Shown here piece by piece: positions 1 to 64,000 of a stretch of 64,000 nucleotides of DNA. Position numbers and translations under genes: made by a program. Origin of the DNA: Tistrella mobilis (GTDB taxonomy: Bacteria; Pseudomonadota; Alphaproteobacteria; Tistrellales; Tistrellaceae). Positions within the stretch are counted from its first letter, which is position 1. Each line of letters opens with the position of its first letter. The DNA is taken from positions 3,413,676-3,477,675 of the forward strand of contig NZ_CP121017.1 of NCBI RefSeq assembly GCF_041468085.1, in the 5' to 3' direction. The notes beneath the pieces are model-generated. The model saw only the letters and a list, made by a program, of their open reading frames with translations, was not told the origin of the DNA and searched no databases.

Positions 1-157
1 AGGGAAACAACGCACCGACCGGCACCACTGGATGCACACCCCCGGGATTTTTTTGAGCCGGCGCTCCAGCAGGGCGAAATCCCCGGAACCATCGGCCTGC
101 AAGCTGCAGCCCGACAGGTCGTTGGACATTCTGCAATGCGTTATTTCAAACGTTCAA

Positions 158-186
158 TTGACTCTCGCGAAACTTTCCCCTACACA
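158..186 (+). promoter_or_regulatory. sigma-70-like promoter
   Basis: TTGACT (158-163), a 17-nt spacer, then TACACA (181-186). The -35 is near consensus and the spacing is ideal, so a start near 193 is expected. No convincing protein gene follows. The next strong signal downstream is the terminator at 382-419, which suggests a short transcript. The function is inferred from sequence only. Confidence 0.4.
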
Positions 187-192
187 GGACCT

Positions 193-419
193 GCGCTTAC
201 GAAAGGATCGGTCAGGAAACCCGGCAGACACTGTCGGAAACAGCCGATCTTCGTTGAACGCCCTGATGACTGGCAATCCGGCGGCGCAGGCTGCGTCTCC
301 CCGGCAGATCCGCCGCCGTTGCTCATCCGTCACCGGTCCCCCTCCTCTCCCCCATGAGTGAGCGGTGGCGGATGTAGTCTCGGACGCCCGGCCCTGGTGG
401 CCCGGGCGTCCTTTTTTTT
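193..419 (+). ncRNA. candidate structured small RNA
   Basis: This stretch of about 225 nt lies between a promoter-like sequence (158-186) and a strong intrinsic terminator (382-419). It has no ORF with good coding character. It contains a long stem: 273-276 plus 279-286 (GCAA, CGGCGGCG) pair with 311-322 (CGCCGCCG, TTGC), leaving a 2-nt bulge. I looked for the hallmarks of RNase P RNA, SRP RNA and tmRNA and did not see them. It may also be the 3' end of a gene starting before the window. No family is assigned. Confidence 0.28.
382..419 (+). terminator. rho-independent terminator
   Basis: A 10-bp GC-rich stem (GGACGCCCGG at 382-391 with CCGGGCGTCC at 402-411) is followed directly by eight T residues (412-419). 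The T tract makes it a plus-strand terminator. It ends either the short candidate RNA at 193 or a gene entering from the left of the window. Confidence 0.8.
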
Positions 420-430
420 GGGGGGAGAGG

Positions 431-931
431 AGTCTGTTTGGCCCTCGCCGGGCGGGCGCTGCCGCGCCCTTGGCCGCCGCCTCAATGGCGGCTTGCTCCC
501 GCACGGGGACGTGCGGGAGCGGAGCCTGTACGGCTGACATCGAGCCTCTGGCCGGGCGGGGCGCTGCCGCGCCCTTGGCCGCCGCCTCAATGGCGGGAGC
601 CTGTTTGGCCCTCGCCGGGCGGGCGCTACCGCGCCCTTGGCCGCCGCCTCAATGGCGGCTTACTCCCGCACGGGGACGTGCGGGAGCGGAGCCTGTACGG
701 CTGACATCGAGCCTCTGGCCGGGCGGGGTGCTTCCGCACCCCTTGGCCGCCGCCTCAATGGCGGGAGCCTGTTTGGCCCTCGCCGGGCGGGCGCTGCCGC
801 GCCCTTGGCCGCCGCCTCAATGGCGGGAGCCTGTTTGGCCCTCGCCGGGCGGGCGCTGCCGCGCCCTTGGCCGCCGCCTCAATGGCGGCTTGCTCCCGCA
901 CGGGGCCGTGCGGGAGCGGAGCCTGTATGGC
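431..931 (+). repeat. array of two-hairpin repeats, family A, with interspersed palindrome B
   Basis: Six copies of unit A end near 491, 595, 657, 765, 825 and 887. Each carries a CCGCC/GGCGG stem around CTCAAT-type loops and a second stem of the GGGCGC/GCGCCC type. Copy 4 has the second stem changed to GGGGTGC/GCACCCC, so pairing is kept. Three copies of palindrome B (CTCCCGCAC, 6-nt loop, GTGCGGGAG) sit at about 495-520, 663-687 and 893-917. The same unit A occurs in the opposite orientation at 24136-24352. There is no ORF worth calling inside. The array fills the space downstream of the phzF-like gene. Confidence 0.85.
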
Positions 932-952
932 TGAGATCGGGCCTCTGATCAG

Positions 953-1834
953 TCAGCGGATGGGGGCGGTCAGGCCTGAGATGCGGATGGGGCTGCCGGG
1001 TTCGGGGCCGAAGCTGGCATGGATCAGGCTGGGGCGGCCCATGTCTTCGCCCTGCACCACCTCGATCGCCCCCTCTTCCAGCCAGCGGATGTCGCGCAGA
1101 TAGCCGGCCAGCGCCGCCGCGGCGGCGCCGGTCGCCGGGTCCTCGTAGACCCCGCCGATCGCGAAGGGGTTGCGGGTATGGAAGCGGGTGCGGCTTTCTG
1201 CGGTCACGAACAGGAAGGTGGCAAGCGACTGTTCCGCCTGAAGTGCCGCGCCACGGGCAAAGGCGTAGCCCAGCTGCGACAGACGTCGGCGGTCCTTCAG
1301 CGCCACCACCAGATGGTTGGCGCCGGCATGGATCAGCCGCACCGGCAGATGCGGATCCAGATCCCCCTCGCCCAGCCCGAATTCAGCCAGAACGCGCGCG
1401 ACGTAATCCGCCGGCGGCAGCCGGGTCCAGGTCGGCGGCGAGGTCAGCGCCGCAGCCCAGCCATCGCCATCGGGAATGGCCTCGACCGTGATCCGGCCGG
1501 CATTCAGGGTAAGATTATAGACCCCGGCCCCTGTCCGCGCACCAAGAGCGGCCCCGAGAGCGATGGTCGCATGACCGCAGAACGGCACCTCCTGGCGGGG
1601 TGCGAAATAGCGCACCCGCCAGCTGCCGGCCGTGCCGGATCGCGACAGATCCGGCCCAGGCAGATCAGGCACGGCAAAGGCGGTTTCGGAATAGCCGACC
1701 GCCCTGGCCACGGCCAGCATCTCCGCCTCGGACGGCCAGCTGTCGGCGAAGACCACCCCGGCCGGATTGCCGCCATCGGCATCCGTGGTGTCAGAGGTGA
1801 AGGCCGCGATCTTCAACACGGTGTCGGGGATCAT
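953..1834 (-). CDS. PhzF family isomerase-like protein
   Basis: A 293-residue protein of the PhzF/diaminopimelate epimerase fold, the usual family length. Visible signatures are GNPAGVV (residues 22-28), GYSETAF with Glu50 at the position of the catalytic Glu of PhzF, CGHAT (86-90), and EDPATGAA (231-238). PhzF in phenazine producers isomerises trans-2,3-dihydro-3-hydroxyanthranilate. No phenazine genes are nearby, so the substrate here is unknown. The start is ATG at 1834. The reading frame stays open further upstream, but that extension is antisense to the MocR gene. It is divergent from that regulator, which probably controls it. Likely cytosolic. Confidence 0.88.
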   Translation of the reverse strand: MIPDTVLKIAAFTSDTTDADGGNPAGVVFADSWPSEAEMLAVARAVGYSETAFAVPDLPGPDLSRSGTAGSWRVRYFAPRQEVPFCGHATIALGAALGARTGAGVYNLTLNAGRITVEAIPDGDGWAAALTSPPTWTRLPPADYVARVLAEFGLGEGDLDPHLPVRLIHAGANHLVVALKDRRRLSQLGYAFARGAALQAEQSLATFLFVTAESRTRFHTRNPFAIGGVYEDPATGAAAAALAGYLRDIRWLEEGAIEVVQGEDMGRPSLIHASFGPEPGSPIRISGLTAPIR

Positions 1835-1881
1835 GGGGGCATCGCTCCGGTTGCAGCTGCGTGGAGGATGACCGTATGATG

Positions 1882-1914
1882 GTGACACTTGGCGCTCAAT
1901 CCCTATAGTGTCAC
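1882..1914. promoter_or_regulatory. inverted-repeat operator between phzF-like gene and MocR regulator
   Basis: GTGACACT (1882-1889) and AGTGTCAC (1907-1914) form a perfect 8-bp inverted repeat with a 17-nt gap. A further ACACT follows at 1918-1922. It sits in the 111-bp space between the two divergent genes, where a MocR/GntR regulator would bind to control itself and its neighbour. The repeat is visible; the binding is inferred. Confidence 0.5.
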
Positions 1915-1945
1915 GGTACACTTTCGCCCGGAAGGCAGGACACGC

Positions 1946-3337
1946 ATGCGTCGCGGCTCGGACTGGACACCCCGCCTTGCGGCGGGCGACGGGTCGCTGG
2001 CCGACCGGCTGGCCTCGGCACTTGCCGACGACATCGCCCGCGGCCGCATCGCCCCCGGCGACCGGCTGCCGGCCCATCGCGATCTGGCCTGGCGGCTGGA
2101 CATCGGCCTCGGCACCGTCACCCGCGCCTATGCGCTGCTGGAACGGCGCGGGCTGGTGGTGCCGGAACGCGGCCGCGGCATGTTCGTGGCAGTGCCGCCC
2201 GCCCCACCACCGGGGCCGGTGGATCTTTGCGTCAACACGCCGCCCCGCACCCTCGACACCCAGGCACTCCGCGCATCGCTGGCCCGGCTGGCGACACGGA
2301 TCGACATGACCGGCTTCGGCAGCTACACGCCATCGGCCGGCACGCCGCAGCATCGGGCGATGATGGCCCGCTGGCTGGCCCGTGACCGCGTGGACCTGCC
2401 GCCGTCGCGGCTGATGCTGGCCTCGGGCGCCCAGCATGCCCTGGCGGTGGCGATCGCCACGGTCACCGGCGGCCGGCCGGGCACGATCCTGACCGAAAGC
2501 CTGACCTATCCCGGCATCATCACCATCGCCCGCCATGCCGGCCACCGGCTGCAACCGGTTATGATCGACGACCAGGGCATGTGCCCCGAGGCGCTGGACC
2601 GCGCCCTTCATACGGCAATGCGGGATGGACACCCCGGACAGCGGCTGATCTACGTCACCCCCACCCTGCACAACCCCACTGCCGCCAGCATGGGCCGGGC
2701 GCGGCGCGAGGCGATCGTCGGCGTCGCCACGGCCCATGACGCGGTGATCGTGGAAGACGACGTCTATGGCGTGTTCGCCGGCAGCGACATGCCGCCGCTC
2801 GCCGCCCTCGCGCCCGATCGCTGCCTCTATGTCTCGGGCCTGTCGAAGAGCCTCAGCCCGGGGCTGCGCATCGGCGCCCTGGCGGTGCCGCCCGCCTTCC
2901 TGGAAGCCGCGGCCGATGCCCTTGCCGCCAGCGCGACCATGGCCCCGCCGCTCGGCTGCCTGCTGATGGAAAGCTGGCTGGAAGACGGAACCGCAGAGGC
3001 TGTGGAGCAGGCGGTACGGGCCGAAAGCCGCGACCGCACCGCCCTCGCCCGGCAGCTGCTCGGCCACCATGTCCCTCCACGAGAGACACCCGGCTTCCAC
3101 ATCTGGCTGCCGATGCCGCGCCCGGCGGCCGAAGCCCTGGCCATGGCCGCCGCCGCCCGGGGCATCCGGGTCACCCCGCCCTCGGCACCGGTGGTCGATG
3201 ATCGCCCGGGCGCCCCTGCGGGCCTGCGCCTCTGCCTGGGCGGACCGTCGCGCGACGCCCTGACGACGGCGCTGGGCAGCATCGCCGACATCCTGAACCG
3301 GCTGCCCGACGAGACGGCGGACCGGATTGCCGTCTGA
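1946..3337 (+). CDS. MocR-type regulator (GntR HTH fused to PLP aminotransferase fold)
   Basis: A 463-residue two-domain protein. A GntR winged helix occupies about residues 17-83, with the typical LPAHRDLAW and GTVTRAYALLERRGLV stretches. It is followed by a class I aminotransferase-like domain with the PLP-lysine motif SGLSKSLSPGLR near residue 300. MocR/PdxR proteins use the second domain as a ligand sensor. I start at ATG 1946, behind a GGAAGG stretch, because the longer ORF would begin inside the palindrome at 1882-1914. It is divergent from the PhzF-family gene, its most likely target. Confidence 0.87.
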   Translation: MRRGSDWTPRLAAGDGSLADRLASALADDIARGRIAPGDRLPAHRDLAWRLDIGLGTVTRAYALLERRGLVVPERGRGMFVAVPPAPPPGPVDLCVNTPPRTLDTQALRASLARLATRIDMTGFGSYTPSAGTPQHRAMMARWLARDRVDLPPSRLMLASGAQHALAVAIATVTGGRPGTILTESLTYPGIITIARHAGHRLQPVMIDDQGMCPEALDRALHTAMRDGHPGQRLIYVTPTLHNPTAASMGRARREAIVGVATAHDAVIVEDDVYGVFAGSDMPPLAALAPDRCLYVSGLSKSLSPGLRIGALAVPPAFLEAAADALAASATMAPPLGCLLMESWLEDGTAEAVEQAVRAESRDRTALARQLLGHHVPPRETPGFHIWLPMPRPAAEALAMAAAARGIRVTPPSAPVVDDRPGAPAGLRLCLGGPSRDALTTALGSIADILNRLPDETADRIAV

Positions 3338-3366
3338 TCTGCCCACCCGTCGGCTTCGCAGGCGGG

Positions 3367-3855
3367 TCAGCTCGGCAGAGAGACCGGATCAGCAGGCAGA
3401 TGGGGGCGCCGGCAGGTGGTGATCGCGCGATAATCCTTGCGCGGTCCCCGCACCCGGATGTCAGTGGAAAAGGCCTGCGGCAGGTCCAGCCGGATGATCG
3501 CCTGGTAAAGATCGGCGCCGCAGAGATGGCTGTCGGCCGCCTGCAGGCCGCCCGCTTCATCGGCCGCGAAATCCAGCGTCACGAAACGGGCGCCAGAGGT
3601 GGCGCCGTCGGCGAAATCGATCGCGATCCGGCCGTCATCCAGCAGCCGCCAGGTATAGGCCCGGAAGACGTCGAGCCGGCGGCCGTCCGGCAGGTCCAGA
3701 ACCCCGGTCTCGCGATACCGCCAGACGGTGCTGTCGGCTCCGGGGGTGAACACCGCCTCGCCACTCATCCGCCCCTGGCCGGGGATGTCGCGCGACAGCC
3801 GCCACACCCCGGACAGGCCTGCAAAGGCCGCCGCCACATCCGCCGTCGCCACCAC
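3367..3855 (-). CDS. DUF6314 family protein
   Basis: A 162-residue protein matching the DUF6314 pattern. It has GVWRLSRDI near the N terminus, then a YRETG/RAYTW core, DFADG, HLCGADLYQ and RVRGPRKDYRA near the C terminus, suggesting a small lipocalin-like barrel. The start is GTG at 3855, 5 nt after the stop of the upstream monooxygenase, so the two are almost certainly cotranscribed. The molecular function is unknown for the family. In many genomes it sits next to oxidoreductases, as here. Confidence 0.72.
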   Translation of the reverse strand: MVATADVAAAFAGLSGVWRLSRDIPGQGRMSGEAVFTPGADSTVWRYRETGVLDLPDGRRLDVFRAYTWRLLDDGRIAIDFADGATSGARFVTLDFAADEAGGLQAADSHLCGADLYQAIIRLDLPQAFSTDIRVRGPRKDYRAITTCRRPHLPADPVSLPS

Positions 3856-3860
3856 CCGTC

Positions 3861-5399
3861 TCAGTCTCCCGGCCCCTGCCCCAACAATTCCTGACCGAAC
3901 AGCACCGCCACCTCGGCCAGGGTGCCGAGCGCGATGTCGGGCCGGGCATGCCGGCCGCTCAGCCGATATTGCGCCGGAAGCACCGGCCCGTGCCAGAGGA
4001 AGCGGCCGAGCGCAGTGCCGTCATGGAGCAGATCGGGCATCACCCCCAGCTTTTCCGCCAGCACGTCGCACATGGCGGGATAGTCGGCATGGGGGAATTG
4101 CGGCCGCGGCCGGGCATCGCGGATCGCGCGCTCCGCGGCAACGGCGCGCTCCAGATCGAGCGAATCGGGCCGGGGCAGCTTCCCGGCCAGCACCGCCGCC
4201 GCCCAGCGGGCCTGAAGCTCCATGACCCCGAAATAGGGGCCGCGATACATGCCGACGAAGGCAAGATCGGGCACGCCCTGCGGAAAGACGCAATGGCCGA
4301 GCAGAACCGGCTGCAACCGGTCCTGGGGGTCGTGACCGATCGCCTCCAGGATGCCGGGGGCGAGCATGGCGAGCGACGGCCGATAGCCGGTGGCGCAGAT
4401 CAGCACGTCGAAGGGACTCTCGCGCCCGCCGTCGCGGAGCGTCAGAGTGGCGAGGTCGAAATCAGCCGCCCGCGCCAGCTCCAGCCGGCCGGATCGCACC
4501 GCCGTCGGCAGGGCGTCGGAGATCACCATCGGTGCCGTCAGATCATCATGCCGCACGTCGAGCAGCGGGTGCAGCCGCCGCTGGTCTCCGGCGATGCCGT
4601 CGAGCCAGGACCAGCGCTCCCGCCCGGCGGTCGCCGCATCCAGCGCGGCCAGACGGCGGGCACGGGCGCGGGAATTGATCACCAGATCCATCGGCAGACG
4701 CAGGCGGATGCGGTCGTCGCCGCCATCGGTCGCCACCAGCCCGGTTTCGGGCAGCACCGGCACCGCGCGCGGCACATACCAGGCCGGCCGGCGCATCAGC
4801 ATCACCGTGCGCTCCGCCACCCCGGCGATCTCGGCGGCGATGTCGGCCCCGGAAAAGGCGCTGCCCAGCACCGCCACCCGCCGGCCGGTGAAAGCCGCCG
4901 GGTCGCGATAGCCGGCGGCGTGCAGCACCGGCCCGCCGATGGCGAGTCTCTCGGGCATCAGGGCCTCGGCGAACACGCCCGAGGCCACGATTACCGCATC
5001 GGTATCGTGGGTCTCGATCCGCCCGCCGGCCTCCACCATCAGGCGGAAGCCGGGATGGCGCGGGATCACCGCCATCACCCGATGGCCGGGGCGGATCGCT
5101 TCATCCAGGCCGAAGCGGGCGGCATAGCCGGCGAGATAGGCGGCAACCCGCCGGCCCTCGGGGAACAGCGGCGTGTCCCGGCCATGGGGATGGTCGGAAA
5201 AGACGCAGCTGTAGCGTGAGAGATTGGTTCTGAGGCTGTTCCAGACCAGGCCGGGCTCGGTCCATAAACCGCCCGGCCGGTCCTTGGCCTCGAAGGCGAC
5301 CGCTTCCAGCCCCTCTTCGCGCGCCGATTTGAGCGCGACAAGACCCGCGGGCCCCGCCCCGATGATCGCGACCCTGCGTGCCAACTGCCCGTCCCTCAT
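3861..5399 (-). CDS. flavin-containing monooxygenase (FMO/Baeyer-Villiger type)
   Basis: A 512-residue class B flavoprotein monooxygenase. The FAD Rossmann motif GAGPAGL is at residues 14-20. The FMO region HAAGYRDPAAFTGR is followed by a second, NADPH-type motif VLGSAFSGAD, and ATGYRPSL comes near the middle. The family adds one O2 atom to N-, S- or carbonyl substrates; the substrate here cannot be read. The ORF is open for another 102 codons upstream, but that extension is Arg/Gly-rich and runs into the biotin carrier gene, so I start at ATG 5399. It lies 5 bp upstream of the DUF6314 gene. Confidence 0.85.
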   Translation of the reverse strand: MRDGQLARRVAIIGAGPAGLVALKSAREEGLEAVAFEAKDRPGGLWTEPGLVWNSLRTNLSRYSCVFSDHPHGRDTPLFPEGRRVAAYLAGYAARFGLDEAIRPGHRVMAVIPRHPGFRLMVEAGGRIETHDTDAVIVASGVFAEALMPERLAIGGPVLHAAGYRDPAAFTGRRVAVLGSAFSGADIAAEIAGVAERTVMLMRRPAWYVPRAVPVLPETGLVATDGGDDRIRLRLPMDLVINSRARARRLAALDAATAGRERWSWLDGIAGDQRRLHPLLDVRHDDLTAPMVISDALPTAVRSGRLELARAADFDLATLTLRDGGRESPFDVLICATGYRPSLAMLAPGILEAIGHDPQDRLQPVLLGHCVFPQGVPDLAFVGMYRGPYFGVMELQARWAAAVLAGKLPRPDSLDLERAVAAERAIRDARPRPQFPHADYPAMCDVLAEKLGVMPDLLHDGTALGRFLWHGPVLPAQYRLSGRHARPDIALGTLAEVAVLFGQELLGQGPGD

Positions 5400-5527
5400 C
5401 CCTCGGTCGATATCACGTCCGGAACGCAATGCCAGAAATCGGACACGCCGATCCTGAAGCGCGATCATCCATAAATGATCATAAACCAGACGTAACCAAA
5501 GATGCGAGAGCCGAGGGAAGGGAAAGT

Positions 5528-5746
5528 TCAGCCGATACGCGCCAGGATCTGGTCCTCGGCCACCGTGTCGCCCTCCGCCACCAGGATTTCGGTGACGGTG
5601 CCGTCCACCGGTGCGTTGACCGGGATCTCCATTTTCATCGATTCCAGGATCAGGATCGGATCGTCGGCCGCGACCCGGCCGCCGGCCGGCACCTCGATCT
5701 TCCACACCTTGCCGGCGATCTCGCTGCGGATCACTGTGTCGGCCAT
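5528..5746 (-). CDS. biotin carboxyl carrier protein (single biotinyl domain)
   Basis: A 72-residue stand-alone biotinyl domain. The ESMKMEIPV motif (about residues 35-43) contains the lysine that receives biotin. The rest is the barrel-sandwich hybrid fold and there is no N-terminal extension, unlike AccB of about 160 residues. Its start overlaps the end of the biotin carboxylase gene by 16 bp, so translation is probably coupled. It should carry CO2 from that enzyme to a carboxyltransferase, which is not encoded in the window. Confidence 0.9.
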   Translation of the reverse strand: MADTVIRSEIAGKVWKIEVPAGGRVAADDPILILESMKMEIPVNAPVDGTVTEILVAEGDTVAEDQILARIG

Positions 5747-7152
5747 GGCACGTCTCCTCGTTTCTTCTGGGGGATGCCCCGGGGGATGTTCTTCTCAGGC
5801 GGCTGGCGACCGGACGCCAGGATCTCCGGCGTCAGCCCGGTATGAACCCGGCCGGCGCGGAAGGCCGGATGGCCGATGGCACGGCGCAGGAAGGGGATGT
5901 TGGTCTTGATGCCCTCGACGACGAAGCCGGCAAGCGCCCCGTCCAGCCGGTCCAGCGCCTCGTCGCGGGTGGCGCCGCGCGCAATCACCTTGGCGACCAG
6001 CGGATCATAGAAGGGGGTGACACGCCCGCCCTCGCGATAGCCGGTATAGACCCGCACGGCCTCGGCCACCGGGGTCTTGAAGCGGGAGAGCCGGCCGGCC
6101 GAGGGCAGGAATCGCACCGGATCTTCGGCATAGATGCGCGCCTGCACCGCATGGCCGCGTACCTCCGGCCGGCGGGGCAGAACCTGGTCCAGCGGCTCCC
6201 CCAGCGCCAGGCGGATCTGGGCGGCGACGATATCGGTGCCGGTCACCTCTTCGGTCACGGCATGTTCCACCTGCAACCGCGTGTTGACCTCCAGGAAGGC
6301 GAAGCCGGCCCCCTCCTCCCACAGCATCTCGACCGTGCCCAGATTGTCATAGCCGAGGCTGCCCAGCATGCCGGCGATCCTGTCGCCCAGCGCCGTGACC
6401 TCGGCGCGGTCGAGCCCGGGGGCCGGCGCTTCCTCGATCACCTTCTGGTGGCGGCGCTGAAGCGAACAGTCCCGTTCCGACAGGCAGACGGCCCCGCCCC
6501 GGCCATCGGCCAGGATCTGGAACTCCACATGGCGCGGCCGCTCCATCAGCCGCTCCAGATAGATCTCGGCCGAGCCGAAGCTGCGCGCGGCCATGGTCCG
6601 CGCCCGCTCCAGCGCCTTGTCGAGTTCCGCCGCATCGTGCGCCGCCAGCATGCCGATGCCGCCACCGCCCTGTGCGGGCTTGACCAGCACCGGATAGCCG
6701 ATCGCCGCGGCCGCCGCCCGTGCTTCCGCCGCATCGGGGCCCAGAAGACCGCTGCTCGCCCCCATCGGCATGCCCTGTCCGGCCATCAGGCGGCGGGCCT
6801 CGGTCTTGTGGCCCATCGCCTCCAGCCAGCGGGCATCGGGGCCGATGAAGCAGAGCCCGGCCGCGCGCACCGCGCTTGCGAAAGCGGGGTTTTCCGAGAG
6901 AAAGCCATAGCCCGGATGCACCGCGGTGGCGCCGGTGGCCGCCGCCGCTTCCAGCAGTTTCGGGATCGACAGATAACTGTCGGCCGGCGCCTCGCCGCCC
7001 AGCGCATGGACATCATCGGCAAGATCCAGCCAGGCCCCCTCGGCATCGGCATCGGAATGAACCACCGCCACGCCCAGCTCCAGGCGCCGGCAGCTTTCGA
7101 TGACGCGCGGCACCACCGCGCCCCGATTGGCGATCAGGACCTTTGCAGACAT
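5731..7152 (-). CDS. biotin carboxylase subunit of an acyl-CoA (or related) carboxylase
   Basis: A 473-residue biotin carboxylase. The N domain begins with VLIANRG (about 5-11). The ATP-grasp glycine-rich loop KPAQGGGGIGM lies near 160, the EVNTRLQVEHAVTEEVTG catalytic segment near 285, and a C-terminal biotin carboxylase domain follows. The usual IANRGEIA is altered to IANRGAVVP, so the conserved Glu after NRG is missing. The tail (about the last 30 residues) is low in conserved sequence. It is coupled to the biotin carrier by a 16-bp overlap. The substrate is undetermined. A propionyl-CoA role would link to the mutase genes at 12277-16375, but that is inference. Confidence 0.9.
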   Translation of the reverse strand: MSAKVLIANRGAVVPRVIESCRRLELGVAVVHSDADAEGAWLDLADDVHALGGEAPADSYLSIPKLLEAAAATGATAVHPGYGFLSENPAFASAVRAAGLCFIGPDARWLEAMGHKTEARRLMAGQGMPMGASSGLLGPDAAEARAAAAAIGYPVLVKPAQGGGGIGMLAAHDAAELDKALERARTMAARSFGSAEIYLERLMERPRHVEFQILADGRGGAVCLSERDCSLQRRHQKVIEEAPAPGLDRAEVTALGDRIAGMLGSLGYDNLGTVEMLWEEGAGFAFLEVNTRLQVEHAVTEEVTGTDIVAAQIRLALGEPLDQVLPRRPEVRGHAVQARIYAEDPVRFLPSAGRLSRFKTPVAEAVRVYTGYREGGRVTPFYDPLVAKVIARGATRDEALDRLDGALAGFVVEGIKTNIPFLRRAIGHPAFRAGRVHTGLTPEILASGRQPPEKNIPRGIPQKKRGDVPWPTQ

Positions 7153-7173
7153 GGGCGTTTCCCCGGCAGATTA

Positions 7174-7190
7174 TTTTAAACGTTTGTTTG
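7174..7190. promoter_or_regulatory. PsrA/FadR-like AAACGTTTG box upstream of the carboxylase genes
   Basis: TTTTAAACGTTTGTTTG lies about 22-38 bp upstream of the carboxylase start. Its AAAC/GTTT core resembles the palindrome at 53383-53408 in front of a thiolase, which suggests one TetR-type fatty-acid regulator could act on both. The half-sites abut here, while the other site has a 4-nt gap, so the match is only partial. Confidence 0.35.
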
Positions 7191-7255
7191 CCTTGAAAGG
7201 CTAGCCCATGCCCCGGGGGGAGACAAGCGCCATCCCCATCCCGTCATCGCCGGAA

Positions 7256-7286
7256 TTGACAGAGAATATGTTATGTTATTACATTC
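7256..7286 (+). promoter_or_regulatory. promoter overlapped by a Zur-like box
   Basis: TTGACA (7256-7261) is a perfect -35. An AT-rich imperfect palindrome at 7264-7286 follows; its core TGTTATGTTATTACA matches its own reverse complement at 10 of 15 positions. This resembles alphaproteobacterial Zur sites (TGTTAT...ATAACA). AT-rich sequence is rare in this genome, which makes it stand out. A regulator bound here would cover the -10 region and the start of the DUF1826 gene. Confidence 0.45.
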
Positions 7287-7291
7287 CCTTC

Positions 7292-7990
7292 ATGATTGAC
7301 ACCGCCGCCATCCGCCGCCCCGTTCCGCCCAAGGTCGTCATCCTGCATCCGCATGCGGGGGCGGCAACGGACCCGCTGCGGGCTCATCCTCCGCATCTGC
7401 CCGGTGTGGTGGTGACCGGCTGCGACCGGGCGCCGGGCCTGGCACTGGCCAGGCGCGACACCGCGATCGGCATCTGGTGGCGGGATCCGCCCCCGGTGGT
7501 GGCGCTGCTGGATCAGGCGCCGGAAACCGCCCTGCCCGACGGGCGGCTGACCGTCGAAGCGGATTCCGCCATGATCGCTGCGGCTGCGCAGAAGCTGGTC
7601 GGCACCGGCCATCTGGAGCCGCCGACCGCGCAGGCGCTGATTGCCGACATCACCCGGGTGCTGACACGCTTCGCCGCCATGTCGCGGGCCCATCATCTGG
7701 CGATCCGGCTGGAGGTGGTGTCGGGCCCGGCCTGCCGGCGCTTCCATCAGGATCACGTCCGGGCGCGGCTGCTGTGCAGCTATCGCGGCCCCGGTACCGA
7801 GCTGGCCCCCGCGACGGTGGACCGGGATGCCGGGCCGGCGGCCCTGTGCCTGGGCGCCGGCCATGTCGCGGTGCTGCGCGGCCATCGCCATCCGCTGGGG
7901 GCCGGGCGGGTGCTGCACCGTTCTCCCCAGGGGGTCACCGGAAAACGGCTGCTGCTGGCGGCCGATGCCGACCCCGATTGCAGCTGTTGA
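7292..7990 (+). CDS. DUF1826 family protein
   Basis: A 232-residue protein of the DUF1826 family, recognised by the central FHQDHVRARLLCSYRGPGTE segment (about 152-171, His and Cys rich) and a C-terminal HRSPQG motif. The biochemical role is unknown. The Zur-like box directly in front suggests induction under zinc starvation. I start at ATG 7292 because longer versions begin inside that box. There is no good ribosome-binding site and the promoter lies close, so the mRNA may be leaderless. The His/Cys-rich core could bind a metal, which is inference. Confidence 0.72.
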   Translation: MIDTAAIRRPVPPKVVILHPHAGAATDPLRAHPPHLPGVVVTGCDRAPGLALARRDTAIGIWWRDPPPVVALLDQAPETALPDGRLTVEADSAMIAAAAQKLVGTGHLEPPTAQALIADITRVLTRFAAMSRAHHLAIRLEVVSGPACRRFHQDHVRARLLCSYRGPGTELAPATVDRDAGPAALCLGAGHVAVLRGHRHPLGAGRVLHRSPQGVTGKRLLLAADADPDCSC

Positions 7991-8050
7991 TTGATCCGGA
8001 GCACCGGCTTGCCGACAATGGCGGGATCCGCCATCGAGGAAGGCCCCCGC

Positions 8051-8872
8051 ATGAGCACCGCCCGCGCACGGACGACGCCCCACAAGGCCGCCTCTTTCGG
8101 AGAGCTGCTGCGCGACTGGCGCCAGCGCCGCCGGCTGAGTCAGCTGGCCCTTGCCAGCGAGGCCGAAATCTCCACGCGCCATCTCAGCTTCATCGAGACC
8201 GGCCGCGCCATGCCGAGCCGGACGATGGTGCTGCGACTGGCCGAACAGCTGGAGGTGCCGCTGCGCGAACGCAACGAGCTGCTGGTGGCGGCCGGTCATG
8301 CCCCGGAATTCGTCGAACGCCGGCTGGACGATCCGGCGCTGGCAGCGGCCCGGCGGGCGGTCGAACTGGTGCTGAAGGCCCACGAGCCCTTCCCGGCGGT
8401 GGCGCTGGACCGGCACTGGACGATCATTGCCGCCAATGAGGCGGTGGCACCGATGCTGGAGGGGGTGGCTCCCCATCTGCTGGCCGGCGCCATAAATGTG
8501 ATGCGGCTGTCGCTGCACCCGGAAGGGCTGGCGCCGCGGATCCTGAACCTGGCGGAAGTTCGCGCCCATCTGCTCGACCGGCTGCGCCGGCAGATCGATA
8601 TGAGCGCCGACCCGGTGCTGATCGAGCTGATGGCCGAGGTGAAATCCTGGCCGGCGCCGATCCATATCGCGACCGCCGCCATCGCCCAGGATCCCTATGG
8701 CGGGCTGGTGGTGCCGGTGAAACTGGCAAGCCCGGCCGGGCCGCTCACCCTGTTCAGCACCACCACCGTCTTCGGCTCGCCGCTCGACATCACGCTTGCC
8801 GAGCTTGCGATCGAAACCTTCTTTCCCGGCGATGACGCAACGGCCCGGGCCTTCCGTGATCAGCGCCCGTAG
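8051..8872 (+). CDS. XRE-family regulator with MmyB-like ligand domain
   Basis: A 273-residue regulator. An N-terminal XRE helix-turn-helix (about residues 13-70, with LRDWRQRRRLSQLALASEAE and TRHLSFIETGRAMPSR) is followed by a PAS-like MmyB domain (about 105-265). This architecture is typical of transcription factors that bind a small, often fatty, ligand. The start ATG 8051 has GAGGAAG upstream. It converges with the PEBP gene and overlaps it by 13 bp at the 3' ends. The target is unknown; the DUF1826 gene ends 60 bp upstream on the same strand. Confidence 0.82.
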   Translation: MSTARARTTPHKAASFGELLRDWRQRRRLSQLALASEAEISTRHLSFIETGRAMPSRTMVLRLAEQLEVPLRERNELLVAAGHAPEFVERRLDDPALAAARRAVELVLKAHEPFPAVALDRHWTIIAANEAVAPMLEGVAPHLLAGAINVMRLSLHPEGLAPRILNLAEVRAHLLDRLRRQIDMSADPVLIELMAEVKSWPAPIHIATAAIAQDPYGGLVVPVKLASPAGPLTLFSTTTVFGSPLDITLAELAIETFFPGDDATARAFRDQRP

Positions 8873-9426
8873 CGCACCTCCAGCACGGCCTTGCCCAGCG
8901 CATGGGCGTTGGTGAAAAAGCCGATCAGCGCCGGCATGGCCTCGGGCGTCGCCACCGGCAGGGTCTCGACGCCCAGCGCCGTCAGGGTGAAGACATAGCG
9001 ATGCTCGCTCCCTTCGGGCGGGCAGGCGCCGCCATAGCCGGGGACGCCGAAATCGGTGCGGGTTTCGACCGCACCGGCGGGCAGGCGTGCGGCATTGCCC
9101 GAGGCGCCGGTCTCGATGCCCTGCGCATCGGCCGGGATGTTCGCCACCACCCAATGGGTCCAGCCGATGCCGGTGGGGGCATCCGGATCGTGCACCGTCA
9201 GCACGAAGCTGCGGGTGCCGGCGGGCGCTCCCTGCCATGTCAGCGCCGGCGACAGGTTGCCGCCGTCACAGCCGAAGCCGTATGCGGCCGAGAGCACCTG
9301 TGCAGCCGGCAGCCGGCCATCGGGCATGTCGGGGCTGGTCAGGCGGAAGTCGCCGGCCGATGCAGGCATAGCGATCAGGGCCGCCATGGCGGCGGCAGCG
9401 ACGGCGGAAGAGATCCTGGCAGGCAT
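8860..9426 (-). CDS. secreted YbhB/YbcL family (PEBP-like) protein
   Basis: A 188-residue protein with an N-terminal signal peptide (AAAAMAALIAMPASA, cleavage near residue 24). A phosphatidylethanolamine-binding/Raf-kinase-inhibitor-like domain follows. Family motifs are the DPDAPTG-GWTHWVV stretch, GVPGYGGACPPEG and HRYVFTLTAL. The bacterial members (YbhB, YbcL) are periplasmic or cytosolic with no agreed function. The start is ATG 9426. The upstream region holds two identical-stem hairpins (9501-9555) next to the AraC-type gene. Confidence 0.87.
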   Translation of the reverse strand: MPARISSAVAAAAMAALIAMPASAGDFRLTSPDMPDGRLPAAQVLSAAYGFGCDGGNLSPALTWQGAPAGTRSFVLTVHDPDAPTGIGWTHWVVANIPADAQGIETGASGNAARLPAGAVETRTDFGVPGYGGACPPEGSEHRYVFTLTALGVETLPVATPEAMPALIGFFTNAHALGKAVLEVRYGR

Positions 9427-9500
9427 GGGGGAGCACCTCGCAGCGGGTTGTCACACCTGCGATGGTGCCCGCATATGCATGCCCTCGCGCGCCCGATCCG

Positions 9501-9555
9501 ATCGGATCGCGTGCCGATCCGATCAGCCGGAGAGTCGGATCGCATGCCGATCCGA
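9501..9555. repeat. pair of near-identical 8-9 bp stem palindromes
   Basis: ATCGGATCG/CGATCCGAT (9501-9509, 9515-9523, loop CGTGC) is followed 11 nt later by TCGGATCG/CGATCCGA (9535-9542, 9548-9555, loop CATGC). The second ends one base before the AraC gene's stop codon. With no T run they are poor intrinsic terminators. Their repetition suits a transcript 3' end structure or a pair of operators for the PEBP promoter. Confidence 0.6.
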
Positions 9556-10383
9556 TCAGGCCGAGAGACGTGTCGGGGCCGGATCGGTCTGGTCGCGGAT
9601 CGCTGCGGGCGGGTGGCCGAAGCGCTGGCGGAAGCGGGCGGCGAAGCGCGAGGGGCTGTCATAGCCGACCAGGGCCGCGATGGTCGCCACCGGCTGATCG
9701 GTCACCTGCAGCAGCATCAACGCATGGGCCATGCGGGTCTCGGTCACCAGATCGGTGAGCGAGGTGCCCTGGGCGGCCAGCTTCCGGCGCAGCGTCGCCT
9801 CGCTCATGGCAAGCTGCGATGCCACCTCCGCCGCCCGCCAGGGCGCCGCCAGATCCCCTGCCACAAGGGCGCGGATGCGCTGTGCGATGGTCGGCGGCAC
9901 CGGCGGCGGGAAGGTGCCGCCGTGATGGGCGATCCAGCCCAGCACCTCGCGCATCCGCTGCACGGCCACGGTTTCCGGCACCGCCGCCGGATCGGCGACC
10001 GCCGCCCGCGCCCGCTCATAGGCCTCAAGGAAATCCGGCGCCATGGCCGGGATGGCGAGGGCCCGGGCGATCGGCCGCACGGCCTCGGGCACCGCAAAGC
10101 CCGCGATCACGGCCTGATCGATACTCAGGAAATCGGCGGCATAGAGCCCGCTCTCCGGCCGGTTGACCACGTCGAAGACCTCGCCACCCGCAATCGCCGC
10201 CGCCCCGCCGGCCGGGATCACCGTCTCCGTCCCGGCCGCGCGCAGCAGCTTGAGACCACGACGGACCACCATCAGGGTCGGCTGATCGACCACGATCCGG
10301 GTCAGCAGCAATTCCCGGCGCTGCAGCACCCGGGCGATCACCCCCACCCCGTTGCGCAGGATCACCCGGCGATCCGTCAGCAT
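9556..10383 (-). CDS. AraC family transcriptional regulator
   Basis: A 275-residue regulator with an N-terminal cupin-like sensor (about 1-130, with the typical RRGLKLLRAAG and PAGGAAAIAGGEVFDV). Two C-terminal AraC helix-turn-helices follow (about 175-265, with RAAEVASQLAMSEATLRRKL and VATIAALVGYDSPSRFAARF). The closest type is the AraC_N group. ATG 10383 is preferred over the in-frame GTG at 10392 because AGAGGTG lies 8 nt upstream of it. The target is not evident; the neighbours are the PEBP gene and, divergently, an EamA transporter. Confidence 0.85.
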   Translation of the reverse strand: MLTDRRVILRNGVGVIARVLQRRELLLTRIVVDQPTLMVVRRGLKLLRAAGTETVIPAGGAAAIAGGEVFDVVNRPESGLYAADFLSIDQAVIAGFAVPEAVRPIARALAIPAMAPDFLEAYERARAAVADPAAVPETVAVQRMREVLGWIAHHGGTFPPPVPPTIAQRIRALVAGDLAAPWRAAEVASQLAMSEATLRRKLAAQGTSLTDLVTETRMAHALMLLQVTDQPVATIAALVGYDSPSRFAARFRQRFGHPPAAIRDQTDPAPTRLSA

Positions 10384-10544
10384 GTCTTTCACCTCTCACC
10401 GCGCGCGCGATCGCCCCGGGGCGTGGCGACGGGGCTTCCCGTGCACGCCCGGCGCGCTATGCTGCGACCCCGACAAGAACTGTTCCCGGGGCCGATGCTG
10501 TCCGGACAGTCTTCCCCCGCCGGCACCGGCTTCGCAAGGCTTGC

Positions 10545-11468
10545 ATGTTCATGGCGCTTTCCACACAGGCGCGCGGCACCGCGCTTGCCACCGCAGGCAT
10601 TCTGACCCTTACACCAGACACGCTTCTGGTGCGATTGATCGCCGCCGATCCCTGGCTGCTGCTGTTCTGGCGCGGCGGGTTGATGGCACTGACCATCCTG
10701 GTCGCCTGGTGGGTGGTGACCCGCGAACCGCCCTGGCGGGCGCTCACCCGCATCGGCCGCACCGGCTGGGCATCGGGCATGGCGCTGGGGCTGGGCTCGG
10801 TCTGCTTCATCCTGTCGCTGAACTACACCGCGGTCGCCAACACGCTGGTGATCATCTCGTCGGGCTCGCTGTTCGGCGCCCTGCTGTCGCGCGCCTTTCT
10901 GGGCGAACCGGTGCCGCTGCGCACCTGGGCCGCGATCTGTGCGGCCCTGGCGGGCATCGCGCTTCTGGTCTTCGGCGGCCGGATCTTCGGAGACGAGGCC
11001 GCCGGCCAGGCCGGCAGCCGGCTGGGCGACCTGATCGCACTGGTCGCCGCCCTGCTGATGGCGATCCATCTGGTGATCCTGCGCGCCAGCGGCGGCCGCA
11101 TCCCCTCCACCCCCGTGGTGGGCGTGGGCGGGCTCACCTGCTGCATCATCGGGCTTGCAGTCGCGCTGGCCCTGGGCCTGCGACCGCTGCTGCCCGACGC
11201 CGATGTCGTGCCGCTGGTGCTGGTCTACGGGCTGGTGGTGCTGCCGGTCTCTTTCGCACTGATCTCGTCCGCGCCCCGCTACATCCCGGCGGCGGAGGTC
11301 AGCCTGATCATGCTGGCAGAGGCGGTGATCGGCCCGTTCTGGGTCTGGCTGGCGGTGGATGAAGTGCCGCCCATGGCCACCTTCGCGGGCGGTGCGGTGG
11401 TGTTGACCACCCTGATCCTGCACGGCATCGCCGGCTTCCGCGCCGAGCGGCGCCGGCGCCACGCATAA
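10545..11468 (+). CDS. EamA/DMT family membrane transporter
   Basis: A 307-residue inner-membrane protein with about ten hydrophobic helices in two EamA halves of five. The family moves amino acids, nucleosides or other metabolites, mostly outward, and the sequence does not tell the substrate. Typical segments are LALGLGSVCFILSLNYTAVA in the first half and SLIMLAEAVIGPFWVWL in the second. ATG codons at 10545 and 10551 are both possible. It ends 3 bp before the end of the convergent LysE gene. Confidence 0.85.
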   Translation: MFMALSTQARGTALATAGILTLTPDTLLVRLIAADPWLLLFWRGGLMALTILVAWWVVTREPPWRALTRIGRTGWASGMALGLGSVCFILSLNYTAVANTLVIISSGSLFGALLSRAFLGEPVPLRTWAAICAALAGIALLVFGGRIFGDEAAGQAGSRLGDLIALVAALLMAIHLVILRASGGRIPSTPVVGVGGLTCCIIGLAVALALGLRPLLPDADVVPLVLVYGLVVLPVSFALISSAPRYIPAAEVSLIMLAEAVIGPFWVWLAVDEVPPMATFAGGAVVLTTLILHGIAGFRAERRRRHA

Positions 11469-11471
11469 GAG

Positions 11472-12113
11472 TCAACCAGGTGTCCGGCGCATCAGCGCGG
11501 TGGCGAGCCCCGCGCCGATCATCAGCGTGCCGCCGGTGCGGTTGACCGCACGCTGTACCGCCGGCCGGCGGATCACCCGCCGCGCCCGCCCGGCGGCAAG
11601 GCCGTAGAGCGAGACATTGACGATGGCGAGGCCGATGAAGGTGGCCTCAAGGATCACCATCTGCGGCAGCAGCGGTGCCGTGGGGTCGATGAATTGCGGC
11701 AGGAAGGCCACGAAGAAGACGATGCCCTTGGGATTGAGCGCTGTCACCAGCCAGGCATGCAGGAACACCCGGCCGAGCCGGGTTTCAGAGGGCGGCGCCT
11801 CGGCGACCAGCCCCGCCGCATCGATGGCGACCGGCGCCCGCCAGAGCTTCAGCCCCAGCCAGACCAGATAGGCGGCGCCTGCGATCTTCACGATGGTGAA
11901 GACGGTGGCCGAGGTGGCAAGCAGCGCCCCCATGCCGGCCATGGAGGCGGTCATGGCGGTCAGGTCGCCCAGCGCCACCCCGCCCACCACCGCGCCTGCG
12001 GTGCGCCGGCCATGGGACAGCGCATAGGAGATGACCAGAAGCACGGTCGGCCCCGGCATGACGAGCAGCGCCGCCGAGGCGGCGGCGAAGGCGATCCAGG
12101 TTTCAGGCGACAT
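11472..12113 (-). CDS. LysE/RhtB family amino-acid exporter
   Basis: A 213-residue membrane protein with six hydrophobic segments, the family's usual size. The N-terminal signature PGPTVLLVISYALSHGRR (about 21-38) and the LNPKGIVFFVAFLPQFID segment (about 127-144) are typical of LysE/RhtB exporters of amino acids or homoserine lactone-like compounds. It is convergent with the EamA gene, with 3 bp between stops. Confidence 0.87.
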   Translation of the reverse strand: MSPETWIAFAAASAALLVMPGPTVLLVISYALSHGRRTAGAVVGGVALGDLTAMTASMAGMGALLATSATVFTIVKIAGAAYLVWLGLKLWRAPVAIDAAGLVAEAPPSETRLGRVFLHAWLVTALNPKGIVFFVAFLPQFIDPTAPLLPQMVILEATFIGLAIVNVSLYGLAAGRARRVIRRPAVQRAVNRTGGTLMIGAGLATALMRRTPG

Positions 12114-12192
12114 GAAAAACTCCCCTCCCGATGGTCTCGGGAGAGGAGCAATCCACGGATCCGCATCCGCGGCAAGAGGCAGCTGGTCCTGA

Positions 12193-12300
12193 TCCGCGAA
12201 GGCAGAGCCCGGTCTCAGTCCGCGAAGGCAGAGCCCGGTCTCAGTTCAGTCCGCGAAGGCAGAGCCCGGTCTCAGTTCAGTCCGCGAAGGCAGAGCCTTC
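12193..12300. repeat. tandem copies of the 3' end of the mutase gene
   Basis: Four copies of a TCCGCGAAGGCAGAGCC core begin at 12193, 12219, 12250 and 12281, with spacings of 26, 31 and 31 nt. The copy at 12281 is the last codons of the methylmalonyl-CoA mutase gene (reverse strand, ending Gly-Ser-Ala-Phe-Ala-Asp). Copies 2-4 are each preceded by CAG, and copies 3-4 by TTCAG. The copies lie just downstream of the stop codon. Duplication by slippage of the gene's 3' end explains the pattern. Confidence 0.8.
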
Positions 12301-14466
12301 GGGCCGCGGCTGGGTATAGCCCAGGCGCAGGTTCAGCTTCTCCAGCAGGTCGATCGCCGCCTCGGCGATCACGGTACCGGGGGGATAGACGGCCGCGGCG
12401 CCGCCGTCCAGCAGGGCCTGGAAATCCTGGGGCGGGATCACACCGCCGACCACGATCATCACATTGTCCTTGCCCTGGGCATCCAGCTCGGCGCGCAGTT
12501 CCGGCACGAGCGTGAGGTGGCCGGCGGCCAGAGAGCTTGCCCCCACGACATGGGCATCGGTCTCGGCAGCGGCCCTGGCGGCCTCTTCCGGGGTCTGGAA
12601 CAGCGGCCCGATCTCGACGTCGAAGCCCAGATCCGAGAAGGCGGTGGCGATCACCTTCTGGCCGCGGTCATGGCCGTCCTGGCCCATCTTGGCAAGCATG
12701 ATCCGGGGCGCGCGGCCGTCCAGATCCTTGAAGGCGCGGATCATCTCGCGCGCCCGCTCGACCACCGCATTGCCCTCGCCCACTTCCGGCAGATAGATGC
12801 CGCGGTTGACGCGGATCTGTGCGGCATGACGGTTGAAGACCTTCTCCAGCGCAAAGGAAATCTCGCCCACCGTCGCCTTGGCACGGGCGGCCGCGACCGA
12901 GAGTTCCAGCAGGTTGCCGGTGCCACGGGCCCCGGCTTCCAGCGCCGCCAGCGCCGCATCGACCTCGGCCTGGCTGCGCTCGGCCTTCAGCCGCGCGAGC
13001 TTTTCCAGCTGCTGGCGCCGCACGCCCTCGTTGTCGACCTTCAGCACCGGGATGTCGTCTTCCTGGGCCGGGCGGTAGCGGTTGACGCCCACCACGCTCT
13101 GCCGGCCGCTGTCGATGCGGGCCTGGGTACGCGCGGCGGATTCTTCGATACGCAGCTTGGGCACGCCGGCCTCGATGGCCTTGGTCATGCCGCCCAGCGC
13201 CTCGACTTCTTCGATATGGGCCAGCGCGCGCTGCGCCAGATCATAGGTCAGCCGCTCGACATAATGGCTGCCGCCCCAGGCGTCGATCAGCTTCGTCAGG
13301 CCGCTTTCGGTCTGCAGGAACAGCTGCGTGTTGCGGGCGATACGGGCCGAGAAGTCGGTCGGCAGCGCAATCGCCTCGTCCAGCGAATTGGTGTGCAGGC
13401 TCTGGGTCTGGCCGGCGGCAGCCGCCATCGCCTCGACGCAGGTGCGCGCGACGTTGTTGAACACGTCCTGCGCCGCCAGCGACCAGCCCGAGGTCTGACT
13501 GTGGGTGCGCAGCGACAGCGAGCGCGGATCCTTGGGATTGAAATGCTGCTTCACGAGCTTCGCCCAGAGCAGGCGCGCCGCCCGCATCTTGGCCGTCTCC
13601 ATGAAGTAGTTCATGCCGATCGCCCAGAAGAAGCTGAGCCGCGGTGCGAACCGATCGACATCCATGCCGGCGGCGACACCGGCGCGGATGTATTCGATGC
13701 CGTCGGCCAGCGTATAGGCCAGTTCCAGATCGGCCGAGGCGCCGGCTTCCTGCATGTGGTAGCCGGAGATCGAGATCGAGTTGAAGCGCGGCATCTCCTT
13801 CGCCGTGTAGGCGAAGATGTCCGAAATGATCCTCATCGACGGCGCGGGCGGATAGATATAGGTGTTCCGCACCATGAATTCTTTGAGGATGTCGTTCTGG
13901 ACCGTGCCGGTCAGCTTGTCGTGCGGCACGCCCTGTTCTTCGGCCGCCACGATATAGAGCGCCATCACCGGCAGGATCGCACCGTTCATCGTCATCGACA
14001 CGCTCATCTGATCGAGCGGAATGCCGCTGAACAGGGTGCGCATGTCGTAGATCGAATCGATCGCGACACCGGCCATGCCGACATCGCCCTTCACCCGCGG
14101 ATGATCGCTGTCATAGCCGCGATGGGTGGCCAGGTCGAAGGCAACCGACAGGCCCTTCTGGCCGGCCGCGAGATTGCGGCGGTAGAAGGCGTTGGAGTCT
14201 TCCGCGGTCGAGAACCCCGCATACTGGCGGATCGTCCACGGATTGGTGGCATACATGGTGGGATAGGGGCCCCGTACATAGGGCGCCACACCCGGATAGG
14301 TGCCGGTGAAGTCGATGCCGGCCAGCGCATCGGGCCCGTAGGCCGGCTTCACCTCGATGCCTTCGGGGGTAACCCAAGGCTCGACCGCCGCCGCCACATC
14401 GGGTGCTGCGGCGGGGGTCACTGCGTCGAAATCGAGGGCGGCGAAATCGGGAAGCGTACGTGCCAT
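12277..14466 (-). CDS. scpA: methylmalonyl-CoA mutase, large (alpha) subunit
   Basis: A 729-residue mutase of normal length. The N-terminal TIM barrel carries the substrate region [20 protein letters not shown] (about 93-112) and [15 protein letters not shown]. The C-terminal cobalamin domain has [13 protein letters not shown] near residue 600, with the B12-ligating His, and a GGVIPP loop. It converts (R)-methylmalonyl-CoA to succinyl-CoA with adenosylcobalamin, in propionate and branched-chain breakdown. Its start is 4 bp after the small-subunit stop, so they form one operon. The extreme 3' end is tandemly duplicated downstream. Confidence 0.96.
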
Positions 14467-14470
14467 CGGA

Positions 14471-16375
14471 TCAGGCCTCCGTACCGGCAGAAGGGGTGGC
14501 CACGGCCGCATGGGCCTCGGCAAGCAAAGCGAGCGCGTCCATGCCCGCGGCCAGGAAGCGCGAGACACCGGCCTCGCTCAGCGCCGCCTCCAGCTCGCCC
14601 GGCCGGCCGGCCAGCCAGACATGGGCGGCACCGGCCGCCTTCAGCGCGGCAGCTGCCGCCGCCGCCTCTTCGGCATAGCGCGCATCCGACGAGCAGAGCA
14701 CGGCGAGGCGCGCACCGGCCGGCAGACCATCGGTGCCGTCGTGAATATCGGCATCGATACCGCCCGCGGCCAGCAGGTTGCGGGTGAAAGTCAGCCGGGC
14801 GGTATAATCGGCGGGCGTGCCCAGCGTCACCAGCAGCGCCTTCGGGTACGAGCCATCGGCCGTCAGGCCACGGGCGGCCTCGCGCAGCTGCTCGTAAGGC
14901 TCGGCCAGGCGCATGGGGGTGAGCGGCGTGCAGGCGGATGCCGGGCCATCGGCCGCGATCTCGGGCATCGGCCGGGCGAAGGAAGCGGGGTCGACCTCGT
15001 CCATGGTGGGGGCGACATCGCCCAGATTGGGGAATTCCGAGACGCCGATCAGGCCGGTCTGGCGCTTTGCCACCGCGGCCTCGATCGCAGCCCGGGTGGT
15101 GGCCGCACGGTCCTGCACGATGCCGGCTTCCAGCGCCGCGATCAGGCCGCCGGCCTGCTCGATCGCCTGGAAGGCGGCCCAGCCGGCGCGGGCGAAGCCG
15201 TCGGTCAGCTGCTCCAGCGCCCAGGCGCCGGCGGCGGGGTCGGCAACCCGGCCCAGATGGCTTTCTTCCATCAGCACCAGCTGGGTATTGCGGGCCTGGC
15301 GGCGGGCAAGCGCCCCGGGATGGCCGATCGCATCGGTGAAGGGGGCGAGCACGACCACATCGGCGCCGCCGACCGCACCGGCAAAACCGGCCGCGGTCAG
15401 CCGCAGCAGGTTCACCCAGGGGTCGACCTTCGAAAGCATGCGTGCCGACGACCGCGCCTCGATCCGGGCCGGAACATCGACGCCGGAGGCCGCCGTGATC
15501 CGCCCCCAGATCGCCCGCGCCGCACGGAGCTTGGCGAGCGAGGTGAAGTATTCGCCATCGACCGCAAGGCCCAGCGTCACGCGGCGGAAGGCCTCGTCGA
15601 CCTCGAACCCGGCCTCGACCAGTGCCCGTACATAGAGCACGGCCGCCGCCGCCATCACGCCCAGTTCCTGGGCCTCACCGCCGCCGGCCTCGTGGACCAC
15701 CTGGCCCGAGGCGCGCAGGAAGCGGGCTTCCAGCAGATCCGGCGCCAGGCGCTTCGCCAGCGCCGCCGCCCGGGCGACACGGGCCTGGACCGAGCCCGGC
15801 GCGGTACCGCTGGCGGCAAAGGCTGAAATCGGGTCCATGTTGAAGGCGAGCGGCGCGCGGATGGCGCCGGGCTGGCTGCGGGCGAAACCGGCGAGCCAGC
15901 CCGCCGCCTCGATATCGAGCGCGCCGGCATCGAGCCCGACCGGGGCCAGGTCGATCATCACGCCGTCGAGCACGGTCGCCAGATCCTCGGCCGAGACCGC
16001 GGCGATGCCGTCGCAGCCGGTCGGGTCGAGGCGCAGCAGCACCGAGGCGGCACCGTTCTCCAGATCTTCGAGAACCTGGATGTTCGCGGTTGCGGGATCG
16101 GGGTGGCGGACCAGGGTGCGCAGATCCCAGGGCCGGTCGGAATCACCCGTTGCGGGGCGCGGCAGCATGCGGGCGGCGATGCCGTCTTCGGGCGTGTAGA
16201 GCGGCTCGACGCTCAACCCGTCCCGGGTCTTCCAGCGCAGCTTCTTCTCGTAGGGCGCGCCCTTCAGGGTCTTCTCGACCAGGGCCATCCAGGCATCCCG
16301 CGACGGCGGATCGAAATCCGCGGCCAGCGGGGTGGCGGGTTCGAGGGGGTTGCTCGTCTGCACAGGTTTCACCAC
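14471..16375 (-). CDS. mutA: methylmalonyl-CoA mutase, small (beta) subunit
   Basis: A 634-residue homologue of the mutase barrel (for example [46 protein letters not shown]), but with no DxHxxG cobalamin motif in the C-terminal domain. That is the hallmark of the non-catalytic subunit in heterodimeric mutases. I chose a GTG start at 16375 (a second GTG follows directly); the open frame upstream is Pro/Arg rich and unlike the family. The pair should act as MutA/MutB in the cytosol. No mutase chaperone (MeaB) or epimerase is in the window. Confidence 0.92.
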
Positions 16376-16529
16376 GGTTTTTCCGATCCGGCATCTTCTG
16401 GCGCCTTCGGACACGGCCCCCGCGGGCGGTGCCCTGCACGGGTCTGCCGAAGGCGGGTTCGGCGTTTCCTTATCCTTGCGTCCGGAACCGGGCAATGCAC
16501 CGTCGTCCGGACATGGGTCGCAAGACATA

Positions 16530-16544
16530 TACCGCAAAGCGGTA
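16530..16544. promoter_or_regulatory. palindrome upstream of mutA
   Basis: TACCGCAAAGCGGTA is a perfect inverted repeat of 6-bp arms around AAA, 155 bp upstream of the chosen mutA start. On the minus strand a TATATG follows it directly and could be a -10. It lies in the 256-bp space between mutA and the enoyl-CoA hydratase-like gene and may be an operator. I found no cobalamin riboswitch features in this space. Confidence 0.3.
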
Positions 16545-16631
16545 GCAGACGGGAAACACGAACCGCATCGCAGCAACACCCGACCCTTCGTGAACCGCGT
16601 GCGAATATGCACGGCGGCGCGGCAGACCGGT

Positions 16632-17321
16632 TCAGCGCAGCATCGCCAGATCCGCCGCCAGCCCGTCCAGCGCCGCGCGGATCGCCGGGCCGCGCAACCG
16701 CGCCTTGGTTGCGGCATAGGCGGCCGGCGACAGGCGCTCCGCCAGATCCTGCGCCATGCGCTCGGCCCGGGCGACGGTGCTGGCGGCATCCACTTCGATA
16801 TCGTCGATCAGGTTTTCGGCCAGCGCCGCCTCGGCCGAGAAGGCTTCGGCATGAAGCAGCGCCCGCGCCTCCAGATGCCGGGGCACCACGGTCTGCGCCA
16901 CCATCAGCATCCAGGCCGGCAACGGCATGCCGATCGCGGTCTCGTTCAGCTGCAGCCGATAGGGGCCGGCGGTCATGCAGCGCATGTCGCAGGCATAGGC
17001 CAGAATGGCACCGCCGGCGATGGCGTGGCCGGTCAGGGCCGCCACCGTCGGCATGGCAAACCCGTGCAGGCGCAGCACCAGCCGCGAGAACTGCCCGAAA
17101 AAGGCGATGAACTCGGGGCCGGACATGTCGGGCAATATCTTCAGGTTCAGCCCGGCCGAAAACATGCCGTCGCGCCCGGCCAGCACCAGGGCGCGGGCAC
17201 CCGCCGCCTCGGCCTCGTCCAGCGCCGCATCCAGCCGGGTGAACCAACCGGCGTCGAGCGCATTGGCCTTGCCGTCGTCGAATCGGACGGTGGCGATCCC
17301 GTCCCGGAAGCCGATCTCCAT
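16632..17321 (-). CDS. enoyl-CoA hydratase/isomerase family protein
   Basis: A 229-residue crotonase-fold protein, slightly shorter than the usual 255-265. The acyl-CoA pocket segment is GRDGMFSAGLNLKIL (about 49-63) and the oxyanion region is ALTGHAIAGGAILAYACDMR (about 94-113). At the second catalytic Glu position of hydratases the sequence reads NETAIGMPLP, with a Glu two residues before the usual LGL turn. The reaction is undetermined. The start ATG 17321 is preceded by GGAGAGGAG. It lies upstream of mutAB on the same strand, separated by 256 bp. Confidence 0.82.
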   Translation of the reverse strand: MEIGFRDGIATVRFDDGKANALDAGWFTRLDAALDEAEAAGARALVLAGRDGMFSAGLNLKILPDMSGPEFIAFFGQFSRLVLRLHGFAMPTVAALTGHAIAGGAILAYACDMRCMTAGPYRLQLNETAIGMPLPAWMLMVAQTVVPRHLEARALLHAEAFSAEAALAENLIDDIEVDAASTVARAERMAQDLAERLSPAAYAATKARLRGPAIRAALDGLAADLAMLR

Positions 17322-17475
17322 GGAATGCGTCTCCTCTCCGACACGGCTGCAATGGCAGCGGTCCAAACGACGACGGCCCCCGCCCCACCCTCTGATCCGG
17401 GGCGGGTTGCGGGGGCCGTTATCATAGCGCGTCCGGGTGGAAGCCGTCACGCGGGCGCCGGTCGCGGATGGGGCA

Positions 17476-17907
17476 TCAGCTGCCGCGCGCGCGCGTCTGG
17501 ACACCCAGTGTGCCACCGCCGCCGGTGCCGCCGGCGCCGATGGTGTTGCCGTTGCCGCCGGTGCCTTCGACGCTGTCGGTCACGCCCTTCAGGATCGAGG
17601 TGGCGCGGTTGAAGCCGTCATCGGCGTGATAGGTGATCGTCACTATCTCGCCGCGCGCGACATCGGTCATCCGCGGGTCGCCGATCAGAAAGGCGGTGCC
17701 GTCCATCAGGGTCAGAAAGGCGCCGTCGGCCTGATAGACCACACCCTGCTTGGTGTGGGTCCCTTCGACATCCGCGGCCGCGGCGGCAAGCGGCATGGCC
17801 GCCGCCTGTTCCGGCGTCACGGCATGGCGCTGGTCGTTGGCGGCGCCGGCGATACCGGCACCGGCCAGGGTGAAGGCGGCAACAAGCAGGGGGAGGGACT
17901 TGCGCAT
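17476..17907 (-). CDS. secreted DUF1344-like protein, paralogue 1
   Basis: A 143-residue exported protein. The signal peptide (RKSLPLLVAAFTLAGAGIAGA, cleavage near 22) is followed by a small beta domain (about 48-110) with the DUF1344 pattern: a V..-D...L-DG-.F spine, IGDPRMTDVARGEIVTITYH, then a Gly/Thr-rich tail. It shares the layout and several strings (NRATS, KGVTDS/KGATDS) with the next gene, so the two arose by duplication. The start is ATG 17907. Function unknown; the place is probably periplasmic. Confidence 0.65.
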   Translation of the reverse strand: MRKSLPLLVAAFTLAGAGIAGAANDQRHAVTPEQAAAMPLAAAAADVEGTHTKQGVVYQADGAFLTLMDGTAFLIGDPRMTDVARGEIVTITYHADDGFNRATSILKGVTDSVEGTGGNGNTIGAGGTGGGGTLGVQTRARGS

Positions 17908-18147
17908 GATCTTGGGTCCTCTGTTCCGGGAACGGTGCCGTCGGGCACCGTATGCCCCTCGAAACCGCCACCGTCCCTGCCCGTTCCCCCGGTCACGGTT
18001 TTGCCCCGATCTCGTCGCAGCCCCGGGCCCCGGACACCGGAATGCCGCACCGGACACGCGGACGCCCGCCATCCCGGGGGCAGTCCGGAATGACGGGCGT
18101 CCTCGATCGGCATCAAGGATGCCGAAAGGCATAAGGAGCCTGAGGGG

Positions 18148-18642
18148 TCAGCTGCCCTTGGCACGCGGCTGGGCGCCCATCTGGCCGCCGCCGCCCGTAC
18201 CGCCGGAACCGGTGGTGGTCGAATCACCGCCGGTGCCGCTCAGGCTGTCGGTCGCGCCCTTGCGCACCGAGGTGGCACGATTGGTGCCGCCTTCCTGGTT
18301 GTAGGTCACGGTGACCTTATCGCCTTCGGAGACGTCGCTCATCTGCGGGTCGTCGACCTGGAATTTGGTGCCGTCTTCAAGGGTCACGGTGTCACCGCTG
18401 ACGCTGGCGACGGTGCCCTGCTTGGTCATGGTGCCGGCACCGGCACCCGTACCACCCGGGGCGGCCGCGCCCGAACCGGTGCCGACGCCCGGCGTCGTGC
18501 CCGGGTTGGTGGGGTTGGCGTTCTGCGAACTGCCAGAGGTGCCACCCGCGCCGGTCGGCGAGCCGGAGGTGCCGGCTGCGGTGGCGAGCGAGGCGCCGCC
18601 GAGCATGAGGGCGGTCACGAGAACGGGCAGGGTCTTGCGCAT
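18148..18642 (-). CDS. secreted DUF1344-like protein, paralogue 2
   Basis: A 164-residue exported protein, with a signal peptide (KTLPVLVTALMLGGASLATA) and a 50-residue Gly/Thr/Ser/Pro-rich linker. The beta domain carries KQGTVASVSGDTVTLEDG and SEGDKVTVTYN, the DUF1344 arrangement, before a Gly-rich tail. Compared with paralogue 1 it has the long low-complexity linker in place of a short helical one. The start is ATG 18642 with GGAGA upstream. It is divergent from the TonB receptor gene; the intergenic Fur-like box lies far from its start. Confidence 0.65.
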   Translation of the reverse strand: MRKTLPVLVTALMLGGASLATAAGTSGSPTGAGGTSGSSQNANPTNPGTTPGVGTGSGAAAPGGTGAGAGTMTKQGTVASVSGDTVTLEDGTKFQVDDPQMSDVSEGDKVTVTYNQEGGTNRATSVRKGATDSLSGTGGDSTTTGSGGTGGGGQMGAQPRAKGS

Positions 18643-18845
18643 CGGGGGGATCTCCATAGTCAGCAAGGCAACTGCGTGCGTTGCCGGGGGTGTGAGGCGC
18701 GGCGCGGGTGCCGTCCGCCTCTTGTCCCCCTCAACGGACGGGCGCCGCGACCGTTCCACCTGCGGTCCGAATTTCTTCGCAAGATCCGCGGCACGACGGA
18801 CGTGCTTGGCATTCACGACGTGCGCAGGTATGTTCACGCCAACTT

Positions 18846-18864
18846 GATAATAAGAATCATTCGC
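18846..18864. promoter_or_regulatory. Fur box in front of TonB receptor
   Basis: GATAATAAGAATCATTCGC agrees with the 19-bp Fur consensus at 13 positions, including GATAAT at the left and AATCATT in the right half. It lies 44 bp upstream of the receptor start, where repression by iron would be expected. An Irr-type regulator could use the same site. Confidence 0.65.
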
Positions 18865-18907
18865 AATTGAGCGACGAGTCCCTTCCAACGAGAAAGGGAT
18901 CGGTCCG

Positions 18908-21232
18908 ATGAACACCAGATGGCTAAAAAACGGCCTGACTCAAGGGCTTCTGACCCTCTGCCTGACCGCGCCTGCCACCGCCTTCGGCCAGATGACGGCA
19001 GTGTCGACAGCGGCGACACCAGCGGCCGAGGAACGTGAAGATGACGGCAGCACCGAAGCGACAGGCACGCCCGAGAGTGCGGGCGAAAGGCTGCCGCCGC
19101 TGTCGGTGATCGCAACCCGCGGTGCCCGGACGGTGGACGACATCCCCGGCAATGTGACGGTCATCGACAGGCAGGAGCTGGATCTGCGCATGGTCGACGA
19201 TATCGGCGAGCTGGTCCGGCACCTGCCGGGCATCCAGGTCGACCGTCAGACCAGCGGCACCAATCCCTTCGGCGACCGCACCGGCTTCACCATCCGCGGC
19301 GTGTCGGGCAATCGCATCCTGACCCTGGTCGACGGCAGCCGGACGCTGGAGCGGATCACCGACAATACCCGCGACGTGGTCGAACTGACCCATATGAAGC
19401 GGGTGGAGATTCAGCGCGGCCCCGCCTCGGCGCTGTGGGGCAGCGATGCGCTGGGCGGCGTGGTCGCCTTCGAGACCATGGACCCGGAAGATTATCTGGC
19501 CGCCAGCGGCCGCGACACCGCCTTCCGCTTCGACACCACCCATTCCACGCTCGACAATTCGACCGGCGGCGTCGGGGCGGCAGCGCTGCGCTATGGCGAT
19601 TTCGCGGCCTCGCTGTCGCTGGGCAGGCGTGTGGGCCACGAGACCGAGAACCGCAATGCCCGCAGCTCCAAGGCGGCCGGGGCGGTCTGGGAGTGTTATC
19701 GCAATCCCGGCGCCACACCCTGCGGCCAGCTCGATCCGGCCGATATCCGCTCGGACAATGCGCTCGCCAAACTGGTCTGGACGCCGGGTGCCGATCACCG
19801 TATCGGCCTGACGCTGGAGCATTTCGAGCGCGAGACCGAGGTCGAGCAGCTCTACGACCACGGCTACGACAGCTCGGGCAATTTCGTGGCGAGTTACGAC
19901 CGCACCCAGACGCTGAGCCGGCAGCGCATCGCGCTGGAGCATGACTGGACGGTGGATTTCGGCCCGATCGAGACGATCCGCTGGCAACTCTCCCATTCCC
20001 CGCAGAAGAGCAGGCGGGAGGGGGCGCGCGATCGCATCCTCGCCAACGGCAACAGCGAAACCCGCTACGACTATCTGGAATACGAAGAAGCCTTCACCGA
20101 ATTCGATGCCCAGTTCGATGGCGGCTTTGAGACCGGCCCGCTCAGCCACCGCCTGACCTGGGGTATCGACGGCGACTATACCGCAACCGATTACGAGCGT
20201 GTCGATACCACGGTCAACCACACCACCGGCACCACCACGGTGGCCCGTGCCGGCGGCTTCAACTTCGCAAACGCCACCACGATCCGCGCCGATGCCTATG
20301 TGCAGGACGAGATCGGGCTCCTGGACGGCCGGCTGCGGGTAACCCCGGCGCTGCGCCTTGCCCATTACGCGATCGATCCCGATCCCAATGCCGATTACAA
20401 GCCGGTGGACGGCGCCGAACCGCGCAAGGTGACCGAGACCGAGCCAACCTGGAAGTTCGGCGCGATCTACGATCTCGATCACAACTTTTCGGTCTATGGC
20501 CAGTATGCCGAAGGCTTCAAGATGCCGACCGCGCAGCAGCTCTATACCTCGCTGCCCGGCGCCTTCTTCGACCTTGTGCCCAATCCGGACCTGAAGCCGG
20601 AACGGGTGAAGTCTTATGAAGCCGGGTTGCGCGGCCGCTTTGCCGACGGCAATTTCTCGGTCGGTGGCTTCTATGCCGATTATGACGACTTCATCCAGTC
20701 CTTCTACAACCCGCCCGGCACGAATGACTACACCTATAAGAACCTGTCGGTGGTCCGGGTCTGGGGCATTGAGGCCTCGGGCGAACTCTATCTGGATGAT
20801 CTGTGGAGCGTGAGCGGCGCGCTCTCGGCACAGCGCGGCGAACAGCAGGCCGCACCGGGTGAGGATACGACCGCCTTCGATGGCGCCATCCCGCTCGGCG
20901 GCACACTGGGGCTGCATTACGACGACAGCGAGATAGGGCTCCGCGCCAGCCTTTACGGCACCTTCCAGCGCGGCGTGACCCGCACGTCCAGCAGCAGCGC
21001 CTACAAGCCCGGCGGCTATGGCGTGTTTGATTTCGCCGCCGCCTGGACGCCCGCGCACTGGATCACGCTCCGCCTCGGCATCGACAACATCTTCGACAAA
21101 CGCTACTTCCCCAGTTCGGCCACGGCCTATGGCGCCCAGCCGTCAAGCGTCTCGGTCGCCAACACCAATCCGATCGAGGCACAGGTCCAGCCGGGCCGCG
21201 CGTTCTCGCTCGGCGCGACGCTGACCTTCTGA
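18908..21232 (+). CDS. TonB-dependent outer-membrane receptor, heme/hemoglobin type
   Basis: A 774-residue receptor. A signal peptide (about 1-27) is followed by a plug domain (PGNVTVIDRQEL, VSGNRILTLVDGSR, KRVEIQRGPASALWGSDALGG near 160-182). A 22-strand barrel ends in Phe (LGATLTF), as needed for outer-membrane insertion. The order of motifs and the C-terminal NPIEAQVQPGRAFSLG fit the heme/hemoglobin receptor group (HmuR/HutA-like). The exact ligand is not proved. The Fur box 44 bp upstream supports iron control. It lies 4 bp before an ABC half-transporter gene, which is likely cotranscribed. Confidence 0.9.
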   Translation: MNTRWLKNGLTQGLLTLCLTAPATAFGQMTAVSTAATPAAEEREDDGSTEATGTPESAGERLPPLSVIATRGARTVDDIPGNVTVIDRQELDLRMVDDIGELVRHLPGIQVDRQTSGTNPFGDRTGFTIRGVSGNRILTLVDGSRTLERITDNTRDVVELTHMKRVEIQRGPASALWGSDALGGVVAFETMDPEDYLAASGRDTAFRFDTTHSTLDNSTGGVGAAALRYGDFAASLSLGRRVGHETENRNARSSKAAGAVWECYRNPGATPCGQLDPADIRSDNALAKLVWTPGADHRIGLTLEHFERETEVEQLYDHGYDSSGNFVASYDRTQTLSRQRIALEHDWTVDFGPIETIRWQLSHSPQKSRREGARDRILANGNSETRYDYLEYEEAFTEFDAQFDGGFETGPLSHRLTWGIDGDYTATDYERVDTTVNHTTGTTTVARAGGFNFANATTIRADAYVQDEIGLLDGRLRVTPALRLAHYAIDPDPNADYKPVDGAEPRKVTETEPTWKFGAIYDLDHNFSVYGQYAEGFKMPTAQQLYTSLPGAFFDLVPNPDLKPERVKSYEAGLRGRFADGNFSVGGFYADYDDFIQSFYNPPGTNDYTYKNLSVVRVWGIEASGELYLDDLWSVSGALSAQRGEQQAAPGEDTTAFDGAIPLGGTLGLHYDDSEIGLRASLYGTFQRGVTRTSSSSAYKPGGYGVFDFAAAWTPAHWITLRLGIDNIFDKRYFPSSATAYGAQPSSVSVANTNPIEAQVQPGRAFSLGATLTF

Positions 21233-21236
21233 CCCG

Positions 21237-23021
21237 ATGACGGTCACCGCCGATCCCGGCCGCCCAGGCGGCCGGGCACGCGGCACCGTCCGCCGCCATC
21301 GCGGCGGACGGCTGCGTTGTTTCCTGCGTCTGGTCCTGCCCTTCTTCATCGGTCGTGCAGGCCGGGCGGCGGCGCTTAAATTCACCCTCGCCTTCGGCCT
21401 CGCCATCGCCGCGGTCTGGATCGGCTTTGAACGCAATCTCTGGAACCAGACCTTCTTCGGCGCGCTGGAGCGGCGCGATGCCGAAGCCGTCTTCCGGGCG
21501 ACGCTCGACTGGATCTGGCTGCTGGCGCTGCTGGTCGGCGTCTCGGTCCAGCGGGCCTATCTGGAACGCATGGTCGAGATCGAATGGCGGACCTGGCTGA
21601 CCCGCCGCCTGCTCGACCGCTGGCTGGGCCGCGGCGGGCTCTGGCGGCTGGAAAGCGCCGGCCGGATCGACAATCCCGACCAGCGGGTGGCCGAGGATGC
21701 CCGGCTGCTGTCGTCGCTGACCGTCGAACTGACGCTTCGGGTGCTGCTCGATGTGGTGGAACTCGGTCTCTATATCGGCGTGCTCTGGCATCTGTCGGGC
21801 ACACTCGCCCTGCCGCTGCCGGGCGGCGCCCGCCTGGATCTGCCCGGCTATATGGTGATCGCCGCAGTGGTCTATGCCGGCATCGCCAATCTGGTCGCCC
21901 ACCGTCTGGGCCGGCCGCTCGCCGGGCTTGCCGCACAGCAGCAGCACCGCGAAGCCGATTTCCGCTTCGGCCTGGCCCGGCTGCGCGACGCGGCGATCGA
22001 GGTGGCCCTGCTCCGCGGCGGCCGGCGCGAGGCCGGGCTTGCCGCCGGTCGCTTCGAGGCGGTGCGCCTGAACGCGCTCGATCTCGCCCGCCGCCACCGG
22101 ATCTATGCCCTGTTCCAGACCCCGTTCAGCTATACGGTGCTCAACATCTCGATGTTCGTGACCGCACCGGCCTATCTGGCCGGCCAGCTGGATCTTGGCG
22201 GCATGATGCAGGCGCGCGGCGCCTTCTCGACCGTGGTTGCAAGCTTCGCAACACTGGTCTTCGTCTACCCGAAGGTGGCTGAATTGATGGCGGTGCTGTC
22301 GCGGCTGGAAGCCTTTGAACAGGCCCTGGCCGACCGTCCCCCCCGCCTCTGCCCGCATCCGGCCGGACGCGCCGCGGCGGCGGATGCGTTGGTGCTGGAG
22401 GGGGTGGCGGTCACCACACCCGACGGGCAGCCCCTGACCCGGCCGATCGATCTGGTGCTGCGGCCGGGAGAGAAAATCGCCCTCACCGGCGCCTCGGGCA
22501 CCGGCAAGAGCCTGCTGCTCTCCGCCATCGCCGGCGCCTGGCCGCATGTCACCGGCAGAATCGACCGGCCCCGGGCGGGCTGGCCGCCGGTGGTCGTGCC
22601 CCAGCGTCCCTATCTGCCCGGCCTCGCCCTCGGCGCGGCCCTGCTCTACCCGGCGGATGGCGATCTGCCCGACAGCCGGGCGCAGGCGGCGCAACTACTG
22701 GAGGCCGTGGGGCTCGGCCGCCTGATCGCCGATCTGGACGGTCCGGCCCGCGACTGGGACCGGCTGCTTTCCCCCGGCGAACGTCAGCGCCTGGCCCTGG
22801 TCCGCGCCCTGCTCCGCCGGCCGCGCTGGCTGTTGATCGACGAGGCGACCTCGGCACTGGATGCCGAGGCCGAGACACGGGTACTGGCGCTGATCGACCG
22901 GATGCATCCGCCGCCCGCAGTGCTGATGGTGGCGCACCGCCCGGCGGCGATCGCCGCCTGCGACCGGGCGATCGGGCTGCACGCGGCAGCGGACGCGCCG
23001 CCGGATCAGGCGCCGGCCTGA
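21237..23021 (+). CDS. SbmA/YddA-type ABC transporter, membrane domain fused to ATPase
   Basis: A 594-residue fusion. An N-terminal SbmA/BacA-like transmembrane domain (about 25-330, with ERNLWNQTFFGALERRDAEA and RRLLDRWLGRGG) is joined to an ATPase with Walker A GASGTGKS (near 420), signature LSPGERQRL (near 515), Walker B WLLIDEATSALD, and the H-loop VAHRP. YddA-like proteins work as homodimers in the inner membrane. It lies 4 bp after the TonB receptor, so it probably handles the same compound or a chelator. The 3' end overlaps the convergent reductase by 16 bp. Confidence 0.87.
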   Translation: MTVTADPGRPGGRARGTVRRHRGGRLRCFLRLVLPFFIGRAGRAAALKFTLAFGLAIAAVWIGFERNLWNQTFFGALERRDAEAVFRATLDWIWLLALLVGVSVQRAYLERMVEIEWRTWLTRRLLDRWLGRGGLWRLESAGRIDNPDQRVAEDARLLSSLTVELTLRVLLDVVELGLYIGVLWHLSGTLALPLPGGARLDLPGYMVIAAVVYAGIANLVAHRLGRPLAGLAAQQQHREADFRFGLARLRDAAIEVALLRGGRREAGLAAGRFEAVRLNALDLARRHRIYALFQTPFSYTVLNISMFVTAPAYLAGQLDLGGMMQARGAFSTVVASFATLVFVYPKVAELMAVLSRLEAFEQALADRPPRLCPHPAGRAAAADALVLEGVAVTTPDGQPLTRPIDLVLRPGEKIALTGASGTGKSLLLSAIAGAWPHVTGRIDRPRAGWPPVVVPQRPYLPGLALGAALLYPADGDLPDSRAQAAQLLEAVGLGRLIADLDGPARDWDRLLSPGERQRLALVRALLRRPRWLLIDEATSALDAEAETRVLALIDRMHPPPAVLMVAHRPAAIAACDRAIGLHAAADAPPDQAPA

Positions 23022-23956
23022 TCCAGCGCCGTCATCTCGTCGGCCGTCAGCGACAGATCCAGCGCCTTCACCAGGCTCGTCAACTGGTCGAGGCTGGTGG
23101 CGCTGGCGATCGGCGCGGTGATGCCGGGGCTTGCGATCATCCAGGCCAGCGCCACCTCGGCCGGGGTCGCGCCATGGGCCTCTGCAACCCGGTCGAGGGC
23201 GTCGAGGATGGCGAAGCCCCGCGGGTTCAGATATCTGGCGACCCGGCTGCCGCGCTGGCTCTGCGACAGATCTGCCTCCGACCGGTACTTGCCCGAGAGG
23301 AAGCCCGAGGCCAGGCTGAAATAGGGAATGACGCCCAGCCCGCGGCCCATGCACAGATCCCGGAGCGGCCCTTCGAAGCTGCTGCGATCGTAGAGATTGT
23401 ATTCCGGCTGCAGGGTCTCGTAGCGGGCAAGGCCGCCGGCGGTGGAGATGTCCAGCGCTTCCGACAGCTGATCGGCGGTGAAGTTCGAGGCGCCGATCGC
23501 CCGCACCTTGCCGGCCGTCACCAGCCGGTCGAAGGCTTCCAGCGTCTCGTCCTGGGGGGTTTCGGCATCGGGATAATGGGCCTGATAGAGATCGATATGG
23601 TCGGTCTGCAGACGGCGGAGCGACGCCTCGACGCAGCGCTCGATCCGATCTGCCTTCAGGCCCTTGTCGTCGGGCCGCATCGGGGCGCCGACCTTGGTCA
23701 GAATCTTGACCTTCGCCCGCTTCGCCGGGTTGGCGGCCAGCCATCTGCCGATGATGGTCTCGGACTCGCCCCCCTCATGCCCGTCGACCCAGACCGAATA
23801 GACGTCGGCGGTGTCGATGGCATCGATGCCGGCATCGACAAGGGCATCGAGCAGGGTGAAGGAGGTCGGCTCGTCGGCGGTCCAGCCGAACACGTTGCCG
23901 CCGAAAACCAGGGGCACGATCTCAAGGCCGGACTGACCGAGCTGGCGCGTCTGCAT
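23006..23956 (-). CDS. aldo/keto reductase
   Basis: A 316-residue (alpha/beta)8 NADPH-dependent reductase of the YajO/general stress group. Visible are FGGNVFGW, the catalytic region DTADVYSVW (Asp and Tyr), the Lys of LTKVGAP, and the His-containing DLYQAHYPD. The cofactor segment FSLASGFLSGKYR and a C-terminal IASATS-DQ follow. The substrate is unknown. The start is ATG 23956 with AGGAGAGG upstream. Cytosolic. Convergent with the ABC gene, 16 bp overlap. Confidence 0.9.
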   Translation of the reverse strand: MQTRQLGQSGLEIVPLVFGGNVFGWTADEPTSFTLLDALVDAGIDAIDTADVYSVWVDGHEGGESETIIGRWLAANPAKRAKVKILTKVGAPMRPDDKGLKADRIERCVEASLRRLQTDHIDLYQAHYPDAETPQDETLEAFDRLVTAGKVRAIGASNFTADQLSEALDISTAGGLARYETLQPEYNLYDRSSFEGPLRDLCMGRGLGVIPYFSLASGFLSGKYRSEADLSQSQRGSRVARYLNPRGFAILDALDRVAEAHGATPAEVALAWMIASPGITAPIASATSLDQLTSLVKALDLSLTADEMTALDQAGA

Positions 23957-24135
23957 GGGGGAACCTCTCCTGATCCAGGAACGCCCGCAGATGCCGCCTC
24001 CCCGGAAAAGCGCCGGGGCCGGCTGCGGGCGACCCATGGTCGCGCGCCCCCGGCCCCGTATGCAAGCCGTCAGCGTCCCCAGCCCTCACCACTCACACGG
24101 ATGCGCATGGCCCCGGATGGCGAGATGTACCCCCC

Positions 24136-24352
24136 ACCCGCCATTGAGGCGGGGGCCAAGGGCACGGAGTGCCCGCCCGGCGAGGGTCAAACAGACTCCC
24201 GCCATTGCGGCGGCGGCCAAGGGTGCGGCAGCACCCGCTTGGGCCGAGGGCCAGACAGACTCCCGCCATTGAGGCGGGGGCCAAGGGCACGGAGTGCCCG
24301 CCCGGCGAGGGACTAAAAAGACTCACCCGCCCGGCGAGGATCAAACAGACTC
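24136..24352 (-). repeat. array of two-hairpin repeats, family A
   Basis: Three full units of about 62 bp and one partial unit, in the opposite orientation to 431-931. Each starts with a CCGCC/GGCGG stem around ATTGA or ATTGC. A second stem follows: GGGCAC/GTGCCC in copies 1 and 3, GGGTGC/GCACCC in copy 2. Each unit ends in CGAGGG-CAAACAGACT or a near variant. These changes keep base pairing. The array lies between the start of the aldo/keto reductase and the 3' end of the SDR, and fills most of the 403-bp gap. Confidence 0.85.
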
Positions 24353-24359
24353 CCCCTCC

Positions 24360-25118
24360 TCAGATGCAGCGCCCGCCGTCGACTTCCATGCACACGCCGG
24401 TCAGGAACGAGGCGGCATCCGAGGCGAGGAAGGCGGTGGCTTCGGCCACGTCGCGGGCGGAAGACAGCCGGCCGAGCGGGATGGTCTCGATGATCTTGGC
24501 GCGTGCTTCCGGGGTGTCGGGCTGGCCCAGGAAGGCACTGGTCAGACCGGTCGGGCCCATCACCGGATTGACGGCGCAGACCCGGATGTTGTCGGGGGCC
24601 AGTTCCACCGCCATGGTCTTGGTGATGACCACGGCCGCGCCCTTGCTGCCGTTGTACCAGACCAGACCGGGGCGCGGACGCACGGCCGCGGTGGAGGCAA
24701 TGTTGATCATCACACCGCCCTTCTGGGCACGGAACACCGGCACGGCATGCTTCGCGGCCCAGAACAGGCTCTTGACGTTGACGTCGAAGACCTTGTCGAA
24801 GGTCGCCTCGTCGACATCGGTCATGGGCCCGCGGTTGTGGGTATAGCCGGCATTGTTCACCAGCACGTCGAGCCGGCCGAAGGCATCGGTCGCCGCCTTG
24901 ATCATGCCCGCGGTGCCGGCATCGGTCGCCACATCGGCATGCACATAGACCGCCTCGGCGCCGGTCGCCTTGATCTCGGCCGTCACCCGCTCACCGCCGG
25001 CATCGTTGATGTCGGCGACCACGACCTTCGCGCCCTTCTCGGCGAACAGCCTGGCGATGCCCTCGCCGAAACCCGAACCGCCGCCGGTGACGATCGCAAC
25101 CTTGCCCGTCAGGCTCAT
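24360..25118 (-). CDS. short-chain dehydrogenase/reductase (3-oxoacyl-ACP reductase-like)
   Basis: A 252-residue classical SDR. The cofactor loop is TGGGSGFGEG (about 11-20), NNAG is near 90, Ser is in NIASTA, and the catalytic YNGSKGA is near 156 (Tyr-Asn-Gly-Ser-Lys). The last residues GVCMEVDGGRCI are typical. Asp37 in VVVADI suggests NAD(H). The substrate is unknown. The start ATG 25118 has GGAGAGGAG upstream. The repeat array begins right after its stop. It is the leftward neighbour of the thioredoxin-NHL gene, divergent from it. Confidence 0.9.
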   Translation of the reverse strand: MSLTGKVAIVTGGGSGFGEGIARLFAEKGAKVVVADINDAGGERVTAEIKATGAEAVYVHADVATDAGTAGMIKAATDAFGRLDVLVNNAGYTHNRGPMTDVDEATFDKVFDVNVKSLFWAAKHAVPVFRAQKGGVMINIASTAAVRPRPGLVWYNGSKGAAVVITKTMAVELAPDNIRVCAVNPVMGPTGLTSAFLGQPDTPEARAKIIETIPLGRLSSARDVAEATAFLASDAASFLTGVCMEVDGGRCI

Positions 25119-25507
25119 CTTCTGCTCCTCTCCTGGAACGATCGGCCGGTGCCCCACCGGCCACGTCATCCGGCTCCCGTCTGGTGGTGCGGCGGGGGTT
25201 TCCGGACCGGCCTCCGATCTCCCGTCCACCTCCGGCGACGGGGCGTCCACTCTCGGAAAACGCGAGCGGACAGCGAAGACATTCGCGGACAATAGCACGT
25301 CGGACGGCGCTGGGAAGAGCCTGCCCGTGCCTCTGAACCCAAGGAAATCCGCCAATGCCCGCCTTGCGCGGAGCGTGCGGCGCACCATTCTCGCCGCAGT
25401 CCCTGGACACAACCATTCGTTTCAAATTGACACAGAAACTTGCGGCCCGCACAGTCGAGCGCAACGGCCCCCGGCAGTGGCCGACCAGAATAGGGAGAAC
25501 ACGTCTG
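25119..25507. other. intergenic region between divergent SDR and thioredoxin-NHL genes
   Basis: A 389-bp space with no convincing gene. TTGACA occurs at 25427-25432 but the -10 expected from it (CACAGT) is weak. No long palindrome or terminator was seen. It should carry promoters for both flanking genes. ORFs that cross it are extensions of the real genes. Confidence 0.4.
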
Positions 25508-26971
25508 ATGGCGATCCGCGCCCCGCATTTCCCCACCGACGGCGTCACCTGGTTCAATCTTGCAGGCCCACCGCCGACCCTGCAGGACCTGCGTGGCCGG
25601 CTGGTGATCCTGGATTTCTGGACCTTCTGCTGCATCAACTGCATGCATGTGCTGCCGGTGCTGGCCGAAATCGAGCGGCGCTATCCCGACACCGTGGCGG
25701 TGATCGGCGTCCACAGCCCGAAATTCACCGCCGAACGCGACCCCGAGAAGGTCGCGGGCGCGATCGCCCGCTATGGCATCACCCATCCGGTGATCCACGA
25801 CCCCGAGATGCGGATGTGGCGCGAATACGCCATCCGCGCCTGGCCGACCCTTGGTTTCATCGGCCCCGACGGCGCCTATCTGGGGGCAGCCCCCGGCGAA
25901 CCGGCGCTGGAGAAGCTGGTGGAGCTGGTCGAGCGGGTGCTTGAAGAGGCGCGCGAGGGCGGCAGCCTGTCGCCTGCGATGCTTGATCTGGCGCCGCCCC
26001 CCGAACCCGCGCGGCTGCTGCGCCATCCGGCGAAGCTGAAGGAATTCCGCTATGGCCGCGGCTCTGCCGGCTGGGCGATCGCCGATGCCGGCCATCACCA
26101 GATCGCGCTGTTCGACAATGCCGGCAACGAGATCCGCCGGGTCGGATCGGGCGAGCCCGGCCTGGTCGACGGACCGGCGGAGCAGGCACGCTTCCAGCGG
26201 CCGCAGGGGCTGATCGCCGCCGATGGCGCGATCTTCGTCGCCGACACCTGGAACCACGCCGTGCGCCGGATCGATGTGGCGAGCGGCGCGGTCACCACCA
26301 TCGCCGGCACCGGCCGGCGCGGCCCGATCCTGAAGACCCCTGCCCCGGCCATCGATACCGCCCTCGCCAGCCCCTGGGATCTGGAGTACCGCGAGGGCGT
26401 GCTCTATGTCGCCAATGCCGGCACCCATCAGCTGGCGCGGATCGATCTTGCCACCGGCGTGCTGGAGCCGCTGGCCGGCACCGGTGCCGAAGCGCTGGTC
26501 GACGGGCCGGCCGATCAGGCGGCGCTGGCCCAGCCCTCGGCACTGGCGCTGAAAGAGGATCAGCTCTGGTTCATCGATGCCGAAACCTCCAGCCTGCGCC
26601 GGCTGGACCTGGCCAGCCGCGCGGTCTCGACCCTGGTCGGTGACGGGCTGTTCGAATTCGGCATGGTCGACGGACCGGCCAAGACGGCCCGTTTCCAGCA
26701 CCCGCTCGGCCTCTGCTTCGACATGAACGGCAACATCCTGGTCGCCGACGCCTATAATGATGCGATCCGGGTGGTGGATCCGGAAACCGGCATGGTCTCC
26801 AGCCTCGACGATCCGCCCTATGACTGTTTCGATGATCTCTGCCGCCCGCTGTCGGAACCGGCCGGGGTTGCGGTGGATGATGACGGGGTGGTGTTCGTGG
26901 CCGATACCGGCAATGACAGGATCTTCCTCTATCACGACGTGTTCCGGACCAGCCGGACCTGGGCGGAATGA
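25508..26971 (+). CDS. thioredoxin-like and NHL-repeat protein (NHLRC2-like)
   Basis: A 487-residue protein. An N-terminal thioredoxin fold has WTFCCINCMHVLP (about 34-46), a CCINC centre in place of the usual CxxC. A six-bladed NHL beta-propeller follows (about 175-480), with repeated FxxPxG, VADT/VANAG and R-ID blocks. This is the arrangement of NHLRC2. No signal peptide is seen, so it is probably cytosolic. The start is ATG 25508. The next gene begins at its stop codon by an ATGA overlap, so the two form an operon. Confidence 0.88.
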   Translation: MAIRAPHFPTDGVTWFNLAGPPPTLQDLRGRLVILDFWTFCCINCMHVLPVLAEIERRYPDTVAVIGVHSPKFTAERDPEKVAGAIARYGITHPVIHDPEMRMWREYAIRAWPTLGFIGPDGAYLGAAPGEPALEKLVELVERVLEEAREGGSLSPAMLDLAPPPEPARLLRHPAKLKEFRYGRGSAGWAIADAGHHQIALFDNAGNEIRRVGSGEPGLVDGPAEQARFQRPQGLIAADGAIFVADTWNHAVRRIDVASGAVTTIAGTGRRGPILKTPAPAIDTALASPWDLEYREGVLYVANAGTHQLARIDLATGVLEPLAGTGAEALVDGPADQAALAQPSALALKEDQLWFIDAETSSLRRLDLASRAVSTLVGDGLFEFGMVDGPAKTARFQHPLGLCFDMNGNILVADAYNDAIRVVDPETGMVSSLDDPPYDCFDDLCRPLSEPAGVAVDDDGVVFVADTGNDRIFLYHDVFRTSRTWAE

Positions 26972-27495
26972 CAGGGCGTGAGGCAGCGGCAGATGCCCTG
27001 CTGATCCGCCCCGCCCGCCCCGACGAGGCGGCGGTGCTGGCGGCGATCGAGGATGCGGCGGCGGTGCAGTTCGTCCGGATCGGCATGGATCTGGGCGCCA
27101 CCGCCTCGGATCCGGCCATGCTCGCCGCCCGGGCGGCCGAAGGTTCGGTGCTGACTGCCAGCCTGGCCGGCCGGCCGGTCGGCTTCGCCATCCTCACCAC
27201 GGTCGACGGCAATGCCCATCTGGCGGAACTCGACGTGGCACCCGATGTCCAGCGCCGGGGCATCGGCCGCCGCCTGATCGAGGCTGTGGCCGATCGGGCG
27301 CGGGCAGCCGGTCATTCTGGCCTCACCCTCACCACCTTCCGCGACGTGCCCTGGAACGGCCCCTGGTATCGCAGGCTGGGCTTCACGGAACTGCCGGCCG
27401 AGGCCCAGGGGCCGGCGCTCCGCCAGATCCGCGCGGCAGAAGCCCGGCGGATCGATCCGCTGGGGCCGCGGATCGCCATGATAAGGGGTCTCTGA
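26968..27495 (+). CDS. GNAT family N-acetyltransferase
   Basis: A 175-residue acetyltransferase. It starts with an IRPARPDE beta strand, continues with AELDVAPDVQRRGIGRRLI (about 86-104), which is the acetyl-CoA pyrophosphate loop (Q/RxxGxG/A), and ends with WYRRLGFTEL. The amine or protein target is unknown. Its ATG overlaps the stop of the thioredoxin-NHL gene by 4 bp, so translation is coupled. The neighbouring sirtuin gene, on the opposite strand, would be the natural deacetylase, but no functional link is shown. Confidence 0.87.
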   Translation: MTGREAAADALLIRPARPDEAAVLAAIEDAAAVQFVRIGMDLGATASDPAMLAARAAEGSVLTASLAGRPVGFAILTTVDGNAHLAELDVAPDVQRRGIGRRLIEAVADRARAAGHSGLTLTTFRDVPWNGPWYRRLGFTELPAEAQGPALRQIRAAEARRIDPLGPRIAMIRGL

Positions 27496-27501
27496 TCCGG
27501 C

Positions 27502-28257
27502 TCAGAGCCGACCGAGAAGTTCCTCGACGAAAGCCGGCACGATCAGGCTTGCCGGGCCGTAGCGGGTTTCGGTGAACAGGCTGGCGCCCTCCGACGGCTC
27601 CAGGTTCAGTTCCAGCGTATGAGCCATGCCGCGGTGGCGGACATCGGCCACGAAACCCGCCGCCGGATAGACCGTGCCCGAGGTGCCGATCGACACGAAC
27701 AGCCCGCACTCGGCCAGCGCCGCCTGGATCCGCTCCATCTCGAACGGCATTTCGCCGAACCAGACGATATGCGGCCGCATCCGCCCGGTCGATCCGCAGC
27801 CGTCACAGGCCGAGGCCTCGTCGAGATCGGCCAGGTGATGGGCGACCGCCTCGCACTCCAGACAGCGCACCTTGGCCAGTTCGCCATGCATGTGGATCAG
27901 ATTGCGGCTGCCGGCACGTTCGTGCAGGTCGTCGACATTCTGGGTCACCACCAGAACCCCGCCCGGCCAGGCCGCCTCCAGCCGGGCCAGCGCCTGATGC
28001 GCCGGATTGGGCTGAACGCTGGCCAGCTGGGCGCGCCGGCTGTTGTAGAAGCCCTGAACCAGTGCCGGATTGCGGGCGAAGCCTTCAGGCGTCGCCAGGT
28101 CTTCCAGGCTGTGGCGCCGCCAGACGCCATCGGCATCGCGGAAGGTGTCGAGCCCGCTTTCCTTCGAAATGCCGGCCCCCGTCAGCACCACGATCGGCAG
28201 GTCGGGGGTCACGTCGTCCAGGCTCGTCTCAGGGTCGAAACGGTCGATCCAGCGCAT
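27502..28257 (-). CDS. cobB: NAD-dependent protein deacylase, sirtuin class III
   Basis: A 251-residue sirtuin with the NAD loop GAGISKESGLDTFRDADGVW (about 28-47). The Tyr/Arg pair in FYNSRRAQL (class III, desuccinylase-type pocket), the QNVDDLHERAG segment and the catalytic His of HMHGEL (near 123) all match. Two Cys pairs (RCLECEA and ACDGCG) would bind the structural zinc. It removes acyl groups from lysine using NAD. It converges with the GNAT gene (6 bp between ends). Confidence 0.93.
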   Translation of the reverse strand: MRWIDRFDPETSLDDVTPDLPIVVLTGAGISKESGLDTFRDADGVWRRHSLEDLATPEGFARNPALVQGFYNSRRAQLASVQPNPAHQALARLEAAWPGGVLVVTQNVDDLHERAGSRNLIHMHGELAKVRCLECEAVAHHLADLDEASACDGCGSTGRMRPHIVWFGEMPFEMERIQAALAECGLFVSIGTSGTVYPAAGFVADVRHRGMAHTLELNLEPSEGASLFTETRYGPASLIVPAFVEELLGRL

Positions 28258-28308
28258 CGGGGGTCACTCGCGAGAAGAGGACGAAAAGAAAAAATGCCGC
28301 GCGGCCGC

Positions 28309-28953
28309 TCAGCGCCGCAACACCTGCCGGCAATCGGGCCGGCGGTCCTGCCAGCCCTGGCGCTCCAGCTCCGGCACCTCCTGCTGGTCGGCCGGGCGAC
28401 CAAGACACAGATAGCCGATGAAGCCCCAGCCGGCCGGCACGTCCAGCAGCTGCACCACCGGTGCGGGATCCAGGATCGAGACCCAGCCCAGCCCCACATC
28501 ATGGGCGCGTGCCGCCAGCCATAATGTATGGATGGCGAGCACCGCCGAATAGGCCACGGTTTCGGGCATGGTCCGGCGGCCGAGCCCATGGCCCTGCTGG
28601 GGGTCGGTGACCGCGAAGACCGCGAGCTGCAGCGGCGCCTTGTCGAGACCTTCCAGTTTCAGCGCCCGATAGGCGGCGCGGCGCGGATCGGCCTGGGCGG
28701 TGGCTGCGGCCTCGTTCGCCTTCAACACCTCGGCGCGGATGGCGGCACGCAAAGCGGGCGTATCGACCCGCACGAAGCGCCAGGGCTGCGAGTTGCCGAC
28801 GGAGGGCGCGAGACAGGCGAGATCGAGCAGCCGGTCGATCAGCTCTTCGGGCAGCGGATCGGTGCGGAACCGGCGCACATCGCGGCGCCAGCGCAGCAGC
28901 GTCTCCAGCATCGCCTGGAAGTCGGGATCGAAAACCGGTGCCGCGCTCGCCAT
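28309..28953 (-). CDS. bluB: 5,6-dimethylbenzimidazole synthase (BluB)
   Basis: A 214-residue flavin-destructase of the nitroreductase fold. Motifs are WRRDVRRFRTDPLP (about 22-35) and LACLAPSVGNSQPWRFVRV (about 45-63), which are characteristic of BluB. VSILDP and PAGWGFIGYLCLGRP follow near the C terminus. It cleaves FMNH2 with O2 to form the lower ligand of cobalamin. A cell with adenosylcobalamin-dependent methylmalonyl-CoA mutase (12277-16375) needs this. The gene is isolated from other cob genes here. The start is ATG 28951-28953. Confidence 0.9.
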   Translation of the reverse strand: MASAAPVFDPDFQAMLETLLRWRRDVRRFRTDPLPEELIDRLLDLACLAPSVGNSQPWRFVRVDTPALRAAIRAEVLKANEAAATAQADPRRAAYRALKLEGLDKAPLQLAVFAVTDPQQGHGLGRRTMPETVAYSAVLAIHTLWLAARAHDVGLGWVSILDPAPVVQLLDVPAGWGFIGYLCLGRPADQQEVPELERQGWQDRRPDCRQVLRR

Positions 28954-28989
28954 TCGTCAGCTCTCCGTCAGTCAGCGCCCATCGACCCG

Positions 28990-29394
28990 TCAGCGCCCGT
29001 CGATGATCGACCCGCGGCGGACGCGGAACTGCGTGCCGTCATCCAGCTTGTGCAGCCCGTCTTCCAACCGGCGGCGGGTGCCGTCGGGGTTCATCACCGT
29101 CGCCTGCATGCGGAACTCGGTCGCGTATTGCGAGGGGCCGATCATGACGGTGCGGCCGTCGGACAGCATGCGGATCACCGTGTTGGGCGGCAGCGGCGGC
29201 GGCACCTCGGCCTCGCCGGGGGCGGCCGGCGCCACCGGGTCTCCGGGGGCCGCCGGTGCCGTCGGTTCCGGCTGGAGATTGCGATCCGGCGGAATCTGGG
29301 CGTTGGCGGGGACCATCCAGAGACAGGCGATCGTCAAAAGTGCAGGGAAGACAAAGGACAGGCGGCTCGGGGAGGAACCGGGACGGGCGAGCAT
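28990..29394 (-). CDS. hypothetical exported protein
   Basis: A 134-residue protein. An N-terminal signal peptide (SFVFPALLTIACLWMVPANA) is followed by a Pro/Ala-rich linker (about 33-63) and a short beta-rich C-terminal part with IRMLSDGRTVMIGPSQYATE. No family recognised. ATG 29394 is chosen; ATG 29409 would add five residues. It ends 36 bp upstream of the BluB start. Likely periplasmic or surface exposed. Confidence 0.5.
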   Translation of the reverse strand: MLARPGSSPSRLSFVFPALLTIACLWMVPANAQIPPDRNLQPEPTAPAAPGDPVAPAAPGEAEVPPPLPPNTVIRMLSDGRTVMIGPSQYATEFRMQATVMNPDGTRRRLEDGLHKLDDGTQFRVRRGSIIDGR

Positions 29395-29473
29395 GGGTGG
29401 TGCGACCATTCGACGGACTTGGGGGCGGCAGGACCCGCCGGCGACCGGCGGATCAACCATTGATCCATAGCAT

Positions 29474-31618
29474 TCAGATGTCCGCGCCGCGAATCTTCTG
29501 CAAGCTCTCGATCAGCGGATCGTCACCATCCTCATCGCTCCCGTCCTCGTCGCCTTCATCCTCGCCGACAGGGGGCGGGCCACCAGCGGTTTCGGTCACC
29601 AGCCTCCAGGCCGGCAGCAGCACCCGGACCGTGGTTCCGACCCCGGGCTCGCTTTCCAGCACCACCTCGCCGTCGTGCAGGTCGACCATCGCCTTCACCA
29701 GCGACATGCCGAGCCCGGTGCCCTCGTAGCGGCGCGAGAGCGAACTGTCGACCTGTTCGAAGGGCTGGAAGACCCGCGGAATATCGTCTTCGGCGATGCC
29801 GATGCCGGTATCGGCGACATAAATCTCGATCGTGCCCCCGTCGTCCGCCTCTGCGACCAGCCCCGGATTGCACCGCACGCCAAGCTCGACCCGTCCGCCC
29901 GGATCGGTGAATTTCACCGCATTGGACAACAGGTTCAGCAGCACCTGGGTCAGCTTGCGCTCATCCGCTTTCAGATCGGCGCGGCGCAGATCCTCGGGCA
30001 ACTGCACCACCAGATCCAGCCCGCCGCGACGGGCCCGCTCGGCCACCATCCGGCGGCTGCGCTCCAGCAGGAAGCGGATCGGAACCTCGCTCTCTTCGAC
30101 CGCAAGCTTGCCCGCCTCGGCCTTGGACAGATCCAGGATGTCGTTGATCAGCGACAGCAGATGCTGGCCCGACTGCCGGATGTCGGCGACATATTCTTCC
30201 TGCTTGGCGCTCATCGGCCCGAACAGCCCCGACTGGAGCATTTCGGAAAAGCCCAGGATTGCATTCAGGGGCGTGCGAAGCTCGTGGCTCATATTGGCCA
30301 GGAACTCGGCCTTGCTGCGCGCGGCGGCCAGTGCCGCATCGCGGGCCAGGCTCATGCCTTCGGCCAGTTCCACCAGCCGGGCGGTCTGGTCCTCCAGCCG
30401 CTCACGCGTGTCCTGCAGCTCGTGGAGGTTCTCCTGAAGCTGGCGTTCCTTGACCTTGATGTCCGTCGCATCGACATGCACGCCGACCACCAGCCCACCG
30501 CTCATCAGCCGTTCGCGGATCTGCAGCCAGCGGCCGTCGACATTGCGCTGCTCGATGATGCCGATCGGATTGCGGTGCTTGCGCACGCGCTCGGCAATCC
30601 AGGCCTCGCGATCGGCCAGCCCCACATCGATGCGTCCGGAATCGATCTCTTCGCGCAGCATGTCGACGAAGGGGGTGCCGGGGCGGGTCAGATGGTCCGG
30701 CACGCCATAGAATTCACGATACCGGCTGTTGCAGAACACCAGCCGGTCCTCGGCATCGAACAGCACCAGCCCGGCCGACATGGCATCCAGCGCCTCGTCG
30801 AGCACCCGATGGGTCCGCTCGGCGGCCTGGGTCTCGCGGCGCTGGTCGGAAATGTCGATCAGGGTCCAGGCGATGCGGTCCAGCCGCCCGTCCTCCAGAC
30901 GATCGGCCATCGCGGCGATCCGCAGCCAGCGCACCTCGAATCCTGTGCCGAGCTGGCATTCCACCGACAGCCTGTCGCGGGTACCGCCGCGCATCTCGTC
31001 GAGCAGCCCGGCCAGCCGCTCGCCCACCACCCCCATGCGCGCCAGCAGATCGGCGAAGGATTCGGCCCGGCCCGCCCAGGACAACAGAGCTCGCGCCCGC
31101 TTGTCCGACACCCGGACCCGGCCGTCGGCATCGGTGACCACCAGCCCCACTTCAGCGGCCTCGACCTCAAGTCCTCTCTCGGGGTCGGCCAGGAAATCCT
31201 GTGGTGCGGCGGCAAGTGTGGAGGCCATGGCTTCGGGCAGGTCGATGGCGATACCGCGCAGCGTGGCGACGCCGGCGGTCGATATCACCGGCGCTCCAAG
31301 CGCCACGATCACCCCGCCGCCCATCCAGCGCCGGGGTGCATCTGGCAGAAAGGCGCGGCGCAGCATGTCTTCAAGGTCGCCGGCCAGCACGGCCGGGCAA
31401 AGCCGGCGGGCAAGATCGGCCAGCGGCAGCGGGCGCTGCGGCTGATCGGAAAGATGACCGACGGGCACATCCCCGGCCAGGCCTGGCCGGGCGACGAGCA
31501 CAAAACCGCAGCCGGGCGCCGCCCCGCCATCCAGACCGGAGCCCCCTGCCGCTGCCATCATGCGGACCTCATCGGCCCGTGCCACATCGGAAGCCGTTAC
31601 CGACGCTTTATCGCCCAT
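29474..31618 (-). CDS. PAS-containing sensor histidine kinase
   Basis: A 714-residue kinase with no membrane helix apparent. Two to three PAS-like domains (about residues 140-240 and 280-390; for example LVFCNSRYREFYGVPDHL) are followed by a coiled coil. The H-box SHELRTPLNAILGFSEML is near residue 465. The ATPase has LLNLLSNAVKF (N box), ADTGIGIA (G1) and YEGTGLGMSL (G2). No receiver is attached. I start at ATG 31618 because the 36 preceding codons of the open frame have low third-position GC (14 of 35 A/T). The C terminus ends in an acidic tail (about 25 residues). Confidence 0.9.
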   Translation of the reverse strand: MGDKASVTASDVARADEVRMMAAAGGSGLDGGAAPGCGFVLVARPGLAGDVPVGHLSDQPQRPLPLADLARRLCPAVLAGDLEDMLRRAFLPDAPRRWMGGGVIVALGAPVISTAGVATLRGIAIDLPEAMASTLAAAPQDFLADPERGLEVEAAEVGLVVTDADGRVRVSDKRARALLSWAGRAESFADLLARMGVVGERLAGLLDEMRGGTRDRLSVECQLGTGFEVRWLRIAAMADRLEDGRLDRIAWTLIDISDQRRETQAAERTHRVLDEALDAMSAGLVLFDAEDRLVFCNSRYREFYGVPDHLTRPGTPFVDMLREEIDSGRIDVGLADREAWIAERVRKHRNPIGIIEQRNVDGRWLQIRERLMSGGLVVGVHVDATDIKVKERQLQENLHELQDTRERLEDQTARLVELAEGMSLARDAALAAARSKAEFLANMSHELRTPLNAILGFSEMLQSGLFGPMSAKQEEYVADIRQSGQHLLSLINDILDLSKAEAGKLAVEESEVPIRFLLERSRRMVAERARRGGLDLVVQLPEDLRRADLKADERKLTQVLLNLLSNAVKFTDPGGRVELGVRCNPGLVAEADDGGTIEIYVADTGIGIAEDDIPRVFQPFEQVDSSLSRRYEGTGLGMSLVKAMVDLHDGEVVLESEPGVGTTVRVLLPAWRLVTETAGGPPPVGEDEGDEDGSDEDGDDPLIESLQKIRGADI

Positions 31619-31759
31619 GCCCTCGTTCACTACCGTCTCACCCCAACCCACCGTGGCACGGCGGGGATCCGGATCACCTGACCGTTCATCCGCAAGTGTA
31701 TTGTCCTTGCGGAAGCGAGGCCACATGAACCGGAATGCGCGGGGGTGATTCCGGTCCCG

Positions 31760-32863
31760 TCAGGCCGCCCGTTCGCCGGAAGCCAGGCGGCTGATCAGAT
31801 AGTCGAGATTATCGCTGTCGATGCCCTCGACCTGGGTCAGCACCCGCTCGATCAGGGTCGAACGATATCTGATCCGGTCTCCAGGCCGGCCGTCATACTG
31901 CATTTCACGCGCCACGTCGATGGCCGTCATCATCGCATGCGCCAGTGCGTCGGGAATCCGGGCGGTCTGCAGCAGGCGTTCAAGCCCCTTGCGGCCCGGA
32001 TCGTCGATCAGCCGTTGGGCATTCATCAGCGCAACACCGGCCAGCCGGGCGATGCCGCGATCGAAAAAGCCGCGATCGCCGATGCACAGCGCCCGGAACA
32101 GGATGGTCGGCGTCAGCCGGCGGGCGGCGTAGAGCACGTCGATCAGCTCGTCCGGGTCCTCGGCACGCGAGGGATCGACCAGACCGATCACCGCCCGCTC
32201 GCGCCCGGCCAGCGCCAGATCCAATGCCAGTGCGGCGGGCACGTCGGGCCGCTTGACCAGCTGGGTACGCAGCCGGTCCGACACCACCGAGACCAGCCGT
32301 TCCGAGACCTTCACCGGCAGCACCGGCCGGGCGATCACGCCGGCCTGAACGTTTTCGCTGGCCGGGAAGCGGTCGATGGCGGTGAGCAGGGATTTCTCGC
32401 CCAGTTCGGCCCCGGGGTTGCCCACCACCGTCGCGACGGCGCCTTCGGCACCATGGCGGACGATCGTCTCGCCCAGCTCGGCCGAGATGATCTTGCGCCG
32501 CGCCACCGCTTCCTGTGCCGCCCCGGTCTGGGCACGGACGATCTCGATCAGGTCCTCGTCGGTCAGCACTTCCGAGAATTCCAGGATCGGTGTCGCCACC
32601 GGCACCACGTCACGCGCCAGGGTGCGAGCGACATCGGCAGGCACGCCCGGATTGTCCTTCAGGGCCTCGGCGAGGGCGGAACGGACCCGTACCTCGGCAT
32701 CGCGCAGCATCAGCCGGAAAATATCCTCGGCCAGCCGGCGTTCGCTGTCGCTGAGTTCGCCGTCGGCATGGACGGCAGCGACCTTGCGGGCGACGTCTTC
32801 GCGCCGTGCCGCCGTGGGTTCGGACAGCAGCTTGCGGATGTCTTCTTCGCTCAATTTAGCCAT
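31760..32863 (-). CDS. DUF2336 family protein
   Basis: A 367-residue alpha-helical protein of the DUF2336 family, found widely in alphaproteobacteria. It begins with KLSEEDIRKLLSEP and contains SERRLAEDIFRLMLRD, VRSALAEALKDNP and ARDVVPVATPILEFSEVLTDEDL, like stacked helical HEAT-like repeats. The function is unknown; some members are linked to type IV pilus or signalling genes, which are absent here. The start is ATG 32863. It lies upstream of the sensor kinase on the same strand, 141 bp before the kinase start. Confidence 0.85.
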   Translation of the reverse strand: MAKLSEEDIRKLLSEPTAARREDVARKVAAVHADGELSDSERRLAEDIFRLMLRDAEVRVRSALAEALKDNPGVPADVARTLARDVVPVATPILEFSEVLTDEDLIEIVRAQTGAAQEAVARRKIISAELGETIVRHGAEGAVATVVGNPGAELGEKSLLTAIDRFPASENVQAGVIARPVLPVKVSERLVSVVSDRLRTQLVKRPDVPAALALDLALAGRERAVIGLVDPSRAEDPDELIDVLYAARRLTPTILFRALCIGDRGFFDRGIARLAGVALMNAQRLIDDPGRKGLERLLQTARIPDALAHAMMTAIDVAREMQYDGRPGDRIRYRSTLIERVLTQVEGIDSDNLDYLISRLASGERAA

Positions 32864-33218
32864 GACGACCTCCCCCGTTCCGTCGCGCCGCCGGACGATC
32901 TGCCCCGTGCGGGCGGGCGATCCCCGGGCTTCGGTCACGGCGTGAACCTGTACAGCTTACGCGATTGGCCGGGACAGCGCCACGCAGGACAGGGTTAACA
33001 CGTTCTTCACGATGTTTCTGTCGCAAATGCACGGCAGGCGTGTTTACCGCCTCCGGCAACCGCCCCCCGGCATTCCCCTGGCAAGCGACCATGCGGCGAC
33101 AGGACGCACATCCCGCCGGGATCGCATATTCTAGATTGGCGCCCGAGAGAACGCCGCAATCCGCCGGGGCAACGGTGAGCGCGGCCGAGGCGCAGACACA
33201 GAGGATGAGACAAGACCA
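32864..33218. other. intergenic region between DUF2336 gene and cytochrome c gene
   Basis: A 355-bp space between divergent genes. A TATTCTAGAT stretch near 33126 could serve as a -10 for the cytochrome gene. No clear operator, terminator or additional gene was seen. Confidence 0.35.
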
Positions 33219-33602
33219 ATGGACACCCGTTTCCGCATCGCCGCCCTGGCCGGCATCACCGGCCTGATGCTCGCCGCAGGTCCCGCCGCTGCCGAGGGCG
33301 ACGCCGCCAAGGGCGAGAAGATCTTCGCCCGCTGCAAGGCCTGCCACACGATCGAGGCCGGCGGCCCCAACCGTGTCGGCCCCAATCTGCATGGCGTCTA
33401 TGGCCGCGAGGCCGGCAAGGCCGAGGGCTTCAAGTATTCGAACGTCGTGGCGGAATCCGGCATCGTCTGGACGCCCGAGAACCTGGATGCCTATCTGACG
33501 GCGCCCGCGAAGTTCCTGAAGGGCAACCGCATGGCCTTCGCCGGGCTTGCAAAGCCGGAAGAGCGTGCCGACATCATCGCCTATCTCGCCAGCCAGAAAT
33601 GA
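33219..33602 (+). CDS. class I cytochrome c
   Basis: A 127-residue periplasmic cytochrome. A signal peptide (about 1-25, ending AAGPAAAE) is followed by a single heme-binding CKACH (39-43). The expected [13 protein letters not shown] stretch comes next, and the distal axial Met is in GNRMAFAG near 106. The size and motif order match mitochondrial-type cytochrome c (cytochrome c2). It should carry electrons between periplasmic or bc1 donors and a terminal oxidase. No partner genes are adjacent. Confidence 0.93.
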
Positions 33603-33642
33603 GCCGGGGCGCCCCCAAGCGGTCACCGGCCCGGAAGGATCG

Positions 33643-34341
33643 TTGACCGACAGCGCCGGACCTGCCGTCTTCACCGCCGCCGCCCTGGCCCGGCATCTGG
33701 GCCGGGTGATCGCCACCCCCGCCGTCGCCGATGCCGGGGCGCATGCCGCCCTGGAGGCGGCGGTGACGGCGGCGCGCGGCTGCACGCTCTGTGCGCCGCA
33801 TCTGCCGCGCGGCCCCCGCCCCGTGCTGCGCGCCGGGGCGAGTGCCCGCATCCTGATCATCGGTCAGGCGCCCGGAACGAAGGTGCACGAGACCGGCCTG
33901 CCCTGGAACGATGCCAGCGGCGACCGGCTGCGCGACTGGACCGGGCTCGATCGCGACATCTTCTACGATCCGGCGCGCATCGCCATCATCCCGATGGGGC
34001 TCTGCTATCCGGGCCGCGGCACCGGCGGCGACCTGCCGCCCCGGCCGGAATGCGCCCCGGCCTGGCATCCGCGGCTGCTGCCGCATCTGCCCGAACTGCG
34101 CCTGGTGATCCTGGCCGGAGCCTATGCGATCGGCGCCTATGCCAGGCCGCTGCTCGGCCCCGCCTTCGCACGTGCACCGCTCTCGAACGTGGTCGCAGCC
34201 TGGGAGACCCTGCCCCCGGGCATCATGCCCCTGCCCCATCCGTCGCCCCGCAACCGCCGCTGGCTGCGCGACCGGCCCTGGTTCGAAGAACGTGTGGTGC
34301 CGGCACTGAAGCAGCGGGTGGATCGTGCCCTCGGGCGATGA
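33643..34341 (+). CDS. uracil-DNA glycosylase family protein
   Basis: A 232-residue protein of the UDG fold, distinct from UNG. A CTLC motif (about residues 47-50) is followed by ILIIGQAPGTKVHETGLPWN (about 68-87), the water-activating motif region, and HPSPRNRRW near the C terminus as the second catalytic motif. Only one CxxC is seen, so whether an iron-sulfur cluster exists is uncertain. Removal of uracil from DNA is expected but not proved for this subfamily. The start is probably TTG 33643, with GGAAGGAT just before; an open frame extends into the cytochrome gene. Confidence 0.72.
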   Translation: MTDSAGPAVFTAAALARHLGRVIATPAVADAGAHAALEAAVTAARGCTLCAPHLPRGPRPVLRAGASARILIIGQAPGTKVHETGLPWNDASGDRLRDWTGLDRDIFYDPARIAIIPMGLCYPGRGTGGDLPPRPECAPAWHPRLLPHLPELRLVILAGAYAIGAYARPLLGPAFARAPLSNVVAAWETLPPGIMPLPHPSPRNRRWLRDRPWFEERVVPALKQRVDRALGR

Positions 34342-34555
34342 TGCATCGCAGTATTTCATGCCGCGCCGCAAGAAAAACCGGCACCACGACGTCATCACAG
34401 ATCACCCTTTTCCATTTATTTCAAGACCATGCATGCAGGCCGCCTGTGCCGTTTCTGTCGCACGACGCCTGAAACTGCGTTAGGATTTCTCCCAGAGAGA
34501 GACGATCGCCGGCATGACCGGCGCTACGGCTCCGATCCTGGGGAGGACCTACGCG

Positions 34556-36598
34556 ATGGTGGCCATGCATGTGCGGGACCATATCGAGGAAGTCGTGCGC
34601 GTCGTCTCGACCGAGACGTCTGAGCCCGGCGGTGCTGCGCGGGCCCGTCGCGGCCAGGCCCGGCCGCAGCTTCGCGCCTCCCCCCTCCGCGACGCCCCCC
34701 ATCGCGCCATCCCGCTTCGCGACGGGCTGATCCGCGACAGCTGGCGGCGCTGTGTCGCCACCCACGGCCTGGACCCGACGCGGCTTCAGGAGGCCCGGAT
34801 CCTGCCCGAGGCGCGGGTGCGCGAGCATCGTGAGCGGCTGGAAGATCTGATCCGCACCGCCCGTTTCGGCCTGGAAAGCCTGTATCGCCGCATCGCCGGC
34901 CAGGGCTATGTGCTGCTGCTGTCGGATGCGCGCGGCGTGACGGTCGATTTCATGGGCGACCCCACCTTCGACAACCATCTGCGCCGCGCCGGGCTCTATC
35001 TGGGATCGGACTGGAACGAAGCCCATGCCGGCACCTGCGGCGTGGGGCTGTGCATCGCCTCGGGCGAAGCGCTGACCGTGCACCAGACCGACCATTTCGA
35101 TGCCACCCATGTCGGGCTGACCTGCACCTGCGCACCGATCCACGACGTCGACGGCCGCCTTGCCGCCGTGCTCGACATCTCGGCGCTGCGTTCTCCCACC
35201 CCTAAGGACAGCCAGCATCTGGCCCTGCAACTGGTCCAGGATTACGCCCACACCATCGAGATGGCCAATCTGGAGCGGCGGTTCCGCGACCGCTGGCTGG
35301 TCCGGTTCAGCCTGTCGCCGGATTTCGTCGAGGCCGACCCGGATTGCGCCGTGGCGCTGGATGATGACGGCCGCATCCTGGGCATGACCGACCGCGCCCG
35401 CCGCCTGCTCGCCGGTCAGGCCGATGGCAGTGCCCGCGACCCCTCGGCCGTGATCGGCCGCCATTTTAACGAGCTGGTGGATTTCGACGTCGAACGCCTG
35501 GGCGATCTGGGCCGGGGGGCTGCGACCGAATCCTGCGGCATCGAGGTCCGCTCGGGCCGCATGCTCTATGCCCATGCCGCCCCGCCCGGCCCGGCACCTG
35601 CTGCCCGCAGCCGCCCCGACACGCTCCGCCGCGGCACCCACGGCCTGCCGGCACCGCTTGCGGCCCTCACCGGCGGCGATCCGGCCATTCTCGCCATGCT
35701 GGGCCGCGCCGCCCGGCTGGTGGAGGCGCCGGTCGCGATCATGATCCGCGGTGAGACCGGCACGGGGAAGGAATACCTCGCCAAGGCGCTGCATCAGTCA
35801 CGCCGCAAACCCGGCCCCTTCGTGGCGGTCAACTGCGCGGCCCTGCCCGAAAGCCTGATCGAAAGCGAGCTGTTCGGCCATGTTCCCGGTGCCTTCACCG
35901 GCGCCCGTGCCCGCGGCCATGCCGGGCTGATCCGCGAGGCATCCGGCGGCACGCTGTTCCTGGACGAAATCGGCGACATGCCGCTTGCCCTTCAGGGCCG
36001 GCTGCTCCGGGTGCTGGCCGAACGCGAGGTGCTGCCGGTCGGCGGTTCACGGCCGGTACCGGTCGACATCCGGGTGATTTCAGCCAGCCATCGCGACCTG
36101 ATGGCCGAGGTGCGCGCCGGCCGCTTCCGCGAAGACCTCTATTATCGCCTGAACGGCGCCCTGCTGACCCTGCCGCCCCTGCGCGAACGGGCCGATCTCG
36201 ACTGGCTGGTCGGCCGGATGCTGGCCGACGGGGCGACCGAGCCCGCCGGTCATCGCCTGGACCCGCAGGCCCGGCTGCGGCTGCGGGCCCATCACTGGCC
36301 GGGCAATCTGCGCGAGCTCGCCAATGCGCTGGTCTGCGCCCGGGCGGTTTCCACCGGCGGCGTGATCCGGGTCAACGATCTGCCCGAAGAGCTGCAGGCC
36401 CCGGCGGTCAGTGCCCAGGCCCATGCCATCGGCCCCCATCCGCGGGCGCGGGAAGACGCCGAGATGCTGCGCATGGTGCTGAAATCCCACGGCTGGAACG
36501 TGTCGGCCGCCGCCCGGGCGCTCGGCATCGACCGCACCACCGTCCACCGCCGCATGCGCCGCCTGGGCATCCGCCCGCCGCATCGGGTGGAGGGGTGA
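34556..36598 (+). CDS. acoR: sigma-54-dependent activator of acetoin catabolism, AcoR type
   Basis: A 680-residue enhancer-binding protein. A GAF-like sensor (about 80-230, with [20 protein letters not shown]) and a PAS-like segment precede an AAA+ domain with Walker A GETGTGKE, the sigma-54 contact loop GAFTGAR and Walker [14 protein letters not shown]-terminal Fis-type helix-turn-helix ([17 protein letters not shown]) follows. Start ATG 34556 is preferred over 34514 because GGGGAGGA lies 8 nt before it. It directly precedes the aco operon, separated by a palindromic activator region and a -24/-12 promoter, so it should switch on that operon when acetoin is present. Confidence 0.9.
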
Positions 36599-36645
36599 GG
36601 CGCGGCAGGCCATAGGCTCCTGAACGCCACGATCAGCGACAGTAC

Positions 36646-36732
36646 AGGTGGATTCCCGCCTCCGCGGGAATGACGGTATCTTTTTGTTCTAACACAATAA
36701 ACTGTCATCCCCGCGAAGGCAGGGATCCACCT
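36646..36732. repeat. inverted-repeat element of about 87 bp
   Basis: Left arm 36646-36675 (starting AGGTGGATTCCCGC) and right arm 36701-36732 (ending GGGATCCACCT) are imperfect reverse complements of about 30 nt. An AT-rich centre (about 36676-36700) separates them. Each arm also folds on itself (CCCGCctCCGCGGG). It resembles the small mobile or REP-like intergenic repeats common in proteobacteria. It lies between acoR and the aco promoter. Confidence 0.65.
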
Positions 36733-36807
36733 TTGCGTCACGATGCACGACATCGGCAGGAGGCAGAGCCGATCTGCGCCCGCCAACCTGCGGCACGCGC
36801 ATCGCCC

Positions 36808-36850
36808 GTGGCGCCACAGCTGTGGCAGGGCACACGCGACACGCCACAGC
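36808..36850. promoter_or_regulatory. upstream activator site for AcoR
   Basis: GCCACAGCTGTGGC (36813-36826) is a perfect 14-bp palindrome, overlapped on the left by GTGGCGCCAC (36808-36817). A further GCCACAGC half-site is at 36843-36850. The sites lie about 40-90 bp before the -24 element at 36892, as enhancer sites of sigma-54 activators do. AcoR is the obvious candidate. Confidence 0.6.
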
Positions 36851-36891
36851 GGCTTTCGCCCAAGCATTTGATTCTGCTCAAAACATAGAAC

Positions 36892-36906
36892 TGGCCCGCC
36901 TTTTGC
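36892..36906 (+). promoter_or_regulatory. sigma-54 (-24/-12) promoter of the aco operon
   Basis: TGGCCCG (36892-36898), a 4-nt spacer, then TTGC (36903-36906). This differs from the consensus TGGCACG-N4-TTGC at one position, with exact spacing. It lies 61 bp upstream of acoX. With the enhancer-binding protein encoded just upstream, transcription from it should depend on RpoN. Confidence 0.85.
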
Positions 36907-36967
36907 CACTCTCAGCCCGGACCGCACCGTCAGATGTGCGGCGGCAAGATCTCTAAGGGGCATGGGG

Positions 36968-38059
36968 ATGAGGGGCATGGAAACGCGACGAGACGACGCA
37001 GCGCCGCCTGCGGGCGCGCCGCTGGTGGGCGTGATCGCCAATCCGGTTTCCGCGCGGGACATCCGCCGGGTGATCGCCAACGCCACCAGCCTGCAGATCG
37101 CCGACCGGGCCAATATCGTGCTCCGGATTCTGGCCTGTCTGCGCCATTTCGGCATCGGCCGGGTGGTGATGATGCCGGATACCGGCGGGGTGCGGTCGCA
37201 TGTGAAACGCGGCCTGCACCAATCGGCCAATCGCGGCGACGGCCGCTTTCCGGCGGTCGAGTGGCTGGACATGGCCGTCACCGCCACCGCCGATGACAGC
37301 ATCGAGGCCGCCCGGCGCATGGCCGCCATGGGTGTGGCGGTGATCGTGGTTCTGGGCGGCGACGGCACCCATCGCGCCGTCGCCTCGACCTGCGGCCGGG
37401 TGCCGATCGCCGGCGTGTCGACCGGCACCAACAACGCCTTTCCCGACACCCGGGAGGCCACCGTCACCGGGCTGGCCGTGGGGCTGGCCGCCGCCGGGCT
37501 GGTGCCGCCCGAGGTGGCCTTCCGTCCCAACAAGCGCCTGGAGGTGACGGTCGCCGGCCGCACCGAAACCGCGCTGGTCGACGTGGCGGTTGTGGCGGAG
37601 CGTTATGTCGGCGCCCGCGCGCTCTGGCGCACCGAGGGTTTCCGCGAGCTTTTCGTCACCTTCGGCGACCCGCGCACCATCGGCATGTCGGCCATCGCCG
37701 GGCTGTCGGCCCCGGTCGACCGCGCGGCACCTTTCGGCCGCCACATCCGCTTCGCCGAACCCGCCCTGGCCGAACGGGTGCTGCATGCCCCGATCGCCCC
37801 CGGGCTGATCCTGCCGGTCGGCATCGATGCCGTCGCCCGGCTGGATCCCGACCGGCCGGTGCGGATCATGGCCGAGGCCGGCTCACTCGCCTTCGACGGC
37901 GAGCGCGAAATCGCCTTCACCGCCGCCGACGCACCTGCCGTCACGCTGCGCACCGATGCCTTCCGCACCGTCGATGTCGAGGCCTGCATGGCCCATGCCG
38001 CAGCGGAAGGCCTGTTCTTCGACAGGACACGGGGACCGGCTGCAAACACCAGCGCCTGA
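36968..38059 (+). CDS. acoX: AcoX, ATP-NAD kinase-like acetoin catabolism protein
   Basis: A 363-residue protein of the AcoX family, which shares the ATP-NAD kinase fold. It has the nucleotide motif VVLGGDGTHRAVA (about 130-142) and STGTNNAFPDTREAT (about 152-166), like the GGDGT and NE/N-D motifs of NAD kinases. AcoX is found in acetoin operons but its exact role is unknown. Of three in-frame ATGs (36962, 36968, 36977), 36968 has the best spacing from AAGGGG. It is the first gene of the sigma-54-driven operon. Confidence 0.88.
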   Translation: MRGMETRRDDAAPPAGAPLVGVIANPVSARDIRRVIANATSLQIADRANIVLRILACLRHFGIGRVVMMPDTGGVRSHVKRGLHQSANRGDGRFPAVEWLDMAVTATADDSIEAARRMAAMGVAVIVVLGGDGTHRAVASTCGRVPIAGVSTGTNNAFPDTREATVTGLAVGLAAAGLVPPEVAFRPNKRLEVTVAGRTETALVDVAVVAERYVGARALWRTEGFRELFVTFGDPRTIGMSAIAGLSAPVDRAAPFGRHIRFAEPALAERVLHAPIAPGLILPVGIDAVARLDPDRPVRIMAEAGSLAFDGEREIAFTAADAPAVTLRTDAFRTVDVEACMAHAAAEGLFFDRTRGPAANTSA

Positions 38060-38117
38060 GCCCCGACGACTCAACCACGAAGGCGGACCCACCGCCACCA
38101 TCCAGGGAGGATGACCG

Positions 38118-39122
38118 ATGCCGGATTCAAAGCCCGCCCGTCCCGACGGGCCGCTGCCGCTCGATCACGACCGGCTGCTCCACGCCTACCGGATCATGCG
38201 CACCATCCGCGACTTCGAGGAACGCCTGCATGTCGATTTCGGCCGCGGCGACATCCCCGGCTTCGTCCATCTTTATGCCGGCGAAGAGGCGACGGCCGCC
38301 GGCATCATGATGCATCTGAACGATCAGGACCGCATCGCCTCCACCCATCGTGGTCATGGCCATTGCATCGCCAAGGGCGTCGACGTGGTGGAGATGATGG
38401 CCGAGATCTACGGGAAGACCACCGGGTCCTGCCGCGGCAAGGGCGGCTCCATGCACATCGCCGACCTGTCCAAGGGCATGATGGGCGCCAACGGCATCCT
38501 TGGCGCCGGTGCGCCGCTGGTCTGCGGCGCGGCGCTCGCCGCCAAGGTGCTGGGCCACAAGGGGGTGGGCATCAGCTTCGTCGGCGACGGCGCCTCCAAC
38601 CAGGGCACCTTCCTTGAAAGCCTGAACCTCGCCGCGGTCTGGAACCTGCCCGCGATCTTCGTGGTCGAAAACAACGGCTATGCCGAAAGCACCGCTTTCG
38701 AATGGGCGGTGGCCGCCGACAGCTATGTCGATCGCGCGACCGGCTTCGGCCTGCCCGGGGTCACCGTCGACGGCACCGATTTCTTCGCGGTCTACGAAGC
38801 GGCGGGCGAGGTGATCGCCCGGGCGCGCGAGGGCGGCGGGCCGTCGCTGCTGGAATGCAAGATGGTCCGCTTCTTCGGCCATTTCGAAGGCGATGCCCAG
38901 ACCTACCGCGCCAAGGGCGAGCTGGAGCGCATCCGCGCCGAGCAGGACTGCATCCGCATCTTCCGCAGCCGCGTCACCGGCGCGGGTGTGGTGACCGATG
39001 CCGAATGCGATGCGATCGATGCCGAAGTGGCAGAGCTGATCGAGCGCGCCGTCCAGGCCGCCAAGGACGCGCCGATGCCGTCTGCGGCGGATCTCCTCAC
39101 CGACGTCTACGTCTCGTACTGA
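38118..39122 (+). CDS. acoA: acetoin dehydrogenase E1 component, alpha subunit
   Basis: A 334-residue TPP-dependent dehydrogenase alpha subunit. GFVHLYAGEEA (about 48-58), STHRGHGHCIAKG and the thiamin-diphosphate motif GDGASNQGTFLESLNLAAVW (GDG...N, about 158-177) are conserved, with ENNGYAEST next. AcoA/AcoB cleave acetoin to acetaldehyde and hydroxyethyl-TPP, passing the acetyl group to E2. A good AGGGAGG lies 8 nt upstream of its ATG. Cytosolic complex. Confidence 0.93.
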   Translation: MPDSKPARPDGPLPLDHDRLLHAYRIMRTIRDFEERLHVDFGRGDIPGFVHLYAGEEATAAGIMMHLNDQDRIASTHRGHGHCIAKGVDVVEMMAEIYGKTTGSCRGKGGSMHIADLSKGMMGANGILGAGAPLVCGAALAAKVLGHKGVGISFVGDGASNQGTFLESLNLAAVWNLPAIFVVENNGYAESTAFEWAVAADSYVDRATGFGLPGVTVDGTDFFAVYEAAGEVIARAREGGGPSLLECKMVRFFGHFEGDAQTYRAKGELERIRAEQDCIRIFRSRVTGAGVVTDAECDAIDAEVAELIERAVQAAKDAPMPSAADLLTDVYVSY

Positions 39123-39156
39123 GCCGGTCCGGCTCTTCTTCCGGAGGATTTCCGCC

Positions 39157-40164
39157 ATGGCCCGCAAGATCAGCATGAAAGACGCCATCAACGAGGCGCT
39201 GGACCAGGAGATGACCCGCGATCCCACCGTCATCATGATGGGTGAGGACATCGTGGGCGGCACCGGCGCCGGCGGCGAGGCCGACGCCTGGGGCGGCGTT
39301 CTGGGCGTCACCAAGGGGCTCTACGCCAAGCATGGCGACCGGCTGATGGACACGCCGCTTTCCGAAAGCGCCTATATCGGCGCCGCGATCGGTGCCGCGA
39401 CCTGCGGCCTCAGGCCCGTCGCCGAACTGATGTTCATCGACTTCATGGGCGTGTGCTTCGACCAGATCTACAACCAGGCCGCCAAGTTCCGCTACATGTT
39501 CGGCGGCAAGGCCGAAACCCCCGTCACCATCCGCGCCATGGTCGGCGGCGGCTTCCGGGCGGCGGCACAGCACAGCCAGATGCTCACCCCGCTGTTCACC
39601 CATATTCCCGGCCTCAAGGTCGTCTGCCCGTCGAATGCCTATGACGCCAAGGGCCTGCTGATCCAGTCGATCCGCGACAACGACCCGGTGATCTTCTGCG
39701 AGCACAAGGCGCTCTACGGCCACGAGACGGACGTGCCGGCCGAATCCTATGCCATCCCCTTCGCCGAGGCGGCGGTGGTGCGCGAGGGCGGCGACGTCAC
39801 CATCGTGACCTACGGCTTGATGGTCCATCGCGCCCAGGAGGCCGCAGCCCTGCTGGCGAAGGACGGGATCGAGGCCGAGATCATCGATCTGCGCACGCTC
39901 TCGCCGCTCGACATGGACACCGTTCTGGAAAGCGTCGAGGCGACCGGCCGGCTGGTCGTGGTCGACGAGGCGCATCCGCGCTGCTCGATCGCGACCGACA
40001 TCGCCGCCCGGGTGACGCAGGAGGCCTTCAAGGCGCTGAAGGCAGCCCCGCGCATGGTGACCGCCCCCCATACCCCGGTGCCGTTCTCGCCCACCCTCGA
40101 AGACCTGTTCCTGCCCTCGGGCCAGGCGATCGCCGAGGCCGCCCGCGCGACCATCGGCCGCTGA
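39157..40164 (+). CDS. acoB: acetoin dehydrogenase E1 component, beta subunit
   Basis: A 335-residue transketolase-like beta subunit of normal length. MGEDIVGGTGAGGEA (about 28-42), DTPLSESAYIGAAIGAA and AELMFIDFMGVCFDQIYNQA are typical; the Glu in SES is at the position that activates TPP. The C-terminal half includes the VAR/IDLRTLSPLD and VDEAH motifs of E1-beta proteins. It follows acoA by 34 bp with GGAGGA before the ATG. With AcoA it forms the E1 heterotetramer. Confidence 0.93.
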   Translation: MARKISMKDAINEALDQEMTRDPTVIMMGEDIVGGTGAGGEADAWGGVLGVTKGLYAKHGDRLMDTPLSESAYIGAAIGAATCGLRPVAELMFIDFMGVCFDQIYNQAAKFRYMFGGKAETPVTIRAMVGGGFRAAAQHSQMLTPLFTHIPGLKVVCPSNAYDAKGLLIQSIRDNDPVIFCEHKALYGHETDVPAESYAIPFAEAAVVREGGDVTIVTYGLMVHRAQEAAALLAKDGIEAEIIDLRTLSPLDMDTVLESVEATGRLVVVDEAHPRCSIATDIAARVTQEAFKALKAAPRMVTAPHTPVPFSPTLEDLFLPSGQAIAEAARATIGR

Positions 40165-40182
40165 CCAGGAGACGAAACCGCA

Positions 40183-41295
40183 ATGAGTGACGACCGCATC
40201 AAGCCGCTGGTGATGCCGAAATGGGGCCTGTCCATGCAGGAAGGCCGCCTCGCCGCCTGGCTGGTCGAGGAAGGGGCCGACATCTCGGTCGGCGACGAGA
40301 TCATGGAGGTCGAGACCGACAAGATCACCAATGTCGTGGAGGCGGCCGATGCCGGCCGTCTCCGCCGCCGGGTCGGCCAGGAGGGCGAGGTCTACCCGGT
40401 GAAGGCCCTGCTGGGCGTGCTGGCGCCGCCCGAGGTCGATGATGCCGCGATCGACGCCTTCGTCGCCGCCTATGAGGTGCCGGCGGCGGGCGGTGACGAC
40501 GAGGATGCCGCCCCCGCCCATGCCTTCGTCGACACCCCGGCCGGCCGGCTGCGCCATGCCAGCCGCGGCGACAGCGGCCCCCATGTCGTGCTGATCCACG
40601 GCTTCGGCGGCGATCTCGACAACTGGCTGTTCAACATCGACGATCTGGCCGGCGTCGCCCGGGTCCACGCCCTCGACCTGCCCGGCCATGGCCAGTCGTC
40701 CAAGGATGTGGGCACCGGCGACCTGGAGGCGCTGGCCACCGCCGTGCTCGCCTTCATGGACAGCCAGGAGATCGAGGCCGCCCATCTGGTCGGCCATTCC
40801 ATGGGCGGGGCGGTTTCGGCCCATCTCGCCACCACCCGGCCGGAACGCGCCCGATCCCTGACCCTGATCGCCTCGGCGGGGCTGGGGGAGGAGATTGACC
40901 AGGGCTATATCGACGGCTTCGTTTCCGCGGCCTCGCGCCGCGATCTGAAGCCCGTGCTCTCGAAGCTCTTCGCCGATCAGGCTCTGGTCGGCCGGCGGCT
41001 GGTCGACGACCTGCTGAAATACAAGCGCCTCGACGGGGTGGATGCCGCGCTGGCGAAGCTCCGCGACGGGCTGTTCGCGGGCGGGCGCCAGAAGGCCCCG
41101 CTGGCCGCGGCCATCGCCGCCGCCGATCTGCCGGTGCTGGTGATCTGGGGCACGGAGGACCGGGTGATCCCGGCCGCCCATGCCAATGCCCTGCCCGGCG
41201 CCACGGTCGAGGTGCTGCCCGATGCCGGCCACATGGTCCAGATGGAAGCGGCCGCCCGGGTCAACGAGTTGATCCGGCGCCATATCGGAGGATGA
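40183..41295 (+). CDS. acoC: acetoin dehydrogenase E2, lipoyl domain fused to alpha/beta hydrolase
   Basis: A 370-residue fusion. The N-terminal lipoyl domain (about 5-80) has lipoylatable Lys47 in EVETDKITNVVE. It is followed directly by an alpha/beta hydrolase fold (about 118-368) with HGFGGDLDNW, the nucleophile motif GHSMGG, Asp in WGTEDRV and the final His in GHMVQ. This replaces the usual catalytic domain and is typical of AcoC. It accepts the acetyl group from E1 and hands it to CoA. It lies 18 bp after acoB. No E3 gene is in the operon. Confidence 0.92.
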   Translation: MSDDRIKPLVMPKWGLSMQEGRLAAWLVEEGADISVGDEIMEVETDKITNVVEAADAGRLRRRVGQEGEVYPVKALLGVLAPPEVDDAAIDAFVAAYEVPAAGGDDEDAAPAHAFVDTPAGRLRHASRGDSGPHVVLIHGFGGDLDNWLFNIDDLAGVARVHALDLPGHGQSSKDVGTGDLEALATAVLAFMDSQEIEAAHLVGHSMGGAVSAHLATTRPERARSLTLIASAGLGEEIDQGYIDGFVSAASRRDLKPVLSKLFADQALVGRRLVDDLLKYKRLDGVDAALAKLRDGLFAGGRQKAPLAAAIAAADLPVLVIWGTEDRVIPAAHANALPGATVEVLPDAGHMVQMEAAARVNELIRRHIGG

Positions 41296-41299
41296 TCCC

Positions 41300-42094
41300 A
41301 TGACCGCCTCTCTCCCCCTTTCGGGTCGCCGCACGGTGGTGACCGGCGCCGGCCGCGGCATCGGGGCCGCCATCGCCCGCGGGCTTGCCGCCCAGGGTGC
41401 GGCGGTGATGATCGCCGATCTCAACCCCGACACCGCCGCCGGGGTGGCCGACGAAATCCGCAAGGCCGGCGGCACGGCCGCCGCCACCGCGGTCGATGTG
41501 CGCGAGCGGGCCTCGGTCGCGGCCATGCTCGACCGGACGATCGCCGAGTTCGGCGGGCTGGACGTGGTGTTCAACAATGCCGGCATCGCCCAGGTCCGCC
41601 CCTTCCTCGCCATCACCGAAGACGACTGGCGGACGGTGATGGACGTGAACGGGCTGGGTGTGCTGATCGGCATGCAGGAAGCGATCACCCGCCTGCGCGC
41701 CCAGGGCACGGGCGGTGCGATCATCAACACCGCCTCCATCGCCGGCAAGCAGGGCTATGAACCGCTGGCCCATTATTCCGCCAGCAAGTTCGCGGTCGTC
41801 GCCCTCACCCAGGCGGCGGCGCGGGCCTTCGGGGCGGAGAACATCCGGGTCAATGCGATCTGCCCGGGCGTGGTCGCGACCGACATGTGGAAGCTGATCG
41901 ACCAGGGCTTCCGCGACTCAGGGCTGACCGGCCGCGAGAACGAGGCCTTCGATCAGTTCGCCGCCGGGGCCGTGCTCGGTCGCCCGTCCAGGGCCGAGGA
42001 TCTGGTCGGCGTCGCCTGCTTCCTGGCATCCGATGCGGCCGCCTTCATGACCGGTCAGACCCTGCTGGTCGACGGCGGCATGGTGATGGACTGA
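41300..42094 (+). CDS. SDR, likely diacetyl/acetoin-butanediol dehydrogenase
   Basis: A 264-residue classical SDR, with TGAGRGIGAAIA (about 15-26), NNAG, Ser in INTASIAG and YSASK (about 156-160). Asp at MIADLN suggests NAD(H). Its place as the last gene of the aco operon, 4 bp after acoC, suggests conversion of 2,3-butanediol or diacetyl and acetoin. That is inference from context, as SDR sequence seldom fixes the substrate. A strong terminator follows. Confidence 0.8.
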   Translation: MTASLPLSGRRTVVTGAGRGIGAAIARGLAAQGAAVMIADLNPDTAAGVADEIRKAGGTAAATAVDVRERASVAAMLDRTIAEFGGLDVVFNNAGIAQVRPFLAITEDDWRTVMDVNGLGVLIGMQEAITRLRAQGTGGAIINTASIAGKQGYEPLAHYSASKFAVVALTQAAARAFGAENIRVNAICPGVVATDMWKLIDQGFRDSGLTGRENEAFDQFAAGAVLGRPSRAEDLVGVACFLASDAAAFMTGQTLLVDGGMVMD

Positions 42095-42130
42095 CCTCCC
42101 GGATCCACACTTTTTCCCCACCGCCGTCCC

Positions 42131-42164
42131 CGCCCCGCCCCGGCTCCACCCGGGGCGGGGTTTT
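42131..42164 (+). terminator. rho-independent terminator of the aco operon
   Basis: CGCCCCGCCCCGG (42131-42143) pairs with CCCGGGGCGGGG (42149-42160), followed by TTTTC. It lies 37 bp after the SDR stop and closes the operon. Confidence 0.8.
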
Positions 42165-42269
42165 CATGTCTTGTCCTTTAAACGACCGGTTCCCCACCTC
42201 GTCGCACAACGCTAATGTTGCGCTTCAATGACGCCGGGTGACGATGCGGCAACCTTCAGGAGCGCATGA

Positions 42270-44372
42270 ATGCGGATCTTGCGACAGGGATCTCTGACGT
42301 TCCGGATCACCGCCGGCATGGCCACGGTGCTGGTGATCTCGGTCGTGGCCATCGCGGTCACCCTGCTCTCCCTGTCGCGTCAGGCCGCCGAAGACGCGGC
42401 CATGGCCCATCTTGCGGAACTCGCCACCGGCCAGGCGGCGGTGATCCGCGCCGATATCGGCCAGGCGGTCGACGACGCCCGCGCGCTCGCCCGTGCTGTC
42501 GCCGTGGAACAGGCGCGCCCCGCCCCCGACCGGCGGGTGGTCGATGCCCATCTGGCGCGCCTTGCCGGCGAACGGCCGGCCTATGCCGGTGTCTGGGTGG
42601 ACATGGCGCCCGACGCCTTCGACCGCCGTGATGCCGAATATGCTGCGGCCCGTGCCGCGGCAGGGGATGCACCGACCGAAATCCTTGCGCTGCCAGGCAC
42701 CGGCCGGATGAGCCTGCTCTGGTATCCGGACGAAACGACGGGGCGGCCGGTCGCCGATGCCACCGACGGCGCCGCCTTCGACGAGGTGATGACCAAGGAA
42801 TATTATCGCGCGGCCGCCCGGGCCCGCGGCGCCGCCGTCACCCTGCCCTATCTCGACGACTTCACCAAGGCGCTGATGACCAGCACGGTGATGCCGGTGA
42901 TGGCCGACGGGAAAATCCTCGGGGTTGCAGGCGTGGACATCACGCTGGCCGGCATCGCCGAACGGCTGTCGGCCATCCGGCCCTATGGCGCGGGTTGGCT
43001 GGCGGTGGTCGCAAGCGACGGCAGCTATGTCGCCCATCCGGACCCGGCCCGGCTCTCGCATGCCGATGACGACCTGCCCGGCGCGCTCCGGCAGGCGATT
43101 GCGGCCGGCCGCAGCATAACTGCGGCCGCTGAACTGGATGGCACGCCCCATCACCTGCACCTTGAACCGCTCACCTTCAACGAGGCGGCGGGGCGCTGGA
43201 CCCTGATCGTCGCCGTACCGCGCGACGCCTTCATGGCCGAGGCCGACCGGCTGCTGATCAGCTGCCTTGCGGCCGGCGGGCTGGCGCTACTGCTGGGCCT
43301 GATCATCGCCTGGCTGCTGGGCCGCGGCATCTCGCGCCCGGTTCAGGCGATGACCGGGGTGATGGGCCGGCTGGCCGGCGGGGATCTGGCGGTCGATATC
43401 CCCGCCCGCGGCCAGCGCGACGAACTGGGCGAGATGGCGCGGGCGCTCGACCTTTTCCGCGAAACGGCCCTGCGTGCCCGGGATCTCGACGCCGCAGACC
43501 GCGCCGCCCGCGCCCGCAGCGAGGCGCGGGCCGCCGCACTCGCCGAGGCTCAGGCGGAATTCGACAGCCGGGCCGGCGCCCTGGTCGACGTCCTCGCCCG
43601 TTCCGCGGCCGAACTCAACGGCACCGCCCATGCCCTGTCGGGCATCGCCGGAACCACCCGCGGCCGGGCCGACGAGGTGGCGGACGAAGCCGAACGGGCG
43701 ACCCGCAGCGTCGAAACCGTGGCCGGCGCCACGGCCGATCTTGCCCGGACCTTCGAAGACATCCGCCGCCGGGTCGACCGCTCGGTGGGCGATGCCGAGG
43801 CTGCCGAGGCCGAAACCCGGCGCACCGATGTGGCTGTCGCCCGGCTGACCGAGAATGCCGGCCGGATCGGCGAGGTGGTCGACATGATCCGCGGCATCGC
43901 CGAGCAGACCAATCTTCTGGCCCTCAACGCCACGATCGAGGCGGCACGGGCCGGCGAGGCCGGCAAGGGCTTCGCGGTGGTCGCCGCCGAGGTGAAGCAG
44001 CTGGCCGACCAGACCGCACGGCTGACCGACGACATTCTGGTACAGGTGACCGGCATCCGCGATGCAACGACGGAGACTGCCCGCTCGATCTCGGCGGTCG
44101 GCAACGCCATCGACGGGTTGACCGGCACCGCCCGCGACATCCGCGCGGCCGTGGAAGAACAGGACCGCGCCACCCGCGACATCGCCCGCAATCTTCAGGA
44201 TGCCGCCGGCGCAACCCGGCAGGCTGCCGGACGCATGGCGGACATCCGGGCGGCAGCGGGGGAAACCGGCACTGCCGCCACCCGCGTTCTGGCCGCCGCA
44301 GAGGCCGTCGGCCGCGATTCCGCCGGGCTGGCTGCGGAAGTCCGGCGCTTCGGAGAGATGGCCCGCGATTGA
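42270..44372 (+). CDS. methyl-accepting chemotaxis protein with dCache-type sensor
   Basis: A 700-residue chemoreceptor. A first membrane helix (about 10-32) precedes a large periplasmic dCache-like domain (about 40-325), with the [21 protein letters not shown] and VAGVDITL segments of that fold. A second helix (about 332-352), a HAMP domain and the methyl-accepting domain follow. Its hairpin tip reads [20 protein letters not shown] (about 537-556), nearly identical across the family. The ligand is unknown. A monocistronic gene after the aco terminator; an acetoin or organic-acid ligand would be a guess from position. Confidence 0.92.
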
Positions 44373-44442
44373 GATGATGTGCCTTGTGACGTTGTCGTCC
44401 GTTCAGATCAGGCTGGGATGCCCGCCGGTCGTGAGGTGACCA

Positions 44443-45546
44443 TCAGGCCGAAACCGATGCAATACCCGCCGCGACGATATCCGCCTCGCTCATGCCCCGC
44501 CGCCAGTGGGAGAAGGCGATCATGCGATTGGCCGGGATGCCGGCCTCCGCCCTGAGGAAAGCATGCATCGCACGGAAGGCGGTGTATTCGGCCCCGATCC
44601 AGGCGAAGATGTCGCCGTGATCGGCCGGCACCGCCACCTGCCGCAGGGCATCGGCCAGCAGGGTGGTGGTCCCTGGTGCCGCAGCACCGCGATGCAGCCA
44701 GCGGATCTGCACCCCGGGCGGTGCGGCGATCACCTGTTCCTCGGCGGCATCGGCGACCTCGATCAGCGCCACGCCCGCGGCCTCCGCCGGCAGCCCTTCC
44801 AGAATGCGGGCAATGCCGGGCAGGCCGGTTTCATCGCCGGCCAGAAGATACCAGCCCGCCGGCTTCGGCCCGTTGGCGGCCGGCCCCAGAATGCCCACGA
44901 TATCGCCCGGCGCCGCGTCCCGCGCCCAGGCAGCCCCGGGGCCCGCACCGTCATGGAGCACGAAATCGATGTCGAGCCGGCCGGCCGCGGCATCGATCCG
45001 GCGGATGGTGAAGATGCGCGAGGGCAGCACGCCGTTCCCGGGCCAGAGGATCCGGCCGTGATCGTCAAGCTCCGGCCAGTGCGGGGCTGTGACACCCTTT
45101 GCCTGGAACAGCAGCCGGCAGTGGATCTGGTCGGGCACGGCATAGCGGCCCAGATCCTTGCCCGTGAAGGTGATCCTGCGCATGCCCGGCGTCAGATCGG
45201 TGACGGCGCAGACGGTCAGCACGCGCAGATCCTGCGGCAGGGCAGCGCCCACGGTATCGCCGGTCCAGCTGATCTGAAGCCGTTCGGGCCGGGCGACGAA
45301 GTCGATCAGCCCGGTCAGCTCGTGCTTCAGGCGGTTGAAGGCCGCGGGATCCGAGGCTTCGACCAGCAGCCGCAGCACCCCCTGCCCCGGCGCCAGCCGG
45401 GCGCGAGCGGCGCCGGCCTCGACCAGATAATCGTCCCCCTCGGCACGGAGCGTCAGGTTATGGGCCGAGAGCGAAGCGATGATGGTGTCGAGATACCGGT
45501 CGAGACCGGCAAAGGCGATCTCGGCCTCGGCCTTGAAGCGTGGCAT
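44443..45546 (-). CDS. siderophore-interacting protein with N-terminal DUF2218 domain
   Basis: A 367-residue fusion. Residues about 1-95 are a DUF2218 domain (ATP-independent, heme or metal-linked small fold). About 110-365 is a flavin-reductase-like SIP domain with PSRIFTIRRID (FAD site), VLHDGAGPGAAWA and a C-terminal SHWRRGMSEAD. SIPs (ViuB/YqjH) use NAD(P)H to reduce ferric siderophores in the cytosol and release iron. It is the last gene of a three-gene iron operon, 40 bp after the binding-protein stop. The fusion is seen in a subset of SIPs. Confidence 0.88.
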   Translation of the reverse strand: MPRFKAEAEIAFAGLDRYLDTIIASLSAHNLTLRAEGDDYLVEAGAARARLAPGQGVLRLLVEASDPAAFNRLKHELTGLIDFVARPERLQISWTGDTVGAALPQDLRVLTVCAVTDLTPGMRRITFTGKDLGRYAVPDQIHCRLLFQAKGVTAPHWPELDDHGRILWPGNGVLPSRIFTIRRIDAAAGRLDIDFVLHDGAGPGAAWARDAAPGDIVGILGPAANGPKPAGWYLLAGDETGLPGIARILEGLPAEAAGVALIEVADAAEEQVIAAPPGVQIRWLHRGAAAPGTTTLLADALRQVAVPADHGDIFAWIGAEYTAFRAMHAFLRAEAGIPANRMIAFSHWRRGMSEADIVAAGIASVSA

Positions 45547-45586
45547 GGGGCTCGTCCTTCAGATTGTCTTGTTTTTCGAGCGGGTC

Positions 45587-46723
45587 TCAGCCCGCAAGGC
45601 TCACCCAGCAGGGGCCGGGCAGCGGTTCGGCAAGGAAGCGCCGGCCGATCTCGTCGAGCGTCGCCGCAGGGTCGAGATCGGCGAACAGCGCCGGATGCAG
45701 CCAGGTGGCGGCGATCTCGACGAACAGGATGTTGAGCGGAGCAACCGTCAACAACCCCGTCCACACCCCGTGCACCCGCCGGTCGCGGACGGCCGGCAGC
45801 GTCTCGAAACCGGTGCGCGCGACCAGCCGGGCAAGGCCGGCGCGCGCGGCTGCCGGGTCGAGCCCCGGGCCGATGCCCGGCCGGATATCGCCGCCATAGG
45901 CACCGCCCGAGGCGATATAGACCGCCGGCGCCTCGGTCATCAGCTGCTCGATCGGCAGTTTGGCATACCAGGACGCCTGGACGGCCGAGAGGTTGCTGCC
46001 GCCGGCAAGCGCCAGAAGGTCACCCCAGATCCGCCGCCCGGCCGCCCAGCAGCAATCGTCATAGGTCGACTGGACTTCCAGATAGGTCCGGACCGGCACC
46101 ATACCGGCGAGCCGCCCGGTCACCCGCGCCAGATGATCGGCGACGAAACCGGTGAAGGCGCGGGCGCGGGCGCGCGCGCCCAGCACCTCGCCCCACATCC
46201 GCATCGCCCGGCCCATGTCCCCGATCGGGTCGCCGGCCGCACCTGCCGGCGGTGCCGCATTGCTGGCGGCATTGCTGAACACCACCGGAATGCCGGCGGC
46301 GGCCAGCTGCTGGACCAGACGTCCCTCGCCCAGTTCCGGCTCCATATAGGCGGTGGCGACCACCAGGTCGGGGGTGAGCGACAGGATATGCTCCACCGAC
46401 AGCGTGTCGGGCGTCTGGCCGCCGATCTCGGCGATCAGGCTGCCATCGGGCCGCGTTTCATAACGCCGGCGCAGAAGATCGCTGTCGAGCCTGGCCACAT
46501 CCGCCCAGCCGACCACCAGCCGCGACGGTTCGGGGTGCAGCAGGGCCATGCTGATCACGTCGCGCGCATCCAGCAGCACGATACGCCCCACCGGCCCCGC
46601 CAGTTCGACCCTCCGGCCGATCACGTCGGTGACGACCATCCCGCCGCCTGCGGCACGGGCGAGCGTCGGGGCTGCGGCAGCCGCCCCCAGCAGGGCCAGA
46701 AAACTGCGGCGATCGAGATCCAT
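45587..46723 (-). CDS. iron-siderophore ABC transporter substrate-binding protein
   Basis: A 378-residue periplasmic binding protein. A twin-arginine-like signal (DRRSFLALLGAAAAAPTLARA) is followed by a FhuD/BtuF-type fold with two lobes. Typical patterns are VTDVIGRRVELAGPVGRIV at the start and DLVVATAYMEPELGEG in the first lobe. It carries ferric siderophore from the outer membrane receptor to an inner-membrane permease. No permease or ATPase gene is adjacent. The start is ATG 46723, 14 bp after the stop of the receptor gene. Confidence 0.85.
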   Translation of the reverse strand: MDLDRRSFLALLGAAAAAPTLARAAGGGMVVTDVIGRRVELAGPVGRIVLLDARDVISMALLHPEPSRLVVGWADVARLDSDLLRRRYETRPDGSLIAEIGGQTPDTLSVEHILSLTPDLVVATAYMEPELGEGRLVQQLAAAGIPVVFSNAASNAAPPAGAAGDPIGDMGRAMRMWGEVLGARARARAFTGFVADHLARVTGRLAGMVPVRTYLEVQSTYDDCCWAAGRRIWGDLLALAGGSNLSAVQASWYAKLPIEQLMTEAPAVYIASGGAYGGDIRPGIGPGLDPAAARAGLARLVARTGFETLPAVRDRRVHGVWTGLLTVAPLNILFVEIAATWLHPALFADLDPAATLDEIGRRFLAEPLPGPCWVSLAG

Positions 46724-46737
46724 CAGAGACCGGCTCC

Positions 46738-48891
46738 TCACCAGCTGTAGCGCAGCCCGGCCAGCACCTCGGTGCCGTTGCCGTACTGGCAATAGAAGCC
46801 GCTGGTGCAACTCGTGTAATAGGTCTTGTCGAACAGGTTGGTGGCATTCAGCGTCACCTGGGTGCCCTGCAGCGAGGGGGACAGCCGGGCCAGATCATAG
46901 CGCAGCCCGACATCGACCAGGGCGAAGCCGTCGGCCTTGAAGCTGTTGGTGTCGTCGGCATAGCTGCTGCCGACCACACGCACACCCGCCCCCAGGGTCA
47001 GACCGTCGAGCGCGCCGGCATCGACGGCATAATTGGCCCAGACCGACCCGTGATAGGCCGGCACCGCCTGCGGACGCTTGCCGATATTGGCCGCGACCGT
47101 CGATTTCGTGACCTCGGTGTCGAGCAGGGTGAGGGCCGCGATCACCTCCAGATTGGCCGTCACATTGCCGCGGGCTTCGAACTCGACGCCCCGGGAACGG
47201 ACCTCCCCCTGCTGGACATTGAAGCCGGGCGCGCTGCCGGGGGTAAGAACGTTCTCCTGCCGGATCTGGAAGGCGGAGACGGTGAACAGCGCCTTCATGA
47301 AATCCGGTTCGTATTTGACGCCCAGCTCCCACTGTTCGGCTTCGGTGGGATCGAAGGGCCGGCCCGAGACGTCGACGCCGATCACCGGCTCGAACGAGGT
47401 CGAATAGCTGACATAGGGGGCGATGCCGTTGTCGAAGCGGTAGAGCAGGCCGGCGCGATAGCTCGGCGACCGGCTCGACTGGTCGCTGGTGGTGCCGGCC
47501 AGGCGGTTCCGGCTCTCCTGCTCCGTCCAGTCATAGCGCGCGCCCAGCAGCAGGCGCCAGCCGCCCAGGCTCATCTGATCCTGCAGATAGACGCCCGTCT
47601 GCTCCAGGGTCTGGCGGCTGTCGATGACCGTGGCAAGCGCCCCCACCGGCAGGCCATAGCGCGGATTGGCCAGATCAAGTGGTTCAGCGGCCCCCATATC
47701 ATAGGTCCAGTCGCTCACCGCATGCTGATAGTCGATGCCGATGATCGCCTGGTGCCCGACGGCACCTGTGGCGAAATCAAACTGCGCCCGGTTGTCGGTG
47801 GCGACACCTTCAACCGTCTCCGTCGAGCGCAGGGCAATGCGCGGCAAAAGCCCGCCTGTCGTGATCCCGCCCGCCATCTGCAGGCTCTGGAAATCCAGGT
47901 CGATTTCGGAATAGCGGGTCTTCGAGCTGACGCTGACCATGTCGTTGATCCGATGGTCGAAACTGTAGCCGATGGCGCGCTGGGTGCGGTCATAGCTGTC
48001 GAAAGCCGGATCGCCGACATTGTCGTCGCGGTCGAGCCCGCCCTTCCAGGCATCCGGCGCCAGCTCCTGCGGATAGGTGGAGTTGAAATACCCGCCCTTC
48101 GGATCGGTCTGATAGAAGCCCTGAAGGGTGAGCTGCGTGTTCTCATCGGGCTGCCAGCGCAGCTGAGGCGCGATGGACAGCCGCTCCTCCTCGACGTCGT
48201 CATACCGGGTGTCGGCACGCCGGCCCATGGCGGCGATGCCGTATTGCCACTGCCCCTCGGCATCGATCCGGCCCTGGCTGGCGAGACCGCCCTGCAGCCT
48301 TCCATGGCTGCCGCCCTCGATCCGGGCCTCACCCGATGCGGTGGCAGAGGGGGTACGGCTCAGCTGATTGACCAGCCCGCCCGGACTGGTCTGGCCATAG
48401 AGCACGGCCGACGGCCCCTTGAGCACGTCGATCCGGTCGAGCAGGAAGGGATCGACCGAGGGCAGAGCGAAGGCCTGACCGCGGGGCAGGCGCAGCCCGT
48501 CCAGGAAGTCGACGATCCGGGTCGAGGTGCCGAAACCGCCGAAACCGCGCAGGAACAGGCTGTCATAGCGACCGGTGGCATCAGGGGTGGACAGCACGCC
48601 GGCGGTGTAGGTGAGCGCCTCCTTGACCGTGCGCGCGTTCTGATCGTCGAGCTGGCGGCGTGTGATCGTGCTCACCGATTGCGGGGTCTCCAGCACGGGC
48701 GTGCCGGTCTTGGTCGCCGTGGTCGCAACCGGCGCCAGATAGGCATCGCCCGTGGTCGCGGCCGTCGCCTCGCCTTCGACCTGAAGCGAGGGCAGCGTCG
48801 TCGCCTCGTCGGCCATGGCCCCGACCGGTGCCAGCAGAGCCGATGCAGCGATCAGCCCGGCGCCGCCACGTCTTGAGAACACCCCCGTCAT
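46738..48891 (-). CDS. TonB-dependent siderophore receptor (FhuA/FoxA type)
   Basis: A 717-residue outer-membrane receptor. A signal peptide (about 1-28) precedes a plug domain with ETPQSVSTITRRQLDDQNA, YDSLFLRGFGGFG and DRIDVLKGPSAVLYGQTSPG (about 154-173), then a barrel ending in a terminal Trp (GLRYSW), as in TonB siderophore receptors. Typical of ferrichrome/ferrioxamine receptors, though the ligand cannot be fixed. It heads an operon with the binding protein and the SIP gene. A Fur-like palindrome lies 70 bp upstream of its start. Confidence 0.92.
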   Translation of the reverse strand: MTGVFSRRGGAGLIAASALLAPVGAMADEATTLPSLQVEGEATAATTGDAYLAPVATTATKTGTPVLETPQSVSTITRRQLDDQNARTVKEALTYTAGVLSTPDATGRYDSLFLRGFGGFGTSTRIVDFLDGLRLPRGQAFALPSVDPFLLDRIDVLKGPSAVLYGQTSPGGLVNQLSRTPSATASGEARIEGGSHGRLQGGLASQGRIDAEGQWQYGIAAMGRRADTRYDDVEEERLSIAPQLRWQPDENTQLTLQGFYQTDPKGGYFNSTYPQELAPDAWKGGLDRDDNVGDPAFDSYDRTQRAIGYSFDHRINDMVSVSSKTRYSEIDLDFQSLQMAGGITTGGLLPRIALRSTETVEGVATDNRAQFDFATGAVGHQAIIGIDYQHAVSDWTYDMGAAEPLDLANPRYGLPVGALATVIDSRQTLEQTGVYLQDQMSLGGWRLLLGARYDWTEQESRNRLAGTTSDQSSRSPSYRAGLLYRFDNGIAPYVSYSTSFEPVIGVDVSGRPFDPTEAEQWELGVKYEPDFMKALFTVSAFQIRQENVLTPGSAPGFNVQQGEVRSRGVEFEARGNVTANLEVIAALTLLDTEVTKSTVAANIGKRPQAVPAYHGSVWANYAVDAGALDGLTLGAGVRVVGSSYADDTNSFKADGFALVDVGLRYDLARLSPSLQGTQVTLNATNLFDKTYYTSCTSGFYCQYGNGTEVLAGLRYSW

Positions 48892-48960
48892 GCGTCCGTC
48901 CTTCCCCGTCTCCGTCGCCCGCCCGGGCGGATCTGTCCCCGGGCGGATCTGTCAATCAAT

Positions 48961-48979
48961 GCGAATGCGCATCATTCGC
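48961..48979. promoter_or_regulatory. Fur-like palindrome upstream of the siderophore receptor
   Basis: GCGAATGCGCATCATTCGC is a perfect 7-bp inverted repeat (GCGAATG/CATTCGC) with a 5-nt gap, 19 bp in all. It resembles the right half of the box at 18846-18864 (ATCATTCGC is shared). It lies in the space between the divergent receptor and TetR genes. Confidence 0.6.
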
Positions 48980-49001
48980 GATACCTGCAGCTATAAAACA
49001 A

Positions 49002-49016
49002 ACGGGACGGTCCCGT
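49002..49016. promoter_or_regulatory. TetR operator candidate
   Basis: ACGGGACGGTCCCGT is a perfect 7-bp inverted repeat with one central base, placed just after a TATAAA (48992-48997) in the region between the receptor and the TetR gene. A partial copy (GTCCCGTCC) recurs near 49075. The adjacent TetR protein is the likely binder. Confidence 0.5.
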
Positions 49017-49193
49017 CCAGTTAATTGGCGCGGTGTTCGGAACTGGCCGGGATCGGTGCGGGTGAGGTACAACTGTCCCGTCCGACCCAGGGTGGTTTCG
49101 CCACCCCGGTCACGCGGAAAAGCCCCGGCGCGACCCGCAGGCAGACGGGGACAGATGCAGACACGGGCGGGAGATGAGGATGACATCGGGACG

Positions 49194-49868
49194 ATGACCA
49201 GCGCAGCGCCGCAGCAGCAGGCGGGCCAGCCGGATCGGAACCGGCCACGCCGGGGGCGGCCGTCGAAGGAAGATGCGGCCGAAACCTCGGGCCGGATCAT
49301 CGAGACGGCGGCGCAGCTTTTTGCCGCGCAGGGTTTCGCCGCGACCTCGATCGAACAGGTCGCGGCCGCCTGCAGCGCCGGCAAGGACACGATCTACCGG
49401 CGTTTTCCGTCGAAAATGGCGCTGTTCGAGGCCGTGGTCGACAGTCTGCGGACCCGCACCCTGTCGCGACTGGAGCAGGAAATCCGCTCGGCCGGCGGCG
49501 CAGGCGACGCGCTGGCGCGGCTGAAGCGCATCGCCCGCTGGTTTCTGGACGTGAACCTGGATCCGGAAATGGTCGCCTTCAACCGCATCGCGCTCAGCGA
49601 GGCGGTGGTCTTCGGCGACGGCCGGCACGATCAGTGGGAAACGGATCCGATCCTGGACCGGCTGGTGGCCCTGGTACAGGAAGCCCAGGGCGCCGGGCTG
49701 CTCGCCCCCGGTGACACCCGGATGATCGCCACGCATCTTCTGCATGCGATCGTCTTTGGCCCCGCCACCGATGCCATGATGGGCCGCACCGGCTGGTCAA
49801 CCCCCGCCGCCCGCGACCGGTTCTTCGATCAGGCCTGGACGCTGTTCCTGCGCGGGGCCGGAAGCTGA
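49194..49868 (+). CDS. TetR family transcriptional regulator
   Basis: A 224-residue TetR protein. An N-terminal helix-turn-helix (about 28-75) has IIETAAQLFAAQGFAATSIE and AGKDTIYRRFPSKMALFEAV. A C-terminal ligand domain follows, with long helices (about 90-215) of the TetR_C_33 type. The start is ATG 49194; ATG 49155 would add 13 residues. It is divergent from the siderophore operon and may control it or itself through the 49002 palindrome. The ligand is unknown. Confidence 0.88.
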   Translation: MTSAAPQQQAGQPDRNRPRRGRPSKEDAAETSGRIIETAAQLFAAQGFAATSIEQVAAACSAGKDTIYRRFPSKMALFEAVVDSLRTRTLSRLEQEIRSAGGAGDALARLKRIARWFLDVNLDPEMVAFNRIALSEAVVFGDGRHDQWETDPILDRLVALVQEAQGAGLLAPGDTRMIATHLLHAIVFGPATDAMMGRTGWSTPAARDRFFDQAWTLFLRGAGS

Positions 49869-49907
49869 CGGCCGGACATCCCCCCCCGGGCCGTCCCCCA
49901 CCGGCCG

Positions 49908-51113
49908 TCACCCCCCGGCCGTCACCCAGCGGGCGACGTCCTGCCAGACCAGCGGGCCGTGCAGGTCGCGCAGCAGCATGTGCCAGCCCTGGGGGTAGGT
50001 GTTGATCTGCAGGTCGTCGCGGCCATGGGCGATCAGCTTCTCGCGGAAGTTCTTCACCGCCCGGCGCGGCAGCACCTGTTCGTTGCGGCCGTAGAGCGCC
50101 AGTACCGGCAGGTCCAGCGATCCGGCTGCCTCCGTCGCCCGTTCCATCAGGTCGACCAGGCCGAAGATCGCATCGGCGCGGGTGGTCTTCAGCACCAGCG
50201 GGTCGCGGCCCAGCGCATAGAGCATGGCGTCGTTGTCCGACGGCCGGATGCCGAGCCCGCCGCCATCGAGCGGCAGCCAGGGCATGGCATGGGCGGTGGT
50301 CCACAGCATCCAGCGCTGATAGGGCTGAAGCGTCGACCAGCCCCAGACCGCAGGCGCCACCAGGATCAGCCCGGCAGGCCTGAGTTCGGCCGGCAGTTCG
50401 CGGGCCATGCGGGCCGCGGCCGACATCACCACGGCACCGCCCATGCTCTCGCCCAGCCAATAGACCGGCACCCCCGGATGGCGGGCGGCGATGGCGCGGG
50501 TGGCGTCTTCCAGATCGCGGATCAGGGCAGAGGTGCCCGGCCAGATGCCGGCCCGCGGCGCCTCGCCGAAACCGCGCTGGTCATAGGCATAGGTTTCGAT
50601 CCCCCGGGCGGCCCACCAGGGGGCCGGCAGGGCGAAGGCGCGGCGATAATCGTTGAAGCCGTGCAGGCCGATGATCACCGCCCGGGTCGCGGTGCCGGCG
50701 GGCGGGCCCCAGTGCCAGAGCGGCAGGGCCGTGCCGTCGGCCATGGTCAGCGTCAGCGCCTGCGGCGCCACCTCCGCCCCGGCCGAGATCGCCGCCGGGC
50801 TGGTCGGCGTCGCCAGCACCAGCTGCGTCTCCTTCCAGGCGATCGCCGCCGCCTCGGGCGAGGGATGCCGGCCCTTCAGAGAGGCCGGCGGCATGTCGCC
50901 CGCCGCATCGATATCGCCCACCGCCGGCCGCGGATCGGCTGCGATCGCGACGGCATGACGGTCGGGGCCGCGGCCGATCGCAAGCGGCGCGCAGCCCGCC
51001 GCGGCGGCCGCCGCCATCAGGAATGCCAGCATCAGACCCCGCCTCCCAGAGCGGCCACGCCGCGTCACCCCATCCGCTGCGCGCGGTACCCCACCCGCCG
51101 CCCGCGGCATCAT
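49908..51113 (-). CDS. alpha/beta hydrolase lipoprotein
   Basis: A 401-residue hydrolase of the monoacylglycerol-lipase/lysophospholipase type. An N-terminal region with a lipobox-like AAAAAGCAP (Cys near 41) points to a membrane lipoprotein. The fold carries LHGFNDYRRAF (oxyanion), GESMGG (nucleophile Ser), and the C-terminal ALYGRNEQVL (Asp/Glu position) and GWHMLLRD (His). The start ATG 51113 has GAAGG upstream. It follows the enoyl-CoA hydratase by 2 bp, so they form one transcription unit. The substrate is probably an ester or lipid. Confidence 0.83.
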   Translation of the reverse strand: MMPRAAGGVPRAADGVTRRGRSGRRGLMLAFLMAAAAAAGCAPLAIGRGPDRHAVAIAADPRPAVGDIDAAGDMPPASLKGRHPSPEAAAIAWKETQLVLATPTSPAAISAGAEVAPQALTLTMADGTALPLWHWGPPAGTATRAVIIGLHGFNDYRRAFALPAPWWAARGIETYAYDQRGFGEAPRAGIWPGTSALIRDLEDATRAIAARHPGVPVYWLGESMGGAVVMSAAARMARELPAELRPAGLILVAPAVWGWSTLQPYQRWMLWTTAHAMPWLPLDGGGLGIRPSDNDAMLYALGRDPLVLKTTRADAIFGLVDLMERATEAAGSLDLPVLALYGRNEQVLPRRAVKNFREKLIAHGRDDLQINTYPQGWHMLLRDLHGPLVWQDVARWVTAGG

Positions 51114-51115
51114 CT

Positions 51116-51928
51116 TCAGCGGCCTTCATAGCCCGGCTTGCGCTTGGCCAGGAAGGCACCCAGACCCTCGTCGAAATCATGGGTCCGGCTGTTGGCGACG
51201 AAGGCCTCCTGCTCGCGCGCCAGCTGCTGGCCCAGCGGGTTGTCCAGGCTTTCCGAAACCAGACGCCGGGTGCGGGCATAGGAAAGCGTCGGGCCGGCCG
51301 CCAGCTTCGCGGCCAGCTTCATCGCCTCGGCCGGCACCTCGGCCGCGGGCACGATGCGGTTGACCAGCCCCCAGGCCCGCGCGGTTTCGGCATCGACCGG
51401 CTCGTTCAGCAGCAGCATTTCCATGGCGAGCTTGGGCCCGATCAGCCGCGGCAGCGCGAAGGTGGAACCGCCATCGGGCGTGGCACCGATGCCGGTATAG
51501 GCCATGACCAGCTTCGCCTCTGCCGCCATCACCACCAGATCGCAGGCCATGGCCATGGACACGCCCGCGCCGGCCGCGACACCGTTGATGCCGGCCACGA
51601 TCGGCTTCGACAGCCGGGCCATGGCCAGCACGATCTCGTGGAAGGCGCCGACCAGCGCATTGGCGGCCCGCGGCCGCTCGTCACCCGTGGCACCGTGGAG
51701 ATGGGCCAGATCGCCGCCGGCCATGAAGGCGCGCCCCGATCCGGTCAGCAGCACGGCCCGGACCGCGGCATCGCCATCGACCGTCAGCAGGGCTTCGAGC
51801 AGATCGGCACCCATCGCCGGGTTGAAGGCGTGCAGCACCTCCGGCCGGTTGAGCGTGATGGTCGCAACACCGTCGGCGACGGCGAGGATGACGGTTCCCG
51901 AACCGATCGGGCGGGCGGTCTCGGTCAT
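51116..51928 (-). CDS. enoyl-CoA hydratase/isomerase family protein
   Basis: A 270-residue crotonase. GSGRAFMAGGDLAHLHG (about 63-79) is the first oxyanion segment and GINGVAAGAGVSMAMACDLV (about 114-133) the second. At the catalytic position of the 2-enoyl hydratases it has YTGIGATPDGGSTF, with Asp where Glu144/164 are partly replaced, which is typical of PaaG-like isomerases. It lies between the thiolase and hydrolase genes on the minus strand, 107 bp after the thiolase stop. Fatty-acid or aromatic acyl-CoA breakdown is expected. Confidence 0.88.
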   Translation of the reverse strand: MTETARPIGSGTVILAVADGVATITLNRPEVLHAFNPAMGADLLEALLTVDGDAAVRAVLLTGSGRAFMAGGDLAHLHGATGDERPRAANALVGAFHEIVLAMARLSKPIVAGINGVAAGAGVSMAMACDLVVMAAEAKLVMAYTGIGATPDGGSTFALPRLIGPKLAMEMLLLNEPVDAETARAWGLVNRIVPAAEVPAEAMKLAAKLAAGPTLSYARTRRLVSESLDNPLGQQLAREQEAFVANSRTHDFDEGLGAFLAKRKPGYEGR

Positions 51929-52035
51929 TGGGGCGCTCTCTCCGGATCAGGGCCTCCCGGCGGCACGGCATCCGCCGGCCACCGGGGGCTTCTTCTACTT
52001 CAGGGCGAGCACTGTATCAGCACTCGCGGGGGCCG

Positions 52036-53220
52036 TCAGCGGGCGACGTTCTCGTAGAGCACGGCCATGCCCTGCCCCGCACCCATGCACATCGAGACGA
52101 TGGCATAGCGCTGGCCGGTGTTGACGAGGTGGTTCATCGCCACGATGGTCATGCGGGCACCGGTCGCTCCCGGGGGATGGCCGATCGAGATGCCGCTGCC
52201 ATAGAGGTTGGTGACGTCGCGCGGGATGCCGAGCTTCGCCTCGGCATGCAGGTTCACCGCGGCGAAGGCCTCGTTGATCTCGTAATAATCGATATCCGAG
52301 ACCTTGAGACCACGCCGGTCGAGCAGCGCCTGGATGGCCGGCACCGGGCCGCAGCCCATGATGCGCGGCGGCACGCCGACGATCGCCCAGTCGACCAGAC
52401 GCACCACCGGGGCGACGCCCTCGGCTTCCAGCGCCGCGCGATCACCCACCACCACGAAGGCGGCACCGTCGGTCACGCCGCTCGAATTGCCCGGGGTGAC
52501 GCGGCCGCCCTTGCGGAAGACCGGGTTCAGCTTCGCCAGCTTCTCAAGCGTCACGTCCGGACGCGGGAACTCGTCCATCTCCATCAGACGGGTCTTGCGG
52601 CCCTCGGGCACCTCGATCGGCTTGATCTGGGCGGCCAGGAAGCCGCTCTTCATGGCCTCGCCGGCGCGCTGCTGGCTCATCAGCGCCCATTCGTCCATGG
52701 CCTCGCGGGTATAGCCATAGTCGTCGGCCAGGTTCTCGGCGGTCTCACCCATCAGCTCGCGGCTGAACGGGTCGCGATAGGCCCAGTCCAGGGTGTCGAT
52801 CACCTGGCCGGGGCCGCGCTTCATGCCCCAGCGCGCGCCGGTCATCACATAGGGCCCGCGGCTGAAATTCTCGCCGCCGCCGGCCAACGCGATGCGGCCA
52901 TGGCCCGAGATGATCTGCTCGGCCGCGGTCAGGATCGCCTGGGTGCCGGAACCGCAGGCCCGGCTGACATTCAGCGCCGCAGAATGCTCAGGCATACCGA
53001 CCTTGAGCGCGATCGCCCGGCTGGCGAAATAGCCGTCATGGTCCACGGGCAGCACATTGCCCCAGACAAGATGGTCCATCTTGTCGGCGCCGATGCCGGC
53101 CTTTTCCAGGCAGGCGCCCGCCGCATGGACACCGAGGTCGACCATCGGCACGTCCTTCAACGACTTGCCGTAGTCGCCGAACGGCGTGCGCATGCCGCCG
53201 GCCAGCACGATCTCGGTCAT
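52036..53220 (-). CDS. acetyl-CoA acetyltransferase (thiolase)
   Basis: A 394-residue thiolase of normal length. The nucleophile Cys is in NVSRACGSGTQA (near 90). NEAFAAVNLHAEAKLGIP follows, the His in GHPPGATGAR (near 350), and the second Cys in MCMGAGQG (near 380). It condenses or cleaves acyl-CoA: degradation in beta oxidation or synthesis of acetoacetyl-CoA. The start is ATG 53220 with GGAGAAA upstream. It heads the leftward cluster (thiolase, hydratase, hydrolase). A PsrA/FadR-like palindrome lies 163 bp upstream. Confidence 0.93.
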   Translation of the reverse strand: MTEIVLAGGMRTPFGDYGKSLKDVPMVDLGVHAAGACLEKAGIGADKMDHLVWGNVLPVDHDGYFASRAIALKVGMPEHSAALNVSRACGSGTQAILTAAEQIISGHGRIALAGGGENFSRGPYVMTGARWGMKRGPGQVIDTLDWAYRDPFSRELMGETAENLADDYGYTREAMDEWALMSQQRAGEAMKSGFLAAQIKPIEVPEGRKTRLMEMDEFPRPDVTLEKLAKLNPVFRKGGRVTPGNSSGVTDGAAFVVVGDRAALEAEGVAPVVRLVDWAIVGVPPRIMGCGPVPAIQALLDRRGLKVSDIDYYEINEAFAAVNLHAEAKLGIPRDVTNLYGSGISIGHPPGATGARMTIVAMNHLVNTGQRYAIVSMCMGAGQGMAVLYENVAR

Positions 53221-53382
53221 CGGTTTCTCCCTGAGTTTATGGTTCATGATCCACGGATCACCCGGACATGCGGGAGTCCGTTCCGCGGCAGAGCATCCGT
53301 CAGCCGGCGCCCGAGGGCAACCCCGATGAATCCGCATTCATCGCGGGCGTTTTCGCCCCCGTCAGGTCGTGGCCGCGATCGT

Positions 53383-53408
53383 ACTTCAAACACTCGTTTG
53401 TTTGAAGT
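53383..53408. promoter_or_regulatory. PsrA/FadR-like operator between thiolase and MDR genes
   Basis: ACTTCAAAC (53383-53391) and GTTTGAAGT (53400-53408) are perfect reverse complements with an 8-nt gap. Inside lies CAAAC-ACTC-GTTTG, matching the published PsrA pattern (G/C)AAAC-N2-4-GTTT(G/C). The dyad is in the 265-bp space between two divergent lipid-metabolism-type genes, fitting a TetR fatty-acid regulator. The binder is not encoded next to it. Confidence 0.6.
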
Positions 53409-53485
53409 AGGCTGACTTTCAGCTTCGACCGTGTCCCGGCCGCTTCCACCGGGGCGCGATGCCCACCCCTGACGAGAGACGAGAG

Positions 53486-54523
53486 ATGACCCAGAACCGC
53501 CGCATTATCCTGGCCTCGCGCCCCGTCGGCATGCCGACCGCCGCGAACCTGCCGATCGAGACCCAGACCCTGGCCGAGCCGGCCGAAGGCCAGATCCTGG
53601 TCAAGGTCATCTACCTGTCGCTGGACCCCTATATGCGTGGCCGCATGAATGCCGGCCGCTCCTACGCCGCCAATGTCGCCGTGGGTGACGTGATGGTCGG
53701 TGGCGCCGCCGGCCGGGTGGTCGCCTCGAAAAGCCCCAGGTTCAAGGAAGGCGACTACGTCTTCGGCATGTTCGGCTGGCAGGAATATTATCTGGGGGAT
53801 GCGGCCGGAGTCCGGAAGCTGGATCCCGATCAGGCGCCGATCAGCACCTCGCTCGGCGTGCTGGGCATGCCGGGCATGACCGCCTATGTCGGCCTGCTCG
53901 ACAAGGGCCAGCCCAAGGAAGGCGAGACGGTCGTGGTCTCGGCCGCCAGCGGTGCGGTCGGCGGCGTGGTCGGCCAGATCGCGAAGATCAAGGGCTGCCG
54001 CGCGGTCGGCATCGCCGGTGGCCCCGACAAGTGCGCCTATGTGGTGAACGAGCTGGGCTTCGACGCCTGTGTCGACTACAAGGCGCCCGATTTCCTCGAC
54101 GCCTTCAAGGCCGCCGTGCCCGACGGCGTCGACGTCTATTTCGAGAATGTCGGCGGCAAGGTCGCCGATGCGGTGTTCTCGCGCATGAATGATTTCGGCC
54201 GCGTCGCCCTCTGCGGCCTGATCGCCCATTACAACGACACCGGTGCGCCGGAAGGACCCGACAACCTGCCGCGCTTCATGTTCAACCTGCTCTCGCGGCG
54301 CCTGTCGGTGAACGGCTTCATCGTCAGCGACCATCCCGATCGCGCGGGCGATTTCTTCCGCGATGTCTCGGGCTGGATCCGCGACGGCCAGCTGCGCTAC
54401 CGCGAGGACATCGTCGAAGGCGGGCTGGATGCGACGGTGGAGGCCTTCCAGGGCCTGTTGACCGGCCGCAATTTCGGCAAGCTGATCGTGAAGATTTCCG
54501 AAGACACCAGCCGCGCCGGCTGA
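53486..54523 (+). CDS. NADP-dependent oxidoreductase, MDR superfamily (prostaglandin reductase/CurA-like)
   Basis: A 345-residue medium-chain dehydrogenase/reductase without zinc ligands. It has YLSLDPYMRGRM (about 44-55), the nucleotide loop SAASGAVGGVVGQIAKIKG (about 152-170), VDVYFENVGG and a C-terminal Lys-rich tail. This is the leukotriene B4 dehydrogenase/curcumin reductase group, which reduces enone double bonds with NADPH. The start is ATG 53486, behind GAGAGACGAGAG. It is divergent from the thiolase across the fatty-acid-type palindrome. Confidence 0.9.
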   Translation: MTQNRRIILASRPVGMPTAANLPIETQTLAEPAEGQILVKVIYLSLDPYMRGRMNAGRSYAANVAVGDVMVGGAAGRVVASKSPRFKEGDYVFGMFGWQEYYLGDAAGVRKLDPDQAPISTSLGVLGMPGMTAYVGLLDKGQPKEGETVVVSAASGAVGGVVGQIAKIKGCRAVGIAGGPDKCAYVVNELGFDACVDYKAPDFLDAFKAAVPDGVDVYFENVGGKVADAVFSRMNDFGRVALCGLIAHYNDTGAPEGPDNLPRFMFNLLSRRLSVNGFIVSDHPDRAGDFFRDVSGWIRDGQLRYREDIVEGGLDATVEAFQGLLTGRNFGKLIVKISEDTSRAG

Positions 54524-54776
54524 TGTCCGGAGGGGGGCGGGACGCCCGCTCCCCTTCGCTCCTCTCTCGTGTCTAAATCTTAATTTTTTTGACTTATAGA
54601 TGTAGCTCGGCGGTCGATCGGGCGGTTTTCGCCCGGACAGGGCGCCACAACAGTGGCAGAGGACTGCGTTTTCCCGTCATAGTGAATGCGGTCCGCCCCA
54701 CCCGATGCGAGTCTTGTCGACCGATGCCCTTAAGCCGACACCGCACCCCCCGCACCGACTTCGCGGACGCCTGGCC

Positions 54777-55994
54777 ATGACCGGCGTGCTCACCGACAGC
54801 ACGGCGGACATACACGCCGATGCGCCGCGGGATGTGGCGGAGACGATCGTTGCAGCCGCATCGGAAGCCATGCTGCTGACCGATGCCGAAAGCCGGTCGA
54901 GTTTCCTGAACCGGGCGGCCTGCATGCTGATCGGCAGCGATCGGCGCCGCCAGAGCACCGGCCGGCTTATGGCGCTGGTCAATGGGATGATCCAGCGTGC
55001 GACCAACGACCGGTCATTCAGAAGCCATCTCGATCTGCTCGCCAACGACCGGCAATCCGCGCATGCCTCGGAACTCCGTCTTCGGGGCGTGATGCCGCGG
55101 CTGCTCTCGATCACCTCGCAGCCCATCGATCCGCAAGGCCGGCGTCAGCTGTGGATCGTGCGCGAAGACCGGCAGCTGTCCCGCCAGGCCATGGATTGCC
55201 GCAGTTGTGCCGGAGAGGCCCGGTCGATCCACGATGCCCTGCTCGCCCGCACGCGGGCACTGAGCGAGGCGCGCGATCTGGCCGATGCCAGCCGCGTGGT
55301 CGCCGAACAGGCAAGCCGCGCCAAAAGCGAGTTCATGGCGCATCTGAGCCACGAGCTGCGCACACCGCTGAATGCGGTTCTGGGTTTTTCCGAGGTCATC
55401 TCGCGGGAATTGCTGGGCCCGTCGGCCGTACCGGCCTATGTCGATTACGCCCGCAGCATCCACCAGAGCGGGACCACCCTGCTCGGCCTGATCGACGACA
55501 TTCTGGATCTGTCGCAGGTGGAAACCGGGCGGGTCACGGTTCGCCTGCGGCCGATGGATCTGGCCCAACTGGTGAACGGACTGGAGCTGGACGAGGACCT
55601 CCGGCCCGGCGTGCGGCTGGCCACGGACCTGCCCCAGGGGCGGATCGTCATTCCGGGGGATCCCGATATTCTTGCCCGGGCGGTGCTGCATCTGGTCGAG
55701 GTATCGGCCAATGTCGCGCCGGCCGGTTCCACCGTCACCATCCGCGCTTTCGACACCGGCACTCATGCGGGGATCGAGGTCATCGATGCCGGATCGGTGA
55801 TGAGCGCGGTGGAGATCGAGAACGCGCTCGCCGCCTTCGGCGACACCGACAGCCAGATCGCCCGCAGCGGCCGTGGCCGCGGCGTCGGCCTGTCGCTGGC
55901 CGATGCGCTGATCCGCCTGCATGGCGGCCGTCTGGTGATCGCACCACGCGGCAATGGCGGCATGGTCACCCGGGTCCTGCTGCCGCGCGGCTGA
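54777..55994 (+). CDS. histidine kinase with degenerate ATP-binding domain
   Basis: A 405-residue soluble protein. A PAS-like N-terminal part (about 10-110) and a coiled region are followed by an intact H-box SHELRTPLNAVLGFSEV (His near 192) and a DHp helix pair. The ATPase is degraded. In place of the N box of the kinase at 29474 (LLNLLSNAVKF) it has VLHLVEVSANV, and the G1 box DTGIGI is DAGSVM, while a G2-like GRGVGLSL remains. It may be a phosphatase or phosphotransfer protein. ATG 54777 is used; ATG 54705 would add 24 residues of poor quality. Confidence 0.82.
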   Translation: MTGVLTDSTADIHADAPRDVAETIVAAASEAMLLTDAESRSSFLNRAACMLIGSDRRRQSTGRLMALVNGMIQRATNDRSFRSHLDLLANDRQSAHASELRLRGVMPRLLSITSQPIDPQGRRQLWIVREDRQLSRQAMDCRSCAGEARSIHDALLARTRALSEARDLADASRVVAEQASRAKSEFMAHLSHELRTPLNAVLGFSEVISRELLGPSAVPAYVDYARSIHQSGTTLLGLIDDILDLSQVETGRVTVRLRPMDLAQLVNGLELDEDLRPGVRLATDLPQGRIVIPGDPDILARAVLHLVEVSANVAPAGSTVTIRAFDTGTHAGIEVIDAGSVMSAVEIENALAAFGDTDSQIARSGRGRGVGLSLADALIRLHGGRLVIAPRGNGGMVTRVLLPRG

Positions 55995-56050
55995 AGCCGG
56001 CCCCCGCACCCGCCCCTCGCCCGACCCCGCCCCTCGCCCGACCCCGGCCG

Positions 56051-56560
56051 TCACTGCATATCCTTGCCCGGATCCGGCGCGGTGGCGTCGTCGACGGCGC
56101 GGAAGCCCATCTTCCGGCCGTCGGAGGTGACGATGGTCAGGCGATTGCCATCCACCTCTGCCTGGCGGGCGGCGAGCAGGCCGTCGATCAGGTCCATCTC
56201 GGCATCGGTCTTCTGCCGGTCGCAGGCCATGCGCGTGGCGCCGATGCCGCCGAAACGCAGGCTGCCCGGCAGATCATCGACACCGGTCTGATAGCGGCCG
56301 AACATGCGGTTGCAGGGGCCGCGCGCCGACATGCGGCCATCGTCGTGAAACCTGAACCGGGACGTCTCCGCCCCGGGGGCCGCCGGATCGGGCGCCCAGA
56401 CCGTGCCGGTCAAGGGCAGGTCGGGCCGGCTGCCGCCCCCCTCCCCCTGCATGCCCGCACAGGCACCAAGCGCCAGCGGTGCCGCCACGGCCGCCATCAG
56501 GCGCAGGGACCGGAGCCCGGCCGATGCAAGACGGGGCGCGGTTGCGGAACGGGCGGGCAT
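56051..56560 (-). CDS. META domain lipoprotein
   Basis: A 169-residue protein. The signal sequence ends in LGACAG, a lipobox (Cys near 34). A META domain (about 48-155) follows, with TGTVWAP, FRFHDDGRMSARGPCNRMFGR and IGATRMACDRQKTDAEMDL, the typical GxNxxxGxY-like core here as PCNRMFGRY. META domains (HslJ-like) occur in heat and motility-related outer-membrane proteins of unknown biochemistry. The start is ATG 56560. Likely attached to the inner or outer membrane. Confidence 0.83.
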   Translation of the reverse strand: MPARSATAPRLASAGLRSLRLMAAVAAPLALGACAGMQGEGGGSRPDLPLTGTVWAPDPAAPGAETSRFRFHDDGRMSARGPCNRMFGRYQTGVDDLPGSLRFGGIGATRMACDRQKTDAEMDLIDGLLAARQAEVDGNRLTIVTSDGRKMGFRAVDDATAPDPGKDMQ

Positions 56561-56701
56561 GGCGGATCCTCCTGAGGCCTCGGTGATCACGGCGTCGATG
56601 AACGCCGGAGCGCCGATCCTGCACGCAGACGACGCCGCTTCCCAGCGGCAATCCCGTGACACGGCCGTCACGCGGTGTGGCCGGATCGGGTCGTTCCCGG
56701 A

Positions 56702-56893
56702 TCAGGCCGTCACCGGATCGGTCACCACATCGAAATCCATGGGGGCCGGGCTGCGGTCGGCCAGCGGCGGCCGGCCGAGGCCGATCGGGCGGCGGGCGAT
56801 GCTGCCGGGGGCCTGAATCTGATCGGCCTGGGCATCGGCCTGGCGAAGGGTGGTCATCCGGGTATCCTCGGTGGAAGCCATGATCGTGGTCAT
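56702..56893 (-). CDS. small ORF downstream of the aromatic attenuator
   Basis: A 63-codon ORF starting at ATG 56893 (or ATG 56881), reading MTTIMAS at its start and ending DPVTA. No family is recognised. It has no signal peptide and little secondary-structure signal; the middle is rich in Arg, Pro and Ala. Its interest is position: it begins 111 bp after the hairpin at 57004-57033 that follows the aromatic leader ORF. If the attenuator controls anything on this strand, it would be this ORF. Coding potential is uncertain. Confidence 0.3.
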   Translation of the reverse strand: MTTIMASTEDTRMTTLRQADAQADQIQAPGSIARRPIGLGRPPLADRSPAPMDFDVVTDPVTA

Positions 56894-57003
56894 CTGAAGC
56901 GGTTCCGTCGGATCCGGCAGCCTGTGTCGGCGGCCGTCATTTGCAGGGATCGCCGGAACCGCCCCCGGTGCGGGAGGCGGGTTTCGCAAGGCCAGAACGC
57001 GAA

Positions 57004-57033
57004 ACGGCCGCCTCCGTCTCCGGAGGCGGCCGT
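57004..57033 (-). terminator. attenuator-type hairpin
   Basis: ACGGCCGCCTCCG (57004-57016) pairs perfectly over 13 bp with CGGAGGCGGCCGT (57021-57033), with a 4-nt loop. Read leftward, it is followed by TTCGCGTTCT, a moderately U-rich tail. It begins 25 bp after the stop codon of the leader ORF, the distance expected for a Trp-type attenuator. A bidirectional role is possible but no plus-strand gene ends here. Confidence 0.55.
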
Positions 57034-57057
57034 CGATGTCGGGATCTCGTCTGGCCC

Positions 57058-57144
57058 TCAGGCCGGCACACCCGCTCGATTGGCCACCCCCGGGGGGCTC
57101 CACCAATAGAACGTAAACGAGGTATAGGTGCGCGACGTGATCAT
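57058..57144 (-). CDS. aromatic leader peptide (Phe-Tyr-Trp-Trp), orphan
   Basis: A 28-codon ORF on the minus strand, ATG 57144 to TGA 57058. It reads MITSRTYTSFTFYWWSPPG and then VANRAGVPA. Codons 12-15 are Phe-Tyr-Trp-Trp, as in leader peptides that sense aromatic aminoacyl-tRNA. The promoter-like TTGACG/CAGAGT at 57152-57180 would start transcription at or next to the A of ATG, so it would be leaderless, as reported for rhizobial trpL. A 13-bp hairpin follows the stop. No trp, aro, phe or tyr gene is next to it. The function is inferred. Confidence 0.55.
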   Translation of the reverse strand: MITSRTYTSFTFYWWSPPGVANRAGVPA

Positions 57145-57151
57145 GGCCGCT

Positions 57152-57180
57152 ACTCTGATCCCGCCTCGCAGCGCCGTCAA
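57152..57180 (-). promoter_or_regulatory. promoter of the aromatic leader ORF
   Basis: On the minus strand TTGACG (57180-57175), a 17-nt spacer, then CAGAGT (57157-57152); an alternative -10 AGAGTA is one base further. The expected start is 6-7 nt later, at or one base before ATG 57144. The -35 is good, the -10 weak, as in many GC-rich alphaproteobacterial promoters. Confidence 0.42.
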
Positions 57181-57209
57181 GCCCCGAGCATGCGACAGCG
57201 ACGACGGGA

Positions 57210-57812
57210 TCACCAGCCGCCCCGCGCCAGCCAGCGATCGACCATCGCCAGCCGGTCCCAGCCCCAGAAGGGCTCGCCATCCACCAGCACGAAAGGCGAT
57301 CCGAACACGCCCCTGGCGACCCCCTCTTCCGAAATCGTCTTCACCTTCTCCTTGACCGCAGGATCGGCCATGCCGGCCAGAACCTCTTCCGCATCCAGCC
57401 CGCGGCGGGCGGCCACGCCGGCCACCACGGCAGGATCGGTCATGTCGGCCTGCTCGACATAATAGGCGTGGAAGGCATCATGGGCGAAGGCCACCGCCGC
57501 TGCGGGGTCGCGCGCCTCGATCCAGTAGAAGGCCCGCGAGGCGGGCAGCGCCACGATCGGATGGCCGGGCGGCAGGGTGAAGGGAATGCCGGTCTCGCGC
57601 GAGATACGCCGCCAGTCGTTGCGGGCGTAGTCACCCTTGAGCGGGGTGCCGCTCAATCCGCGCATGCCCGTGGCCTTGAACGCCACCCCCAACATGTAGG
57701 GCCGCCAGATCACCTGCCGGCCATGGCGTGCCGCCAGGGCCTCGATCTCGTGGGATGCGAAATAGGCATAGGCGGAACTGAAGTCGAACCAGAACTCGAT
57801 CGGGGCGGTCAT
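57210..57812 (-). CDS. 2-hydroxychromene-2-carboxylate isomerase family (DsbA-like)
   Basis: A 200-residue thioredoxin-fold protein of the HCCA isomerase/GST-kappa family. The N-terminal FWFDFSSAYAYFAS (about 6-19) carries the Ser that binds glutathione in place of a CxxC. WRPYMLGVAFKATG, DWRRISRETGIPF and GVARGVFGSPFVLVDGEPFW (about 170-189) are typical. The family isomerises 2-hydroxychromene-2-carboxylate in naphthalene breakdown, though many members have other roles. The start is ATG 57812. It is divergent from the FAH-type gene; no other aromatic pathway gene is near. Confidence 0.87.
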   Translation of the reverse strand: MTAPIEFWFDFSSAYAYFASHEIEALAARHGRQVIWRPYMLGVAFKATGMRGLSGTPLKGDYARNDWRRISRETGIPFTLPPGHPIVALPASRAFYWIEARDPAAAVAFAHDAFHAYYVEQADMTDPAVVAGVAARRGLDAEEVLAGMADPAVKEKVKTISEEGVARGVFGSPFVLVDGEPFWGWDRLAMVDRWLARGGW

Positions 57813-57982
57813 GGGCTCTTCCATCGCCTGGGGTGATGTCTTCCGACATGGTTCTATCATGCAGCGCACATCCTGCGCAAAGCCGCCGGCAAACCGCCCG
57901 CTCCATGGACCCGGGGCATCGCCTCGCCGCGATTTCGTGGCAGGATGGCCCCGGACCCATTCCACGATCACAGGACCTTCCG

Positions 57983-58825
57983 ATGCGCCTCGTCCGTTAC
58001 GGCCTGCCCGGCCAGGAACGCCCCGGTCTTCTCGGCCCCGATGGCAACCTGCGCGACCTTTCCGCTCAGATTGCCGATCTTGGCCCTGCCACGCTCGACC
58101 TTGAGACGCTGGAGCGGCTGAAGACGATCGATCCGGCCGATCTGCCGGTGGTCGAAGGGCCGGTCCGGCTTGGCGCCTGTATCGCGCGCCCCGGCAAGTT
58201 CATCGGCATCGGGCTGAATTATCGCGACCACGCGGCCGAAGCCGGGATGGCGCTGCCGACCGAACCGGTGGTCTTCCACAAGGCGACCTCGTCCATGGCG
58301 GGGCCCGAAGACGATCTGACCCTGCCGCCGGATGCCGCCAAGACCGACTGGGAAGTCGAACTCGGTGTCGTGATCGGCCGGGTGCTGAAGCGGGCGAGCC
58401 CTGACGAGGCGCTGGCGGGCATTGCCGGCTATTGCACGGTCAACGACATCTCGGAACGTGCCTTTCAGCTGGAACGGGGCGGCCAGTGGACCAAGGGCAA
58501 GTCCGCCGATGGCTTCGGCCCCGTCGGCCCCTGGCTGGTCACCGCCGACGAAGTGCCCGACCCGCAGGCCCTGAAGCTGTGGCTGGAGCTGAACGGAGAG
58601 CGCCGGCAGGACGGCACCACCGCCGATCAGGTCTTCGGCGTGGCCGAGATCCTGTCCTATCTCAGCCGCTTCATGACGCTGGAGCCGGGCGACCTGATCA
58701 CCACCGGCACGCCGGCGGGGGTCGGCGCCGGAGCAACTCCCCAGCGCTTCCTGAAGCCCGGTGATCATATGTTTCTTGAAGTGGAAGGCCTGGGCTGCCA
58801 GTCGATCCGCGTCACCGCCGGCTGA
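57983..58825 (+). CDS. fumarylacetoacetate hydrolase family protein
   Basis: A 280-residue hydrolase of the FAH fold. After an N-terminal domain (about 1-60) comes KFIGIGLNYRDHAAEAG (about 73-89), then EVELGVVIG with the metal-binding Glu residues. NDISERAFQ and TTGTPAGVGAG complete the site. Substrates in this subgroup are 2,4-diketo acids or ureidoglycolate-like compounds, so the function is open. The start is ATG 57983. It is divergent from the isomerase-like gene, 170 bp apart. Confidence 0.9.
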   Translation: MRLVRYGLPGQERPGLLGPDGNLRDLSAQIADLGPATLDLETLERLKTIDPADLPVVEGPVRLGACIARPGKFIGIGLNYRDHAAEAGMALPTEPVVFHKATSSMAGPEDDLTLPPDAAKTDWEVELGVVIGRVLKRASPDEALAGIAGYCTVNDISERAFQLERGGQWTKGKSADGFGPVGPWLVTADEVPDPQALKLWLELNGERRQDGTTADQVFGVAEILSYLSRFMTLEPGDLITTGTPAGVGAGATPQRFLKPGDHMFLEVEGLGCQSIRVTAG

Positions 58826-59075
58826 TCCTGCCTTTGCATGCTCTTAACATACTGACATCCTGCCATCCCGCGAATCGGGGGGGCGGATCGGCTGCATGTG
58901 GACGCCGTCCCCCCGACCCGTCTACAATCTGGCGCCCGGCAAGTTGGCCGGTGGTCGATCAATCCCGGGTTCACACGGTATACGGCCGGATTGCGGGCGC
59001 CGGGCCCGGTGGCGGGCAGCCCCCGCTTGCGGGCGATGGTGACAGCCGGCAGAGCCGGCATTCCAGGGTGATGGC

Positions 59076-60695
59076 ATGCGCAGACGGGTGCTTGCGGTGA
59101 CATTGACGCTGGCGACGCTCATCGGAGCGTTGCCGGTGGCAGGCAGCCTGTGGATCGCCTGGGAAAATGCCCGCCGGGTGGAAACCGATCTGCTGATCCG
59201 GGCCACCCGGGAAATGCTCACGCGATCGGAACGCCTGCAGGAGGACGCCACCCGCGCCCTTGCCGCCATGGCCGCGGTCCCGGTCGCGGATGCCTGCACC
59301 CCCGGCGGCCTTGCGCGGCTGCGCGCCGCCGCCTTCGCCAGCCGCGGCGTTCGCGAGGTGGGGGTGGTGGAGGAAGGCCGCGTGGTGTGCACCGGTGCCG
59401 GCCGGCTCGACAGTCCGATGCCCCTGCCGCTGCCCGATATGTCGGTGGGCGAGATGCGGATCTGGTATGACCGGCTGCCCCCCGGTCTGGACGACAGCGC
59501 CCGCGCCGCCAGCCGCACCACGGTGATCGTCCGCGGCCCCTATGCCGTGTTTCTCGATACCGAACAGATCTATGATCTGGTCCTGGCGGAACCGCGGGTG
59601 GTGTTGAGCATGGTCGCCCTCGGTACCGGCCAGGTGCTGGGCGTGCGCACCCGCCCCGAACGCGCCATCCTGTCCGATATGGTCGACCGGTTCCGCAATC
59701 AGGACGAGCCCGAAGCCATCCGTCTGGGCGACCGGCTGGTGGTGGCCGCCATCGCCCGCGACGGCACCGCCATGGCCCTTGCCTCGGAGCCGGTCAGCGT
59801 GGTGATCGAGACCTGGCGCGAACAGGCCCTGCTGATGGGGCTGCCGGGGCTCGCCAGCGGCGGCATCATCTTCTGGCTGATCATCATCCTCGTCCGGCGG
59901 GGCGACACCATGGGCGCCCGCATCCGCCGGGGCCTCGGCCGCGGCGAGTTCCGGGTGGTCTATCAGCCGATCGTCCGCCTGGCCGACGGTGCCTGTCTGG
60001 GCGGCGAGGCCCTGGTCCGCTGGCAGCAGCGCGACGGCAGCATGATCTCGCCCGATCGCTTCATTCCGGTGGCCGAAGCCGAAGGACTGATCGAGCGGCT
60101 GACCGACGAGATCATCGAGCATGTCTTCGCCGATCTCGGCAAATTCCTGGCGGCGCGCCCCTCGGTCTGGATCGCGATCAACCTGTCGGCATCGGATGTG
60201 GAAAGCGACCGGGTCCGCGGCCGGCTCGACCGCCTGCGCAAGACCCATGGCGTAGCGGCAGCCCAGATCGTGCTGGAAGCGACCGAGCGCACCCTGATCG
60301 ATGCCAGGCGCGCCCAAAGCTCCATGCGCAGCTTCCGCGATGCCGGTTACCGGCTGACCATCGACGATTTCGGCACCGGCTATTCCAGCCTCGCCTATCT
60401 CGCCACCCTGCCGGTGGACGGGCTGAAGCTCGACAAAACCTTCGTCGACGGCATTGGCAGCGGGTCTGCCGCCGACGACGTGATGGGGCACATCCTGTCG
60501 CTGGCGGCAACGCTCGGGCTGGATGTCGCGGCGGAGGGTGTGGAACATCAGGCCCAGGCGGATTATCTGATCGCCCGCGGCGTGACCTACGGCCAGGGCT
60601 GGCTTTATGCACGCGCCATGGACGGTAGCGCCTTCTGCAGCTATGTCGACGGCCATCTGCCGGCCGCACCGCTGGCAAGCCGTCGCCGCGCCTGA
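59076..60695 (+). CDS. cyclic-di-GMP phosphodiesterase with CSS-like sensor (EAL)
   Basis: A 539-residue membrane protein. Helix 1 (about 8-28) precedes a periplasmic CSS-type domain (about 35-245) with two Cys (ADACTPGG and VVCTGAG) that could form a disulfide. Helix 2 (about 248-272) leads to an EAL domain (about 285-525). Catalytic motifs are intact: GGEALVRW, EATERTLID, DDFGTGYSSL, KLDKTFV and AEGVE. It should hydrolyse c-di-GMP and respond to the periplasmic redox state. It converges with the PAS_5 gene (15 bp apart). Confidence 0.9.
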   Translation: MRRRVLAVTLTLATLIGALPVAGSLWIAWENARRVETDLLIRATREMLTRSERLQEDATRALAAMAAVPVADACTPGGLARLRAAAFASRGVREVGVVEEGRVVCTGAGRLDSPMPLPLPDMSVGEMRIWYDRLPPGLDDSARAASRTTVIVRGPYAVFLDTEQIYDLVLAEPRVVLSMVALGTGQVLGVRTRPERAILSDMVDRFRNQDEPEAIRLGDRLVVAAIARDGTAMALASEPVSVVIETWREQALLMGLPGLASGGIIFWLIIILVRRGDTMGARIRRGLGRGEFRVVYQPIVRLADGACLGGEALVRWQQRDGSMISPDRFIPVAEAEGLIERLTDEIIEHVFADLGKFLAARPSVWIAINLSASDVESDRVRGRLDRLRKTHGVAAAQIVLEATERTLIDARRAQSSMRSFRDAGYRLTIDDFGTGYSSLAYLATLPVDGLKLDKTFVDGIGSGSAADDVMGHILSLAATLGLDVAAEGVEHQAQADYLIARGVTYGQGWLYARAMDGSAFCSYVDGHLPAAPLASRRRA

Positions 60696-60710
60696 CCGTT
60701 CAGCGCTGCG

Positions 60711-61223
60711 TCAGGTTTCCGGTGCCGACCACGGGGTGAAGCAGAGCACGCCGAAAATGGCGGTGATCAGGCCGGGATCATCCATGCCGTCCCCGGCCAG
60801 CGGCACTTCAAGCGCGTCGAAAAGATAACGCCCCCGCGAATTGGCAAAGCTCGTATCGCCATGCGACCGCACCGGGGCGCGGCGCCGGACGACCTCGTCA
60901 AAGCTCCGGGCCACGATCTGGTAGGTTTCCGGCGGGTAGACCTCGTCCAGCCACCAGCCGGTCCGGTCCCGCCCCAGCCGCTCAACGATCGTGGAGCCGA
61001 TCAGCCTGTAGCGATAGCGGACCGTGGCGTCGGCGTTTCCGCCCGGGTCCTGTCGGACGACATCGACCAGATAGCTGGTCGCAAGCAGATGATGAAATGC
61101 CAGAGGATCCAGATCCCGCCGACGAAGGCTCTGCCCGGCCTCGGCCGCCCGCTGCCAGACGCCCAGCACCGGCATCAGCCGCGGGTCCAGGCCATCGAGT
61201 GTCGATTCGACGATATAGGACAC
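60711..61223 (-). CDS. PAS_5 domain protein
   Basis: A 170-residue protein made of one PAS_5-type domain. LRRRDLDPLAFHHLLATSYL (about 34-53), RYRYRLIGSTIVERLGRDRTG (about 70-90) and the YPPETY segment are typical. No output domain is attached, so it may act by protein contact. The start is likely GTG 61223 with GGAAGGGGG upstream; the longer TTG at 61247 is possible. It is convergent with the EAL gene. Confidence 0.7.
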   Translation of the reverse strand: MSYIVESTLDGLDPRLMPVLGVWQRAAEAGQSLRRRDLDPLAFHHLLATSYLVDVVRQDPGGNADATVRYRYRLIGSTIVERLGRDRTGWWLDEVYPPETYQIVARSFDEVVRRRAPVRSHGDTSFANSRGRYLFDALEVPLAGDGMDDPGLITAIFGVLCFTPWSAPET

Positions 61224-61566
61224 GTTCCCGGCGCCCCCTTCCCGCAATCCGGCCAGACCATGCCACCTATCGTCTGCACCCTCGCCGAGCCTTGCGCCGA
61301 CTGCAACAGGAAGTGAACAGGTGGTGCAACACGCAATGAGTTCAACGCATCAGGCGTTATTGCACGGCATTTAATAAACGCAAAACGCGCTATTCCCGAC
61401 GAAAAAGCGGGATTTTTGCCCTCGTTGCACTATCATGACGTTTGAAGCCCGAGAAGAGGCCACCCACCGGATGAGTTGCCGGATAAGAACCTGAAAGCGG
61501 CCGCCGATAGTCGCGCGGATGCACAGGATCATGCCGAAACCAGTCGCCAAATCGAGGTCGTCGAAG

Positions 61567-62166
61567 ATGCGTCATGACATCACCCCGCCTGCGGGCGGCC
61601 GGTCGCCCGGAGCGGCCACCGCGCCCGATCTTCGTTCAGCTCGTTGCGCCCCCAGCCATCCCATCACCGCCCCGCCCGGCGCCGGCGCGCCGGCTTCCGC
61701 CACAGCCGACATGGCCACCGCAGAAGCCTCGCCGCCTGCCAACCGCCGCGACATTGAAACCGAGATCAACCGTGCCATCGGCCGGCGGATCCGGACGCTC
61801 AGGCTGGCGCGCGGCCTCAGCCAGGAAGCCTGCTCCACCCAGCTGGGCATCAGTTTTCAGCAATTGCAGAAGTACGAGAAGGGGCAGAACCGGATCAGCG
61901 CCTGCGCATTGTATCGCCTGGCCGAAATCCTGGATGTCCCGCCCTCGGCGCTGCTCGACCGGCTGGATGACGGGCCCAAGGTGCTTCGCCGCAACCGGAT
62001 CAGCCGCGGCATGATCGAGGCCAGCACCCGGCTTGCCTCGATTTCGGATGCCACCGCGCGTCGGGCGATCACCGATCTGATTGCCGCGCTGAGCAGCGCC
62101 GCCGCCGAAAGCGTCGAGCCTGCCGATGACGATGTGGACCTCGACCAGGCAGGTGCCATGCACTGA
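61567..62166 (+). CDS. XRE-family regulator (SinR/CopG-like HTH) with long N-terminal extension
   Basis: A 199-residue protein. About 55 Pro/Ala-rich residues of unknown use are followed by an XRE helix-turn-helix (about 68-120), with GRRIRTLRLARGLSQEACST, GISFQQLQKYEKGQNRIS and CALYRLAEILDVPPSALLDR. A helical C-terminal tail (to residue 199) ends with the acidic EPADDDVDLDQ. Several in-frame ATGs exist (61519, 61531, 61567, 61711). I chose 61567, which has GAGG 9 nt upstream. The target is unknown. A terminator follows. Confidence 0.82.
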   Translation: MRHDITPPAGGRSPGAATAPDLRSARCAPSHPITAPPGAGAPASATADMATAEASPPANRRDIETEINRAIGRRIRTLRLARGLSQEACSTQLGISFQQLQKYEKGQNRISACALYRLAEILDVPPSALLDRLDDGPKVLRRNRISRGMIEASTRLASISDATARRAITDLIAALSSAAAESVEPADDDVDLDQAGAMH

Positions 62167-62192
62167 TCCCGCCCGCCCGCATATCCCGGCCA

Positions 62193-62230
62193 GGGGCCGC
62201 ACCGGTGACCGTCGGTGCGGCCCCGGTCGT
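62193..62230 (+). terminator. rho-independent terminator after the XRE gene
   Basis: GGGGCCGCACCG (62193-62204) pairs with CGGTGCGGCCCC (62213-62224), followed by GGTCGTTTT. It begins 27 bp after the stop codon. Confidence 0.65.
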
Positions 62231-62785
62231 TTTGGGCCGGCGTTTTGGGCCCCGGTGTTTCAGATCCAGGCGTTACGGCACACATATCCGGCTTCCCCCT
62301 CGCCTCCCCGCGATGTGCGGGTTACGATCCGAAACGGGAGGAGCGGCAAGCCGGTCGCGATACATGCACAACAATTATGCATGATCGGCTTCTTGTCCAA
62401 AATTTGCGCAAAACTGTCATGACCGTGCCGGCACGGCCGTGGCCGTCGCCTTGGGGAAAGCACCCTGAAACCTATCCGATCGGTCAGGTAAAAACCTCTT
62501 GCGGACAATGGGTTGAACCCCGATCGTAAAATAAGGTGCGCCCTTGGCCCGGGGATTGCACCGGCAGAGACAAAGAGTGGCGGGCGGCAGCGGAGGGAGA
62601 CCGCTGCCGACATCGCCGCGGGCCAGCTCGTGAGGCCGAGACGCATGGCAGGACCGATGACCATCGACAGGACGCGCGATGACAGGCGCGCGCACCGGCC
62701 GGCCCCGGACGGGGCCGGACCGGCGGGGGAACGACCGATCGGGAAGACGGGGGGACGGGGTGCCGGGATGACGGGGGAGACGGGT
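62231..62785. other. long leader region upstream of the ABC importer
   Basis: About 555 bp without a convincing gene. It contains the palindrome TTTGCGCAAA (62403-62412) and a perfect 9-bp stem CGGCAGCGG/CCGCTGCCG (62585-62593, 62601-62609, loop of 7). Hallmarks of TPP, guanidine-I and cobalamin riboswitches were looked for and not seen. An open reading frame (62513 on) crosses the region but its N-terminal part is Arg/Pro-rich and unlike the family, so I treat it as leader. Confidence 0.4.
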
Positions 62786-63559
62786 ATGGCGGCAGTGTCC
62801 GCACGCGGATTGTCGCTGGTCTACCAGACCGCCGATCAGCCGGTTCATGCACTCAGCGACGTCGATATCGACATCCGCCCGGGGGATTTCGTCTCGCTGA
62901 TCGGCCCGTCGGGCTGCGGCAAGACCACGCTGCTCAGGGTGATCGCCGATCTGGAACAGCCGACCGGCGGCAGCATCACCGTCACCGGCCGCACGCCCGA
63001 CGAGGCGCGCCGCGCCCATGCCTATGGCTATGTCTTTCAGGCGCCGGCGCTGATGCCCTGGCGCACGGTGGAACGCAACGTCATGCTGCCGCTGGAGCTT
63101 TCGGGCCGACCAAAGGCCGAGCGCCAGGCGGTCGCGCGCGAAAAGCTGGCCCTGGTGGGGCTGGACGGTTTCGCCCGCAAATACCCCTGGCAGCTGTCGG
63201 GTGGCATGCAGCAGCGGGCCTCCATCGCCCGCGCACTGTCGTTTGCGCCCGAACTGCTGCTGATGGACGAACCCTTCGGTGCGCTCGACGAGATCACCCG
63301 CGACCATCTGAACCTGGCGCTGAACGCGCTCTGGCGGAAGACCGGCCTGACCTGCGTCTTCGTGACCCATTCGATTTCCGAGGCGGTGTTCCTGTCGAAC
63401 CGGATCATCGTGATGAGCCCGCGCCCGGGTCGCATCCTGGAAGAGATCGTCTGCGACCTGCCGGCGGAGCGTACGCTGGAGATGCGGGAAAGCGCCGAAT
63501 TCCAGCGGGTCGCGGCCCTGGTCAGGGCTGGCCTCGCCCAGGGTCACTCCTATGACTGA
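62786..63559 (+). CDS. ABC transporter ATP-binding protein, NitT/TauT type
   Basis: A 257-residue ATPase. Walker A is GPSGCGKTT (about 42-50), then the Q-loop YVFQAPALMPWRTV and signature LSGGMQQRASIARAL. Walker B is LLLMDEPFGALD and the H-loop VTHSI. The pattern around Gln and the D-loop fits the nitrate/taurine/sulfonate group. The start is ATG 62786; ATG 62768 is an alternative. It overlaps the permease gene start (63552) by 8 bp, so they belong to one operon. The substrate is unknown because the binding protein is not in the window. Confidence 0.9.
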   Translation: MAAVSARGLSLVYQTADQPVHALSDVDIDIRPGDFVSLIGPSGCGKTTLLRVIADLEQPTGGSITVTGRTPDEARRAHAYGYVFQAPALMPWRTVERNVMLPLELSGRPKAERQAVAREKLALVGLDGFARKYPWQLSGGMQQRASIARALSFAPELLLMDEPFGALDEITRDHLNLALNALWRKTGLTCVFVTHSISEAVFLSNRIIVMSPRPGRILEEIVCDLPAERTLEMRESAEFQRVAALVRAGLAQGHSYD

Positions 63560-64000
63560 GCTTGCAGCCGGACCCGTCCCGGGCCCGCGCACCGGCCGCA
63601 TCGGCCGCGCGCTGGCCGAACGGGGCGCCGACATCCTGCCGGTGACGACGGTCGCCCTGCTGGTGATCGTGATCTGGTATGCGGCGGCCCTTCTGCTCAA
63701 CGCCCCGCAGGCGATCGAACAGCTGGCCCGCAAGGGGGTGACCGACCCTGCCATCGCGGAGCTGATGGCCGAGGCCTTCGCCCAGCGCCGGCCGGTTCTG
63801 CCGACCCCCGATCAGGTGGTGGTGGAAATCGTCACCTCCTCGACCGAACGGCCGGTCGGCAATGTCCGCAACCTGATCACCCATGTGATCGCCACCGCGC
63901 AATCCACCCTCGCCGGCTTCGTGCTCGGCTCGATCCTGGGCCTCGGCCTCGCCATCGGCATGGCTGCGCTCCGGCCGCTGGAGCGCGGCGTACTGCCCTG
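63552..64000 (+). CDS. ABC transporter permease, partial (runs off the window)
   Basis: The first 149 codons of a binding-protein-dependent permease, beginning ATG 63552, 8 bp inside the ATPase gene end. There is a basic N terminus, a first membrane helix (about 32-52), a long periplasmic segment (about 55-100), and a second hydrophobic segment near 115-145 starting with HVIATAQSTLAGF, the family's entry to the membrane core. It partners the ATPase at 62786. The C-terminal part, including the EAA loop, lies beyond the window. Confidence 0.82.
   Translation, partial: MTELAAGPVPGPRTGRIGRALAERGADILPVTTVALLVIVIWYAAALLLNAPQAIEQLARKGVTDPAIAELMAEAFAQRRPVLPTPDQVVVEIVTSSTERPVGNVRNLITHVIATAQSTLAGFVLGSILGLGLAIGMAALRPLERGVLP

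Follow-up and report, generated by a model that had tools for sequence, protein, structure and literature searches.

The window, meaning the whole 64-kb stretch of DNA that was analysed, comes from a 6.3-Mb alphaproteobacterial genome of the genus Tistrella (G000, contig C4), and the element described here lies on its minus strand between a gene for a DsbA-like protein (57812-57210) and a META-domain gene (56560-56051, minus strand; Pfam META PF03724, E 2.6e-19). A 63-codon open reading frame (ORF), located at 56893-56702 on the same strand, separates the element from the META gene, which is found downstream in both same-genus relatives too (G001 and G002; the comparison set for the leader thus consists of three related Tistrella genomes from one genus). 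The META gene product looks lipoprotein-like by eye, and its gene is possibly the second one of the same transcript. Neither the neighbouring genes nor their Pfam annotation reveal a trp or aro gene adjoining the element. The surroundings of the element vary: G002 matches T. mobilis KA081020-065, where the element is carried by the 1.13-Mb plasmid pTM3 (NC_017958.1), and in G000 it is located on the 4.9-Mb contig C4. In G001 a DDE transposase reading frame (L004:2003-2290, minus strand; Pfam PF01609, E 2.8e-7) ends just 5' of the leader promoter, at the position that is occupied by the DsbA-like gene in the window and in G002.

The element begins with a promoter-like pair (57180-57152, minus strand) that is composed of a -35 hexamer TTGACG (57180-57175), a 17-nt spacer and a -10-like hexamer CAGAGT (57157-57152). 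The latter is poor, with 3 of the 6 consensus positions matched, and reads CAGACT in G001 and G002, both of which keep the -35 hexamer; a promoter scan did not include the TTGACG/CAGAGT pair in its list. CAGAGT is followed after 7 nt by the ATG at 57144, so that the -35/-10 spacing would put the RNA start at or beside this codon, and no Shine-Dalgarno sequence was seen before the ORF that it opens. The leader ORF itself (57144-57058, minus strand) reads as 28 codons and a stop, MITSRTYTSFTFYWWSPPGVANRAGVPA, with phenylalanine, tyrosine and two tryptophans at codons 12 to 15 (F12-Y13-W14-W15). It is the sole ATG ORF of 8-45 codons with four consecutive aromatic residues on either strand of the 64-kb window, and the adjacent Trp codons W14-W15 are kept in all three genomes of the genus.

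Downstream parts of the leader, all on the minus strand, can be folded in alternative ways. Hairpin 1:2 (AUUGGUGGAGCCCCCCGGGGGUGGCCAAU, 57107-57079, -12.7 kcal/mol) includes both Trp codons in its left arm and appears also in the minimum-energy fold of the whole leader. Region 2 (CCGGGGGUGGCC, 57093-57082), which constitutes the loop and the right arm of this hairpin, pairs at 12 of 12 positions (two of them G-U) with region 3 (GGCCGCCUCCGG, 57031-57020), giving a predicted duplex of -27.2 kcal/mol. Besides partnering region 2 in the antiterminator, region 3 supplies the left arm of hairpin 3:4 (57033-57004, -30.4 kcal/mol), which is terminator-like, has a perfect 13-bp GC-rich stem (14 pairs when one flanking G-U is counted) and a 4-nt loop, and is followed by UUCGCGUUCU instead of a U-run. 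In silico, pairings 1:2, 2:3 and 3:4 are mutually exclusive, region 1 being the one that carries the Trp codons, and both 2:3 and 3:4 are intact in 3/3 genomes of the genus. The promoter-like sequence, the leader ORF with Phe-Tyr-Trp-Trp and the perfect hairpin had all been placed at these positions by the original prediction, and all were found there, with the reservations that the -10 is poor and that no U-run follows the hairpin.

The RNA spanning 57144-56990 folds better than expected (z = -4.3; 0 of 200 shuffles equally good), and a 12-base match to the left arm of 3:4, sought anywhere in the leader, was equalled in 5 of 5000 dinucleotide shuffles. The minimum-energy fold of the whole leader, with no ribosome on it, is 1:2 plus 3:4. 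When a ribosome was placed on W14 (or W15) and the RNA was ended before the right arm of 3:4, the antiterminator fold reached -40.3 (-32.9) kcal/mol. With the full RNA, and the ribosome on either W14 or W15, the lowest-energy fold still contains 3:4, so that timing would have to favour the antiterminator, which needs to form first. Concerning termination itself, no U-tract was found after hairpin 3:4 (the 10 bases that follow contain 4 T), and the terminator scan listed no intrinsic (U-tract) terminator at the element because there is no T run after the stem; the lack of such a tract is a true weak point of the case for intrinsic termination. No family of Rfam release 15 exceeded its gathering cut-off in this region, the best being CC2171 sRNA with 25.3 bits, mostly from the GC hairpin, where 75 are needed.

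The genus encodes a second leader, in front of the gene for the fused anthranilate synthase, trpE(G) (C4:1866760-1868919 in G000; TrpE-clade3, TIGR01815, 978.7 bits at a cut-off of 739). This leader (C4:1869073-1869199; L088), with the peptide MITMR[A/T]YPAIHGRQWRGPVRPGSPITRV, has in common with the element the start ATGATCACG, the TTGACGG box at a nearly equal distance, the 1:2 arms and the competing 2:3/3:4 arrangement. Its own 1:2, 2:3 (-23.0 kcal/mol) and 3:4 (-28.7 kcal/mol) are made up partly of other bases, and its hairpin is also not followed by a U-tract (the 10 bases past the inner stem include 2 T). Local alignment of the element with this leader scored 32, compared with at most 22 in 2000 shuffles; the similarity spans from upstream of the -35 through to the hairpin, and of the 21 bases that open the ORF, 17 are identical. 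When the trpE(G) leader was compared with 1276 chunks of the window, the element was the best (33) and the next, unrelated chunk reached 29.5, so the case for homology leans also on the common register and promoter. Aligned, the two leaders show one gap of 3 nt within the ORF and another of 5 nt within the hairpin loop, and the common right arm is therefore read in another frame, which indicates that it was the RNA and not the peptide that was kept. Taken as sequence likeness, these data suggest that the element is probably a duplicated trpE(G) leader/attenuator. There are differences as well, since the trpE(G) leader in this genus contains only a single Trp codon (RQWR; L088 and L035) and precedes anthranilate synthase. 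The presumed parent copy is, therefore, itself atypical. When 20 trpE(G) loci from other genera were filtered for WW or aromatic runs upstream, plausible WW or WWW leaders were seen in 8; in the other 12 either no leader was seen or the hits were not credible (L062 lacks upstream DNA). In L052, a trpE(G) leader from a different genus, a similar GGCCGCCUC hairpin comes with a T-rich tail.

The element has been conserved within the genus to an unequal degree along its length. The leader ORF is identical at 87/87 and 85/87 nt in the two relatives, and from leader to hairpin 139/141 (G001) and 136/141 (G002) positions are the same. In the spacer before the META gene the corresponding values are 108/129 and 107/129 aligned bases, and the changes in leader-to-hairpin are far fewer than in this spacer (2/141 vs. 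21/129, Fisher 6e-6; 5/141 vs. 22/129, 2e-4), and far fewer than in the promoter region too. Fourfold sites of the leader ORF were changed in 0/18 and 0/17 cases, which is only marginally slower than in META (P 0.03 and 0.06). It had been anticipated that an ORF without conservation and with drifting Trp codons would speak against the attenuator; what was seen are Trp codons intact in all three genomes and a leader ORF that is nearly invariant.

These numbers bear on the proposal that a rearrangement left the element behind as the remnant of a duplicated trpE(G) control region, its leader being kept by chance or owing to recent descent. The absence of an adjacent trp or aro gene fits such an origin, as does the transposase gene that ends right upstream in one relative, but a relic would hardly be expected to accumulate so many fewer changes between leader and hairpin than in the spacer and promoter region, nor to retain its Trp codons and both pairings in 3/3 genomes, and we regard the relic option of the original prediction, disfavoured by conservation, as very improbable. 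A purely fortuitous origin, in which a GC-rich stretch happens to contain an aromatic ORF and a hairpin, should also be considered, as hairpins are many in GC-rich DNA, another part of the window gives a fairly good alignment with the trpE(G) leader (29.5 vs. 33), and the FYWW-x-PP codon string occurs by chance in 3/382 other genomes of the class. It would, however, demand the coincidence of an aromatic ORF that is unique in the window, the 2:3 match, the similarity to the trpE(G) leader and the conservation, and is barely credible.

The 63-codon ORF that follows the hairpin may be shorter than its frame, namely 51 codons if it starts at codon 13 (ATG 56857), which lies behind a Shine-Dalgarno-like GAGGA (56869-56865) and is the likely start. 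Its codon changes are protein-like: 18 synonymous and 5 nonsynonymous codon differences were counted when the two comparisons were summed (8/3 and 10/2 apart), with a change common to both relatives counted twice, and the five other frames gave 0, 1, 3, 3 and 12 synonymous differences. Judged by this pattern, the ORF is very probably a real gene, and likely the one that is controlled by the leader. The label "orphan" that the leader had been given is thus not quite right, as a protein-like gene is located directly downstream. The 63-aa protein has no relative in Pfam, NCBIfam or PDB, and outside the genus it was not found in 190 genomes of the class, nor in a scan of genome contigs with two short peptide patterns; weak profile matches (E 0.007-0.01, 4/190 genomes) have translations that look unrelated by eye. 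Its predicted structure is of low confidence (mean pLDDT 63) and shows one helix, at residues 8-25.

The sequence that links the hairpin to the small ORF (57003-56894) is 95-96% conserved, on par with coding sequence. Two further potential hairpins, GUUUCGC/GCGAAAC and CCGCC/GGCGG, can be recognized in it by eye. Together with the missing U-tract, the high conservation of this stretch would agree with a mode of action in which the aromatic codons still serve as the sensor, while the hairpin affects how the small gene is translated or how stable its mRNA is, or termination is Rho-dependent. The likely start of the small gene and its GAGGA are, however, located about 135 nt behind hairpin 3:4, which argues against such a mode, and it is considered rather unlikely.

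The reading that we favour, and hold to be reasonably probable from the sequence, is that the element is a ribosome-mediated attenuator of the Trp type, duplicated from the trpE(G) leader and now controlling a genus-specific small gene, perhaps together with the META gene. According to this model, RNA would start at the ATG and a ribosome would translate the 28-codon leader. When charged aromatic tRNAs are available, the ribosome would pass Phe-Tyr-Trp-Trp, hairpin 1:2 would form and region 3, left free, would make 3:4, by which transcription would be ended or blocked. When Trp (or Tyr or Phe) is scarce, the ribosome would stall on codons 12-15 and cover region 1; nascent region 3 could then pair with region 2, 3:4 would come late, and the polymerase would read into the small gene. 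The RNA start, the stalling, the termination, the amino acid that is sensed and the role of the small protein are all inferred parts of this scheme. On paper and by sequence likeness the element resembles a trp attenuator, and the idea of a Trp-type attenuator, put forward at the outset, is strengthened by two features that were not part of it, namely the mutually exclusive antiterminator and the likeness to the leader of the genus's own trpE(G). Three functions had been suggested along with it, and control of the small ORF fits best, because the 63-codon ORF evolves as a protein.

Another of these suggestions, a trans-acting RNA, is the main rival to the cis-acting attenuator. The attenuator RNA of Sinorhizobium meliloti, rnTrpL, is reported to begin at the ATG and to target trpDC mRNA, and its leader peptide peTrpL to act in multidrug resistance (PMC7298713, PMC10117765). 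By this precedent, as well as by its strongly conserved leader RNA, the Tistrella element could serve mainly to supply a small RNA, a leader peptide or both for action in trans, with no important target in cis. Pairing of the leader with the genome's own trpE, trpE(G), trpD and aroG was, however, no better than with control tiles of the window: per locus, 0-2 of 92-127 tiles were under the 1% level, where about one is expected. A trans-acting RNA thus found no support at these four candidate loci. Furthermore, a conserved protein gene lies directly downstream, and conservation continues past the hairpin into it. Taken together, a mainly trans-acting element is possible but seems unlikely.

The cis-acting attenuator can be compared with two known systems. 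The trpL attenuator of S. meliloti trpE(G), as described (PMC7298713, PMC10117765), has the layout that is also predicted from the Tistrella sequence, i.e., a leaderless ORF at the RNA start, Trp codons, and a stall-dependent choice between antiterminator and terminator. It differs in having 14 codons, whereas the Tistrella leader has 28 and includes Phe and Tyr codons before Trp-Trp, and the Tistrella element precedes a small protein and not trpE(G), and has no U-tract. The anti-TRAP gene (rtpA) of Bacillus subtilis offers another parallel, as there too a sensor of Trp supply is reported to precede a small protein and not a biosynthetic gene (PMC11255114). The B. subtilis sensor is a T-box, the parallel does not imply any relation in sequence, and the Tistrella protein lacks cysteines that could form a zinc site.

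The small protein is suggested to be made when aromatic amino acids are short, and the prediction follows that shortage of Trp, Tyr or Phe induces the 63-codon gene. Leader-peptide attenuators are commonly taken as markers of a biosynthetic gene behind them. An attenuator that apparently derives from a copy of the trpE(G) one and has been maintained by selection before an unrelated small gene would show how such a sensor can be re-used, and would flag small genes as effectors of starvation. One may go further and ask if the duplicated attenuator was handed to a lineage-specific small effector of aromatic starvation, e.g., a regulator of Trp supply and counterpart of anti-TRAP, with the parent trpE(G) leader losing its tandem Trp codons and the sensing being moved to the small protein; this extended scenario is speculative, and its likelihood is low.

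As to distribution, a covariance model built from both leaders recovered, by construction, two copies in each of the 3 genomes of the genus and, under stricter filters, no copy in the other 364 of 367 genomes of the class. The exact FYWW-x-PP codon pattern was present in 6 of 385 class genomes, 3 of them being the genus itself; the remaining 3 are embedded in longer frames that encode other proteins, either antisense or in another frame, and were taken for chance. DNA matches of the region elsewhere (13 loci, E 1e-5 to 1e-3) include neither the 63-aa peptide nor the leader and were taken for chance GC matches (rematching one of them, L007, gave none), and two viral contigs that matched the leader pattern contain, by eye, no Trp-rich peptide in frame with the ATG. 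The titles and abstract beginnings that were searched describe neither this element nor any attenuator in Tistrella. It had been proposed that related genomes be searched for the same leader next to trpE or aro genes. A similar leader precedes the trpE(G) of the genus, but none was accepted before trpE, trpD or the DAHP synthase gene. No attenuator was seen before the stand-alone trpE (L024), and before trpD and the DAHP synthase gene, examined in three genomes, one candidate ORF appeared in each of 2 of 6 loci (L077 and L082), neither recurring at the loci of the relatives. There are three chorismate-binding (TrpE/PabB-type) genes in G000 (C4:2384808, 3936187 and 1867411), and trpD lies about 7 kb past the stand-alone trpE, after a frame that by eye is apparently a trpG-type amidotransferase.
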